From contig JACPTC010000046.1 of the NCBI GenBank assembly GCA_016192985.1, positions 1-45,783 of the forward strand: a stretch of DNA of 45,783 bases, written 5' to 3'. The position numbers were made by a program, and so were the translations under genes. The notes below the pieces were generated by a model that did not search any database, was not told the DNA's origin, and was given only the letters and a program-made list of their open reading frames with translations. This DNA is from Candidatus Woesearchaeota archaeon (lineage in GTDB: Archaea; Nanobdellota; Nanobdellia; Woesearchaeales; GW2011-AR4). The number at the start of each line of letters is the position of its first letter. Within the stretch, counting starts at the first letter, position 1. Below, one piece after another: positions 1 through 45,783 of the stretch.

Positions 1-2
1 CT

Positions 3-3000
3 CCAAATGCAACCTTTACCACACCTGCAGATACAAGTTTATACACTAACAGGTCCACAACAACAACACAATCTATCGCCTTTAATGTTGATGATACCGA
101 TAGTACAGGACTCAATCTACCAGCTAACAACTCAATTAATGTAACCATCACAATAGGTTACAGAAACGCTAATGGCAGCTTTATAGGAGGAAGTCAATAT
201 GGGCTTTTAAGCTTCTTTAACAGCACAACAACTAATTTAACATGTACAACAACTGACACTTTAAGCTTGCAAAATACCACAAGAATAACCTGTAATACTA
301 GTATTGCATTGACTTCAAACGGCACTTACTTAATCAACATAAGTGGCAGGGACACAAGCAACAACAGCAATGCAATGAATTTGACAACTAATATAATATT
401 CGTAACCATTGACCAAATACCCCCCCTATTTGCGTATTATAACTTTACCAATGCATCATCTGTTAATATGACTGAATCAACAGCATTACAATTAGGAACG
501 TCAGCAGGCGCATCAAGAGCCCAAGGACCCAATTCATCAGTTATATATGCAATTTCAAACTGGACTGATAACCTGACATCTCCATTCAGAGGCCTGCTGC
601 AATTTTACAACGAGACTCCTACAGATACTGCTTCAAGATGGCAAACTTTAAACCAGTCAGATATAGCTTATCCTGCATTTAACACTTCAAATTGGCTGAA
701 CTTTTCATTCCCAATACCAACAGGACACAATGAGTTTGAAGGCAAGAACGTTAGCTTCAGGATTGTGGCAAACGATACAGTTGGAAACGTAAATACATCC
801 AATCAGGTTAAGAATTTCACAATTTTGATTAACGATACCACAAAGCCAACATTACTAGTTACAATAGTAGACGGGCAAGGTGCAGTTAATAATTCAAATA
901 TAACCGATGCAACCCCCACTGTAGTTTGGAATGTCACAGAACCAAACAAATTTAAGTACATAGCAGTACAAATTAACTCCCTGACAGATCCAAACTGTAA
1001 TGGATTCAGAAACTTCACTACAACAGTAGAATCAAACAGAAATAACACTTTAACTTTGCTTGACACAGGTGGATGTACGGGCTTAGGAAATGGCACAAAT
1101 ACCGTCAGACTAACAGCAGAGGATACATGGAGCAATTCTGAATTATACATACATAGCTTTACTATGCAAAGCGGAGTCACGCCTGTTATATCTTTGACTG
1201 GTTTATCCCTTGATCCACTTAATTTTAGTGCTGTAAATACAACTAATGTAACAAGCAGCACGGGCATTAACTTTTCCGCTACTGTTGCATCAACAACCAC
1301 GCTCAAGAACTTAAGCTTTACATCAAACTGCAATTCAACCGGGGGAACGTTTGCTGCTAACAGCACTATAAGGCCATTCCAGGACTCATGTGTAGGAACA
1401 TCAGCAAATCGAACTATTACAGTTACTGCATCAGACTTTGCTGGCAATACAGTCGCTAATACACTCCAATTTTTAGTCGACGATGTGGCACCTTCACTTG
1501 CCGTACAGCTCCCAACTCAGGGAAGCAGCGTTGCAAATAATGTCCCTCTTAATGTAACTGTTCAAGATAGCTCATTGTCAATATCTTTTGTCGGATATTA
1601 TCTTGATGACTTTGGAGTAACCCAATTGAATTTCACTGCAGGCGGTGCAGGGCATGGCAATGCAGCAATTAATACAAGCTATAATCGCTCAATTAATTTC
1701 ACTCCGGGTACTCACAGAATAAAGTTCACAGCCAATGACACACTTGGCAATACAGTTAACAGCAGCGTTATAACGTTTACAGTAACTGGTCCTGTTGTAT
1801 TCCTCGAGGTTAACAGAAGCATAGAGAGTTATATCGCAACAGTATTCAATAACAACATGACAAATGTTAGTACTAGGATACTAACTGATGTAGGTTATAT
1901 TGATTTAAACACCACAAACGAAACAGCAGGAAATACATTTGAATTATTATTCCAGATAAATGGAAGCATAAATGTCTCGTTGACAGAACTAAATGGCTCT
2001 GCTGCCAACTGGAACAAGATTAACTTTACGCCTTATGTAAACCAAACAAGCTTTGTCCCAGGATTGCAGAATAACTTTACAAATACAATCCTAAGCTCTG
2101 TATGGTTCAACAATTCTCTTGAAGAATTTATAACTCTTAATAACTCATATTATGGTGTTGTTGTGTTCTCATTAAACATTTCCGGAAATACGGCAACAGC
2201 CCAAGAATTCTGGTGGGTTGAAAACGAAGGTACATTGAATTCAAAGACCAACATAAGCCAGTGCACAAGCGCATTCACAAGAGCAACAACAACCCCGTGC
2301 TGGAACTATACTGCTAATGGCAAAACAATTATCCAAGTGCCACACTTCAGCATAGTTGTTGCAGTTAATGATAGCATACCGCCAACAGCAGTAATAAACA
2401 CCCCTGCATCACCACAATATGTTTCATCATTCGCGCCAAATGTAACCGTATCAACAGATGCAATTAACTGCTCATACTTAATTGATGTGACGAATGTGTC
2501 AGAGACTGCAATGACTAAAACTGGAACTGAGTGTATAGGTTCGTCAATAACGAGCCTAACAAATGGCTCCGAGCACAACATTACAGTAAGAGCGTATGAT
2601 GCAAGAGGAAACAAGAATGAAACCTCACTATTATTCACAATCAGTGATTTAACACTCCATACAGCAGCCATAAGCGACAGCAGCGGCTCGACAACTGGCA
2701 CTACAGTAAGCCTGACAGCAAATGAATCAGTTAATATGTCGCTTAGATATGGTGCTGCTGTTTCAAGCGCATGCACAACAATGGCATCAACTGCAACCCC
2801 AGAAACAGACTTTTCAAAGAGCCAATCAATTGCAATCAGCCTTTCAACAGTTACAAGCGATACTGTAATATGTTATAACGTCACATCCTGTGATAAAGCA
2901 GGCAATTGCCTAACAAACGGTTCATTTAACTTTACACAAAGTGCCACAGCAGCCGCAGCAGCAGCCGCAGCAGCATCGTCATCCTCATCAGGAGGAGGAG

Positions 3001-3686
3001 GTGGAGCGGTTGTGAGCAATGTAGTCGCATCCGCAGGCAGGCAGTGGGACAAACTGGCAGCTGGCTCAAGCGGAGTGCTTGCAATAAACAACGCCAACAT
3101 AGCAGTAACAGGAGTTGTTGTGGAAGTTAAGAACGAGGTAACAAGCCCATCAATAGATGTGGAAAGCCTCTCAGCAAATCCATTATCATCAGTTGCCGCA
3201 TCAAAAATATACCAATATCTCAATATAAAGAGAAACAACATTGCAGATTCTGACACTTCAAAGATTACAGTAAGCTTCAAAGTGCCAAAATCATGGCTTT
3301 CAACAAGTGGAGTTGCAGAAGACAATGTTGCGCTGTACAGATACAGCGACAGCAAATGGAATGTTCTGCCAACAACAAAGACAGGAGCTGATGCAAACAA
3401 TGCGATTTACGAATCAGTAACACCCGGGTTAAGCGTATTCGCTATCGGTGTAAAAGAGGCAGCTGCTGCACCAGCAGCGCCAGAAGAAGCACCAGCACCA
3501 ACTCCAGAAGCACCAGCAGCGCCAGAAGAAGCACCAGCACCAACTCCAGAAGCACCAGCAGCGCCAGAGGCTATGGCTGCGAAAGAGAAAATCAGCAGAA
3601 CAGCTATGGCATGGATAGTTGTTGCATTAATCGTTATTGTAGCAGCTGCAGGATACTTTTTGTGGCAGAAGAAGAAAGCCCAATAA
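3..3686 (+). CDS. Large PGF-pre-PGF surface protein, 5' end outside window
   Basis: The frame is open from the first bases of the window, so the N-terminus is missing; about 1227 residues are visible. Most of it is Thr/Ser/Asn-rich beta-sandwich-like repeats (segments such as DDVAPSL and NDTLGNTVNSS) with very many N-x-S/T sequons, typical of an N-glycosylated cell-surface protein. An Ala-Ser-Gly linker (about 2940-3010) precedes a segment resembling the PGF-pre-PGF domain (about 3018-3465; starts with ASAGRQWDKLAAGSSGVL). Two copies of a 14-residue Pro/Ala/Glu repeat form a stalk, followed by one transmembrane helix (about 3604-3660) and a QKKKAQ tail, so the C-terminus is membrane-anchored. 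The domain assignment is from recognition only. Likely an S-layer-associated or adhesion protein; the ligand is unknown. Confidence 0.85.
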   Translation, partial: PNATFTTPADTSLYTNRSTTTTQSIAFNVDDTDSTGLNLPANNSINVTITIGYRNANGSFIGGSQYGLLSFFNSTTTNLTCTTTDTLSLQNTTRITCNTSIALTSNGTYLINISGRDTSNNSNAMNLTTNIIFVTIDQIPPLFAYYNFTNASSVNMTESTALQLGTSAGASRAQGPNSSVIYAISNWTDNLTSPFRGLLQFYNETPTDTASRWQTLNQSDIAYPAFNTSNWLNFSFPIPTGHNEFEGKNVSFRIVANDTVGNVNTSNQVKNFTILINDTTKPTLLVTIVDGQGAVNNSNITDATPTVVWNVTEPNKFKYIAVQINSLTDPNCNGFRNFTTTVESNRNNTLTLLDTGGCTGLGNGTNTVRLTAEDTWSNSELYIHSFTMQSGVTPVISLTGLSLDPLNFSAVNTTNVTSSTGINFSATVASTTTLKNLSFTSNCNSTGGTFAANSTIRPFQDSCVGTSANRTITVTASDFAGNTVANTLQFLVDDVAPSLAVQLPTQGSSVANNVPLNVTVQDSSLSISFVGYYLDDFGVTQLNFTAGGAGHGNAAINTSYNRSINFTPGTHRIKFTANDTLGNTVNSSVITFTVTGPVVFLEVNRSIESYIATVFNNNMTNVSTRILTDVGYIDLNTTNETAGNTFELLFQINGSINVSLTELNGSAANWNKINFTPYVNQTSFVPGLQNNFTNTILSSVWFNNSLEEFITLNNSYYGVVVFSLNISGNTATAQEFWWVENEGTLNSKTNISQCTSAFTRATTTPCWNYTANGKTIIQVPHFSIVVAVNDSIPPTAVINTPASPQYVSSFAPNVTVSTDAINCSYLIDVTNVSETAMTKTGTECIGSSITSLTNGSEHNITVRAYDARGNKNETSLLFTISDLTLHTAAISDSSGSTTGTTVSLTANESVNMSLRYGAAVSSACTTMASTATPETDFSKSQSIAISLSTVTSDTVICYNVTSCDKAGNCLTNGSFNFTQSATAAAAAAAAASSSSSGGGGGAVVSNVVASAGRQWDKLAAGSSGVLAINNANIAVTGVVVEVKNEVTSPSIDVESLSANPLSSVAASKIYQYLNIKRNNIADSDTSKITVSFKVPKSWLSTSGVAEDNVALYRYSDSKWNVLPTTKTGADANNAIYESVTPGLSVFAIGVKEAAAAPAAPEEAPAPTPEAPAAPEEAPAPTPEAPAAPEAMAAKEKISRTAMAWIVVALIVIVAAAGYFLWQKKKAQ
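3471..3554 (+). repeat. Two tandem 42-bp repeats coding a Pro-Ala-Glu stalk
   Basis: Two 42-bp units (3471-3512 and 3513-3554), followed by a partial third, encode EEAPAPTPEAPAAP-type 14-residue repeats just before the transmembrane anchor. The units are nearly identical in DNA, so copy number could vary by slippage or recombination. It probably acts as an extended cell-wall-spanning stalk. Confidence 0.9.
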
Positions 3687-3740
3687 ATTCTTTCTTTAAT
3701 TTATAAAAATTTGTTTTGTATTCAAAATCCTTTCTTTTCT
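3687..3740 (+). terminator. T-rich terminator after surface protein gene
   Basis: Several T-runs follow directly after the stop codon (ttctttctttaattt, ttttgt, tttcttttct), the form expected for archaeal oligo-T termination. No strong hairpin is needed or seen here. Confidence 0.45.
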
Positions 3741-3756
3741 GTATAACTTGAAAGGG

Positions 3757-3792
3757 TTGAGTTTTAATGCAACGTTGCGAGCAAAAACTCAA
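3757..3792. other. Nested inverted repeat in noncoding DNA
   Basis: A perfect 9-bp inverted repeat (TTGAGTTTT ... AAAACTCAA) encloses a perfect 10-bp palindrome (GCAACGTTGC, 3769-3778). It could be the hairpin of a terminator or a protein-binding site. No promoter clearly points at it. Confidence 0.5.
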
Positions 3793-3833
3793 AGTTGTCA
3801 GCACAATCGTAAAAAGGTGGGGGTCGGCGCGAG

Positions 3834-4189
3834 TTATTTTTTCTTAATTATAGTGACTAGAAACATTATAGTTGCAGAGATAAAATAAAGGTAAACCAAT
3901 TGCAAGACAATAAAAACCAATTTTGCCAATAAACTTATAGCTTCGTTTCTCAATATATCCAAATCTAAATTAAGCATTAATAGGAGCAGTAAGAACATAG
4001 ACGTTCCTCCTAAAATCCTAACTAACAATGGTTGTGGGCATCTACCATCAGGAGTTCTATCAATTGGTGTACAAGCTCTGGCGTCGAAAATGAGATTGTT
4101 AATATTAGAAACAAAAAACCTAATACAAACAAATATATGCAGATTATTATTTTACCTTTTGTCGGCTTTAGAAACTCTTTCCAATCCAT
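3834..4189 (-). pseudogene. Small membrane protein broken by a frameshift
   Basis: From an ATG at 4189 the minus strand reads MDWKEFLKPTKGKIIICIYL and on through a hydrophobic helix, then stops at about 4022. In the next frame the same region reads FDARACTPIDRTPDGRCPQP and continues in phase into two more hydrophobic helices and a KKK tail ending at 3834. Joined by one frame change near 4085-4095, the pieces give a coherent protein with three transmembrane segments and a Cys-containing loop. The MxWKEFLKP start is familiar from small DPANN membrane proteins. Either the gene is decayed or the assembly has a one-base error. Its function is unknown. Confidence 0.55.
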
Positions 4190-4332
4190 AATATACACTT
4201 TAAATCAACTACTATTTATATTTGCTGAAGAACTTTTATTATAATTGAAGCTATCGTGCGAGCCGACTCCCTAATAATATTTCTGCCGACAATTGAATAT
4301 AACTGGTGATTTTTGACAGAATTATAGAGGAT

Positions 4333-4363
4333 GAATTAAACATCTATAATAATTGTTTAATTC
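4333..4363 (-). terminator. Hairpin and T-run downstream of pilin gene
   Basis: A 9-bp inverted repeat (GAATTAAAC / GTTTAATTC, 13-nt loop) lies just past the end of the pilin operon. On the minus strand, the stretch between the pilin stop and this hairpin (about 4374-4400) is a long T-rich tract. Together they are a plausible end of the pilus transcript. Confidence 0.45.
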
Positions 4364-4403
4364 GTTCTAATCTATAAAAAAACAAATAAAAAAAATAATT
4401 GAT

Positions 4404-4844
4404 TTATCCTTCTATCCTTGTTGTTACTTGCCCTCTGTTTGTATGCTGGACTCCGCCGAAATCGCTTGACGTAGTGTATGTAACATTTAATTCTCCATTA
4501 TACTTTGAGGAGCCTGTATTTACGCATGTCAATGTTACAGTCTTTTGGGCGCCATTGGCAACTGCGCCTTGGCTTCCTGCAGGGGTGCATTGGTGCGCTC
4601 TTACATCATCGACAGTTATCTCATAGCCTAATGAATTCTGCATGACGACCTGCAACTGTGTTGATGTTGCTTTGTGGTCCAAGCATGCAATTCCAGCCTG
4701 CAAAGTGCATTTTGCCGGTAAAAACCTGTCAGGGCTTAAAACACCAAAATAGGCAAGTGCGCCTACTGCTACAAGCACCACCAGTATAGCCCATCCATAA
4801 GTCATTAAAAATTCCAATGCTGCTTGTGATTTTTTGTTTATCAT
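4404..4844 (-). CDS. Type IV pilin-like protein (class III signal), paralogue 2
   Basis: 146 residues. The N-terminus MINKKSQAALEFLMTYGWAI is a class III (archaeal prepilin) signal: a short basic leader, then a ~20-residue hydrophobic helix starting near the cleavage site with Glu at mature position 5. A small ectodomain with four Cys follows. A GTG start 9 nt upstream is possible, but it lies inside the Shine-Dalgarno GAGGTGA (4850-4856), so the ATG at 4844 is chosen. It is a clear paralogue of the upstream pilin: both share FLMTYGWAILVVL, LAYFGVLSP and a C-x-L-x-x-G-x-x-C pattern. Likely a structural pilus subunit; it needs a prepilin peptidase, which is not in this window. Confidence 0.85.
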   Translation of the reverse strand: MINKKSQAALEFLMTYGWAILVVLVAVGALAYFGVLSPDRFLPAKCTLQAGIACLDHKATSTQLQVVMQNSLGYEITVDDVRAHQCTPAGSQGAVANGAQKTVTLTCVNTGSSKYNGELNVTYTTSSDFGGVQHTNRGQVTTRIEG

Positions 4845-4849
4845 ATATT

Positions 4850-4856
4850 TCACCTC
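4850..4856 (-). promoter_or_regulatory. Shine-Dalgarno deciding pilin start
   Basis: GAGGTGA lies 5 nt ahead of the ATG at 4844 and overlaps the alternative GTG, ruling the GTG out as a start. The upstream pilin has the same motif and spacing (5335-5341). Confidence 0.75.
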
Positions 4857-4876
4857 ATTATTTTTATAATCATAAT

Positions 4877-5329
4877 TTATTCAACCTTCGAGTTTAAACT
4901 GCCATACATTGTTTTTGTAAGGTTTGTATTTTTTTCAGTATAGCCTATTGTTATGTCCCCTTTATACCTGTCTTTTACAGCCCCATTGCTGCAAGTGCCT
5001 CCTATTACAAAACTAGTGGAAGCTCCTCCGCCAATTAATTCTGTGCTAAATGCGCTGCTGCAGCTGCCAACAGTAATGCTATTGACTGTTACAGTTTTGC
5101 CTTCAACAGTGTTAGCGAGAACTAATGTGATTTTGCTAGTTTCTACTTTATGGCCCTCGCAAAGAAAACCAGGTTCCAAAATACATTTTTCTGGAAGAAA
5201 CTTTGCAGGGCTTAAAACGCCAAAATAGGCAAGCGCTGCTATTGCAGCAAGAACAACAAGGATAGCCCACCCATAAGTCATCAAGAATTCCATTGCAGCT
5301 TGGGCTTTAGAATTACCAGAAATCTTCAT
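4877..5329 (-). CDS. Type IV pilin-like protein (class III signal), paralogue 1
   Basis: 150 residues starting MKISGNSKAQAAMEFLMTYG, with the class III signal followed by LAYFGVLSPAKFLPEKC. The ATG at 5329 follows a GAGGTGA Shine-Dalgarno (5335-5341). The frame is open 45 codons further upstream, but that extension lacks this signal and overlaps the platform-protein gene. It has four Cys in positions like those of the second pilin and a Gly/Ser/Thr-rich C-terminal beta domain. It lies immediately after the pilus platform genes, so the pair most likely forms the pilus shaft. The two differ most in the outer domain, as expected for exposed subunits. Confidence 0.87.
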   Translation of the reverse strand: MKISGNSKAQAAMEFLMTYGWAILVVLAAIAALAYFGVLSPAKFLPEKCILEPGFLCEGHKVETSKITLVLANTVEGKTVTVNSITVGSCSSAFSTELIGGGASTSFVIGGTCSNGAVKDRYKGDITIGYTEKNTNLTKTMYGSLNSKVE

Positions 5330-5417
5330 TAATTTCACCTCATTTTTAGAGCCATTTTTCTTTTGAATATCAATTAAATAACTACTATATAAATCTTTTG
5401 ATAGAAGATAAAAATTT

Positions 5418-6518
5418 TTACAAAACCAGTTTAAGGAGTTTTTCCGCCACGCCTTGGGCAACAAAATAGATTATCAGCGATACAGCTACAAAAATCGGTA
5501 TATACCTAATGCCGGATTTTACGTTTCCTTTTTTTATAGTTGAAATCATCATTGCAGAAAAAAATGAGGTTATCACTAAAGACACAGTGGCAAATATCCT
5601 GAAATCAGATCTTGTGACGCCTGTCCCTGAAAAAGTTAATGGAATGCCTACTGATGTGGCTATATTTGTGGTTTGCCCGAAGGCAGAGCCAAGATTGTGC
5701 ACTACCTCTATTAAAGCTCCTGACAAAGCAAACAGCACAGGAGCAGCGCCTATAGATGCAAAGGTTATAAATATGACATAAGTTGTGACATTTGCCGACA
5801 TTTCATTGATAATCGCTTTTTGCTCTTGTATGTTTACCGCAATCCTGTTGAGCAAGTCGCCAATTTTTCCCCCTGCTTCTATGCCTTCATTCAGCATGCT
5901 TACCGACCTTTTTAAAATCGCAGAGTCGTACCTTGATGCAAACTTTTCCAATGCTGTTTTCAAGTCAACTCCTCCCATTGTTTCCTTCGCTACTATCTCA
6001 ATCTCCTTTGCCAAAACGCCAAATCTCGGCCTTACTGCAAACCATAAAGCCCTGTCAATTGTCATGCCTGCATTTATATTTGATGCTGTTAATTGCAGAA
6101 AATCCGGTAAAACCTCTTCTATGTCCACTTTTCTCCTGAAAGTCTTTAAGTCAACAGCAATGTAAAACAGAATCCACATGCTGAACAGCAAAAGGACAAA
6201 TATAAACACCCAGAGCACAATCATGGATGATACTATTGTGCCCCATGAAATTCCATAATTTACGGAAAAATAGTAAATAAGCCACGCAGATATCGCAAGG
6301 TTAATAACTATAGCGATGTTAAAAAAAGTCTTGGAAAGCTTTTGGTGGTTTACATCAAAGCCTGCCCTTTCAATGTAATCCCTTATCCTCTGCCTTCTTT
6401 CCTGTGAAACTAATTTCTTTTGCTGTTTTTTTATAAATCTTTTTTTTAATAATTCTATATTTCTCTGCGGATGCAGCTCTTCGGTTTCTTTCTTGAATAT
6501 GCTTTTTATTTTAAACAT
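5418..6518 (-). CDS. TadC/FlaJ-type pilus platform protein 1
   Basis: About 366 residues. Two T2SSF-like cytoplasmic helical regions are separated and flanked by hydrophobic segments (about residues 70-90, 100-125, 250-270, 310-335 and 340-360). The motif DIEEVLPDFLQLTASNINAG and the later LLNRIAVNIQEQ are typical of archaeal TadC/FlaJ proteins. It is the inner-membrane platform that couples the secretion ATPase to pilin insertion. The ATG at 6518 is preferred over a TTG three codons upstream; neither has a good Shine-Dalgarno. It follows the second platform gene by about 24 nt and precedes the pilins. Two separate platform genes are usual for archaeal Tad-like systems. Confidence 0.87.
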   Translation of the reverse strand: MFKIKSIFKKETEELHPQRNIELLKKRFIKKQQKKLVSQERRQRIRDYIERAGFDVNHQKLSKTFFNIAIVINLAISAWLIYYFSVNYGISWGTIVSSMIVLWVFIFVLLLFSMWILFYIAVDLKTFRRKVDIEEVLPDFLQLTASNINAGMTIDRALWFAVRPRFGVLAKEIEIVAKETMGGVDLKTALEKFASRYDSAILKRSVSMLNEGIEAGGKIGDLLNRIAVNIQEQKAIINEMSANVTTYVIFITFASIGAAPVLFALSGALIEVVHNLGSAFGQTTNIATSVGIPLTFSGTGVTRSDFRIFATVSLVITSFFSAMMISTIKKGNVKSGIRYIPIFVAVSLIIYFVAQGVAEKLLKLVL

Positions 6519-6541
6519 TGTAAGCAAAATGGAAGACTAGG

Positions 6542-7378
6542 TTAAAAGTCAATTGCAGGTCTGGAGAACTTTACCATAGCAATGAACATGAACTGCACAA
6601 AGCCCAGAAATCCCGCAAGAGAAATGAGAACAGTGAGGCTAAGCTCAAATTGTATAAAAGAAGACAAAATTATCAGCATGGTCATCCCAAGTGAAGGCAG
6701 GATAACAGCAACTATCATATAGAACATGGCTAATGGGTTCAGCTTCTTTCCGTACTTATTAACCTCATTCATCTGGTCCTTTGTTATCTGCTCCATTACT
6801 GAATAAAGGGATTTTGCGATGTCTGAGCCCGTTCTCAGGGAATTTATTATCTGCCACAGAATTTTTCTAAAGTCATTTGATGGCGCATACTCAACAGCCT
6901 CATTTAATGCATCTTCCATGCTGGTCCCCAAATCAACCTTGTCAGTAAGCTCCTTGAAGTAATTCCCTATCACCTCATAATTTCTTGAAATATTTATCAT
7001 GGCATTGTAAAGAGGCACTCCGGACTCAAGCTCGATGATTAGGAATCTGCCGGCAAAAACAATCTCCTTGCTTATGTCTTTCTCCTTTTTCCTTATCCTT
7101 ACATCAGGCAGCCTGATCATGTAAAATACCATGACAAGAAATATGATTGGAACAATGAAAAACAAAACACCTTTGAGCAAGTTTAGCTTAGCGAGCACTA
7201 AGAACAGGGAAACAACAACACCCGTTGTCATATAAAATGCAGAAACGAATGTTTTCTTGATAAACTCTTCGGGCTTTTCCTCCATTCCCGCCTGCTTTAG
7301 CTTAAGTTTAAGATTTGGGAAAGCTTTTGAAATTCTTTGAAAAACAGTGCTAATTGCCCTTGTTTTTATCTTAATCAC
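6542..7378 (-). CDS. TadC-type pilus platform protein 2
   Basis: 278 residues with hydrophobic segments near residues 45-65, 70-90, 215-240 and 250-270, surrounding one T2SSF-like region (GRFLIIELESGVPLYNAM, then GTSMEDALNEAVEYAPS). It is shorter than the other platform protein, and the two likely form a heteromer. It starts with GTG at 7378, overlapping the end of the ATPase gene by 8 nt, which shows translational coupling. Role inferred from family and position: an integral-membrane scaffold for pilus assembly. Confidence 0.85.
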   Translation of the reverse strand: MIKIKTRAISTVFQRISKAFPNLKLKLKQAGMEEKPEEFIKKTFVSAFYMTTGVVVSLFLVLAKLNLLKGVLFFIVPIIFLVMVFYMIRLPDVRIRKKEKDISKEIVFAGRFLIIELESGVPLYNAMINISRNYEVIGNYFKELTDKVDLGTSMEDALNEAVEYAPSNDFRKILWQIINSLRTGSDIAKSLYSVMEQITKDQMNEVNKYGKKLNPLAMFYMIVAVILPSLGMTMLIILSSFIQFELSLTVLISLAGFLGFVQFMFIAMVKFSRPAIDF

Positions 7379-8957
7379 CCAAAGCCTTGTTTTTTCTCAC
7401 ATAGTCCATTAGACTGTCCTTATTGGTGTAATACTCTGCCATTGCCCTTCCCACAGCATCGACAGTGTTTACTTTGTTCTTTGCAAGCCATTTTAAAATA
7501 GCCTCCTTTTCACTTAAAGACCTGTTAAGCTCGTTTCTTGTAAACCCGGTAAACAACTCTATAGTGCTTATCAAAGCCTTTGAATTTGCGATTTTTCTAA
7601 AAACGTTTTTTCTTATGTCCAGCTGGATAATCACATTTGGCTCGGCATTTGGCAATATTTCGGATATTTGAAATGTCTTTCTCACGCCTGTGCGCCTGTT
7701 TCTATACTGTACAATTATCATTGAAATTGCAGGCAGCATTGTTTTTGGAATTTCGATAGGGGGGTTTGTAAGCCTAGTTATTGTCTCTTGGGCGTCATTT
7801 GCGTGCACTGTGGCATATACGCTATGGCCGGTATGAATTGCCTCAAAAAGCACCTCTGCCTCTCTCTTTCTTCTTATCTCACCTACAATAATCCTGTCTG
7901 GCCTCATCCTTAAGGAGTTAACAAGCAAATCAAGCATTGAAACCTCGCCCTTGCCTTCGGGATTTGGCAGCCTTGTAACCATCGGAACCCAATGCAAGAA
8001 CTTTGGCAGCTGTATTTCCCTTGTGTCTTCTATGCTTATAATCCTTTGACTTGGAGGAAAGAAATTTGCAACTACATTAAGCATAGATGTTTTCCCGCTT
8101 GCAGTTCCCCCTGCTATTAGGGTAGACAGCTCATACTGCACACCAAGCCACATTAGTGCAGCTGCCTCTGGGGAAATTGTGTTGTCCCTTATGAAGTCCG
8201 TTATTGTCCATGGCTTTGTTGCAAACTTCCTTAATGTGATTGTATTGCCCCTCTCAGAAATTGGCTCAAGAGTTGCATTGACTCTGTCACCTCCTTTTAA
8301 GTGAGCGTCCATCAAGGGCTCAAGTATTGTCAACTGCCTTCCAACTCTTCTTCCAATCATTGTTGCGTAATGCCTGATTTGGTCTTCATTTGCAAGCATA
8401 ACTGTAGTCTTAAGCCATCCAAATTTTTTGTGGTAGACCCAGACAGGCTCGTCCGCGCTGTTTATTGATATCTCCTCAAGCTCCGCATCATCCATTAAGA
8501 TTTCAATGTTTCCCATGCCAAGGCTTCTTTGTATAAGGTATGATTTGAGAAAATTTGCCGTGGTTTCATCAGCATCAGGGAAGTGCTTGCTTACCAAGGT
8601 TGTTATTGCATCAATAAACCTTTGCTCAATAATTCCTGTATCTTTTGATGTGAGAATCTCAACCATGCCAAGACTAACCTGCGCTGTCAGTTCTTCCCTT
8701 ATCTTTTCTAGAATAAGCTCTGTGGTCTTGCTTATGCTTGATATTGAGACCTCGTAAATAGGGACAAATTCTCCCCTCTTTTTGTAAACTTTAATTGTTA
8801 TGGGTATGTTATCAGAAAGGAAATTATAGGTTGAAATAACCTTTTTTTCGTCCTTGCTTGCATCAAGAGAGGCCAATTTATGTTTTTCTTCTTTCTTTTT
8901 GCCGTCATGCAGGGCAATTGCAGGCAAGCCAGTTACCTTTACTTCATCTTTCAACAT
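7371..8957 (-). CDS. Type IV pilus secretion ATPase (TadA/VirB11/FlaI family)
   Basis: About 528 residues. Walker A GGTASGKT (about residues 283-290), Asp box IISIEDTREIQL, Walker B-like RPDRIIVGEIR and His box HTGHSVYATVHAN are all present in family order, so the enzyme should be active. The N-terminal ~150 residues are a helical domain typical of archaeal members. It powers pilin insertion and extrusion from the cytoplasmic face. The ATG at 8957 follows GAGGTG; a GTG at 8963 lies inside that motif. Only one ATPase is visible, so there is no dedicated retraction ATPase here. It lies between the coiled-coil winged-helix gene and the two platform genes. Confidence 0.93.
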   Translation of the reverse strand: MLKDEVKVTGLPAIALHDGKKKEEKHKLASLDASKDEKKVISTYNFLSDNIPITIKVYKKRGEFVPIYEVSISSISKTTELILEKIREELTAQVSLGMVEILTSKDTGIIEQRFIDAITTLVSKHFPDADETTANFLKSYLIQRSLGMGNIEILMDDAELEEISINSADEPVWVYHKKFGWLKTTVMLANEDQIRHYATMIGRRVGRQLTILEPLMDAHLKGGDRVNATLEPISERGNTITLRKFATKPWTITDFIRDNTISPEAAALMWLGVQYELSTLIAGGTASGKTSMLNVVANFFPPSQRIISIEDTREIQLPKFLHWVPMVTRLPNPEGKGEVSMLDLLVNSLRMRPDRIIVGEIRRKREAEVLFEAIHTGHSVYATVHANDAQETITRLTNPPIEIPKTMLPAISMIIVQYRNRRTGVRKTFQISEILPNAEPNVIIQLDIRKNVFRKIANSKALISTIELFTGFTRNELNRSLSEKEAILKWLAKNKVNTVDAVGRAMAEYYTNKDSLMDYVRKNKALGD

Positions 8958-9002
8958 ACACACCTCTTTTTAACTTAAAGTCTAACAAAAACCAATTGCA
9001 TG

Positions 9003-10148
9003 TCAATTTTTGAAAAATGAGCCAAACTCCTTAAGTTCCGACTCAAATTGCGCTTTCTTTTTTTGAACCTCGTCAAATTTATTCTCAAGCTCAATCATCT
9101 GCTTTCCAACATCCCCGCTCTTCGCAGTTAACTGAAAAGACTTTGCCTTTCTTATCAGCTCTACAAGGCTTTTCTCCAGCTCGTCACGGTCTTTGTTTAT
9201 CTTGTCAACAAGATTGACAACAGTCAATTTTTTTTTAAAAAAATCCTCAACCTTTTTTGCTACGTCATTGACATTATTCACGCTTTTCTGCTTTTCAGCT
9301 ATTTTCTGAATTATCTTATCCTGAAGCTCAAGAACTTTTTTCTCTTGCTCCATGCTTTTTTCTATTAGCGGCTCTATAGCTGCTTTTTCTTCCTCTACCC
9401 TTTGCCTCACTTCATCTATAAGCGCATTAAGCTTTTCTATGTGTATTTCCGAGTTTTTTATTGCAGTATCCTCATCAGAGACTTTTTTTTCTATCAGCCC
9501 AATCATGCTCTTAAGCTCCATTAATTTTTTGTTGAGAAGATATTCGCTCTCTTCTATTGATTTTGCTTCAGTTCTTTCTTTTTCCAACTGCCCTTTTTCC
9601 TTTTTTATATCTGCAACCAGCTCCTGATATTTTCTTTGCTCCCTTAAAATGTGCTGTGTCAGCTCCTCGAGCTGGAGTTTTGCGTCGTTCTTTTGCTCTT
9701 CAATTTTTTTTTGCAGGTCCCTCCTCAGCTGCTGGTACTTCTCCAATTCTTTTAGGTCCTCCCTGACAGTGTCAAGCTCTATGCCCAGTTCCTGCTTTAA
9801 CCTGTCAAATTCCCCCTTTACCTTTTTCAAATCTTCCGCCTGCTTTTCAAGGAAATTTAAGTTGACTTCCGCCTTTCTGACAAAAACTTCTTTCTTGCTG
9901 GAGAATTCTTTTGCTTTTGTATCTACCTCTTTTCTTGTAAGCTTCCTTTCAACAAGATACGGCTTGGTTAACTTGTATTCAACGCTTATTATCCCCTCCT
10001 CTTCCAGAAAATCAACCCATTCCTGTATTACGGTTGTGCTTACCCCCAATTCTCTTGCAGCATCAACCAATGCAATTCTTCCTCTTTCATTGATTAGATT
10101 AACTAATTTGTCAACACCAGTTTCTATAACACTGCTTCCTATGCCCAT
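9003..10148 (-). CDS. Winged-helix plus long coiled-coil protein in pilus cluster
   Basis: 381 residues. Residues 1-70 look like a winged helix-turn-helix (DAARELGVSTTVIQEWVDFLEEEGII, here read as two parts around ELGVSTTVIQEWV). The rest is almost entirely heptad-rich coiled coil with dense E/K/Q/L (about residues 80-370). No membrane segment is seen. The location just upstream of the ATPase gene suggests a cytoplasmic part or scaffold of the pilus motor, perhaps comparable in place to archaellum FlaC/D/E-like adaptors, but no homology is claimed. DNA binding by the N-terminal domain is equally possible. Confidence 0.75.
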   Translation of the reverse strand: MGIGSSVIETGVDKLVNLINERGRIALVDAARELGVSTTVIQEWVDFLEEEGIISVEYKLTKPYLVERKLTRKEVDTKAKEFSSKKEVFVRKAEVNLNFLEKQAEDLKKVKGEFDRLKQELGIELDTVREDLKELEKYQQLRRDLQKKIEEQKNDAKLQLEELTQHILREQRKYQELVADIKKEKGQLEKERTEAKSIEESEYLLNKKLMELKSMIGLIEKKVSDEDTAIKNSEIHIEKLNALIDEVRQRVEEEKAAIEPLIEKSMEQEKKVLELQDKIIQKIAEKQKSVNNVNDVAKKVEDFFKKKLTVVNLVDKINKDRDELEKSLVELIRKAKSFQLTAKSGDVGKQMIELENKFDEVQKKKAQFESELKEFGSFFKN

Positions 10149-10190
10149 TTTGGTATTTTTTGAATTATTTTCTTTAAAAATGTTATGTTT

Positions 10191-11174
10191 TTAAATTGTT
10201 ATGTTTCTGACTTGGTAAATATCTAGATGGTCTCCACGAGGAGGTCCGGGGGCAGGCGGATCGCCATCAATCTTAAACCAATCTGGGGTATTATTTACGC
10301 GAAAATTTGTAGTGGCTTTTGTTCCAAAATAGATGTAATCCACTATGCTTCTGTCTTTTAATTGCAAGCCTTGCTGCTGAAATTTCTCAAGATTGACAAG
10401 GCTCTCTATTCCAAAAGTGGAGTTGCCAAGGTTGCCTTCAAGCCTCATCAAAAAATTTGGACTATCATTATGTGCAATATAGTACGAATTATTCGCATGA
10501 ACCAGCAAATTATCGGCTTTCCCATTAACAACGAAGCTTGTGATATTGGATTCCCTGATAGAATTGGTTACCCTTCCTTTGCTATTGACAACATAAAGCG
10601 GATCCTCGAATCCGATAATGCTTATTGTGTTTTCTAGGTACCTGTCCCTTATCCAGTAGCTTGTATTTCTTTTATCCCTTATGTCAAGAGTTATGTTGAC
10701 CCCTATAATCACGCTCCATGGATCGGTTTGGTTCAATTTGACAACATTCACTGTAAAATTGAATTTTATGTCAATTTTGTCGGCTTCTGCAGAAATCTTA
10801 TTTGCCCAGTCTGTAAAAGTAGAGTCTTTCATCAGGCTTAGCGGCTTTTGGCTTATTGTGCCATTTAGAAAAGACTCTTTGAATCTCTCGCTTACACTGT
10901 CCAAAAATGTGCCGTTAGTGGCAATAAACTGGTTGAAACTCAGCAAGCTCCTAAACCCTGCAATAAATATTCCTTTGTCTATATCTTTTTCAACATCCTT
11001 TATGAAAAAATTCATGGTTTCAATTCTTGTCTGGATAACCTCCATTCTATCGCTAAACTTGTAACTGCCGTGAATGCTGTAAGTGGCAATTATTACTATT
11101 GTCAAGGCAATTGCTGCTGTTGTGTAAAAAATAGCCTTTTTTTTTATTATCCTTGCTTTTATTATTTTTGTCAT
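10191..11174 (-). CDS. Membrane-anchored pilus-cluster protein of unknown function
   Basis: 327 residues. A basic N-terminus (KARIIKKKAIF) precedes one hydrophobic helix (about residues 14-34); the rest is an extracellular-type domain with about ten N-x-S/T sequons and no Cys beyond the helix. Its ATG lies 1 nt after the TAG stop of the vWA gene, so the two are co-translated. No family recognised. The topology matches a minor subunit or adaptor that presents the large ectodomain proteins. Confidence 0.75.
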   Translation of the reverse strand: MTKIIKARIIKKKAIFYTTAAIALTIVIIATYSIHGSYKFSDRMEVIQTRIETMNFFIKDVEKDIDKGIFIAGFRSLLSFNQFIATNGTFLDSVSERFKESFLNGTISQKPLSLMKDSTFTDWANKISAEADKIDIKFNFTVNVVKLNQTDPWSVIIGVNITLDIRDKRNTSYWIRDRYLENTISIIGFEDPLYVVNSKGRVTNSIRESNITSFVVNGKADNLLVHANNSYYIAHNDSPNFLMRLEGNLGNSTFGIESLVNLEKFQQQGLQLKDRSIVDYIYFGTKATTNFRVNNTPDWFKIDGDPPAPGPPRGDHLDIYQVRNITI

Positions 11175-11175
11175 T

Positions 11176-13914
11176 CTATTCCCAAACCCTTATTTCTATT
11201 ATTAAAGGCCCCCACAGAGAAGGAACTTTGGATATTGTTAATGTATTCACATCAAGATTGTTTTCATCTATTTTTACATCTAATTTTCCGTCTTTATCTA
11301 TGTCAAGATTGCTGAATAGCCTATAGACAGCGTTATCCAATGCATCATCTGCATCATAGGTTTGGCTTGAGAAGCTGCATGCGTCTGCTCCGTTGTAAGT
11401 TCTTGGAATATTTATTGTGGATGATGTTCCATCTTCAAACCCCACACTCCATGAGCATCCATCGGATTTGGCAACAACACTGCTGTAGTCAGCGAATCCG
11501 TTTAGCAATAATGTGTAAATCACCCTGTCGTCGCTTGAGCCGTTGGCAGTGTTTGTTGAATTTGTTCCTGTGCTTATTGCAATGGCATTGTTGCCTTCAT
11601 TCAGATTGGCTACTGGGATGTTAACTGCAAATGGGTCGCCTAAAATCTGATAATCTTGTCCGTAGTCGCTTAACCAATATGCCGTATTGCCATTGACAAC
11701 CAACTTGTCTGTCCATTTAGTGCCTGAATAAGATGTAACTTTTGCGTCAAGTGCGGATGTATTTGGATATATTGTCAAAATGCCTGATGAGATATTATTT
11801 CCGAATCTTTCTGTTTCAAAGCTTAAGGGAATTTTGTTGAACTCCGTTTCTTGAGGCGTGTAGTTGAACATGATATAAGAATTTGGATATAACGATGTTT
11901 TAATTCCAGTGGCGTTGGCTGTCTGCTCTGCAAAGCTTAGCTTGTTGATTTCTCCTGCTATTTTTTGGTATGCAGCTTGCAGTTTTATTGTGTCTGTTGC
12001 GTTGTATGCTTGTCCTCCGCTGCAGTTCATTCTCTGCATTGTTGTGAAATTTGCGTCGTTGCCAAAAGCTATAGCATAAACGCTAATGCCCTTATTGCAA
12101 GCGTCCCAGGCAGCCTGCACACCATCTGCTATTGCAGTTGAATTTGGCTGCTGAGCGCATGTCACTGTCGCTTCTCCGTCACTCATCAGCACAATAAACT
12201 TCTTTCTTAATGGGGCATTTTGGGACTCAATAAGTTCTACAGCCTTGTTTATCCCACAGCATGTGCAAGTTCCCCACCAACTTTTTGTAGTGCTGATATT
12301 GTTTACCATCAACTGCTCGTTATCGGTTATATTTGTAAATCGAGCTATGGATTCTGGGAATGGTATAGTAGTTTGTGGGCTGCCAGTGCAATCATCTTTG
12401 TAAACGCTTCCATAATTGCTTGTAAATTCAACTAAGCCTGCTTTGTTATCTGCTATGTTGAATAAAGTATCAACAAATTGTTTGCTTGAATTTATGTATA
12501 TGTCTAATTTTCTGCTGTCCTCCTTGCATACAGTGTTGTATCTGCAGGCGCACAAATCATTTGTGCCATTGTTCCAGATTGTCTTATTAAATTCTGAATA
12601 ATTGTAGTTTGGGTATCCAAAATTCCGACTAAAATTGTAATACAGCCATTTCCAAACTCCTCCAGATAATACACAGCCTTTTGTGCTTGGAACACTCAAT
12701 AATGGGCTCGGGATAGTATTGTTTATCTTCGAGCACCAGTCCATACTGCCACTCACGTCGCTGACCAAAACAACATCAGCATTTCCGCTTAGCGTTGTGC
12801 CGTTTGTTAATCCGAGCCTTAATGGCATTGTTCTCTGATTAAAGGAGCTAAAATCAAGCAAAGCGCTTAATGTGGAATTGCTTAATGTTACATTCATAGT
12901 TCCATTTGGATTATCCTCATAGACCGTTATGTTTCCAAGCCTTAAAAATGTGGTATAATCGCTTGAATAATTAAGGAAGATTGCCATGCCGTTTAACTCG
13001 CCGGGAACGTAAATTGAGGAATACAAGTTGATAACACCGTTAATGCCCGGAAACATGTATTTTTCGGTGCCATGCATTTGTGTGTCATTGTATGAGGATG
13101 TTGTGTATGTCACCCTCAAAAATCCTCCTGCAATATATTGATTGCCTGAAGTAAAAACAATACTCATTGTATTTGTGCCAGGAGCGAAGTTTGATAGGTA
13201 TGCATCGCTGATGTTCCACTTGTCAGCTGCCATAGCTCCTCCGCCGCCTGTGCCTTTTGCATAACTGCCGGAATATGCGCCGTTAATGTAAAAGTCAAAA
13301 TTGCCGCCAGCATCAACCTCCAAATAAGAGCCGTTAAGGGAAATGACATCATTTGGCAGAATCAATATCTTGGTTAAGTTTCCATCTCCCTCATAGCCGC
13401 CGAAGTAAGAGTAAGCGCTGGTTTTTTTGCTTTTGATGCCGCTTAGAAGGACTCTTGATGTGAAGCCTTCTGTCGGCTTTGCTTTTGCTATGCCTGTTAT
13501 AATTTTCTTTGAAGAAACAAGCGTCCTTTTAACAGGAAGATTTCTTGAGTGAATTTCCTCGCCGTTCACAACAATGCTGAATCCGTAATTGCTCGGGAAT
13601 ATGTCTTCCGTCAAATTTTTTGTGAAATTCCTTGCAAGCTCATTTTTCTCTTCAGCCCAAAAATTGCCAATCTGCTCAAGGATTGTGTTGTTTGTGTTTG
13701 TTATATCGCCGGATTGGACAAGGCTCTGCACATAGTCATTGCTCGATTCTGAAACAGTCATCGCGGAAAAAACCCTTACTAAATCCTGCGAAGCATAACT
13801 CACATTCACGCTTCGCTGCTCCACAGAGTAAAGGTTTGCAATAAGGACTATGGATACTATTACGATTCCTGATGCAAGCAAACTGTCTATTGTAAAAAAT
13901 ACCGCCTTTTTCAT
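11176..13914 (-). CDS. von Willebrand A-domain pilus subunit / adhesin
   Basis: 912 residues. The N-terminus MKKAVFFTIDSLLASGIVIV resembles a class III pilin helix with Asp instead of the usual Glu, suggesting assembly into or at the tip of the pilus. A vWA domain spans about residues 378-660, with the MIDAS motif DVSGSM (about 386-391) and MSDGEAT (about 577-583) for metal-dependent ligand binding. A long Cys-rich insertion follows the MIDAS. Near the C-terminus DIDKDGKLDVK looks like an EF-hand/dockerin-type calcium loop. There are many N-glycosylation sequons. The ATG at 13914 overlaps the preceding stop as ATGA; an ATG two codons earlier is also possible. Ligand unknown. Confidence 0.85.
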   Translation of the reverse strand: MKKAVFFTIDSLLASGIVIVSIVLIANLYSVEQRSVNVSYASQDLVRVFSAMTVSESSNDYVQSLVQSGDITNTNNTILEQIGNFWAEEKNELARNFTKNLTEDIFPSNYGFSIVVNGEEIHSRNLPVKRTLVSSKKIITGIAKAKPTEGFTSRVLLSGIKSKKTSAYSYFGGYEGDGNLTKILILPNDVISLNGSYLEVDAGGNFDFYINGAYSGSYAKGTGGGGAMAADKWNISDAYLSNFAPGTNTMSIVFTSGNQYIAGGFLRVTYTTSSYNDTQMHGTEKYMFPGINGVINLYSSIYVPGELNGMAIFLNYSSDYTTFLRLGNITVYEDNPNGTMNVTLSNSTLSALLDFSSFNQRTMPLRLGLTNGTTLSGNADVVLVSDVSGSMDWCSKINNTIPSPLLSVPSTKGCVLSGGVWKWLYYNFSRNFGYPNYNYSEFNKTIWNNGTNDLCACRYNTVCKEDSRKLDIYINSSKQFVDTLFNIADNKAGLVEFTSNYGSVYKDDCTGSPQTTIPFPESIARFTNITDNEQLMVNNISTTKSWWGTCTCCGINKAVELIESQNAPLRKKFIVLMSDGEATVTCAQQPNSTAIADGVQAAWDACNKGISVYAIAFGNDANFTTMQRMNCSGGQAYNATDTIKLQAAYQKIAGEINKLSFAEQTANATGIKTSLYPNSYIMFNYTPQETEFNKIPLSFETERFGNNISSGILTIYPNTSALDAKVTSYSGTKWTDKLVVNGNTAYWLSDYGQDYQILGDPFAVNIPVANLNEGNNAIAISTGTNSTNTANGSSDDRVIYTLLLNGFADYSSVVAKSDGCSWSVGFEDGTSSTINIPRTYNGADACSFSSQTYDADDALDNAVYRLFSNLDIDKDGKLDVKIDENNLDVNTLTISKVPSLWGPLIIEIRVWE

Positions 13915-15062
13915 TGCCATAAATAAACAACCATCTTGACAACCTTTGAATTGTAATTCAGGTAACGCTCGGTCTTGGTGAGCTTGAATTTATTGATGCT
14001 TGTAGTGTTAATTTGTGTGCATGTGCCCTGGACAAAGCTTTTTGTGGCATCCTTCACCAGACCAACAAAATCCCCGTCAAAATAGGATACATCAAAATCA
14101 GAGAAAAAATAAACTGTGCCATTTCCATACTCCCATCTTGATAAGGCATTTTTTTCATCTTCATTGAATGTTGCGATTTGCTTAAAATTAATCGCAGCTG
14201 AGGTGTTTTCGATATAATAAGCCTGCGTGAATACTATGCTTTGCCCCACTTCAAGGCTCAGATATTGATCTGTGTTTATGACTGTTGAGTTCCTGTTGCT
14301 ATTTGACTGGCCTGATTTTTTGTAGAAATCAGCCCCAACAAGATTCTTGCCTTGCGCAGTTGCCAACTCTCCACTTATCATAAAAAGCCCTCCGCTTGAG
14401 CTGTAATTTTCAAGTTCATCTTTGTATGAGCTGTAATCAGACGGCTGCATTAATGGATGCTCCATCACTACAAGCCCGTATTTGCTTAAATTGCTTATGA
14501 ATCCATAAAGGCCATGGATATCATTGCTTTCGTCATTGAAATAGACATCAGCAGCAAACGTGCTGTTCATAAAATCCTTTAAAAATGAGTCAGCAGGGTC
14601 TTGATAATAGTAAGCGCTTCTGATTTTGTAGGTTACATTTATAAGCGGCGATCCAACCCCGCAAATGCCGTTTATGTTTAAGACGTTGCCGTCTTTGTCG
14701 ACGAAAAATACAAAATAATCATAAATGGTTGCAAAGTGCATTTTTGAGCGCGAGTAATTAAGCTGCTTGAAATATTTTATCTTTGTTGCATTGACTTTTT
14801 GTTCGTCTGCTATCCCTATCCTTATCACAGTGTTGTTGTCCCAGCCGGCAGGATAGCCGCTTAAGACCAAAGATGATGTCATTGCCTTAGAGTCGGCGAT
14901 AACAGAATCCAAGTCTCCTTTTTCCTGTTTTTGAAAATTGTTTGTGTAGCTGAAATAAACTACCAAAGTGAAGGTAAAAACCAGCAATGCAGCTGCAAAG
15001 TCCATATACCATGCCTGAGCTGAACGTGAGCTTGATTTTTTTGCGAGCAGCCTAACTCGCAT
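13911..15062 (-). CDS. Pilus-cluster ectodomain protein with pilin-like helix
   Basis: About 383 residues from the ATG at 15062. The N-terminus is MRVRLLAKKSSSRSAQAWYM, then a hydrophobic helix (DFAAALLVFTFTLVVYFSYT) with Asp at its start, like the vWA subunit. The ectodomain has a flavodoxin/ThuA-like feel (YGLVVMEHPLMQPSDYSSY, then SSSGGLFMISGELATAQ, then GNGTVYFFSDFDVSYF), a pattern seen in proteins that deliver a DUF-type N-term-truncated domain; no confident family. An upstream in-frame start at 15113 would overlap the preceding gene. The start codon lies in an unusual GC-rich palindrome. It is coupled to the vWA gene by a 4-nt overlap. Confidence 0.78.
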   Translation of the reverse strand: MRVRLLAKKSSSRSAQAWYMDFAAALLVFTFTLVVYFSYTNNFQKQEKGDLDSVIADSKAMTSSLVLSGYPAGWDNNTVIRIGIADEQKVNATKIKYFKQLNYSRSKMHFATIYDYFVFFVDKDGNVLNINGICGVGSPLINVTYKIRSAYYYQDPADSFLKDFMNSTFAADVYFNDESNDIHGLYGFISNLSKYGLVVMEHPLMQPSDYSSYKDELENYSSSGGLFMISGELATAQGKNLVGADFYKKSGQSNSNRNSTVINTDQYLSLEVGQSIVFTQAYYIENTSAAINFKQIATFNEDEKNALSRWEYGNGTVYFFSDFDVSYFDGDFVGLVKDATKSFVQGTCTQINTTSINKFKLTKTERYLNYNSKVVKMVVYLWQ

Positions 15063-15094
15063 GCAGCTCGAGCGCTCTCGCAGGCAGTTAGCCT
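15051..15094. repeat. GC-rich imperfect inverted repeat over a start codon
   Basis: A 44-nt imperfect palindrome: outer arms GCCTAACT and AGTTAGCC, with GCTCGAGC and GAGCGCTC 8-bp palindromes at the centre. Its base composition is far more GC-rich than its surroundings. It fills the gap between the stop of the upstream minor pilin and the ATG at 15062, and includes that ATG, so a folded mRNA here would hide the start. Confidence 0.6.
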
Positions 15095-15480
15095 TAATTG
15101 ATATAGATAACACCCCCTGTCCTATTGATTTTGTTGGTGCCTTTGCTTACATTTCCAACAACGCTGGGAATTGGAACAACATAAAGCCCATTCTTCGATT
15201 CAACAGTTATTGTTGAGTTTCTTGTTGTCAAAGAATAATTGATGCCTTCAAATGTTTCAGGAATTTGAAACGCTCTTGCGTAACCGTCTTCAACAGCAGC
15301 AGCTATGAGCAATTCTTTCTGCAGCTTCAGCGCAATGTCCTTGACAGCTTCTTTCTCTTTTTCTGTTCTGAAATCCTTTAGCTGGCCAAGCGAGGCAATC
15401 TCGAAAGCTAAAGCTATTAAGAAAGCCAACCCCAAAAATACGAAAAACTCAGCACTTATCTGTGCTCTGACCTTTAACAC
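15094..15480 (-). CDS. Minor pilin-like protein (class III signal)
   Basis: 128 residues. The start MLKVRAQISAEFFVFLGLAF is a short basic leader, a Gln-Ile-Ser-Ala-Glu cleavage region and a hydrophobic helix, the archaeal prepilin pattern. A helical linker and a short beta domain with N-x-S/T sequons follow. GTG at 15480 is the only reasonable start; the preceding pilin-like gene ends 6 nt upstream. Likely a minor pilin or pseudopilin that initiates or caps the fibre. Confidence 0.82.
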   Translation of the reverse strand: MLKVRAQISAEFFVFLGLAFLIALAFEIASLGQLKDFRTEKEKEAVKDIALKLQKELLIAAAVEDGYARAFQIPETFEGINYSLTTRNSTITVESKNGLYVVPIPSVVGNVSKGTNKINRTGGVIYIN

Positions 15481-15486
15481 CTCTTT

Positions 15487-15897
15487 TTAATTTGACGTCA
15501 CTTGAACATAATCATCTTCAGCCTTTACTGTTATTATATGTATGCCCGGCGCTGTCGGCAAAGTGCCGCTTATGTTTACAGAAGAAACTTGGACAATTTC
15601 TGCTACGCCATTCTTTGTTGCTATTTTGAAAATGACCTCCCCGCTGGAAAGGTTTGTTGATTGAATCCTATCGGGAAAATTGAGCTTTAGGGTTGTTTGT
15701 GACGGCTTTCCGAGGTAGTACACTGTTTCCGATGAATCAACTATCTTACGCGCAATCTGCAAAGCCTGATTTGCCGCTATAGACTCACTTGCTTCATTAG
15801 AATAAGTATAGTAAATCAGCAGCAGGGGTATTGTCATTAGCGTTGCAAATCCCATGATAAGCATATATTCTATGCTGACTTGCGATTTTAGAAGCAT
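15487..15897 (-). CDS. Minor pilin-like protein (class III signal)
   Basis: 136 residues beginning MLLKSQVSIEYMLIMGFATL: a class III signal with Ser-Gln-Val-Ser-Ile-Glu-Tyr at the cleavage region and Glu at mature position 5. The remainder is a helix and a compact beta domain without Cys. The ATG at 15897 comes 1 nt after the stop of the membrane-protein gene, showing tight operon organisation. Probable minor pilin. Confidence 0.82.
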   Translation of the reverse strand: MLLKSQVSIEYMLIMGFATLMTIPLLLIYYTYSNEASESIAANQALQIARKIVDSSETVYYLGKPSQTTLKLNFPDRIQSTNLSSGEVIFKIATKNGVAEIVQVSSVNISGTLPTAPGIHIITVKAEDDYVQVTSN

Positions 15898-15898
15898 C

Positions 15899-16276
15899 TT
15901 ATTTTACCTTCTTCTTTGCCTTGGATTTTTCCTTTATTATCTGCTCTATTTTTTGCCCTTCTCCCTTAAACCCAAACTCTTGGCTTATCTTAAGCACATT
16001 GTAAGAAGCAATGACAAAGGAGATATAGGCAAATACTATGAATATATATTCAGGGTATGTTGCTAATCCTTCAACATCTATATTTATCCCCATAATGCTT
16101 CTTGCAGTTTGCCAAACTGAAAATATCACAATGAAAGCAAGGCATATGGCAAAATTGTCTAGGTACTTCCTTATGGAGCCGTCTGTCAGCCTGCTTCTTG
16201 CCCTTGATATCAAAAGCAAAGAAGCAATTCCAAATATGACAGTTGTTATGCTCACAATGATAATATGGGCCATCAT
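15899..16276 (-). CDS. Small integral membrane protein of pilus cluster
   Basis: 125 residues with three to four hydrophobic segments (about residues 3-23, 43-60 and 78-95) and a highly basic C-terminal tail (KEKSKAKKKVK). No family recognised. Its ATG overlaps the stop of the upstream KaiC-like gene (ATGA), so the two are translationally coupled. Could anchor that cytoplasmic protein to the membrane beneath the pilus base; this is inference from gene order. Confidence 0.75.
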   Translation of the reverse strand: MMAHIIIVSITTVIFGIASLLLISRARSRLTDGSIRKYLDNFAICLAFIVIFSVWQTARSIMGINIDVEGLATYPEYIFIVFAYISFVIASYNVLKISQEFGFKGEGQKIEQIIKEKSKAKKKVK

Positions 16277-16836
16277 TCATCACTGCCAACATCTATTCTA
16301 GCATCGGAAAATTGTGTCAGTTCATCTAGCAAGTCTTCTTGAGTTTCTTTTTCAAGCGTTATTATTGCCCCTTTTACCTTCCATTCCCTCATCTTGCCTG
16401 TGATGAAATGGACAAATCTGGCCACAGTAGCGGGCTTGTTAAAGATATTTAATGTGTTTAGGGAGTCAAAGATGAGGAACTTTTCCGCTGTTGGCAAAGC
16501 CTTGATTGCCTGGTCCATTGCTACAGACATGTCGCTTAATTTTTCAGGGCTCCCAATGTAGAGGCAGTTATCAACCTTGCCTGCATTCGTCCTTGAGGTG
16601 GCATCTATAAAAATAAGTAGCCTTGTGTCTATGTTGCTGATTGAGAACATCCTCTGCATAGTGTCAAAAGGCTTGTTTAGCGTAACATAAACTCCAGGCG
16701 TATTCTGCTCGTTAACAAAAAAATTGACCAAGTCAACTGTAACTTTTTTGTAGGATTTAGCGTCAACAGTTACTAGAAGGATATACTCTTTTTGGCTTAC
16801 TACCTCTTTCTTAAAAGTATCTTTAAGTTCAAGCAT
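16273..16836 (-). CDS. KaiC/FlaH-like protein without a P-loop
   Basis: 187 residues from the ATG at 16836. The fold pattern is RecA/KaiC-like: YILLVTVDAKSYKKVTVDLVNFF at the place of strand 1 and the P-loop (split here around VDAKSYKK), GVYVTLNKPFDTMQRMF, and a Walker B-like KFLIFDSLNTLNIFN. No GxxxxGK[ST] is present, so nucleotide binding is probably lost. In archaella FlaH/ArlH is the KaiC-like motor partner, and this may be its counterpart in a pilus. The start is fixed by a TATA box at 16873-16882: the longer start at 16875 would lie in the promoter. First gene of the main pilus transcript. Confidence 0.72.
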   Translation of the reverse strand: MLELKDTFKKEVVSQKEYILLVTVDAKSYKKVTVDLVNFFVNEQNTPGVYVTLNKPFDTMQRMFSISNIDTRLLIFIDATSRTNAGKVDNCLYIGSPEKLSDMSVAMDQAIKALPTAEKFLIFDSLNTLNIFNKPATVARFVHFITGKMREWKVKGAIITLEKETQEDLLDELTQFSDARIDVGSDE

Positions 16837-16872
16837 GCATACCCCTTTTTTGACTAACAATTCTGGAGTCAT

Positions 16873-16888
16873 CAATATAAACTTTTCG
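16873..16888 (-). promoter_or_regulatory. Promoter of the pilus operon
   Basis: On the minus strand, CGAAAA (BRE, 16883-16888) followed by GTTTATATTG (TATA, 16873-16882). Transcription is expected near 16850, about 14 nt before the ATG at 16836, which has AAGGGG ahead of it. This supports the short form of the KaiC-like gene and a single long pilus transcript from here to about 4400. Confidence 0.65.
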
Positions 16889-16918
16889 TATTGCGCAAGA
16901 ATTCACATCCAAAAATCA

Positions 16919-16950
16919 ATAATCAGAAATAAAAATAAAATAAAAATTGG
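16919..16950 (-). terminator. T-rich terminator of small secreted-protein gene
   Basis: On the minus strand, five to six T-runs separated by single A's (TTTTTATTTTATTTTTATTTC) follow the small secreted-protein gene within 40 nt and precede the pilus promoter. An oligo-T archaeal terminator is likely. Confidence 0.45.
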
Positions 16951-16954
16951 CAAT

Positions 16955-17212
16955 TTATGCCGGTGGAATGCATGTGTCTGGTGGGATAAATATCCAATCT
17001 GGCGGGCATTCAACTGGCGGTGGCACTGCATCGCATCCGCTCAGGACGGAGTTTTCATTAGCTTTTTCTTTGCCTCTGTCTGACGCGTGGTCGCATGCCT
17101 TTGAGTTGTCATGTGCCTGTTGCGAAGCTGCAAGCGCAGCACTAAATATCGTTATAGACATTACCAAAATGACTGCAAAAACTGCTATAGTTCCCATCAT
17201 GCTTTTTTTCAT
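16955..17212 (-). CDS. Small secreted Cys-containing protein
   Basis: 85 residues. A Sec-type signal peptide (MKKSMMGTIAVFAVILVMSI, then TIFSAALAAS) precedes a short mature part with four Cys and a Pro-rich tail (CDAVPPPVECPPDWIFIPPD). AGGTGA stands ahead of the ATG, and a clear promoter lies at 17261-17277. It is at the head of the pilus region but has its own promoter and terminator. No family recognised; it might be a secreted cofactor of the pilus or unrelated. Confidence 0.68.
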   Translation of the reverse strand: MKKSMMGTIAVFAVILVMSITIFSAALAASQQAHDNSKACDHASDRGKEKANENSVLSGCDAVPPPVECPPDWIFIPPDTCIPPA

Positions 17213-17260
17213 TTTTTCACCTACTTCCTCGTTTTAATCGTAATCTAGTTATGTAAATCC

Positions 17261-17277
17261 ATTTTTAAATCTTTCGG
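17261..17277 (-). promoter_or_regulatory. Promoter of small secreted-protein gene
   Basis: Minus strand CCGAAAG (17271-17277) plus ATTTAAAAAT (17261-17270), the common BRE-TATA form of this genome. It is divergent from the promoter of the KaiC-like gene at 17342. Confidence 0.65.
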
Positions 17278-17295
17278 TTTTGGAAACACAAGCCT

Positions 17296-17304
17296 TTTAT
17301 ATTA
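17296..17304 (+). promoter_or_regulatory. TATA box of KaiC-like gene
   Basis: TTTATATTA about 45 nt ahead of the TTG start, giving an expected transcript start near 17325. A Shine-Dalgarno AAGGTGA at 17331-17337 lies 4 nt before the TTG at 17342 and fixes this non-ATG start. Confidence 0.5.
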
Positions 17305-17341
17305 GTATACAGTAAGCTAAAATCACAAAAAAGGTGACAAA

Positions 17342-18088
17342 TTGCCGGTTGAGCTTATACGAACAGGCATTCCAGGCTTAGACCAAGTGCTTAAGGGCGG
17401 TTTAAGAAAGAATTCTACTATTTTGATAACAGGAGCCCCTGGAACAGGCAAAACAATAATTGCGTTGCAGTTTATATACTACGGCGCTAAAGATTGCAAT
17501 GAGAACGGCATTTTCATTACAACAGAAGAAAATCTGGAAGATATAAAGCAATTTGCGAAAAATCTTGGCATGGACATCCCTTCAATGGAAAGCAAGGGAA
17601 GAATATTCTTTGTTCAGAAGCCATTGACAACAATGAAAGGGGGCATCGCATCTATAAAAGGAATGACTGACGCGATAAAAAAGCACAACATAAAAAGAGT
17701 TGCGCTTGATTCATTGATATTTTTTGAGTACCTCTACCCTAGATTTAACGGCAATAAGATAGAATTCAGGAGGCAGGTCCTGCTGTTTATGCATCAGATG
17801 AAGAAAGCAGGCGTGACTTTTCTGGCGGTTTCTGAGAGGTCTGTCACTGATTTTGACAGGCTAAGCTATGACATGATGGATTTTGTCTTTGAGGGTTTTA
17901 TTGTGCTTTCAAGAATAAGAAAAGGCTCTTATTTTGAGAGGGTCATTACAGTTGCAAAGATAAGGGGGCAGAATCACAGCTTGGACGTTTACCCACTCAC
18001 AATAGGCGATGACGGGCTAAAGGTTTTATACGACCAGACTCCCTTTTCATTGGTCGAGAAAGAGGAAAGCGGTTTTAAACAGGGCTGA
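17342..18088 (+). CDS. KaiC-like ATPase (intact P-loop)
   Basis: 248 residues, a single KaiC domain. It starts RTGIPGLDQVLKGGL, with Walker A GAPGTGKT (residues 31-38), paired catalytic glutamates TTEE (62-63) and Walker B-like RVALDSLIFFEYL. It belongs to the archaeal RadA/KaiC-like signalling ATPases. It starts with TTG, supported by AAGGTGA upstream. It diverges from the pilus cluster whose first gene is a P-loop-less relative, so it may serve the pilus motor or its regulation; this is inferred from position. General KaiC-like regulators elsewhere in archaeal genomes are the alternative. A T-rich terminator follows. Confidence 0.88.
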   Translation: MPVELIRTGIPGLDQVLKGGLRKNSTILITGAPGTGKTIIALQFIYYGAKDCNENGIFITTEENLEDIKQFAKNLGMDIPSMESKGRIFFVQKPLTTMKGGIASIKGMTDAIKKHNIKRVALDSLIFFEYLYPRFNGNKIEFRRQVLLFMHQMKKAGVTFLAVSERSVTDFDRLSYDMMDFVFEGFIVLSRIRKGSYFERVITVAKIRGQNHSLDVYPLTIGDDGLKVLYDQTPFSLVEKEESGFKQG

Positions 18089-18106
18089 TATTTATTTTTT
18101 TGTTGT
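18089..18106 (+). terminator. Oligo-T terminator between convergent genes
   Basis: TATTTATTTTTTTGTTGT directly follows the stop codon of the KaiC-like gene, separating it from the convergent ahcY gene. Confidence 0.55.
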
Positions 18107-18121
18107 AAGTTTACTATTCAA

Positions 18122-19387
18122 TCAAGTCCCTTCTTTCCAGCTTTCTAGATACTCTTTTTGCTCTGGGGTTAAATTATCAATCTCAATGCCCATTGCCTTA
18201 AGCTGCAACTTGGCTATTTCATCGTCATTCTCAGGAGGCAAAACATACACTTTTGGCTGAAGTTTTCCTCTGTTCTGTACTAAAAATTCGCAGGCAAACG
18301 CTTGATTGCAGAATGACATAGCCATTATTGATGAAGGATGCCCTTCGCCTGCTGCAAGATTAATAAGCCTTGCTTCACCCAGAATAAACACACTTTTGCC
18401 ATTGTCTAGTTTAAATTCATCCATAAATTGCCTTATTTTTCTTTGGCTCTTAGCGATTTTCTTCAGGCCATTTATATTGATTTCAGCATCGAAATGTCCA
18501 GAATTAGCCAAAATCACGCCCTCTTTCATTAATTTGATATGTTCTATATCAATAATATTCTTATTCCCAGTGACAGTTACAAATATATCTCCTATTTTAG
18601 AAGCTTCTTTCAGCGGCATAACCCTAAAACCATCCATTGCTGCTTGTAATGCCCTGAGCGAATCAACTTCTGTAACAATTACATTTGCATCCATACCTTG
18701 CGCCCTTTTTGCCACTCCTTTGCCACAATCACCATAACCGCAAACAACAAAATTTTTTCCTGCAATTAACACATTTGTAGCTCTTAAAATACCATCAATA
18801 GTTGATTGTCCAGTTCCTTTAACATTATCCATCAAATGCTTAGTTGCAGACTCATTTACCGCTATGATGGGATATTTTAATGCCTTATCCCTCTCCATAG
18901 CTCTTAGCCTAATAACCCCAGTTGTTGTTTCTTCACAACCACCTATAATATCCGGAATTAAGTTTAGATGATTTTTATGTATCTCAGATACCAAATCACA
19001 CCCATCGTCAATTGTTATCTGCGGCTTAAATTCGATGACTTTGTTTAAGTACCTGTAATAATCTTCTTTGTTTTCGCCTTTGTAGGCATAAATCTTAATG
19101 CCCTCTTTAGCCAATGCTGCCGCAACATCATCCTGTGTGCTTAAAGGGTTGCAGGAACACGCAGCAACATCTGCGCCGCCTGCAATTAAAGTTTTTATTA
19201 AAACAGCAGTTTCTTTTGTGATATGCAGACAGCTCCCTATTCTTGTATTTTTTAATGGTTTATCTTTAACAAACCTCTCTCTGACTTTGAGCAGAGCGCC
19301 CATTTGCATTTCAGCCCATTCTACATTCAGTTTGCCTTGCTCTGCCAGCTTTAAGTCCTTAACCTCATAGTTTGAACCCTTGTCCAT
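18122..19387 (-). CDS. ahcY: S-adenosylhomocysteine hydrolase
   Basis: 421 residues. It reversibly splits S-adenosylhomocysteine into adenosine and homocysteine, relieving product inhibition of methyltransferases. Recognisable family blocks: GSCLHITKETAVLIKTLIAGGADVA region, IDDGCDLV, GGCEETTTGV, NESATKHLMDN, the NAD-binding VVCGYGDCGKGVA, and the C-terminal NLAAGEGHPS. NAD+ is expected to be bound tightly. The ATG at 19387 has AGGTGA 5 nt upstream; a start three codons earlier is not supported. It lies next to a PfkB-family kinase that could phosphorylate the released adenosine. The promoter is well defined and a palindrome lies between TATA and start. Confidence 0.96.
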   Translation of the reverse strand: MDKGSNYEVKDLKLAEQGKLNVEWAEMQMGALLKVRERFVKDKPLKNTRIGSCLHITKETAVLIKTLIAGGADVAACSCNPLSTQDDVAAALAKEGIKIYAYKGENKEDYYRYLNKVIEFKPQITIDDGCDLVSEIHKNHLNLIPDIIGGCEETTTGVIRLRAMERDKALKYPIIAVNESATKHLMDNVKGTGQSTIDGILRATNVLIAGKNFVVCGYGDCGKGVAKRAQGMDANVIVTEVDSLRALQAAMDGFRVMPLKEASKIGDIFVTVTGNKNIIDIEHIKLMKEGVILANSGHFDAEININGLKKIAKSQRKIRQFMDEFKLDNGKSVFILGEARLINLAAGEGHPSSIMAMSFCNQAFACEFLVQNRGKLQPKVYVLPPENDDEIAKLQLKAMGIEIDNLTPEQKEYLESWKEGT

Positions 19388-19403
19388 AAAAATCACCTAA
19401 AAA

Positions 19404-19436
19404 CCATAAATTATGGGTGTTTATATACTTTTTCGG
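19404..19436 (-). promoter_or_regulatory. ahcY promoter with operator-like palindrome
   Basis: Minus strand CCGAAAAAGTATATAAA (BRE plus TATA, 19420-19436). A 13-bp palindrome CCATAAATTATGG (19404-19416) lies just downstream, at the predicted transcript start. A repressor bound there would block initiation; the protein is unknown. Confidence 0.6.
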
Positions 19437-19458
19437 TTTATTCTTGACAAATAAAAAT

Positions 19459-20355
19459 TTAAAACTCCCTTATGTCATGGAATTCTTTATACCTTCCCTC
19501 TATATCCTTTAGTTTTATACCCATTAACCTGTTTAAACCGAAGCCTTCTGCATTGTAAGAGGCGATGACGCTGCCATAAACAATTGCTTTCCTGAAATTT
19601 TTCTCGCTTAAATCTTTCGTTTTTGCAATATAGCCGATGAAAGCGCCCCCAAAACTATCACCACAGCCGGTTGGATCCACTATCTTTTCCAGAGGATAGC
19701 CAGGCGCATTAAAATGCCTGTTTTTTGTGAAAAGCAAAGCGCCATGCTCGCCTTTCTTTATTATAACTGCCATTGGACCAAGCTTTAGAGCTCGGCTTGC
19801 GGCATTTACTAGGTTTAGGGTGTTAAACAGCTGCCTTGCTTCGCCGTCATTAAGAAGCAGGACATCCACCTTTTTGATAACATCCATCAAGGCATTTTTT
19901 TTGTTGTTTATCCAGAAGTTCATTGTATCAAGCACAATAAACTCCGGCTTATTCATCTGCCTTAATGTTTCAAGCTGCTGCTCCGGATCTATATTGGCCA
20001 AAAAAACATGTTTGATGCTCTTGTATTTCTTAGGCACCTCCACTTTAAAATTCTCCAGAGAATTAAGCTCTGTTTTTCTAGTTTTGGCTTCATTCATGTC
20101 ATATTCATAGAATCCTTCCCATTGAAAGGTTTTGCCAACAATCTTTAGCCCGTCAAGGTCTACCCTTCTTTTCATCAATTTAATGTGCCCTTTGGGAAAG
20201 TCATTGCCCACAACAGATATAAGCGCAGGCTTGGAAAAAAAGCTCGCGGCAAATGAGGCGTATGTCGCGCTTCCTCCAAGAGTTTTGTAGACTTTTCCGA
20301 ATGGTGTTTCAATAGTATCAAGGGCAACAGTGCCTATGATTAATACTTCATTCAT
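19459..20355 (-). CDS. PfkB-family sugar/nucleoside kinase
   Basis: 298 residues with the ribokinase fold: N-terminal GTVALD, the substrate-loop GGSATYASFAA (residues about 27-37), and the anion-hole motif DPTGCGDSFGGAF (about 226-238) with the catalytic Asp. PfkB members phosphorylate sugars or nucleosides with ATP. Its location beside ahcY suggests adenosine or another nucleoside as substrate, but sequence by eye does not distinguish this from a sugar kinase. A TATA-like TTTTAAATTT (20379-20388) about 28 nt upstream predicts a leaderless transcript. Confidence 0.88.
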   Translation of the reverse strand: MNEVLIIGTVALDTIETPFGKVYKTLGGSATYASFAASFFSKPALISVVGNDFPKGHIKLMKRRVDLDGLKIVGKTFQWEGFYEYDMNEAKTRKTELNSLENFKVEVPKKYKSIKHVFLANIDPEQQLETLRQMNKPEFIVLDTMNFWINNKKNALMDVIKKVDVLLLNDGEARQLFNTLNLVNAASRALKLGPMAVIIKKGEHGALLFTKNRHFNAPGYPLEKIVDPTGCGDSFGGAFIGYIAKTKDLSEKNFRKAIVYGSVIASYNAEGFGLNRLMGIKLKDIEGRYKEFHDIREF

Positions 20356-20423
20356 AGAAAAAATAAAATCTGCGAGTTTTTTAAATTTTGTTATGTCATT
20401 CCGAGGATTGCGGCGCTTGAGTC

Positions 20424-20570
20424 CTATTCTTCCTCTCCCTCATCTTTGCCTTCCTCGTCGTCCTCTCCCTCATAGTCCTCATCATCACCTGTTTCGTCAT
20501 TGTAGTCGTCATCATCCTCCTTGTCTTTGTCGTTGTAAGCGTCAAAATCCTCATCTTCTTCGCGAGCCAT
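20424..20570 (-). CDS. 48-residue highly acidic mini-protein
   Basis: Reads MAREEDEDFDAYNDKDKEDD and ends EGEDDEEGKDEGEEE; well over half of the residues are Asp or Glu. A different frame gives a longer ORF (20396-20650), but that one is a Thr/Met/Arg-rich shadow of the GAY-type acidic codons. The ATG at 20570 follows AGGGT and an upstream T/A-rich promoter (AATTTTTTAAAGG). It is probably a charged, disordered chaperone-like or nucleic-acid-mimic protein; no family recognised. Confidence 0.7.
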   Translation of the reverse strand: MAREEDEDFDAYNDKDKEDDDDYNDETGDDEDYEGEDDEEGKDEGEEE

Positions 20571-20664
20571 TTTACCCTAAATTGGCTCTTTGGACACTCC
20601 TTTAAAAAATTTTCGATTAAAACAGAGATTCCGAAATTAATTACAAACATAACCTAAAAACCTC

Positions 20665-21669
20665 TTAAGCCGATTGCTGCCACAACATATCAAATTCTCT
20701 TAAAAAGAAATTTGTGATTTTTTTGCTGTGAATCACAAGCAAATTTTCATCGTTTCTCCTGTCAGCGTTTAATGTAGGGTTGAAGCTTCCAGTTACCACC
20801 GTTTCATTATCTAGGATAAACACCTTATGGTGCATTGTATATCTGTTTGAGTCCTTTTTAACCTGAATGCCAAATCCTTTCAACCTATTAAATTGAGAAT
20901 ACCTGTTTGAAGACTGTCTTGCATCAAAAATCCCTCTGATGTCCAAACCATCTTTCATAATCAAGGTGTCTGCAATGTCTTCGCTTGTAAAGCTAAAAGC
21001 CATAAAATAAATGCTGTTTTTTGCATTTTTAATCAATTCAGCAACGCGCAAAGCGCAACCATCTTCAGGGCAGAAAAAATTTTCAATTCTTATGCCGTTC
21101 ACATACAGCGCAGGATTCCTTACTTTTTTGCCTCCGCCGAATTCATCATTCCACAATTCATCGAACTCGTCCTTGTAATTTTCTGCCAGAGCCTTTGAAT
21201 GAATTACCACAATGTTGTTATTATTTAGGTTATTGTCATTGTCTGTTGGGTTGAATGAGCCCGTTATTACTATATCGTTGTCAATCACGCAGAACTTGTT
21301 GTGCATCAGCTGCTTGTTGCTGTCGAGCCTTACACTATCCCCTTTTATCTGCTCTTCGTAAGTCGAGCTTTCAAGCACAACCTTGACATCTGCATTTTTG
21401 CTTTTGCGAGCCAGAGCTCTTATCACATTTCTCAAGTTTATATCATAAAATGCGCAATAAGCGGAAAAATTTGCAGAGCTTATATGCTTTTCATACACCT
21501 TACTGCAATCTTGTCTGGGGCAGAAATATACTTCCTGGTTTTTGTTTATCTCCTGTGGTATTTCCTTTATTATATTGCCGCTAATTTTTGGTGAACATCC
21601 GCCTAAAACAACCAAAAGCAATAAAAAAGCCCCTATCCAATAGAAAAGTTTAAATATAAGTTTATTCAT
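20665..21669 (-). CDS. Phospholipase D-like lipoprotein (two HKD motifs)
   Basis: 334 residues. A hydrophobic N-terminus ends in a lipobox-like VLGGC (Cys25), so lipid anchoring outside the membrane is likely. Two complete HxKx4D motifs with downstream GSFNP are present: MHNKFCVID (His123) and MHHKVFILD (His280). The two halves together form one PLD-type active site. The substrate could be phospholipid or nucleic acid; Nuc-type nucleases have a single motif per chain, cardiolipin-synthase-like enzymes two, but no synthase-type helices are seen here. Four Cys in CPRQDC and CPEDGC pairs may form disulfides. Confidence 0.88.
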   Translation of the reverse strand: MNKLIFKLFYWIGAFLLLLVVLGGCSPKISGNIIKEIPQEINKNQEVYFCPRQDCSKVYEKHISSANFSAYCAFYDINLRNVIRALARKSKNADVKVVLESSTYEEQIKGDSVRLDSNKQLMHNKFCVIDNDIVITGSFNPTDNDNNLNNNNIVVIHSKALAENYKDEFDELWNDEFGGGKKVRNPALYVNGIRIENFFCPEDGCALRVAELIKNAKNSIYFMAFSFTSEDIADTLIMKDGLDIRGIFDARQSSNRYSQFNRLKGFGIQVKKDSNRYTMHHKVFILDNETVVTGSFNPTLNADRRNDENLLVIHSKKITNFFLREFDMLWQQSA

Positions 21670-21705
21670 TTTAAAGTGATAATAAGCACAAACTATTCAA
21701 TAGTA

Positions 21706-21713
21706 ATTATATA
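21706..21713. promoter_or_regulatory. Symmetrical TATA box
   Basis: ATTATATAAT-type sequence. On the minus strand it is placed to serve the PLD gene (start 21669). On the plus strand it would start a transcript near 21735, where the structured element begins. Confidence 0.4.
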
Positions 21714-21731
21714 ATCTAAGGAATTACAATC

Positions 21732-21813
21732 TATCACCTCTTTTTTTCCTGGCAGGACAGTCAAAATGCAAAGCATGTTTTGCTCGCCTTTATGATTGTT
21801 CTGCCCGGGTTAT
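21732..21813. ncRNA. Structured repeat element, copy A
   Basis: The plus strand shows ATCACCTC, a T-run, then a long stem: GGCAGGACAGTC (21751-21762) pairs with GATTGTTCTGCC (21794-21805) through Watson-Crick and G-U pairs, extended by CC/GG outside. An inner hairpin is GCAAA / TTTGC (21768-21783). It aligns with copy B (29299-29386) in the leader, AAATGC-AAAGC, GCTCGC and GGGTT blocks, and the pairing is kept while bases differ. It starts at the stop codon of the upstream minus-strand gene. Strand and function are not known; no conserved ORF is shared. Confidence 0.55.
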
Positions 21814-22451
21814 TAACTTTTTAAGTAATTCAAAAACTGTTCTTTAGTTTCGCACATAAAATAAGGGTTTGTCTTTTTCTCTCCCCCAATTGTTGAGAAT
21901 GGAACTTCCCCATAATCATGCCCAGGATAAACCTCAATATTGTCACTTAATTTTTTTAATTTTTGAAGGCTTTCAAACAGTTTTACTGAATTGCCTCCTG
22001 GCAAATCTGTCCTACCTATGGCGTTCACAAACAGAGTATCTCCCGTCAACAGTTTATTCTTGGCAAGGAGGCAAATTGCGCCAGGCGTGTGACCAGGCGT
22101 ATGTATGACTTTTATTTGCACATTCCCAATTTTTATTTCATCATTGTTTTTTAATTTGTGAATTTTTATGCTTGGATTTCTGATTGTTTTTTTGATTTCA
22201 TTGCAGTCATCTTCATGAAAGTAAATTGTTGAATTAGTTTTTGATGCCAGTTCATCTGCTTTCTGCACATGGTCGTAATGAGAATGAGTCAAAATTATTT
22301 TTCGTATTTCCAATTTTTCCTTGTCAGCAACTCTAATCAAATTGTCAATTTCCCATCCTGCATCAACAACAACAGCTTCCTTTGCTCTTTCATCTCCTAA
22401 TATATAGCTGAAATTCTGCATTGGGCCTAATGCGATTTGCTTGAAAATCAT
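21813..22451 (-). CDS. Metallo-beta-lactamase-fold hydrolase (glyoxalase II-like)
   Basis: 212 residues. Zinc ligands are in family order: THSHYDH (about residues 55-61), HTPGHTPG, LLTGDTLF and YPGHDYG. This is the glyoxalase II / persulfide dioxygenase-like subgroup, acting on thioesters or related compounds in the cytoplasm; the substrate is not fixed. Its ATG overlaps the stop of the tRNA methyltransferase gene (ATGA), so the two are one operon. No signal peptide. Confidence 0.9.
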   Translation of the reverse strand: MIFKQIALGPMQNFSYILGDERAKEAVVVDAGWEIDNLIRVADKEKLEIRKIILTHSHYDHVQKADELASKTNSTIYFHEDDCNEIKKTIRNPSIKIHKLKNNDEIKIGNVQIKVIHTPGHTPGAICLLAKNKLLTGDTLFVNAIGRTDLPGGNSVKLFESLQKLKKLSDNIEVYPGHDYGEVPFSTIGGEKKTNPYFMCETKEQFLNYLKS

Positions 22452-23194
22452 TGTCTCACCTTCCTAGCGAAACTCAAAAAACCAGAATGGCACAAGCCGC
22501 TGCTTTTCGGCCTTACCTTTCTTTCCTCAACTTCCCACTCCCGCTCTATTATCTCAGCAGTTTTCAAATAAACCAAATTCGCATTCTTTCTCAGGGCGTT
22601 GACAAAGTCAGCCACTTGCGGGACAGAAGGGCTGTAAGACACAAGAAATCCACCGGGCTTTAATGCTTTTGAGCAACTATCCAAAGCATTCCATGGCTCT
22701 GGCACATCTAAAGTAACCACATCTATATTTTTGTCATCAACATTATCAAAAATATTGATTTTCTTCACTTTTATATTTTTAAGATTGAGAAAATCAATAT
22801 TTTTGTTGACAATTTCGATAAAATCCTCCCTTATCTCATAGGTGATTACTTCTTTTGCGATGCCGGCAAGAAAACATGAGAGTGCACCGCTTCCTGAGCC
22901 AGCATCGAGGATTCTGCTTTCCCTGTTGATGCCTGTTTCCGCAATAATAAAACCTATATCTTTTAATGGGACAATTTGGGCATCTCTTTTTATTTTTCTG
23001 TATAGGTCTATAAAAAAGGGGTTGAAAATAAAGAATTCCTTATTTGTATTTGATTTGAGCAGATCGCCCTCGCCCGCATTTTTCAAATCATCTTTTTTTA
23101 TAAAGCCATACTGCGTATGAAAATCCTCATCGGCATTTTTCACATAAAACTTTCTTCCTTGCCTTGTAATAACTATCTTTTTAAGTTCCTCCAT
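22448..23194 (-). CDS. tRNA (adenine-N1) methyltransferase, TrmI-like
   Basis: 248 residues. The N-terminal small beta domain (RQGRKFYVKNADEDFHTQYG) is followed by a SAM-binding Rossmann domain: motif I LDAGSGSGALSC, acidic loop TYEIREDF, and motif IV LDVPEPWNAL (the DxPxPW hallmark). Archaeal TrmI makes m1A at positions 57/58 of tRNA. Length matches the family. The transcript may be nearly leaderless. It is coupled to the downstream MBL-fold gene, with no obvious functional link. Confidence 0.87.
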   Translation of the reverse strand: MEELKKIVITRQGRKFYVKNADEDFHTQYGFIKKDDLKNAGEGDLLKSNTNKEFFIFNPFFIDLYRKIKRDAQIVPLKDIGFIIAETGINRESRILDAGSGSGALSCFLAGIAKEVITYEIREDFIEIVNKNIDFLNLKNIKVKKINIFDNVDDKNIDVVTLDVPEPWNALDSCSKALKPGGFLVSYSPSVPQVADFVNALRKNANLVYLKTAEIIEREWEVEERKVRPKSSGLCHSGFLSFARKVRQ

Positions 23195-23243
23195 GAATAA
23201 GTATAGAAAAATCTATGCTATAAAAATTTAATCAAAAAAAGGT

Positions 23244-23456
23244 TCATTTCTTGGCCTTTTTCATTGATGCAGCTTCACAATGGGGGCATGCGGGCTTTAC
23301 CAGCTTGAGTACGCCTTTCAGAACAAGCAATACTCCAATAACAACCCATACATCCCATGTAGTATAAAGCTGAGTCAAAATTAAAACAAGACCAATGACA
23401 ATGAATTTGCCTGCCCAGCATTTACTACACGCACCATCATGGCATGTTGAGTCCAT
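23244..23456 (-). CDS. Small membrane protein with terminal Cys motifs
   Basis: 70 residues: [18 protein letters not shown], two hydrophobic helices (about residues 18-36 and 40-55), and a C-terminal ACPHCEA with a basic end. A strong Shine-Dalgarno GGAGGTG (23461-23467) lies 4 nt ahead of the ATG at 23456, which excludes a start 22 codons upstream. A TATA box GTTTAAATAC lies at 23499-23508. The Cys pairs at both ends suggest metal binding or a redox role at one membrane face. Unrecognised family. Confidence 0.75.
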
Positions 23457-23536
23457 TTTGCACCTCCTTTTAGTTATTTGTATACCTCCGAATTTAGTGT
23501 TTAAATACTTTGCTATTCCCAACCCAGAAGTCAGAA

Positions 23537-23627
23537 CGGGCCAGGGAGGATTCGAACCCCCGGCCTACAGCTTAGAAGGCTGCCGCTCTTTTTGGTAGTT
23601 GATATATCCAAGCTGAGCTACTGGCCC
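23537..23627 (-). tRNA. tRNA-Arg (anticodon TCT) with D-loop intron
   Basis: The minus strand gives a full cloverleaf: acceptor GGGCCAG/CTGGCCC, D stem GCTC/GAGC, anticodon stem GCAGC/GCTGT with loop CTTCTAA (anticodon TCT, Arg AGA/AGG), variable loop AGGCC, T stem GGGGG/CCTCC with loop TTCGAAT, discriminator G. The gene is 91 nt; removing a 16-nt insertion in the D-loop (23590-23605) restores a normal D arm, AGCTTGGATA between the stems. No CCA is encoded. Confidence 0.93.
23590..23605 (-). other. 16-nt intron in the D-loop of tRNA-Arg
   Basis: Insert ATATCAACTACCAAAA. A 4-bp helix TTGG/CCAA is flanked by 3-nt bulges ATA and AAA; cutting after the second base of each bulge, as the archaeal splicing endonuclease does, removes exactly this insert and leaves a canonical D arm. 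The junction is in the D-loop near position 20/21 instead of the usual 37/38. Confidence 0.8.
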
Positions 23628-23668
23628 AATAAAGAAAAACAGTAAAAGTAATTGTTTATAAAAGTTTG

Positions 23669-24619
23669 TTAATAGGCTAACTCATTCTTATGCCTTGTGA
23701 CGTATTCCTTAAAGTTATTTACAAACTTTGGCATCATGTTTAATGTCTGGAATTCCGCTTCTTTAAAATGGGGTATTCTGATGTTTCTGATTTTTTCTCC
23801 AATGAGCCTTATTTTACTTTCATCAAATAAGTAATCTTTTCTTTTTTTAGCATAATAAATTGTCGGTAGATTGCTGGTGTTCAATCCAATCATATTGCAC
23901 ATGACAAAATCCAAAGCTACCGCATCAGTTGAAGCCCCAAGCATTCCTGCAAATTTTGGACTGCCTCCGCAGGGGCCATTGCCTTCCATTCCATAAATTC
24001 CGTCCATGATACTCAAAACAACCTTTTTTCTTAATATAGAATATAAGTCCAGAAGCATATTGGCAAAATACTCCATATTGGAATACTTTAAATGGTAAAA
24101 CCCTCTTCTAGGGCCCGGCATTATGCTGTAAAGATTCTTGACAGCCCCAGTAAAATAAAGCTGCGCATGTGTTTTTAATTTTGGAATGTTGATGACAGCA
24201 TCAACTTCATTGAAATAACCCGTCAGAGGGAATTTTTTTACAACAATCAAATTATTATTGGTGACGGTTTCCTTTCTGTCAAAAACTGCCATTTTTGCGT
24301 CGTGTTTCTCACAAACATCGTAAATGCCGCAAATTTTCATTGCCGCTAATGTGTCGTCAACAAATGGCGCATCGCCAACATAAACATCGCAGTTCTGTTC
24401 CTTCAGAATTTTTATCATTGCTCCAACAACTGCCGGATGGGTTGTCCCGCATTCCTCCGGCGCCATGCCTTTTACAACATTTGGCTTAAGAAGAACTTTT
24501 TGTCCCTTTTTTATGAATTTTTGGATTCCGCCTAAATTATTTACGAGTTTTTTTAAAGAAATGCCAATTTTGTTTTGATCATAAGAGCTGCATTTTTCCA
24601 AACTGACAACATAAGACAT
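23669..24619 (-). CDS. DUF362 family protein
   Basis: 316 residues matching the DUF362 pattern: GQKVLLKPNVV near residue 40, THPAVVGAMIKIL, YVGDAP, then AVINIPKLKTHAQLYFTGAVKNL in the middle and a Gly-rich MDGIYGMEGNGPCGG (catalytic or metal site not established). Many members carry a C-terminal ferredoxin domain; this one does not. TATTTAAAC-type TATA lies just upstream. Possible iron-sulfur or redox role from family context; function uncertain. Confidence 0.85.
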   Translation of the reverse strand: MSYVVSLEKCSSYDQNKIGISLKKLVNNLGGIQKFIKKGQKVLLKPNVVKGMAPEECGTTHPAVVGAMIKILKEQNCDVYVGDAPFVDDTLAAMKICGIYDVCEKHDAKMAVFDRKETVTNNNLIVVKKFPLTGYFNEVDAVINIPKLKTHAQLYFTGAVKNLYSIMPGPRRGFYHLKYSNMEYFANMLLDLYSILRKKVVLSIMDGIYGMEGNGPCGGSPKFAGMLGASTDAVALDFVMCNMIGLNTSNLPTIYYAKKRKDYLFDESKIRLIGEKIRNIRIPHFKEAEFQTLNMMPKFVNNFKEYVTRHKNELAY

Positions 24620-24658
24620 AAGAACTGATGTTTTATTAATGTTTAAATAGTTTGTTGT

Positions 24659-24823
24659 TTATTGTATGAAAACCTCGTCCCAAGAACCAGTCCACATTGT
24701 GCAGTGCTTCTTGCCTTCCCAATAATAATAGCAGTTCTTGCCAAATTTTTCCCATCGAACGCAGCCTAAACAGCAAGCTGGCGCATCCTTCTTTGGCTTT
24801 TCTTCTGTTTTTTGCTCTGGCAT
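24659..24823 (-). CDS. 54-residue Cys/aromatic mini-protein
   Basis: Reads MPEQKTEEKPKKDAPACCLG, then CVRWEKFGKNCYYYWEG and KKHCTMWTGSWDEVFIQ. Five Cys and five Trp or Tyr clusters after a charged leader make a random ORF unlikely. It begins 8 nt after the preceding small gene, so it is co-transcribed with the topoisomerase VI genes. Too short for a long-ORF search. Likely a small metal-binding domain; no family assigned. Confidence 0.72.
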   Translation of the reverse strand: MPEQKTEEKPKKDAPACCLGCVRWEKFGKNCYYYWEGKKHCTMWTGSWDEVFIQ

Positions 24824-24831
24824 TTTTAGAT

Positions 24832-25053
24832 TTATTTTATCTTTATCCTATATGTATAAAACTGATGAAATCTCCCGCCTTCTGTTGTCAAATCAGTAAA
24901 TTTATTTTCGTCAATAATCATTTTCCCAAATTCTATTGCATATAAGCTAACTTTTTTGTTATCAAAATAAGGCAAGGATGTTGAATGAACAACAATCTCT
25001 TTATCCTTCTTCAATTTATACTTTGATATTTTGTTTTTTTTCCTTACTTTCAT
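24832..25053 (-). CDS. 73-residue basic protein downstream of top6A
   Basis: Lys-rich N-terminus (MKVRKKNKISKYKLKKDKE) followed by a short beta-rich domain ending HQFYTYRIKIK. Its ATG is 7 nt after the top6A stop, so it is in the topoisomerase operon. No family recognised; pI is clearly basic, which fits nucleic acid binding but does not show it. Confidence 0.6.
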   Translation of the reverse strand: MKVRKKNKISKYKLKKDKEIVVHSTSLPYFDNKKVSLYAIEFGKMIIDENKFTDLTTEGGRFHQFYTYRIKIK

Positions 25054-25060
25054 TGCATTT

Positions 25061-26149
25061 TCAATCCAAAAAATCCCCTTTCCTTATTTTATCAGGCAAA
25101 TACTTTTCAGATATAAATGTTATGCCTTTTGATGACAATGCTTGTATTTCAAGCTTTGCGCCAAAATCCTTCATCATCTTGAACTGCCGCTGCCACCCTT
25201 TGTTTTTCTTAAACCAGTCATAGTCAGAAATCTGCTTCAGCCTAGTCATGTCAACTTCCTTGAATTTGATGAAGTGCTTTTTCAAGTCATAGTTTGTAGC
25301 GTCGTCTGCTGTAACGCCCAAGAATCTTGCATTCTGCAGTGTCATTGTCTCAGACATGTGAGCCAAGTTTATGGAGCCGAACTTCAAGACAGAGTAAATA
25401 TAGAACCCCCACGGGTCAAAGTCGGCAAGCACATAAATCGGAAGGTTATGCTCCTGCGACAGCCTTTGCAGAAGCCTCCTTATGCCTCTGGTTGTCTGGC
25501 CTTGGGATGTAACCACGATGCAATTCTGCTTTTCCCAAAACTTGTCTTCATGCAGCCTTTCCCAAACTGCCTGCTTTTCCATGTAGATGACATATTTAGC
25601 TTTGACGCTTTTAAACTCAATGTCCTCTACATTTGAAGGAATGCTCCAGCCGCCACTTCCTAATTTTGCCCAGTTTATTGTGTCACCCGAATCTTCTATA
25701 AGCACGTTGCCTGCAACAGAGCCCATCTTATTGGCGTTAATGTGCAGCTGCTCCCTTGAGCAGTCAGTTATAAGCTCCAAATCCTCAATCGCTTTATCGC
25801 TTTCATCCTGCTCATCAACAATGTTAATGTTGGAATTTTGGATTGTCCTTTTTGCCATGTAGAAAACATCCCTCAAGCTTGCGTGCTTACCGACATCAAG
25901 CAGGCTCTTGCTAACCTTGGCAACTTCCAGTGTCTGCAGGAACTTTTTGGCATGGCCTACATTAAAGAATGTCCTCTTTTGCTGCTTCTCTCCCAAGCCC
26001 AGTGTTTTTGATTTAGTGTCAAATACAATGTTTGACAGGCTTCTTAAAGTAAACTCAATTGTGGGATTATTGCCTTTGTCAATGTCGCTCACCAGCTTGC
26101 TTCCCAAATTCTCTAATTCCTTAACCGGCTTCTTCTCTTGCCTTTTCAT
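25061..26149 (-). CDS. top6A: DNA topoisomerase VI subunit A
   Basis: 362 residues from the ATG at 26149 (a longer start at 26203 is possible). The cleavage tyrosine lies in [10 protein letters not shown] (about Tyr97) in the 5Y-CAP domain. The TOPRIM metal site is [11 protein letters not shown] (Glu about 191) and LADFDPWG (Asp about 243 and 245). Top6A makes the double-strand break through which DNA passes; it is the relative of eukaryotic Spo11. It overlaps the top6B stop by 29 nt, so both subunits are co-translated. Confidence 0.96.
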
Positions 26150-27782
26150 TTTTATTGGCAAACTCCATTTTGTATAGTTTATCGTCAGAATCCTCTTCTT
26201 CAATAATCTCTCTTTTTATCTCGGGCTTAACAAGCATATTCTGCAAGCCCTTTAATATCTTTTCTTTCTTTTCGCCTGTTAAAACAGACAACGAATCAGC
26301 AACCTCCGGGATGTAACTCTCAAACATATTTGCCCTTTCTATCTGCTCAGAAACCCTTACCTTCTTTCTTACATAAATGCCAAGCAGCCTGCCGCATTCC
26401 TGCAAAGCCAGCTTTATCTCCTTTATTATCTCAGGATAGTGGGCAATAGCCTCTTTGCTTTCGCTTGTAAACGGAACCCACACAGAAGCCATGTGCACAA
26501 CAATAACTGCAGGACCAATCGGCACAGCATCACCAGACTGCTGCAAGCCATAAGGCTTCCAGTTTGTCTCCATCATTGATTCAGTCATTGAGCAAGCCCC
26601 TTCCTGATAGAGCAAAGGAACCCTATTTGCAAATCTCAGTATGTTTATTTTCTCTTCCTTTGGAATCTCGCCGCCGTAAGCAATGCCTGCTTCTATGGTA
26701 AAAGGGTTTCCCCTGTAAACAGAAGGCGACCTTGAAACCGAGCAGTAAAACTCTGCCTTGATTTCCTTCCTCAATCCTTTTTCAAGAAGCTCTTCCCCAA
26801 TCGGGCTCAGGCAATCTGTTGGCGGCGCAATAATCTTTGTTTTTTGTATCCCTTGTAACAACTTTTCTGCCGTGTCCCTGCTTACTTGGCTTGGCTTTGT
26901 GTTTGGCAACAAAGCAGCATGCTCGCAGATTTCTTTTGCAGTGCCTGGGCCAACCCTTGAGAACTCAGCTGTTAAAAAGCTCTGTAAGGTTCTTGATTCT
27001 GTCCATCGCAGCTTGTCCATAAGCATTCCAAGCTCTACACCGTAAGGATGCGGCTTGATTTCTTTTGGCTCATCAGGCAGCTTGTCAGTAGCTCTTGCAT
27101 AGATAATTTGCTCTGACTTTGGATTTGTGTATATAATGGTTACATGTGGATTAATAACTGCAGTCTGCTTTAGGTACTCATCAACAGATTGCGCGCCTTT
27201 GACATATTCCGCTTCCAAGTCAAGCTCTACCTTTGTGCCATGCTCCTTGGACCATTCAATGGTTTCCTCTTTTGCTATCACCGGCTTATTATTTTGGGTG
27301 TCTATGTTTAACTCGTAGTAAAATGCAGCCTCTTTTTTGGATACTCTAGAGGCAATCTTTACAGGCTTGCCGGTTGTTAATTGGGAATAAAGGACAGCAG
27401 CGCTTATGCCTATGCCTTGCTGACCTCTTGCTTGCCTTAAAGTGTGAAACTTGCTTCCATAAAGCAATTTTGCAAATATATTTGGGATTTGCTTTTTTAC
27501 AATTCCAGGCCCGTTGTCTTCAACTATAACCTTATACTTAAACTCGCCCATCTGTATTATTTCAATGCTGACCTCTGGAAGCATTCTTGCTTCTTCGCAA
27601 GCATCCAGGCTGTTGTCAACAGCTTCCTTTACAGCCATGAGAAGAGATTTTCTCTTGTTGTCAAACCCAAGCAAATGCCTGTTCTTAGTGAAAAACTCCG
27701 CCACTGAAATATCTTTCTGCCTTTTAGCAAGCTCATAGGCTATTGGCGTTTCTGCTTCATTTCCTTGCTGTTTTGTCACCAT
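26121..27782 (-). CDS. top6B: DNA topoisomerase VI subunit B
   Basis: About 553 residues. GHKL ATPase motifs: N box [10 protein letters not shown]1 EDNGPGI, G2 GQQGIGISA, then a transducer domain with the switch Lys region. It closes around DNA on ATP binding and drives strand passage by subunit A. A TATA box at about 27804-27816, overlapping the end of the KH gene, predicts transcription near 27784, so the ATG at 27782 (second Met) is preferred over that at 27791. Confidence 0.96.
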
Positions 27783-27815
27783 TATAACCATTCCAATACT
27801 AAGAATATTTAAATG

Positions 27816-28361
27816 TTACATCTCAAGTATAGCCCTTCTCTTCAGCTCCCTCCTTCTCTTTTCAAGCCACTTGTACACATTTGCATGAGTTGAGCCTCTG
27901 AGCAGAGACTCAACTGCTTGCCTTGCATCTGCAGCCGACTCAGGCAGCCCTATAATGCTGATTGTTTTGCCAAAAACAGAGATGTTGCAATTTGTCAATT
28001 CCTCAATCAACCTTCTTGACTTGCCTTCTTTGCCTATTACCCTTCCTTTCAAGCGAAGCATAGCCTCTTTGGATTTGCCTACATATTCACTTACATCTAC
28101 AACCTCAAAAATATAGTCCGTCTTCAGCAAAAGCTTTGCTATATCCGGGTTAAATCCTCTGCCAATGGCTTTTATCATCTCCCTTGCAGTATACAATCCA
28201 AGCGCATCCTCTCCAGAAACAAAGACATCGCCTTCTTTAGAGTCTATGTTGAGCTTAGTTTTTGTGGATTCCTCTATATCTTTCTTTATGCTTCCTTCCT
28301 TTCCGATTATGACAGCGACTCTGTTTTTAGGGACCTTTAGCTCGTAAGAATATTCCACCAT
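27816..28361 (-). CDS. Two-KH-domain protein, archaeal Dim2/Pno1-like
   Basis: 181 residues with two KH domains: GxxG loops VIIGKEGSIKK (about residues 17-27) and VIGKEGKSRR (about 108-117), and a basic C-terminal helix (WLEKRRRELKRRAILE). Archaeal Dim2/Pno1-like proteins bind the 3' end of pre-16S rRNA during small-subunit maturation. The RIO1 kinase gene lies directly upstream on the same strand, a common archaeal pairing, which supports the role. Confidence 0.9.
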   Translation of the reverse strand: MVEYSYELKVPKNRVAVIIGKEGSIKKDIEESTKTKLNIDSKEGDVFVSGEDALGLYTAREMIKAIGRGFNPDIAKLLLKTDYIFEVVDVSEYVGKSKEAMLRLKGRVIGKEGKSRRLIEELTNCNISVFGKTISIIGLPESAADARQAVESLLRGSTHANVYKWLEKRRRELKRRAILEM

Positions 28362-28419
28362 TTTGTTTCGAAATTATATTTGATTTTAAAATTTATTGAT
28401 TTTATTTTTTTAGATATTT

Positions 28420-29139
28420 TTAATGAATTCTTGTTATCTGTTTTTTAACTTTCAATTCATCAACATCTAATCCTATTTTTCTAAAAAAAATACATATATT
28501 TTTTATATCCCTTTCCAAATATTCTTTCGCCCTTGAGCTGTCAAGCATTGTGCATTGCGAAAAATCAATGAAAACAGGGCTTTCGTTGTAGTTTAGTATG
28601 TTAAATGCTGACAAATCAGAATGAACAAGTCCTGCTTTGTAGAGTTTTTTCATGTTGCTGATTATTTTTGCTAAAAAATCCTTGGAGTTTTTTGGGATCT
28701 CGTCCTTAAGCTTTGGGGCGAACATTCCATCATCGCCAATGAATTCAAGCACAAGCACGTTGTTTGAAAAGGCCAATGGCGTTGGAACGCTGACGTTTGC
28801 TTCCCTTGCCTTCAGCAAATTCCTGTATTCTCTTTGAACCCACGTGAAAATTATATTTCTTTTGCCTTTCTTTGTATGCAGGTACCTTGGATCATCCTTG
28901 ATGTAATCATACATCCTGTTGAAATCGCATGTCTCAAGCCTGTATATCTTTACCATGACTCTTGAGCTGTCTCTTTTAATTGCCGAGAAGACATTGCTCT
29001 CCTTTCCTATAGATATTGGGCTTTCCAATCCCTCAAAAAGGCCTTGGGTTATCAGCTTGTAGATTGTCCTGTTGGTGAATCCGTCAAATACATCATGCAT
29101 TGTCTTGAAGTCTTCCTTCGGCTTTGATTTTTTGGACAT
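28420..29139 (-). CDS. rio1: RIO1-type serine protein kinase
   Basis: 239 residues, standard archaeal RIO1 length. Glycine-loop equivalent SIGKESNVFSA, ATP-lysine MVKIYR, RIO-type catalytic loop HSDLSAFNIL and metal-binding FIDFSQ. RIO1 acts as ATPase/kinase in late maturation of the 30S subunit, releasing factors. A TATA box CCCTTAAATA (about 29158-29170) lies just upstream. It precedes the KH protein gene. Confidence 0.95.
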   Translation of the reverse strand: MSKKSKPKEDFKTMHDVFDGFTNRTIYKLITQGLFEGLESPISIGKESNVFSAIKRDSSRVMVKIYRLETCDFNRMYDYIKDDPRYLHTKKGKRNIIFTWVQREYRNLLKAREANVSVPTPLAFSNNVLVLEFIGDDGMFAPKLKDEIPKNSKDFLAKIISNMKKLYKAGLVHSDLSAFNILNYNESPVFIDFSQCTMLDSSRAKEYLERDIKNICIFFRKIGLDVDELKVKKQITRIH

Positions 29140-29210
29140 GGCTTTTGAAAATAGAAAAGGGTATTTAAGGGTATCTTAGTAAGTTATACCACTCTAAAAT
29201 GGTAAACTAA

Positions 29211-29226
29211 CCGAAAAGTTTAAATA
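29211..29226 (+). promoter_or_regulatory. Orphan plus-strand promoter before structured element B
   Basis: CCGAAAAG (29211-29218) then TTTAAATA (29219-29226), the best match in the window to the local BRE-TATA form. Predicted start near 29250. No plus-strand protein gene follows; structured element B lies 50 nt downstream, then only antisense of the HExxH gene. Confidence 0.65.
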
Positions 29227-29298
29227 CTAGTTACATTATATAGTAGTGACATAAGCGTTGGGGAACGTTTGACATTGATTAATACTTTTTGAGATCCA

Positions 29299-29386
29299 TA
29301 TCACCTCTTTTTCCCTAGCAGGGCTTCGGGTGAAATGCGAAAGCTCGTCTTTCGCTCGCTTTGCTCAAGGCTTTGCTGGGGTTTTA
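29299..29386 (+). ncRNA. Structured repeat element, copy B (candidate ncRNA)
   Basis: ATCACCTCTTTTT leader, then outer stem CCCTAGCA (29313-29320) with TGCTGGGG (29374-29381), and inner perfect 7-bp hairpin GCGAAAG/CTTTCGC (29337-29355, loop CTCGT). It ends with GGGGTTTTAT. It is homologous to copy A with base changes that keep both stems. The strong promoter at 29211-29226 points at it and no ORF follows, so transcription on the plus strand is favoured. On the minus strand it would follow the HExxH gene. The 308-nt gap 29140-29447 holds only this, the RIO1 promoter and a small hairpin near 29254-29272. Confidence 0.58.
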
Positions 29387-29447
29387 TATTGAGAAATTTA
29401 TTAAAAAATTAATGGTTGTTGTTGAAACAAATTCTTTAACTGGGAGA

Positions 29448-30482
29448 TTATTTTTTTTGTATGTTCCTCTCCAAGCATTCGGCAATTTTTCCGATATCTC
29501 CGGCATTTTGTTGAAGAAACTCGTTTAATTGAGTAGCAACTTTTTTTAACATTTCTGTAACAGCCGCATTGTCCAGATATTGTCTATTTTGTTTTCGTTG
29601 GTACTCTATCCCTTCCTTTTCAAAAGGGGATTTTGGTTTAAGAGTTTTTGTTAATAAATCAAGGTCGTAAAAATAAAGATTTCCAACAGCTTCTATGTAT
29701 TCATCACTTTTAGGTCCGAATTTAGGATGCGCTTTTAATCTTTTTATTGTATCTATCCATGCTATTGAATCGTCTAAAGCAGTAACAGTCTCATCTGAAA
29801 TTTGTTTTTCAACTGTATGGTCTATCTTTAAGCTGCCTAGCCTCATTCCTCCATAACCATGCCTGCCGTGTACCTTTTCATGCTCTAACCATACCTGAGC
29901 TAATTCTTCACTCCCATCGAAAAAAGCAGACTTCACAAATACATATTGTTTTTCATTTCTGCCCATCATTCTAAGACTATACAACAATCCCGCCACCGTT
30001 GATTCATCTAATAATTTTTTTTGAAAATTCATGATATTTTGAGCACTAGGTTTCATGCATGCTTTAAGCGCATCTTTTTGACGAGCATCAAGTTGAGGGT
30101 AGAGAGTTCCTATATATTGAGCCAAAATGTCTTCAAGTTTTGGGTCTTTTATGTCATCAGGATTTACAAGCCCTCTAGCAACAAGTTCTTTCCCATAAGC
30201 GGCTATTCGCTCCCCTTTTGGGTCATAAATCAAGCGTTTTACATAAGGTGAAGGATTATCACGAAGAAGTTGATCAAGATATCGTTGCTTTAGAACCTCA
30301 TCTCCTTTTGCAGCCTCTGAGTATGTTATTTTTCTAATTTGCGTTGGGTCAGCTTTTTGGGCGTTAGCAACGATACTATCTATATTTGCCGCTGCTCTTC
30401 CTTCTAAAACACTCTGATCCACCCCTAAAACTAAGGCTAATCTGCCGGTAGTTTTTAAAAAACCCCTTCTATCTTGATACAT
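29448..30482 (-). CDS. Predicted exported HExxH metalloprotease-like protein (Tat signal)
   Basis: 344 residues. The N-terminus MYQDRRGFLKTTGRLALVLG fits a twin-arginine signal (RRGFLK then a mild hydrophobic stretch). A single HExxH motif lies in WLEHEKVHGRHG (His201, Glu202, His205, with His208 nearby), suggesting a zinc peptidase or similar hydrolase. The rest is helical with no other known domain. The start is fixed by a TATA box GATTTAAATATC (30502-30514), which predicts a leaderless transcript at the ATG at 30482; the frame extends five codons further. Tat genes are not in the window. Substrate unknown. Confidence 0.7.
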   Translation of the reverse strand: MYQDRRGFLKTTGRLALVLGVDQSVLEGRAAANIDSIVANAQKADPTQIRKITYSEAAKGDEVLKQRYLDQLLRDNPSPYVKRLIYDPKGERIAAYGKELVARGLVNPDDIKDPKLEDILAQYIGTLYPQLDARQKDALKACMKPSAQNIMNFQKKLLDESTVAGLLYSLRMMGRNEKQYVFVKSAFFDGSEELAQVWLEHEKVHGRHGYGGMRLGSLKIDHTVEKQISDETVTALDDSIAWIDTIKRLKAHPKFGPKSDEYIEAVGNLYFYDLDLLTKTLKPKSPFEKEGIEYQRKQNRQYLDNAAVTEMLKKVATQLNEFLQQNAGDIGKIAECLERNIQKK

Positions 30483-30501
30483 GAAAGTTAACAACAACTA
30501 T

Positions 30502-30514
30502 CGATATTTAAATC
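30502..30514 (-). promoter_or_regulatory. Promoter of HExxH protein gene
   Basis: GATTTAAATATC on the minus strand, centred about 26 nt before the ATG at 30482; this predicts a leaderless mRNA and decides the start. Confidence 0.6.
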
Positions 30515-30592
30515 TTTCTATTTTTATTACTTATTAGTGGTATTTATATAGTCTTTCAATATAGAAGATAATTATTTTAAATCAACTAAAAA

Positions 30593-30603
30593 CATTTATA
30601 TAC
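30593..30603 (+). promoter_or_regulatory. TATA box of the dnaG leader
   Basis: CATTTATATAC; expected transcript start about 30624, exactly where the first stem (30625) begins. A second TATA-like TTTATATAG lies at 30542-30550. Confidence 0.55.
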
Positions 30604-30624
30604 TTGAATATGTTACCAGATTGA

Positions 30625-30896
30625 AGCCCGTCACGAGAGTACCCAATGGAGCTCACGATAAACTCAAGCAATGAGCTTGGGAGTTAGTGTAGCGGGCTGC
30701 AAAATTTAATAGTTAAGAGAAGCATTTAGAACAGGATTATCATCATTGTCATTCATTAATTATGGCTGATTTGCAGGAATAGCCTATTAAGATAACCTAA
30801 AAAGTAACTTGTTCTAAATGTTTCAAAAACAGGGAAGCTATCATGTTCATCAACCCAATTCACTCAATTAATGAATTTGTTGATTAGGTTAGCTTC
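30625..30896 (+). ncRNA. Multi-hairpin leader of dnaG (or separate ncRNA)
   Basis: Three consecutive strong folds. Fold 1: AGCCCG (30625-30630) pairs with CGGGCT (30693-30698), extended by CAC/GTG, enclosing a hairpin AACTC-AAGC / GCTT-GAGTT. Fold 2: perfect 11-bp CATTTAGAACA (30723-30733) with TGTTCTAAATG (30810-30820), with TTATC/GATAA and GGCT/AGCC inside. Fold 3: GAAGCTA (30834-30840) with TAGCTTC (30890-30896) enclosing ATCAAC/GTTGAT. Fold 3 ends 10 nt before the dnaG Shine-Dalgarno. No tRNA, SRP or RNase P signature is visible. It may be a regulatory leader or contain an independent RNA gene. Confidence 0.5.
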
Positions 30897-30918
30897 TTCT
30901 TTAAACAAGGTGGTTAAT

Positions 30919-32166
30919 ATGGGAAAGATTAGCCCTGTAGCGGCAAAATACATAGTGCATGCAAACATAGAAATAGAAGGTGTGGTTGACAGGCCAGACG
31001 TAATTGGCGCTATTTTTGGCCAGACAGAGGGACTTCTTGGCGCTGACCTAGAGTTAAGAGAATTGCAGAAGTCAGGAAGAATTGGAAGAATAGAAGTCAA
31101 CACAGAGACAAGAACAGGAAAGACAAAAGGCACAATTATAATTCCGTCATCACTTGACAAAGCAGAGACATCTATTGTGGGAGCTGCTTTAGAGATAATA
31201 CAGCGTATAGGGCCATGCAACGCAAAGCTTGATGTTACTAATATAGAAGACATAAGAATAAGCAAAAGAAGCATGGTTATTGAAAGAGCAAAAGAGTTGC
31301 TCAAGAAAATGATGGAGAATACAATGCCAGACTCCCAGGAGCTTGCAGATGAGGTAGCTGCATCTGTTAGAGTGATGGAGATAGTTGAATATGGAAAAGA
31401 CAGACTGCCGGCAGGTCCTGCAATAGAAGAGAGCGATGAAGTTACAGTGGTTGAAGGAAGGGCAGATGTGCTTAACCTGCTGAAGCATGGCTTTAAGAAT
31501 GCCATCGCCATTAACGGCACTTCTGTGCCAGAAACAATAGTGGAATTATGCGGCAGAAAGGTTGTGACTGCTTTTGTTGACGGCGATAGAGGCGGAAATC
31601 TAATAATTAAGGAGCTGACTTCAATTGCTGACATAGATTTCGTTACAAAGGCGCCTGACGGCAAAGAAGTTGAGGAGCTGACAAAGAAAGAAATACACAA
31701 GGCATTAAGAAGCAGGATTTCTGGCGAACAGGCGAAGCTGGAGCTTTCTAGAGAGACGGACAGAACATCTATGGAACTTGTCAAAAGGCAGCCCAATATT
31801 CAGCACCAGCAATTCCAAAAACCCCAAATGCAAAGGCCATATCAGCCTGTGCCTAATCTGAGAAGAATTCAAATTTCAAATGAGGAGAAAAACATATTCA
31901 AGTCTATGCTGGAAGACTTAATAGGCACAAGAGGTGCTGAAATACTTGACGCTAAGCTTTCTGTACTCGGGAAAGTTCCTGTAAGCGAGATACAAACTGC
32001 CTTGAAAAGCATAAGCAATGCTCATGCCGTTGTGTTTGACGGCAGCATAGAAAGAGAGTTTGTGAAGGCTGCGGAAGAAACCAATGTAAAGTTCCTAATT
32101 GGGATGGACTCAAGGGTCAGGCAGAATGAAACAAGAGTCAATTTATTGACAGTCAACGAGCTTTGA
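30919..32166 (+). CDS. dnaG: Archaeal DnaG (primase-like, exosome-associated)
   Basis: 415 residues. MGKISPVAAKYIVHANIEIE is the typical archaeal N-terminus, followed by the DnaG N-domain and a TOPRIM domain with VVEGRADVLNLL and AFVDGDRGGNL (metal-binding Glu and Asp). A Gln/Pro-rich linker (IQHQQFQKPQMQRPYQPVP) leads to the C-terminal helical domain. In archaea this protein associates with the RNA exosome and binds A-rich RNA; primase activity is weak or disputed. AAGGTGG at 30907-30913 sets the ATG at 30919, not the open frame from 30871. Preceded by a long structured leader. Confidence 0.95.
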   Translation: MGKISPVAAKYIVHANIEIEGVVDRPDVIGAIFGQTEGLLGADLELRELQKSGRIGRIEVNTETRTGKTKGTIIIPSSLDKAETSIVGAALEIIQRIGPCNAKLDVTNIEDIRISKRSMVIERAKELLKKMMENTMPDSQELADEVAASVRVMEIVEYGKDRLPAGPAIEESDEVTVVEGRADVLNLLKHGFKNAIAINGTSVPETIVELCGRKVVTAFVDGDRGGNLIIKELTSIADIDFVTKAPDGKEVEELTKKEIHKALRSRISGEQAKLELSRETDRTSMELVKRQPNIQHQQFQKPQMQRPYQPVPNLRRIQISNEEKNIFKSMLEDLIGTRGAEILDAKLSVLGKVPVSEIQTALKSISNAHAVVFDGSIEREFVKAAEETNVKFLIGMDSRVRQNETRVNLLTVNEL

Positions 32167-32169
32167 GAT

Positions 32170-33423
32170 TTATATCAGATTCTTAGACAAAGCTTTTCCA
32201 CATTCCTTTAAATTGTTTAATTTGCAGAAATTCTCTTTTATAGTTTCTGCCGCATGAACGCCGCTGAATTTTATCCTGTTATTGATTAAAAAAGCCGGAA
32301 AATTCTTGACGCCAAGCTCCTGTGCAAGTTTGTCGCTTGATAGGTGCTTCTCAAATTTAACATCCTTAAAATTATCGAGGAATTCCTTTAGGTTCTTTTC
32401 AGCTTTTAGGCTTGCTTGATCTCCAGAAATCACAAAAAAGTCGAGATTATTTGCTGCATTCTGCCTTGCAATGTAATATGTGGAGCCAGCAGCGTCTTCG
32501 CTAAGGATATACGCATCGCCTTTCTGAATAAAAGACCGCTTAAACTTTATGTATGCGTCATTTTTTGTGATGCTCTCGTTAAAAATATAAGCAGGCAACA
32601 TCCTTAAGCCAAATTTTTCCGCTAATTTATTTCCAGCTTCACTATTATAATCAAACTCCTTGGCATTTAAAGCCCCGAACCAGCTTTCCAAAATACTTAA
32701 TACCCTACGCGTATCGCAGTTAAAACAATCTTTCTTGTCATTCAAAACGATTACATCTGTCTTAAGAGTTTCCTTAAATTCGCATTTTGCATCTATATCA
32801 CCGGGGTTCAGGCAGATTCCTTTTTTCCCTTCTTGCCTGCAATCATTATCAGAGGCGCACACAGCAACAAAAAATTGCTGGTTCTCTTTGTATTGCGGCT
32901 TCAGCAGGCTGCTTTTTAAATAGGAATATGAAAAAAACACAGCAATAACTAAAACAACAAAAACAACAGCATAAGCAAACAGTCTACTTTCCTTTTTTTG
33001 CCCTTTTTCTTCTATTTTTGACTCTTGCGGAGCACGCTCTTTTGCATTCTCTTCGGACTTTTCATTGGATTCAAGGTACTCTTGCTCTTCTCCTTTATCT
33101 GGTTTGGCTGCTTGTGCATTTTCTTCTTTAACCGCAGTTGAAGAATTGTTATTTGGCTCCTCTGTCTTCTCTTTCTTTTGCTCTTCTGATTGCGCTGGCA
33201 TTTGTTCGAATTTCTTCTTTTCCTCAATCTTCTCTGCAGTTTCCTCTATTTTTGATTCTTGTTTTTTTTGTTCCAAACCTGAACGTTCGATTTCCTTAAG
33301 CTTTTTTTCAATTCTGACTTTGCCTTTTTCAAATTCCTCTTTACTTATGACTTCTGCCTCAAAGCTCTCTTTTAGGAACCTTAGTTCTTGCTCTAGCCTT
33401 TCTTTTTGAGTTTTATTGTCCAT
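32170..33423 (-). CDS. Membrane-anchored thioredoxin-like protein
   Basis: 417 residues. A short SHOCT-like helix pair at the N-terminus (LEQELRFLKESFEAEVISKE, residues 10-46), a 100-residue Glu/Lys-rich disordered region, one transmembrane helix (about 148-169), then an extracellular part with C189, C195, C204 and C214 and a thioredoxin-like CFNC (233-236). A second thioredoxin-like half near the C-terminus (VKNFPAFLINNRI) has no CxxC. It is likely a disulfide or thiol-redox protein acting outside the membrane. Converges on dnaG with only 3 nt between stops. Confidence 0.75.
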   Translation of the reverse strand: MDNKTQKERLEQELRFLKESFEAEVISKEEFEKGKVRIEKKLKEIERSGLEQKKQESKIEETAEKIEEKKKFEQMPAQSEEQKKEKTEEPNNNSSTAVKEENAQAAKPDKGEEQEYLESNEKSEENAKERAPQESKIEEKGQKKESRLFAYAVVFVVLVIAVFFSYSYLKSSLLKPQYKENQQFFVAVCASDNDCRQEGKKGICLNPGDIDAKCEFKETLKTDVIVLNDKKDCFNCDTRRVLSILESWFGALNAKEFDYNSEAGNKLAEKFGLRMLPAYIFNESITKNDAYIKFKRSFIQKGDAYILSEDAAGSTYYIARQNAANNLDFFVISGDQASLKAEKNLKEFLDNFKDVKFEKHLSSDKLAQELGVKNFPAFLINNRIKFSGVHAAETIKENFCKLNNLKECGKALSKNLI

Positions 33424-33540
33424 AAGAACCCTAAAAAGCAGAATTAAGGTAATAAATAAATCTTTCTAATAAAGATAGATATTTTTATTACTAATAAGTT
33501 TCAATAAAAGCATTTATAATCTCTCAACGGATTTTGTTTT

Positions 33541-34857
33541 ATGTATGACATTCTTATAGGAAGAAGCGAAGCTGACAAGGAAAAGTACGGCACGCAAGGC
33601 TCAATAATTCTCGGCAAGCACTATGTCAAAATGGGCCAAACAGTGTCCTTGTCAAACAAAGTTTACCTTGACGTAGCAAAGTCGCATGTTGTTTTTATAG
33701 TTGGCAAGCGCGGCTCCGGAAAAAGCTATAGCATGGGGGTTATTGCAGAAGGGATTTATGACTTGCCTGAAGAAATCAAAAAAAACCTTGCCGTTGTGAT
33801 GCTTGACACTATGGGAATTTACTGGACTATGAAGTATCCAAACAACAAGGAAAAAGAGCTGCTGGACGAATGGGAACTTGAAGGCAAAGGCATTAATGTG
33901 CAGATTTTCACTCCTGTTGGCTTTTACGAAGAGTACAGGGAAAAGGGCATTCCAACAGATTTCCCATTTTCAATAAAAACGAGCGAGATAAACGCCGAGG
34001 AGTGGTGCATGATTTTCAATGTCTCGATAACCGATCCTATAGGTATTTTGATTGAAAGAGTCATCAATAATATGAAAGAAGGAGGCATAGAGTATGACCT
34101 AAAAGATATTGTAAAATCAGTGAATGTGGATGACAGGTCGGAGAAAAGCGTTAAGGATGCTGTTGAAAACAGGTTTTTGGTTGCTGAAAAATGGGGCTTA
34201 TTCAGCAAAGAAGGGACGCTAATAGAGGAGCTGGTTGTGCCTGGACAGGTAGCTGTCCTTGATGTGAGCGCATATACCACAACTTCAGGAGCAGAAAACC
34301 TGAGAAGCCTTGTGATTGGGCTAGTGGCTCAAAAATTATTTGTTCAGAGGATGGTTGCGAGAAAAGCCGAAGAGGAAGCTTCAATAAGCGAGGAAATCCA
34401 TTTTTTTGAAGAGGAGAAAGAAGAGAAAAAAGAGCCGATAGTCTGGCTTATAATCGATGAAGCACATGAGTTCCTGCCTTACAAAGGCAAAACTCCAGCA
34501 ACAATGCCCTTGATAACCGTGCTCAGGGAAGGCAGGCAGCCCGGAATTTCCCTTGTTTTGGCTTCCCAGCAGCCCGGTAAGATACACAGCGACGTATTCA
34601 CGCAGGCAGACATTGTAATCGCACATCGCATAACTGCCAACATTGATGTTCAAGCATTGGGCAACGTAATGCAAAGCTATATGAGGGAGGGGCTTGACAA
34701 GCAGCTTAACTTGCTGCCTCCTGAAGAAGGGGCCGCAATTGTGTTTGATGATGTAAATGAAAAGCTTTATCCCATCAGAGTTAGGCCAAGATACACATGG
34801 CACGGAGGCTCAGCGCCAACTGCTCTGCCAAAATTGAAAAAGATGTTTGAGATTTAG
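33541..34857 (+). CDS. HerA-like DNA-translocase ATPase (DUF87 type)
   Basis: 438 residues. An N-terminal barrel-like region (SIILGKHYVKMGQTV, then VYLDVAKSHVVFIVG) leads to Walker A GKRGSGKS (55-62), Walker B IVWLIIDEAHEFLP (about 299-312) and a sensor region LASQQPGKIHSDVF, with HRIT and a C-terminal Arg-rich end. This is the archaeal HerA/DUF87 hexameric translocase class, which works on DNA ends; no NurA nuclease gene is adjacent, so pairing is unproven. A TATA box CATTTATAATC 25-30 nt upstream predicts a leaderless transcript from about 33541. Confidence 0.85.
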   Translation: MYDILIGRSEADKEKYGTQGSIILGKHYVKMGQTVSLSNKVYLDVAKSHVVFIVGKRGSGKSYSMGVIAEGIYDLPEEIKKNLAVVMLDTMGIYWTMKYPNNKEKELLDEWELEGKGINVQIFTPVGFYEEYREKGIPTDFPFSIKTSEINAEEWCMIFNVSITDPIGILIERVINNMKEGGIEYDLKDIVKSVNVDDRSEKSVKDAVENRFLVAEKWGLFSKEGTLIEELVVPGQVAVLDVSAYTTTSGAENLRSLVIGLVAQKLFVQRMVARKAEEEASISEEIHFFEEEKEEKKEPIVWLIIDEAHEFLPYKGKTPATMPLITVLREGRQPGISLVLASQQPGKIHSDVFTQADIVIAHRITANIDVQALGNVMQSYMREGLDKQLNLLPPEEGAAIVFDDVNEKLYPIRVRPRYTWHGGSAPTALPKLKKMFEI

Positions 34858-34993
34858 TTGAAGCATTAGGAAAACAAAAATGGCAAGAAGAAGTTTTCGT
34901 TAGGTTGGAATTTTAATTTTCTATATTCGCTTGCTAAATTTAAATCTTCTTATACTAATATTTTATATAGATAAAAATATTTAATTTTTACTC

Positions 34994-35830
34994 ATGATTT
35001 CAGCAAAAGCATTCGCACCGGCGAACATAAGCTGCATCTTTAAGGTTTACGAACATAAAAGCTCCAGATGGATGGGCTCCTATGGATTGGGTTTTACGCT
35101 GGATGAAGGCGTTATTGTCAGTGCATCAACAGCAAAAAGGACAGAAGTAGCATTCAATAATAAGCCCATAGGCTTTGCTACAGTAAAAAATGTAATAAAA
35201 AGCTTAACAAAAGAAAATTTAAGGGTGCATATCAACTCAAGAATTCCTCTGGGGTGCGGCTTCGGGCTGAGCGGCGCTAGTGCCTTGGCAACAGCTTATG
35301 CTGCCAATGAATTGCTGGGCTTAGAAAAATCCAAAAAGGAATTGGCAGTAGCCGCCCACATAGCTGAAGTTGAGTGCAAAACCGGGTTAGGCGATGTCGT
35401 CAATCAATTTTATGGGGGGTTTTGCTTGAAGTTAAAGCCCAGCTCGCATTTTATTATTGAAAAATTGCCGATAAATGGCATCAATGTCTATTGCAGATGC
35501 TTCGGCAGAATCAGCACAAAATCAATAATCACAAACCAAGAATTAAAGAATAAGATAAGTGATGCGGCGTCAATGTCGTTAAACAAAATTGAGCATATGA
35601 AAAATAGCAGGAAGCAAATAAACTTCAGGGAAATAATCAAAATATCAAAAGAGTTTGCTGTCAACAGCAGATTATTGAAAAACAAAAAAGTGGCTGGGAC
35701 AATAATGGGCATCGAAAAAAACAATGGAAGTGCATCAATGATAATGCTTGGCAATGCTGTTTTCAGTGATACGCATTTCAAAGGCTCGTTAAAATTAAGA
35801 GTATCAGACAACGGGGCTAAGCTGCTATGA
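34994..35830 (+). CDS. Pantoate kinase (archaeal, GHMP family)
   Basis: 278 residues. N-terminal KAFAPANISCIFKVYE, ATP-binding PLGCGFGLSGASALATAYA (residues about 87-105) and later GLGDVVNQFYGG fit archaeal pantoate kinase, which replaces bacterial pantothenate-first chemistry: it phosphorylates pantoate with ATP on the way to coenzyme A. The next gene, overlapping by 4 nt (ATGA), is the matching 4-phosphopantoate:beta-alanine ligase, which confirms the assignment. A TATA-like AAATATTTAA lies just upstream. Confidence 0.93.
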   Translation: MISAKAFAPANISCIFKVYEHKSSRWMGSYGLGFTLDEGVIVSASTAKRTEVAFNNKPIGFATVKNVIKSLTKENLRVHINSRIPLGCGFGLSGASALATAYAANELLGLEKSKKELAVAAHIAEVECKTGLGDVVNQFYGGFCLKLKPSSHFIIEKLPINGINVYCRCFGRISTKSIITNQELKNKISDAASMSLNKIEHMKNSRKQINFREIIKISKEFAVNSRLLKNKKVAGTIMGIEKNNGSASMIMLGNAVFSDTHFKGSLKLRVSDNGAKLL

Positions 35831-36561
35831 TACCAAAATCGCATCCTCGCTACGCATCATTAAAGACAAGAGATTTGATAGTAAGCGGAGTAAAGAAAGG
35901 CATTACCTCTCTTCATGGCTTGATAGCGCACGGCAGAGGCGAAGCTTTTGATTATTTGATTGGAGAAAAAACAAATGATTTCGCTAGCGAAGCAATCATG
36001 GCTGCTGCTGCGATGCTTTTACTTGCAAGACATCCTGTAATATCAGTCAATGGAAATGCTGCTGCATTGGTCCCAAAAGATTTGGCAAAATTGTCAAAAG
36101 CAATTAACGCTTCCTTGGAAATCAATATTTTCCATGAATCCAAAGGCAGGCAATCTAAAATAAAGAAGCATTTAGAGAGATTTGGCGCAACAAACGTCCT
36201 GCTTCCCAAAAAAAATTCAAAAATAAGGTTTATTGAGTCAAACAGGAAATTTGTAAACCCTGAAGGGATTCTGAAAGCAGATATTGTATTTGTTCCGCTT
36301 GAAGATGGCGATAGGACTGAGGCATTAGTGAAAAATGGCAAGAAAGTAATAACCATAGACTTAAACCCATTATCGAGAACAGCGCAAAAGGCAGATATTA
36401 CAATAGTTGACAATATTACAAGGGCGCTGCCATTATTAATAAATGCAGCAAATCATCTTAAAAAATGCGATAAAGTCAAATTAAAAATGGCAATAAAAGA
36501 TTATAAAAATGAAAAAATTTTAAGAAAATCCTTAAAGTATATGCTTCAAAATCTCCCTTAA
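35827..36561 (+). CDS. 4-phosphopantoate--beta-alanine ligase (archaeal)
   Basis: 244 residues. MIPKSHPRYASLKTRDLIVS and VKKGITSLHGLIAHGRGEAF, then DYLIGE, are the archaeal phosphopantothenate synthetase blocks; it condenses 4-phosphopantoate with beta-alanine using ATP, giving phosphopantothenate for CoA. It forms an ATGA-coupled pair with pantoate kinase. Its 3' end overlaps the convergent HAD gene by 30 nt, with no room for a terminator. Confidence 0.93.
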   Translation: MIPKSHPRYASLKTRDLIVSGVKKGITSLHGLIAHGRGEAFDYLIGEKTNDFASEAIMAAAAMLLLARHPVISVNGNAAALVPKDLAKLSKAINASLEINIFHESKGRQSKIKKHLERFGATNVLLPKKNSKIRFIESNRKFVNPEGILKADIVFVPLEDGDRTEALVKNGKKVITIDLNPLSRTAQKADITIVDNITRALPLLINAANHLKKCDKVKLKMAIKDYKNEKILRKSLKYMLQNLP

Positions 36562-37188
36562 GTCCTTTTTGTCTATACAAACATCAGCAGCCTCCTTTAA
36601 TTCTTGATGATCGCAGTTGAACGCTATTCCCAATCCCGCTTCCTGTATTATTTTTTTGTCGTTAAGGTAATCACCGACAAAAACGCATTCTTTCAAGCCT
36701 ATTTTTTCCCTTTCTGCAATTTTTTTCATGGCAAGTGCCTTTGCACCCATATCAAATTCCGTTGCTTCGACTCTGCTTATAATGCCTGATTTGTCAAAAT
36801 AAATCCTGCTTATGAAGACGTCATCAAAAAATTCTTCATAGTTTGGGATAAACTTTTCAAGAATTATATTCAGAGAGCCAGAGATTATCGCAAGCTTGAA
36901 TTTTCTCTTTTTTAATTCGCTCAAAGTCTCCATTGCGCCATGCATCAGTTTTAAATGCTTTATCGCCTGAAAAAAATCCTCCTTTTTTGCATCCTTCTCT
37001 CTCCACAAATTGATGTCGTGCTCTGCCCATTCCATATAGCTTATCCTGCCTGAAAAGAATTTGCGTCTCGCATCTTCTCTTCTGTGCTTGTCTGTCTGGA
37101 AATAATCATGGAACACCTGCCAAGAAAATGTAACATTGTCTATCAAAGTGCCATCAACATCAAAGCAAACAAGCTTGTATTTTGGCAT
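36532..37188 (-). CDS. HAD-superfamily phosphatase, phosphoserine phosphatase-like
   Basis: 218 residues from the ATG at 37188, which is 4 nt after the PadR stop (an upstream TTG at 37209 is less likely). Motif I DVDGTLID (nucleophile Asp), motif II AIISGS, motif III Lys in the AKALAMKKIAE region and motif IV FVGDYLNDKKII. The cap is small and helical, as in SerB-type enzymes. The substrate could be phosphoserine or another small phosphate; the name does not fix it. Translationally linked to the PadR regulator gene. Confidence 0.85.
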   Translation of the reverse strand: MPKYKLVCFDVDGTLIDNVTFSWQVFHDYFQTDKHRREDARRKFFSGRISYMEWAEHDINLWREKDAKKEDFFQAIKHLKLMHGAMETLSELKKRKFKLAIISGSLNIILEKFIPNYEEFFDDVFISRIYFDKSGIISRVEATEFDMGAKALAMKKIAEREKIGLKECVFVGDYLNDKKIIQEAGLGIAFNCDHQELKEAADVCIDKKDLREILKHIL

Positions 37189-37192
37189 TTTA

Positions 37193-37504
37193 TCAGCAAA
37201 ATCTACCAAATTCTTCTTTCATATCATAAAAGATCATGCAGAATTTTCTAGTTGCCATTGCAAGCTCCTTTTTGCCTTTGCTCGTTAGCTTGTATTTTTT
37301 TTCTTTGCCTGCATATTCCACTTCCTTTATAAAACCATTTTCGCTCAAGGTTTTCAGCACAGGGTATACTGTACCGGGGCTTGGCTTTGTTCCCCTTCTT
37401 TTTTTAATTTCTTCCCTTATATCCTCGCCGGACATACTCTTCCTGCTTATTAGCCTTAATACTATAAAGCTCAAAAAGCCTCTCATATCGCAGCAGCTTC
37501 CCAT
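37193..37504 (-). CDS. PadR-type winged-helix regulator with Cys-Cys N-terminus
   Basis: 103 residues. The start MGSCCDMRGFLSFIVLRLIS, recognition-helix region KKRRGTKPSPGTVYPVLKTL, and wing VEYAGKEKKYKLTSKGKKEL are PadR family features. The adjacent Cys pair near the N-terminus may sense metal or redox state. The divergent gene across the promoter encodes a mini-protein that also starts with a CC motif, and two palindromes TATCG-N6-CGATA flank its promoter, so this protein is the likely binder. Confidence 0.88.
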   Translation of the reverse strand: MGSCCDMRGFLSFIVLRLISRKSMSGEDIREEIKKRRGTKPSPGTVYPVLKTLSENGFIKEVEYAGKEKKYKLTSKGKKELAMATRKFCMIFYDMKEEFGRFC

Positions 37505-37558
37505 AATTCAATGAAAAAACAAACCATATTTATAATTTTTTAGTTGCTTTAAAATGTA

Positions 37559-37617
37559 TATCGCATAACCGATATATTTAAATACGACCTCTGTTTTCTA
37601 ATATCGTATATCCGATA
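37559..37617 (+). promoter_or_regulatory. Twin PadR-type operators around TATA box
   Basis: Two 16-bp palindromes, TATCGCATAACCGATA (37559-37574) and TATCGTATATCCGATA (37602-37617), have identical arms and different 6-bp spacers. The TATA box TATATTTAAATA (37573-37584) overlaps the first and the predicted start near 37605 overlaps the second. Centre spacing is 43 bp, about four helical turns, so two dimers could bind the same face and repress. Confidence 0.75.
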
Positions 37618-37640
37618 CAAAAGTACAGGAGGTGTTAATC

Positions 37641-37772
37641 ATGCACGGATGCTGTGAGACAAGGAGCTTCTTTACAAATGAGGAGAAAATAGAAATGCTG
37701 AAAGAGTACAAAGACTCCCTTGAAAAAGAAGCAAAAGGCGTTGCAGAAAGGATTAAAGAACTGCAAAGGTAA
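37641..37772 (+). CDS. 43-residue Cys-Cys mini-protein
   Basis: MHGCCETRSFFTNEEKIEML continues KEYKDSLEKEAKGVAERIKE and ends LQR: a CC motif followed by a helix pair that resembles small archaeal proteins with an EEKIEMLKEYK-EKEAKG core. AGGAGGTG lies just upstream and the operators control its promoter. First gene of a likely three-gene operon with nitroreductase and the HExxH protein. Likely metal or redox related; role not known. Confidence 0.75.
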   Translation: MHGCCETRSFFTNEEKIEMLKEYKDSLEKEAKGVAERIKELQR

Positions 37773-37819
37773 TAAGATTTTTTGTTTATTATTTTTTATT
37801 ATATTAAAGGTGAGAAACT

Positions 37820-38419
37820 ATGGAATTCAAGCAGATTGTTATGCAAAGATATGCCACAAAATTGTTTGATGGCAGAAAGTTACCGGAATCAAAAGTCAAT
37901 GAGCTGATGGAGATGATAAGATACTCTGCTTCATCGTTTAACATACAGCCATGGGTAATAAAGATAGTGACTAATCCTGCTGTCAAAGAAGAATTGTCAT
38001 CTTTTTCTTGGAATCAGCCTCAAGTAAAGTCCTGCTCGCACCTTTTGGTGTTTTGCGCAAACAAGGACATCGCTGGAAACATCGACAAGCTTGAAAAGTT
38101 GATGATTAAGAGCGGCGCAAAAACAAATGACATAAAGGATTATATAAAAATGATGGAAGATTTTGATAAAAGCCTTAGCGAAGAGCAAAAATTAGCATGG
38201 GCTCAAAGGCAGACATACCTTGCTTTGGGCAACGCTATAAATGGGGCAAAGGCGCTTGGCTTTGATTCCTGCCCTATGGAAGGCTTTGAGCCGCAGGGTT
38301 ACTCTAAAGTCCTTGGGCTTCTGCCTAACTTAATTCCTACGGCATTATGCCCCATAGGTTACGCAAGCGACAAACCAAATCCAAAAATAAGATTCCCAAG
38401 GGAAGAGATGTTAGCATAA
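37820..38419 (+). CDS. NfsB-like nitroreductase (FMN)
   Basis: 199 residues. RYATKLFDGRKLPESKVNEL, SSFNIQPWVIKIVTNP (FMN/substrate contact region) and the C-terminal PMEGFEPQGYSKVLGL, LIPTALCPIGYASDK are nitroreductase-family blocks. It reduces nitro or quinone compounds with NAD(P)H and flavin; the physiological substrate is unknown. AAAGGTGA lies 6-9 nt ahead of the ATG. Regulated with the Cys-Cys mini-protein by the twin operators if no other promoter acts; the 47-nt gap is T-rich but has no clear TATA. Confidence 0.9.
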   Translation: MEFKQIVMQRYATKLFDGRKLPESKVNELMEMIRYSASSFNIQPWVIKIVTNPAVKEELSSFSWNQPQVKSCSHLLVFCANKDIAGNIDKLEKLMIKSGAKTNDIKDYIKMMEDFDKSLSEEQKLAWAQRQTYLALGNAINGAKALGFDSCPMEGFEPQGYSKVLGLLPNLIPTALCPIGYASDKPNPKIRFPREEMLA

Positions 38420-38420
38420 G

Positions 38421-38918
38421 ATGGACTACGAAAAAGAGCTGAAAAAGGCAAAAACATTTGTAGATATATTTGAAATTGTAAAAGGGATTGTCAGAGAGCA
38501 CCTTGGAATAGAGCAGGCAGGGCTTCTAGTTGGGGTTACCGATTTGGGCGGGAGTAGTCAAGCTTTTGTTGGCGCTTTCTATTCATTGGATGCAAACACA
38601 ATAATAATAAACAAAAGGCCATTAGCAAGAATACTGCAGACAAGCCCTTCATTGTACAATTATTATATTTTTCACGTTATGATGCACGAGTATGTTCATT
38701 CAATAGGCTCTTATGATGAGTGGCGAACAAGGCAGTTAGTTTATGAGATAAGTGAGCATTATTTTGGCAGGCACCATACAATCACACAACTAGCTTCGGA
38801 CATAGGGAGGTTCATGCCAAACTTGACATTCTCGATTCCTAGTTATCAGCCACCGCAAGATGCCAGCATAGAATTTGTCAAGGGAATTGACAGAAAAAAT
38901 ACAAATTACATAAATTAA
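38421..38918 (+). CDS. Small HExxH metalloprotease-like protein
   Basis: 165 residues. VMMHEYVHSIGSYDE holds HExxH (His89, Glu90, His93); a later Glu or His could be the third ligand (EISEHYFGRHH). No signal peptide, so cytoplasmic. It starts 1 nt after the nitroreductase stop and overlaps the 3' end of the convergent gene by 4 nt. Family not recognised; the motif alone suggests a zinc hydrolase. Joined to a redox operon, it might act on damaged or modified proteins, but that is only context. Confidence 0.75.
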   Translation: MDYEKELKKAKTFVDIFEIVKGIVREHLGIEQAGLLVGVTDLGGSSQAFVGAFYSLDANTIIINKRPLARILQTSPSLYNYYIFHVMMHEYVHSIGSYDEWRTRQLVYEISEHYFGRHHTITQLASDIGRFMPNLTFSIPSYQPPQDASIEFVKGIDRKNTNYIN

Positions 38919-39457
38919 TCTTCATATAAAATTTTTTCCAGCTTTATCTTGTTTGTAACGCCATAGGGATACTTGCTTACTATACCAAGAGACTCCAGTC
39001 TTTTTATGATTCTATGAATTTTAACTTTGGTAAGCCCCGTGCTTGCAACTAATTCAGATTGAGTTAAATAACCGTTATTTTTCTCTAATTCCTTGATGAC
39101 AATCTTTTCATCTGGCATTACCATTGAATCAATCATCTCTCTTTTCAGTTCCTTTGATTCTTTTGCTCTCAGCAAATTCATTAAAGAAATGCCTGCCAAT
39201 ACTGAAATTAATGAACCAAAGAGGAATACTCCTAAAAATGGTGTAGTTATGGTTCTAACAGGCGGCCTGAAAGCTGCTCCTGTAAGATTTCCTGCATGCG
39301 TAAAGTTTCTAAAGCTAGGAGGAGCGTACTGCCCCCTTACATACAGGAAATATAACAGATAAACAAATAAAATCAAAGCTACTCCAGCATAGATAAAACA
39401 TAAGATAGATATAAACCAGTACAATCTTCTTTTATTGTTTTGTTCCTTCGGTTTCAT
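38915..39457 (-). CDS. Membrane-bound winged-helix regulator
   Basis: 180 residues. Two transmembrane helices (about residues 13-38 and 73-92) with a small external loop between, then a C-terminal MarR-like winged helix (YLTQSELVASTGLTKVKIHR and RLESLGIVSKYPYG). It can sense an envelope signal outside and bind DNA inside. Its promoter region is shared with the divergent ABC exporter and contains two identical 29-bp repeats, the likely sites. The gene may therefore control the exporter and itself. Confidence 0.8.
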   Translation of the reverse strand: MKPKEQNNKRRLYWFISILCFIYAGVALILFVYLLYFLYVRGQYAPPSFRNFTHAGNLTGAAFRPPVRTITTPFLGVFLFGSLISVLAGISLMNLLRAKESKELKREMIDSMVMPDEKIVIKELEKNNGYLTQSELVASTGLTKVKIHRIIKRLESLGIVSKYPYGVTNKIKLEKILYED

Positions 39458-39460
39458 GTT

Positions 39461-39527
39461 GTTTCGTTTCAGTTGGTTTCAGGAAGCATTTATAAAGGGT
39501 TTCGTTTCAGTTGGTTTCAGGAAGCAT
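39461..39527. repeat. Two identical 29-bp direct repeats in divergent promoter
   Basis: Copy 1 (39461-39489) and copy 2 (39499-39527) are identical and begin GTTTCGTTTCAGTTGGTTTC followed by AGGAAGCAT. They are 38 bp apart. TATA candidates lie at 39487-39497 and 39529-39540. Expected operators of the winged-helix regulator for its own gene and for the ABC exporter. Confidence 0.8.
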
Positions 39528-39528
39528 A

Positions 39529-39540
39529 AATTATATATAA
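39529..39540 (+). promoter_or_regulatory. TATA box of ABC exporter operon
   Basis: AATTATATATAA directly after the second direct repeat. It puts the transcript start at or next to the ATG at 39555, so the mRNA is likely leaderless and the extended frame from 39435 is not translated. Confidence 0.55.
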
Positions 39541-39554
39541 ATTTTGTGAATAAG

Positions 39555-40241
39555 ATGGCAAAACCCGAAGTGATAAGGCTTGAGAATATATGGAAAATTT
39601 ACAAAATGGGCGAGGTTGAAGTAAATGCCCTGCGTGGCGTTAGCTTGTCAATAGCCCAAGAGGATTTTGTTGCGATAACCGGTTCAAGCGGCTCAGGAAA
39701 AAGTACAATGATGAATCTTGTTGGTTGTTTGGACTTGCCTACTAGAGGCTCGATATATTTGGACAGTAAGGACATCTCAAAATTAGGAGAATCCGACCTT
39801 GCTCAAATTAGGGGCAAGAAGATTGGGTTTATTTTCCAGCAATTCCATCTAATTCCGACTTTAAGTGCAGTAGAGAATGTGATGTTGCCTTTGGAATTTC
39901 AAGACATCCCAACTGATATAGCTAGGAAAAAGGCAACAGAAATCTTATGCAAGGTTAGCCTTGGAGACAGAGCAGAGCATCTGCCATCGCAGCTTTCAGG
40001 TGGCCAGCAGCAAAGAGTTGCGATTGCAAGAAGCTTGGCCAATAATCCTGATGTGGTTCTTGCAGATGAGCCGACTGGAAATCTTGACAGCGTGGCAGGA
40101 GCAAACGTCATAGGCTTGCTTGAAAATTTGTGGAAAAAAGAAGGGAAAACAATTATTATGGTAACGCATGACTTAAAACTTGCGAGCCATGCAAAAAGGA
40201 TTGTTCAGCTAAAGGATGGCCAAATATACAAGGGAGGATGA
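39555..40241 (+). CDS. ABC exporter ATPase (MacB/LolD type)
   Basis: 228 residues. Walker A GSSGSGKST (43-51), Q-loop IFQQFHLIPTL, signature LSGGQQQR, Walker B VVLADEPTGNLD and H-loop VTHD are intact. The ENVMLPLEF and GNLDS context is typical of MacB/LolD ATPases that drive mechanotransmission, not membrane channel transport. The true start at 39555 follows the leaderless promoter. It is in one operon with a surface-exposed partner and the FtsX-fold permease. Confidence 0.93.
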   Translation: MAKPEVIRLENIWKIYKMGEVEVNALRGVSLSIAQEDFVAITGSSGSGKSTMMNLVGCLDLPTRGSIYLDSKDISKLGESDLAQIRGKKIGFIFQQFHLIPTLSAVENVMLPLEFQDIPTDIARKKATEILCKVSLGDRAEHLPSQLSGGQQQRVAIARSLANNPDVVLADEPTGNLDSVAGANVIGLLENLWKKEGKTIIMVTHDLKLASHAKRIVQLKDGQIYKGG

Positions 40242-40246
40242 TGTAA

Positions 40247-41566
40247 ATGAAAAAAATAATTTTAAGCGTGATTTTGTCATTATTAATTTTAAGTTGGGTT
40301 AAAGCAGTTCAATACGAGTCGCCTGCATTAAAGGTTACTATGCTCAATCAGGACCCAACTCCCGCAAGAGCTGGCGATACAGTTGAATTAAGGCTAAGGG
40401 TTGAGAACACTGGTGGGGGCGCTGTAGAAAATCTTGAAGTTGAAGTCTTGCAGAATTATCCCTTTAGAGTTATAGACGGCTCAGCTCTGCAAAATTTAGG
40501 AACCTTGTATGCTTATCAAACAGACAAGAATTATGTTAATACACAATACAAACTAAAAATTGACAAGGATGCTGTCAAGGGCAAGCATGAGTTAAAAATA
40601 AGGTACAGGTATAAAGGCAATGAATGGGTAACTTCAGACTTTAATATTGATGTTACAAGCAAAGAGTTCGCTCAAATAATTTATGTTGATAAAGCCAAGC
40701 TAGAGCCTGGAAAAGAAACAGAGATGAGGTTCACCATAACAAACATAGGAAATGCCCCTTTGCAAAACATGGTATTCTCATGGTCAGAGGCTGATGGAGT
40801 TATACTGCCTGTTTACTCTGATGATACAAAATACATAAAATACCTTGACGTTGGAGATTCTATAGAATTAAAGTACACAGTTATTGCAGATGTTAATGCA
40901 AAGCCAGGTTTATATGCCTTGGATTTAAGCTTAAAATATGAAGCCACAAACGCCACATCAACAGCGATAAAAACAAAAGCAGGGGTTTTTGTAGGCGGCG
41001 AGACGGATTTTGATGTCGCATTTTCAGAAAGCACGCAAGGGCAGACTTCATTGTCTGTTGCCAACACGGGAAACAATCCTGCATTATCGGTTTCAGTGAA
41101 GATACCTGAGCAAAGCAGTTTTAGGGTTACTGGAAGCAATTCAGCCATCATAGGAAATCTTGACAAAGGAGACTATACAATCGTTTCGTTTCAGATAGTC
41201 TCAAGCGGAATGGCAAACTTTAGCAGACAAAGTGGACAAAGGCCTTCACAACAAGATTTGCAAAGGTTAAGAAACCAGACTGGGATTGGGAACAATAATC
41301 TCAAAGTAATAATAGATTATACAGACACAACAGGAGAAAGGAGAAGCGTTGAGAAAAATGTTCCTATACAATTCAGGGCAGCTACTGGGGATGCTTCTAG
41401 CGGAACTTTGCAGGCTGGACAATTCCAAAGAACTCAACAAACAAGCTTCTGGCAGAGCAAGACATTTTATATCCCAGCAATAATTATTGTTTTGGTTGTG
41501 GGTTTTGCTCTTTATAGGAAAAAGGGATTAAGAGAAAAAACAACTAGAATCTTTAAAGAGAAATGA
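40247..41566 (+). CDS. COG1361-like exported partner of the ABC exporter
   Basis: 439 residues. A Sec signal peptide (MKKIILSVILSLLILSWVKA) is followed by repeated CARDB/COG1361-type beta domains (PARAGDTVELRLRVENTG; LEPGKETEMRFTITNIGNAP), a Gln/Asn linker, one C-terminal transmembrane helix (FYIPAIIIVLVVGFALY) and a basic tail. It is anchored with the domains outside. Between an ATPase and a MacB-type permease it takes the place of the usual periplasmic adaptor. It overlaps the permease gene by 4 nt. Possible role: presenting or transporting a surface ligand. Confidence 0.83.
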   Translation: MKKIILSVILSLLILSWVKAVQYESPALKVTMLNQDPTPARAGDTVELRLRVENTGGGAVENLEVEVLQNYPFRVIDGSALQNLGTLYAYQTDKNYVNTQYKLKIDKDAVKGKHELKIRYRYKGNEWVTSDFNIDVTSKEFAQIIYVDKAKLEPGKETEMRFTITNIGNAPLQNMVFSWSEADGVILPVYSDDTKYIKYLDVGDSIELKYTVIADVNAKPGLYALDLSLKYEATNATSTAIKTKAGVFVGGETDFDVAFSESTQGQTSLSVANTGNNPALSVSVKIPEQSSFRVTGSNSAIIGNLDKGDYTIVSFQIVSSGMANFSRQSGQRPSQQDLQRLRNQTGIGNNNLKVIIDYTDTTGERRSVEKNVPIQFRAATGDASSGTLQAGQFQRTQQTSFWQSKTFYIPAIIIVLVVGFALYRKKGLREKTTRIFKEK

Positions 41567-42837
41567 GATTCAGAAAATCCTTCAAGCTTGCTTTAAATAT
41601 TTTGTTGCACAGCAAACTAAGAAGCTGGCTTACAATAATTGGAATTGTTATAGGGGTGGCTGCAATAGTGGCCATAGTTTCAATTGGCGAAGGAGCACAA
41701 GTTAATGTTCAGGAAAGGCTTAGCGGATTAGGGGCAGATTTAATTACAGTCTCTCCTGGGTTTGAGAGAGCTTCTGGTGGCTTCAGAGGGGGATTTGGCG
41801 GCGGATTTAGAAGCGGTGGCGGAGGTTCTGGTTCATCATCAATAACCACAAGGTCAAAGAATTTAACAAATAAGGATTTGCAGATTATAAAATCAGTTGA
41901 AGGTGTAAGTTTTGTCAATGGGATTGTTTCAGGAAGGGCAGATGTATTTTACCTTGCTGAAAGCGCTACTGTTTCTGTTCAAGGCGTTGATTCGTTGGCA
42001 TGGGGCAATATAATATCAACAGAACTTGAATCTGGAAGATACTTAAATGCTGGAGATACAAATGTAGTTGTGATTGGAAACAGAGTTGCAAAATCAACCT
42101 TCAAGCAGCCATTGGTATTGAACAGAGACATCACAATTGAAGGAAGATTGTTTAAAGTTGTTGGTATTCTAAAAGAATCTGGAGGTTTTGGCGGAGATGA
42201 CAGCAGGATAATTATGCCGATAGAGCAAGCAAGGGACATATTAGAAGATGCTGGGAGGGAAAAATTTGATTCTATTGTGATTAAAGCAAGCGGCACAAAT
42301 TTAGTTGACCAAATTGTAACAGAAATTGACTCAAAGCTTATGATATCAAGGCACGTTACTGCCAGGAATAAGGATTACAGTGTAACCTCATCAAAAGCAA
42401 CTCAGGAAAGATTGCAAGACATAACCCAAACTTTCACAATATTTTTAGGCGCAATAGCTGCCGTCTCTTTGCTTGTCGGGGCTGTCGGCATTGCGAATAC
42501 TATGTTTACGTCAGTCCTTGAAAAAACTAAGGAAATTGGAATTATGAAGGCAATTGGCGCAAGGAATTTTGACATCATGGTTATATTTTTATTAAATTCA
42601 GGTTTGGTCGGATTAGTTGGTGGGTTGGTGGGTATTGGTTTAGGCTCTGCAATTTCTACAGTGCTTCCAAAAATATTGACAGGATTGGGGCCCGGAGGCA
42701 GTGTTAGAACAGTTGTTCCTATCAGCCTTTTAGTTGAAGCGTTATTCCTATCAATCATAATTGGAATGATTGCAGGAGCAATTCCTGCTTATATGGCATC
42801 AAAATTAAAGCCTGTGGATGCTTTGAGGTATGAATAA
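41563..42837 (+). CDS. MacB/FtsX-type ABC permease
   Basis: 424 residues. The first helix (LRSWLTIIGIVIGVAAIVAI) is followed by a large external MacB_PCD domain and three C-terminal helices (about residues 285-310, 335-360 and 385-410) with the TKEIGIMKAIGAR motif. A Gly-rich insertion (about residues 66-95) is a likely flexible loop in the external domain. It couples ATP hydrolysis to work outside the membrane, such as export of peptides or lipoproteins. Substrate unknown. A short hairpin AGTGG/CCACT follows the stop (42848-42863). Confidence 0.92.
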   Translation: MRFRKSFKLALNILLHSKLRSWLTIIGIVIGVAAIVAIVSIGEGAQVNVQERLSGLGADLITVSPGFERASGGFRGGFGGGFRSGGGGSGSSSITTRSKNLTNKDLQIIKSVEGVSFVNGIVSGRADVFYLAESATVSVQGVDSLAWGNIISTELESGRYLNAGDTNVVVIGNRVAKSTFKQPLVLNRDITIEGRLFKVVGILKESGGFGGDDSRIIMPIEQARDILEDAGREKFDSIVIKASGTNLVDQIVTEIDSKLMISRHVTARNKDYSVTSSKATQERLQDITQTFTIFLGAIAAVSLLVGAVGIANTMFTSVLEKTKEIGIMKAIGARNFDIMVIFLLNSGLVGLVGGLVGIGLGSAISTVLPKILTGLGPGGSVRTVVPISLLVEALFLSIIIGMIAGAIPAYMASKLKPVDALRYE

Positions 42838-42907
42838 TCATAAAAAAAGTGGAAAATGCCACTGCGAAAATAAAAACAAATTTATTTAAAGTTAGGCAAT
42901 CTTTTTG

Positions 42908-43747
42908 CTAATACATCCCTTTCTTGAAAAAATTTGTATTTTCAAAATCTGCTTTTGTTTTATTTTCTATTTCCGCAAGCTTTTCTCGGCTTAATGGCCT
43001 AAACTCCTCAACCAATTCTGCATTTTCCTCAATCTCTTTTGGGCTTCTGCAGCCAATTATAGCCAAATCAACGTCTTGGGAAAGAGTATAATACAAGGCT
43101 TCTTTGATTGCTACAGAAGAAAGGGCATGTCCTTGTCCAGCCACTTTCATTGCAATAATGCCCATCCCTTTTTTTCTTGCTTCAGGGATTACTGTTGAGA
43201 TAAAAGGAAGGTAATGTGCATCTCCAGCATTTGCACATAGCAGTACAGTATCAAAATCATATTTCTTTATGGCCGATATCAGAATTTCTGGATCGTGATG
43301 CCCAGTTATTCCTAGAAATTTTACTTTTCCCTGTTTTCTTGCTTCTTTTAAGGCATGTATTGCACCCTCATCTGAAAAAATTTCCTCAATGTCCTGTGTT
43401 GTCCTCAAATCGTGCAGCTGCAATAAATCAAGATAACTTGTCTTGAGCCTTCTTAAAGAATCGTTCAGCAAAAGCATTGTACCTTCATATGTCCGGTCAT
43501 GAGTTTTTGAAGCAAGGAATATCTGCTCTCTTTTTGCTTTTTTCCAAAGATAACTTCCAAGATAGTCCCTGCTCTGCTGGTAAGCAGGTGCTGTATCAAA
43601 ATAGGTAATTCCTACTTCAAGAGCTTTTTCAATTACAGCCTGTGCTTCCTTATGGTAGCTGGTTGACCTAAGAATCCCCTCTCCTCCGAGCCCGAAGATA
43701 GTAACATTCCTTCCTGTTTTGCCTAATATTCTTTTGGTTAATGGCAT
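42908..43747 (-). CDS. Aldo/keto reductase
   Basis: 279 residues of the (beta/alpha)8 AKR family. Catalytic tetrad in place: Asp51 and Tyr56 (FDTAPAYQQS), Lys81 (ASKTHDR), His112 (LQLHDL). NADPH-binding GCRSPKEIEEN near residue 230. It reduces aldehydes, ketones or sugar-like carbonyls; the substrate cannot be told from sequence. A hairpin GGCAT-ATAAAA-ATGCC spans its start codon, and a TATA-like AAATAAATAC lies about 90 nt upstream, giving a leader of roughly 60 nt. Confidence 0.9.
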   Translation of the reverse strand: MPLTKRILGKTGRNVTIFGLGGEGILRSTSYHKEAQAVIEKALEVGITYFDTAPAYQQSRDYLGSYLWKKAKREQIFLASKTHDRTYEGTMLLLNDSLRRLKTSYLDLLQLHDLRTTQDIEEIFSDEGAIHALKEARKQGKVKFLGITGHHDPEILISAIKKYDFDTVLLCANAGDAHYLPFISTVIPEARKKGMGIIAMKVAGQGHALSSVAIKEALYYTLSQDVDLAIIGCRSPKEIEENAELVEEFRPLSREKLAEIENKTKADFENTNFFKKGMY

Positions 43748-43885
43748 TTTTATATGCCCCTGCGGAGCAACAGACCTTAGTTGAGATGCCCACCCTTTTC
43801 CATTTTAGTTTTCTTTTACGCTAAACCTTCAAGTATTTATTTTTTTCGCATTTTCGTCTAATTTTTGTTTAAACGAAAAAGTTAT

Positions 43886-44191
43886 TTACAGCATCAATAA
43901 AATCGGAATTATAGAGCTATTGCCTTTCTCTTTTATTATTTCCTTGATCTTGTCATAGCGGTCCATATTAAGGTAGTATTTCCAACCATGCTCTTTCTTC
44001 TTTTTGCCGCAGATATTCTGTTTAACTAAAGCTTCCAATACAGTCTCGACTTTGTCCAAGTCTTCTTTTGATACTCCAGATTTTAAAACATGAATGTAAA
44101 CAGAGCCTTTACCAAAGCAGTTTTGGTCAAAAAGCTTCTTTACTATTGTCCTGCTTATTCTTATGTATTCGCTCCTCTTTACTTTAGTCAT
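43886..44191 (-). CDS. Small winged-helix-like protein, unknown
   Basis: 101 residues, basic, with SEYIRISRTIVKKLFDQNCF, then VETVLEALVKQNICGKKKKE and HGWKYYLNMDRYDK, arranged like a winged helix. It has a short hydrophobic C-terminus (IIPILLML). A TATA-like GTTTATATAG lies about 25 nt upstream. No family named. It could be a small DNA-binding regulator. Confidence 0.68.
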   Translation of the reverse strand: MTKVKRSEYIRISRTIVKKLFDQNCFGKGSVYIHVLKSGVSKEDLDKVETVLEALVKQNICGKKKKEHGWKYYLNMDRYDKIKEIIKEKGNSSIIPILLML

Positions 44192-44262
44192 AGAAAAAAC
44201 ATGAGTCAGGAGCTATATAAACATATAGTCTAAATTTAGTCCCTTATGAGCCTAAATAGAAA

Positions 44263-44290
44263 CCTTTAAATAGGCATTGATATTTACCAT
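44263..44290 (+). promoter_or_regulatory. Promoter and half-site of HTH gene
   Basis: CTTTAAATAGG (44263-44273) predicts transcription near 44295, 3 nt before the ATG at 44298, fixing that start. ATTTACCAT at 44282-44290 matches the arm of the palindrome at 44681-44698, so the regulator may bind both. Confidence 0.5.
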
Positions 44291-44297
44291 CCTTACA

Positions 44298-44669
44298 ATG
44301 CCAAAATCAGTATTTTTACAGGAGGAGGGAAATACTCCAAAAAACAGGATATGGAGCTTTTTGATAATCCATTCAGAATATGATTACTCAATGAAGGACA
44401 TTGCACGATATTCTAAAGTAGGTTATACTACATTAAAACAGATATGGAAAGAGTTTAAGGAGAAAAAGATAGTAGTGCAGACAAGAGTTGTTGGAAAAGC
44501 AAAGATGTACAGGCTGAATTTGAAAAATCCAGTAGTAAATAAATTTATAGACTATTATTGGGCTGTAGTGGATTCTGTTGTTAGAAGGGAGAATAAGGTT
44601 AAAGAAGAAGAAATCCCGCATCGCGTATCTTTAGATGGCGCAGTCCCTGTTTCTGCAAGACATGTGTAG
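44298..44669 (+). CDS. Winged-helix DNA-binding protein
   Basis: 123 residues. A helix-turn-helix is seen in YDYSMKDIARYSKVGYTTLK, with KEFKEKKIVVQTRVVG and KAKMYRLN as wing. The C-terminal third carries KEEEIPHRVSLDGAVPVSAR. The frame extends to 44277, but that lies in the promoter, so ATG 44298 is used. A shared operator-like sequence stands before this gene and before the next one. Confidence 0.75.
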   Translation: MPKSVFLQEEGNTPKNRIWSFLIIHSEYDYSMKDIARYSKVGYTTLKQIWKEFKEKKIVVQTRVVGKAKMYRLNLKNPVVNKFIDYYWAVVDSVVRRENKVKEEEIPHRVSLDGAVPVSARHV

Positions 44670-44680
44670 GTAGGTTATCT

Positions 44681-44698
44681 ATTTACCATTCGGTAAAT
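44681..44698. promoter_or_regulatory. 18-bp palindromic operator
   Basis: ATTTACC-ATTC-GGTAAAT, a perfect 7-bp inverted repeat with 4-nt spacer, sits directly before the promoter of the HTH-nucleotidyltransferase operon. One arm is repeated at 44282-44290. Confidence 0.65.
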
Positions 44699-44722
44699 TA
44701 TGCCTTTTTGGTAGATTTAAAA

Positions 44723-44740
44723 CCGAAAAGTATATAAATA
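44723..44740 (+). promoter_or_regulatory. Promoter of HTH-nucleotidyltransferase operon
   Basis: CCGAAAAG (44723-44730) plus TATATAAATA (44731-44740); the transcript is expected to start near the ATG at 44755, so it is leaderless. Confidence 0.7.
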
Positions 44741-44754
44741 TCCTTATTTCCTAT

Positions 44755-45381
44755 ATGGAAACAATTATATCCAACATGGAAACAATTACACCTTACCAAA
44801 TGAGGATAGCATTGCTGCTGCTTAAAGATTTCTCTACTATGCACACTATTACTTCAATTGGGAAAAAATTAGGAATGACAAGAAGCGGGATATGGAAAGT
44901 CTTGATGAAACTGAAAAAAGAAAATTACATAACATTGGAAACAACTGAAGAAAAAAGTCTGCTCATCCCAAAACTTAAATTAAGAAATGAATTATTGGAA
45001 AAATATCTTAATTTTGTCCTGAGCAAGGAAGCAAAAGAGCATGAAAGATGGATTTTCAATTTTACGGAAGTTAAAGGGCATGTAAGCTTTTTCATTCTTT
45101 ACGGAAGCGTGTTAAAATCGTATGCGAAAGCCAAAGACATAGATGTTGTTGGCATCATTCCAGACCAAAAAAGCTTTAAAAAGCTTCACGAATCGCTTGA
45201 TAAAATCCAAAAAAGCGAATCTAAGCGCATTCACACAATCAATTTTACCGAATCGGAATTTAGAGAAGAACTCTTAAAACCAAACAAGGCTTTTGTTGAG
45301 GCAGTTAAGAAAGGCGTTGTCCTTTTCGGGCAGGAAGAATTCATAAAATTCATGAAAAAATTGCATGGAGCATCAAAATGA
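44755..45381 (+). CDS. HTH plus minimal nucleotidyltransferase
   Basis: 208 residues. An N-terminal winged helix (MHTITSIGKKLGMTRSGIWK, then VLMKLKKENYI) is joined to a Pol beta-type nucleotidyltransferase with YGSVLKSYAKAKDIDVV: Gly117-Ser118 and the DxD pair Asp128/Asp130 are intact. Such proteins are often antitoxin or regulator modules (MNT-HEPN-like), but the neighbour is a zinc-ribbon protein, not a visible HEPN toxin. Strong leaderless promoter and a palindromic operator lie upstream. Confidence 0.85.
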   Translation: METIISNMETITPYQMRIALLLLKDFSTMHTITSIGKKLGMTRSGIWKVLMKLKKENYITLETTEEKSLLIPKLKLRNELLEKYLNFVLSKEAKEHERWIFNFTEVKGHVSFFILYGSVLKSYAKAKDIDVVGIIPDQKSFKKLHESLDKIQKSESKRIHTINFTESEFREELLKPNKAFVEAVKKGVVLFGQEEFIKFMKKLHGASK

Positions 45382-45783
45382 AATGCAAAAACTGCGGTCA
45401 AAAAATTGGATTTAACAAATTAATGTCACAATTGTGTAGCAATTGCGAACAGACTGAGAAAGCAAGCAAAATTATAACTGATGGCATAAATAAAATAAGG
45501 GATTTAGTAGAGAATGCCAGAGAAAACCCAAAAAATAAAAAAATAATTCATCGGGAATTTGATAATATGGTAAATGGGTTATACTCAACACTATACAGTT
45601 CAGTAATTAATTCTTTAAATATGTCATTTGAGTCCTCAGAAAGTAGGATTTTTCCAGAAGAAATGGCAGCATTTAGGAAAATGATTAAACCATGGAGTAC
45701 ACAGATTAAGGAGTCAGAAAATAGTATACTTAAGGAAGATTATGCAAAATTTAAAATTGAATGGGAAAAATTGAAAAACCAAA
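45378..45783 (+). CDS. Zinc-ribbon protein, 3' end outside window
   Basis: 135 residues are visible and the frame is open to the window end. MKCKNCGQKIGFNKLMSQLC followed by SNCE makes two CxxC knuckles, a rubredoxin-like zinc ribbon; a helical, charged region follows. Its ATG overlaps the stop of the nucleotidyltransferase gene (ATGA), so they are co-translated and likely act together. Function and length are unknown. Confidence 0.8.
   Translation, partial: MKCKNCGQKIGFNKLMSQLCSNCEQTEKASKIITDGINKIRDLVENARENPKNKKIIHREFDNMVNGLYSTLYSSVINSLNMSFESSESRIFPEEMAAFRKMIKPWSTQIKESENSILKEDYAKFKIEWEKLKNQ

Follow-up and report, generated by a model that had tools for sequence, protein, structure and literature searches.

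A probable H/ACA guide RNA hairpin at the head of the dnaG leader in a Woesearchaeota archaeon and its relatives

The dnaG gene of Candidatus Woesearchaeota archaeon is preceded by a long structured leader, the first fold of which (element A) we hold with considerable confidence to be an H/ACA guide RNA hairpin, most likely directing the pseudouridylation of helix 69 in 23S rRNA. This fold is not mainly a dnaG switch. The structure of element A, its distribution, its linkage to dnaG and the tracking of target by guide were all read from the comparison of related sequences. The element represents an RNA family absent from Rfam and present in the majority of the genomes sampled from a large group of small archaea, and this family gains a testable target in the subunit bridge of the ribosome. 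Coordinates refer to the window, that is, the whole 45,783-nucleotide stretch analysed (contig JACPTC010000046.1 of assembly GCA_016192985.1), and features lie on its plus strand unless stated otherwise.

The dnaG leader and its promoter

The downstream gene, dnaG (30919..32166), was recognized by its reading frame and by Pfam Toprim matches; it encodes 415 amino acids including the Toprim domain and is preceded by a Shine-Dalgarno-like AAGGUGG (30907..30913). The leader, 301 nt long, has a folding energy of -77.2 kcal/mol (z = -3.7), and none of 100 shuffled sequences was equally stable. A preliminary description had placed three folds ahead of dnaG (30593-30918), and all three are there, with z scores against shuffled sequences of -3.4, -4.4 and -2.6 for folds 1, 2 and 3, respectively.

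A TATA box (TTTATATA) is located at 30595..30602. In the window's genus and many other lineages this box begins about 30-32 nt 5′ of P1, the first stem, and from this recurrent placement we conclude that the first fold is very probably where transcription begins, which supports the transcript start near 30624 proposed earlier. The intergenic region is shared with a divergent gene encoding 349 amino acids (29448-30497, minus strand), the product of which has no Pfam match.

Scanning the leader against Rfam revealed no matching family, the matches being at chance level and three of them minus-strand snoRNAs. RNase P RNA and SRP RNA were ruled out as identities of fold 1, both being found elsewhere in this genome. 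At a different site in the window (23537-23627, minus strand) Rfam recognizes a 91-nt tRNA that was missed by ARAGORN and possibly contains an intron.

Anatomy of element A

The covariance model of element A, designated R1, has its sole match in the window at 30625-30703 (100 bits, E 3e-25). The structure was set by hand on an alignment of 15 diverse copies and the pairs were then counted: 96% of the cells are paired and 24 are changed on both sides, a number reached by none of 500 shuffles and far above that of all slid controls. P1, P3 and the apical hairpin were also recovered independently by RNAalifold. Energy folding gives fold 1 inner hairpins that are wrong, the comparative data showing P3, a kink-turn and a small apical hairpin in this place.

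The 5′ strand of the lower stem P1 (GCCCGU + CAC, 30626..30634) pairs with 30687-30689 and 30692-30697, and double changes are found among the copies; the "6-bp plus 3-bp" first stem of the preliminary description is exactly the comparative P1a (GCCCGU/GCGGGC) and P1b (CAC/GUG). It is followed by the 5′ guide strand, GAGAGU (30635..30640), and by the upper stem P3 (CCCAA, 30642..30646), which pairs with UUGGG (30677-30681) and changes on both sides in three of its five pairs. Above P3 lie the kink-turn and apical hairpin (30649..30674). The kink-turn residues are near-invariant, GA-GC (30649-30652) facing GC-AAU-GA (30668-30674; GC-NAU-GA among the copies), while the pairs of the apical hairpin (30657-30665) covary and its length is very variable. 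The 3′ guide strand, AGUUA (30682..30686), is conserved as RGUUA. One base past P1 is the position of the ACA-type box (30699..30701), occupied by ACA or AUA in most copies, by GCA in the window, and by TCA, CCA or AAA in some relatives.

We compared this anatomy with the published rules for the lower stem, pocket, kink-turn and ACA box of archaeal H/ACA RNAs (PMC4652768). The covarying lower stem of 9 bp, with its 2-nt bulge, agrees with the rule of 7-9 bp, and the GA stem, with 9 layers by sequence (9-10 is also given), lies within the rule of 8-11. The distance from the closing pair to the box is 17 nt, or 15 nt without the bulge, where the published range is 14-16; this spacing counts against a guide, as does the GCA of the window in the place of an ANA box. 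A Cbf5 family domain was detected in the window's genome.

Distribution and linkage to dnaG

In a DNA search of 39 relatives, most genomes of the genus yielded the whole leader, with approximately 71-77% identity. Other families, whose DnaG is some 64-74% identical, yielded only the first fold, with approximately 73-92% identity. Of 371 genomes of the phylum, 233 contain a match to the R1 model, nearly always as a single copy, and other orders of the class are represented among them; across the class element A is nearly always situated just upstream of dnaG. In other orders P1 has been swapped wholesale with its pairing kept (for instance GCCUAGUAU/AUACUAGGC in L145), and most of the pocket is unchanged. 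The stems of the preliminary description were found conserved among relatives to different extents: fold 1 class-wide, fold 2 in most of the class and fold 3 mainly in the window's order.

In the loci checked, dnaG follows element A immediately and in the same orientation, with only a handful of exceptions. Three of the exceptions (L152, L157 and L158) are weak or cut matches; one, L087, is a good match. This extra guide copy (genome G100, 1501-1580, minus strand) is intergenic and possesses its own TATA box, with no gene just downstream on the same strand; it adjoins a Na+/H+ antiporter-like gene and an SbcC/Rad50-like gene, both on the other strand. In genomes G030 and G133 the dnaG leader is without element A yet contains hairpins like fold 2, and in G268 the 5′ half of the element has been lost. 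Since dnaG leaders without the guide exist, as does a copy away from dnaG, the two are linked but separable. Of the 21 genomes with no match to element A, 18 also have no detectable dnaG; G030, G133 and G268 are the other three. Neither was detected in many assemblies, among them G014, G029, G046, G110, G114, G116 and G134, some of which are rated 95-98% complete. Among named genomes, Woesearchaeota archaeon BM511 (L102) carries a genuine element A with dnaG downstream; the other four pattern matches look like chance.

Helix 69 as the probable target

The pocket strands GAGAGU and RGUUA are complementary to 5′-UAACU-AUA-ACUCUC-3′ of helix 69, with the 3′ guide strand facing UAACU in the loop (5 bp) and the 5′ guide strand facing ACUCUC (6 bp). 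This pairing leaves a gap of three bases instead of two, that is, three open bases or one bulged. A third unpaired base has been reported as unfavourable and counts against element A as a guide. U1915 and U1917 of this helix (E. coli numbering) are universally conserved pseudouridine positions and are known in archaea (PMC2584109).

In a scan of the whole rRNA, complementarity to helix 69 by itself was no better than that of shuffled guides, and we therefore turned to concerted change of guide and target. GAGAGU guides occur with ACUCUC in the window's order, and GAGAAU guides with AUUCUC in other orders. The guide fits its own helix 69 type better in 30 of 32 genomes, the remaining two being ties; for two rows belonging to family f72 the helix 69 sequence was taken from sister genera. 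The GAGAG guides of this family, which is part of another order, predicted ACUCUC, and this sequence was then found in four genomes, three of which have GAGAG guides themselves. On the DnaG tree guide and target change three times each, with only one change forced by well-supported branches; the co-change thus amounts to between one and three events. The 23S helix 69 of the window's genome is absent from the assembly and was represented by that of G016, a member of the same genus. Immediately 3′ of helix 69, right after TTAAGGT, the 23S sequences of L118, L121, L122, L124, L129, L130 and L132 depart from the conserved TTAAGGTAGC, which suggests introns inserted at this site.

A second hairpin in other families

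Other families of the order possess an additional 5′ H/ACA hairpin, which the window's genus is without. It lies about 85 nt upstream of the guide (L053, L041, L060 and others) and ends in ACA directly before GCCCG, and the two strands of its lower stem show compensating variation (UUAUGCAA/UUGCAUAA, UUACGCAA/UUGCGUAA and UGCCCAA/UUGGGCA). The target geometry first assumed for this hairpin gave no rRNA target; a systematic bipartite scan subsequently matched it to the A-loop of 23S rRNA (GGGGGUGU-UC-ACCCAUU) over 15 pairs, with none of 300 shuffled guides as good. The target would be what we take, by our own reckoning, to be U2555 in E. coli numbering. A compensatory change is seen in G102, where guide AAUCGG faces target CCGAUU, versus AAUGGG and CCCAUU in the others.

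Elements B and C

The second fold, element B (30728..30815), is a hairpin with arms AGAACAGG (30728-30735) and CUUGUUCU (30808-30815) and a loop that starts with a YCAY-rich segment (30736-30760). Unlike the lower stem of a guide, the arms (AGAACAAG/CUUGUUCU) keep their sequence, the few changes being C-G to U-A and A-U to G-U. Of 101 leaders scanned by a script, 95 gave a B-like stem, which in a minority of cases was spurious; over these 95 the loop start contains 239 YCAY motifs, as against 62 in shuffles. In many genomes the element ends 20-60 nt ahead of the start codon, and it persists where element A is lost. The conserved arms, the YCAY-rich loop, the closeness to the start codon and the survival without element A together suggest that B is a protein-binding element of the dnaG leader. 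We rejected B as a further H/ACA hairpin: its arms are sequence-conserved, its 3′ side is variable, and there is no consistent ANA box after it. Nothing convincing was found by way of complementarity between B and rRNA.

Element C (30834..30896), the third hairpin (GAAGCUA...UAGCUUC), also has a loop containing YCAY and was defined by its fold and by hairpins resembling it in other families of the window's order, the order to which it appears confined; in style it is similar to B. B is a better candidate for the control of dnaG than fold 1, and DnaG may regulate itself through B and C, two conserved, YCAY-rich hairpins that are linked to dnaG and lie near its ribosome-binding site. Together they putatively define a second regulatory leader.

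Alternative readings of the first fold

The preliminary description had favoured self-regulation by DnaG and offered an independent noncoding RNA in fold 1 as the alternative. The evidence favours this alternative; self-regulation finds no direct backing in fold 1, whose conserved pocket tracks 23S rRNA. A cis-acting control element of dnaG with no guide in it, whether a riboswitch or an autoregulatory site bound by DnaG or the exosome, would go well with the nearly strict linkage across the class and with the joint lack of fold 1 and dnaG in those 18 of 21 genomes. We nevertheless judge it improbable, because it would have to accommodate pocket bases that follow the rRNA, an H/ACA anatomy next to another H/ACA hairpin with an A-loop target, dnaG leaders lacking the fold, and one extra copy elsewhere. 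The tracking of rRNA by the pocket could also arise if the leader were a decoy that mimics helix 69 and captures an rRNA-binding protein, as in the autoregulation of ribosomal proteins, since GAGAGU equals the 5′ strand of that helix and a mimic would follow the rRNA likewise. The 3′ pocket strand, however, complements the helix 69 loop and bears no resemblance to it, the neighbouring hairpin matches the A-loop by complementarity on both sides, and the kink-turn and ACA box are left without explanation; this reading we regard as very unlikely indeed.

More serious, if still doubtful, is the proposal that fold 1 is a guide whose RNP also controls dnaG, for example by L7Ae or Cbf5 binding at the 5′ end of the mRNA or by exosome-dependent processing. 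The guide has long been retained at the start of one mRNA and has the promoter immediately before it, which favours such a dual function, and L7Ae has been proposed as a regulator of archaeal mRNAs (PMC5539422); B and C are kept at dnaG where A is lost, though, and the linkage may simply reflect a shared promoter. A more elaborate form, to which we give somewhat less credence, would make the dnaG mRNA a dual transcript maintained throughout the class, with the guide RNP at its 5′ end matured or spared by the exosome, a subunit of which that mRNA encodes, while B and C tune translation. If true, ribosome modification and RNA decay would be coupled in one dnaG transcript.

Proposed mode of action

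As a guide RNA, element A would be transcribed together with the dnaG leader from the TATA box at 30595 and would form the 5′ end of the dnaG transcript. L7Ae would bind the kink-turn, and Cbf5-Nop10-Gar1 the lower stem and the ACA-type box. The open pocket would pair with helix 69 and offer U1915 and/or U1917 to Cbf5 for conversion to pseudouridine. A reasonable route of processing is that the guide RNP protects the hairpin while the mRNA is trimmed or undergoes 3′-5′ decay. B and C, probably bound by protein, would act as separate leader elements near the ribosome-binding site and control the expression of dnaG.

Comparison with known systems

The bacterial genes rne and pnp, which function in RNA decay, have autoregulatory leaders. 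Like dnaG they combine a long structured leader with a gene for an RNA-decay complex, and they are a possible analogue for elements B and C. In Haloferax volcanii both helix 69 pseudouridines are reportedly guided by one hairpin of the H/ACA RNA sR-h45; a single guide for U1915 and U1917 would fit this case and also the three-base gap. Locus and organism are different.

The H/ACA sRNAs of Pyrococcus (PMC4652768) share with element A the lower stem, the pocket, the kink-turn in the upper stem and a GA stem of 8-11 layers, and with most copies of it the ACA-type box. Element A differs from them in the 2-nt bulge of its lower stem, the 17 nt to the box, the very variable apical hairpin, and its site at the 5′ end of the dnaG transcript. 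An H/ACA sRNA of Nanoarchaeum equitans consists of two kink-turn hairpins with only ACA between them (PMC3491384) and resembles the two-hairpin form found in other families of the window's order; it is situated away from dnaG, with the tyrosyl-tRNA synthetase gene on one side and a hypothetical gene on the other. A guide kept for so long at the head of the mRNA for an exosome subunit suggests a host-gene arrangement like that of the snoRNA host genes.
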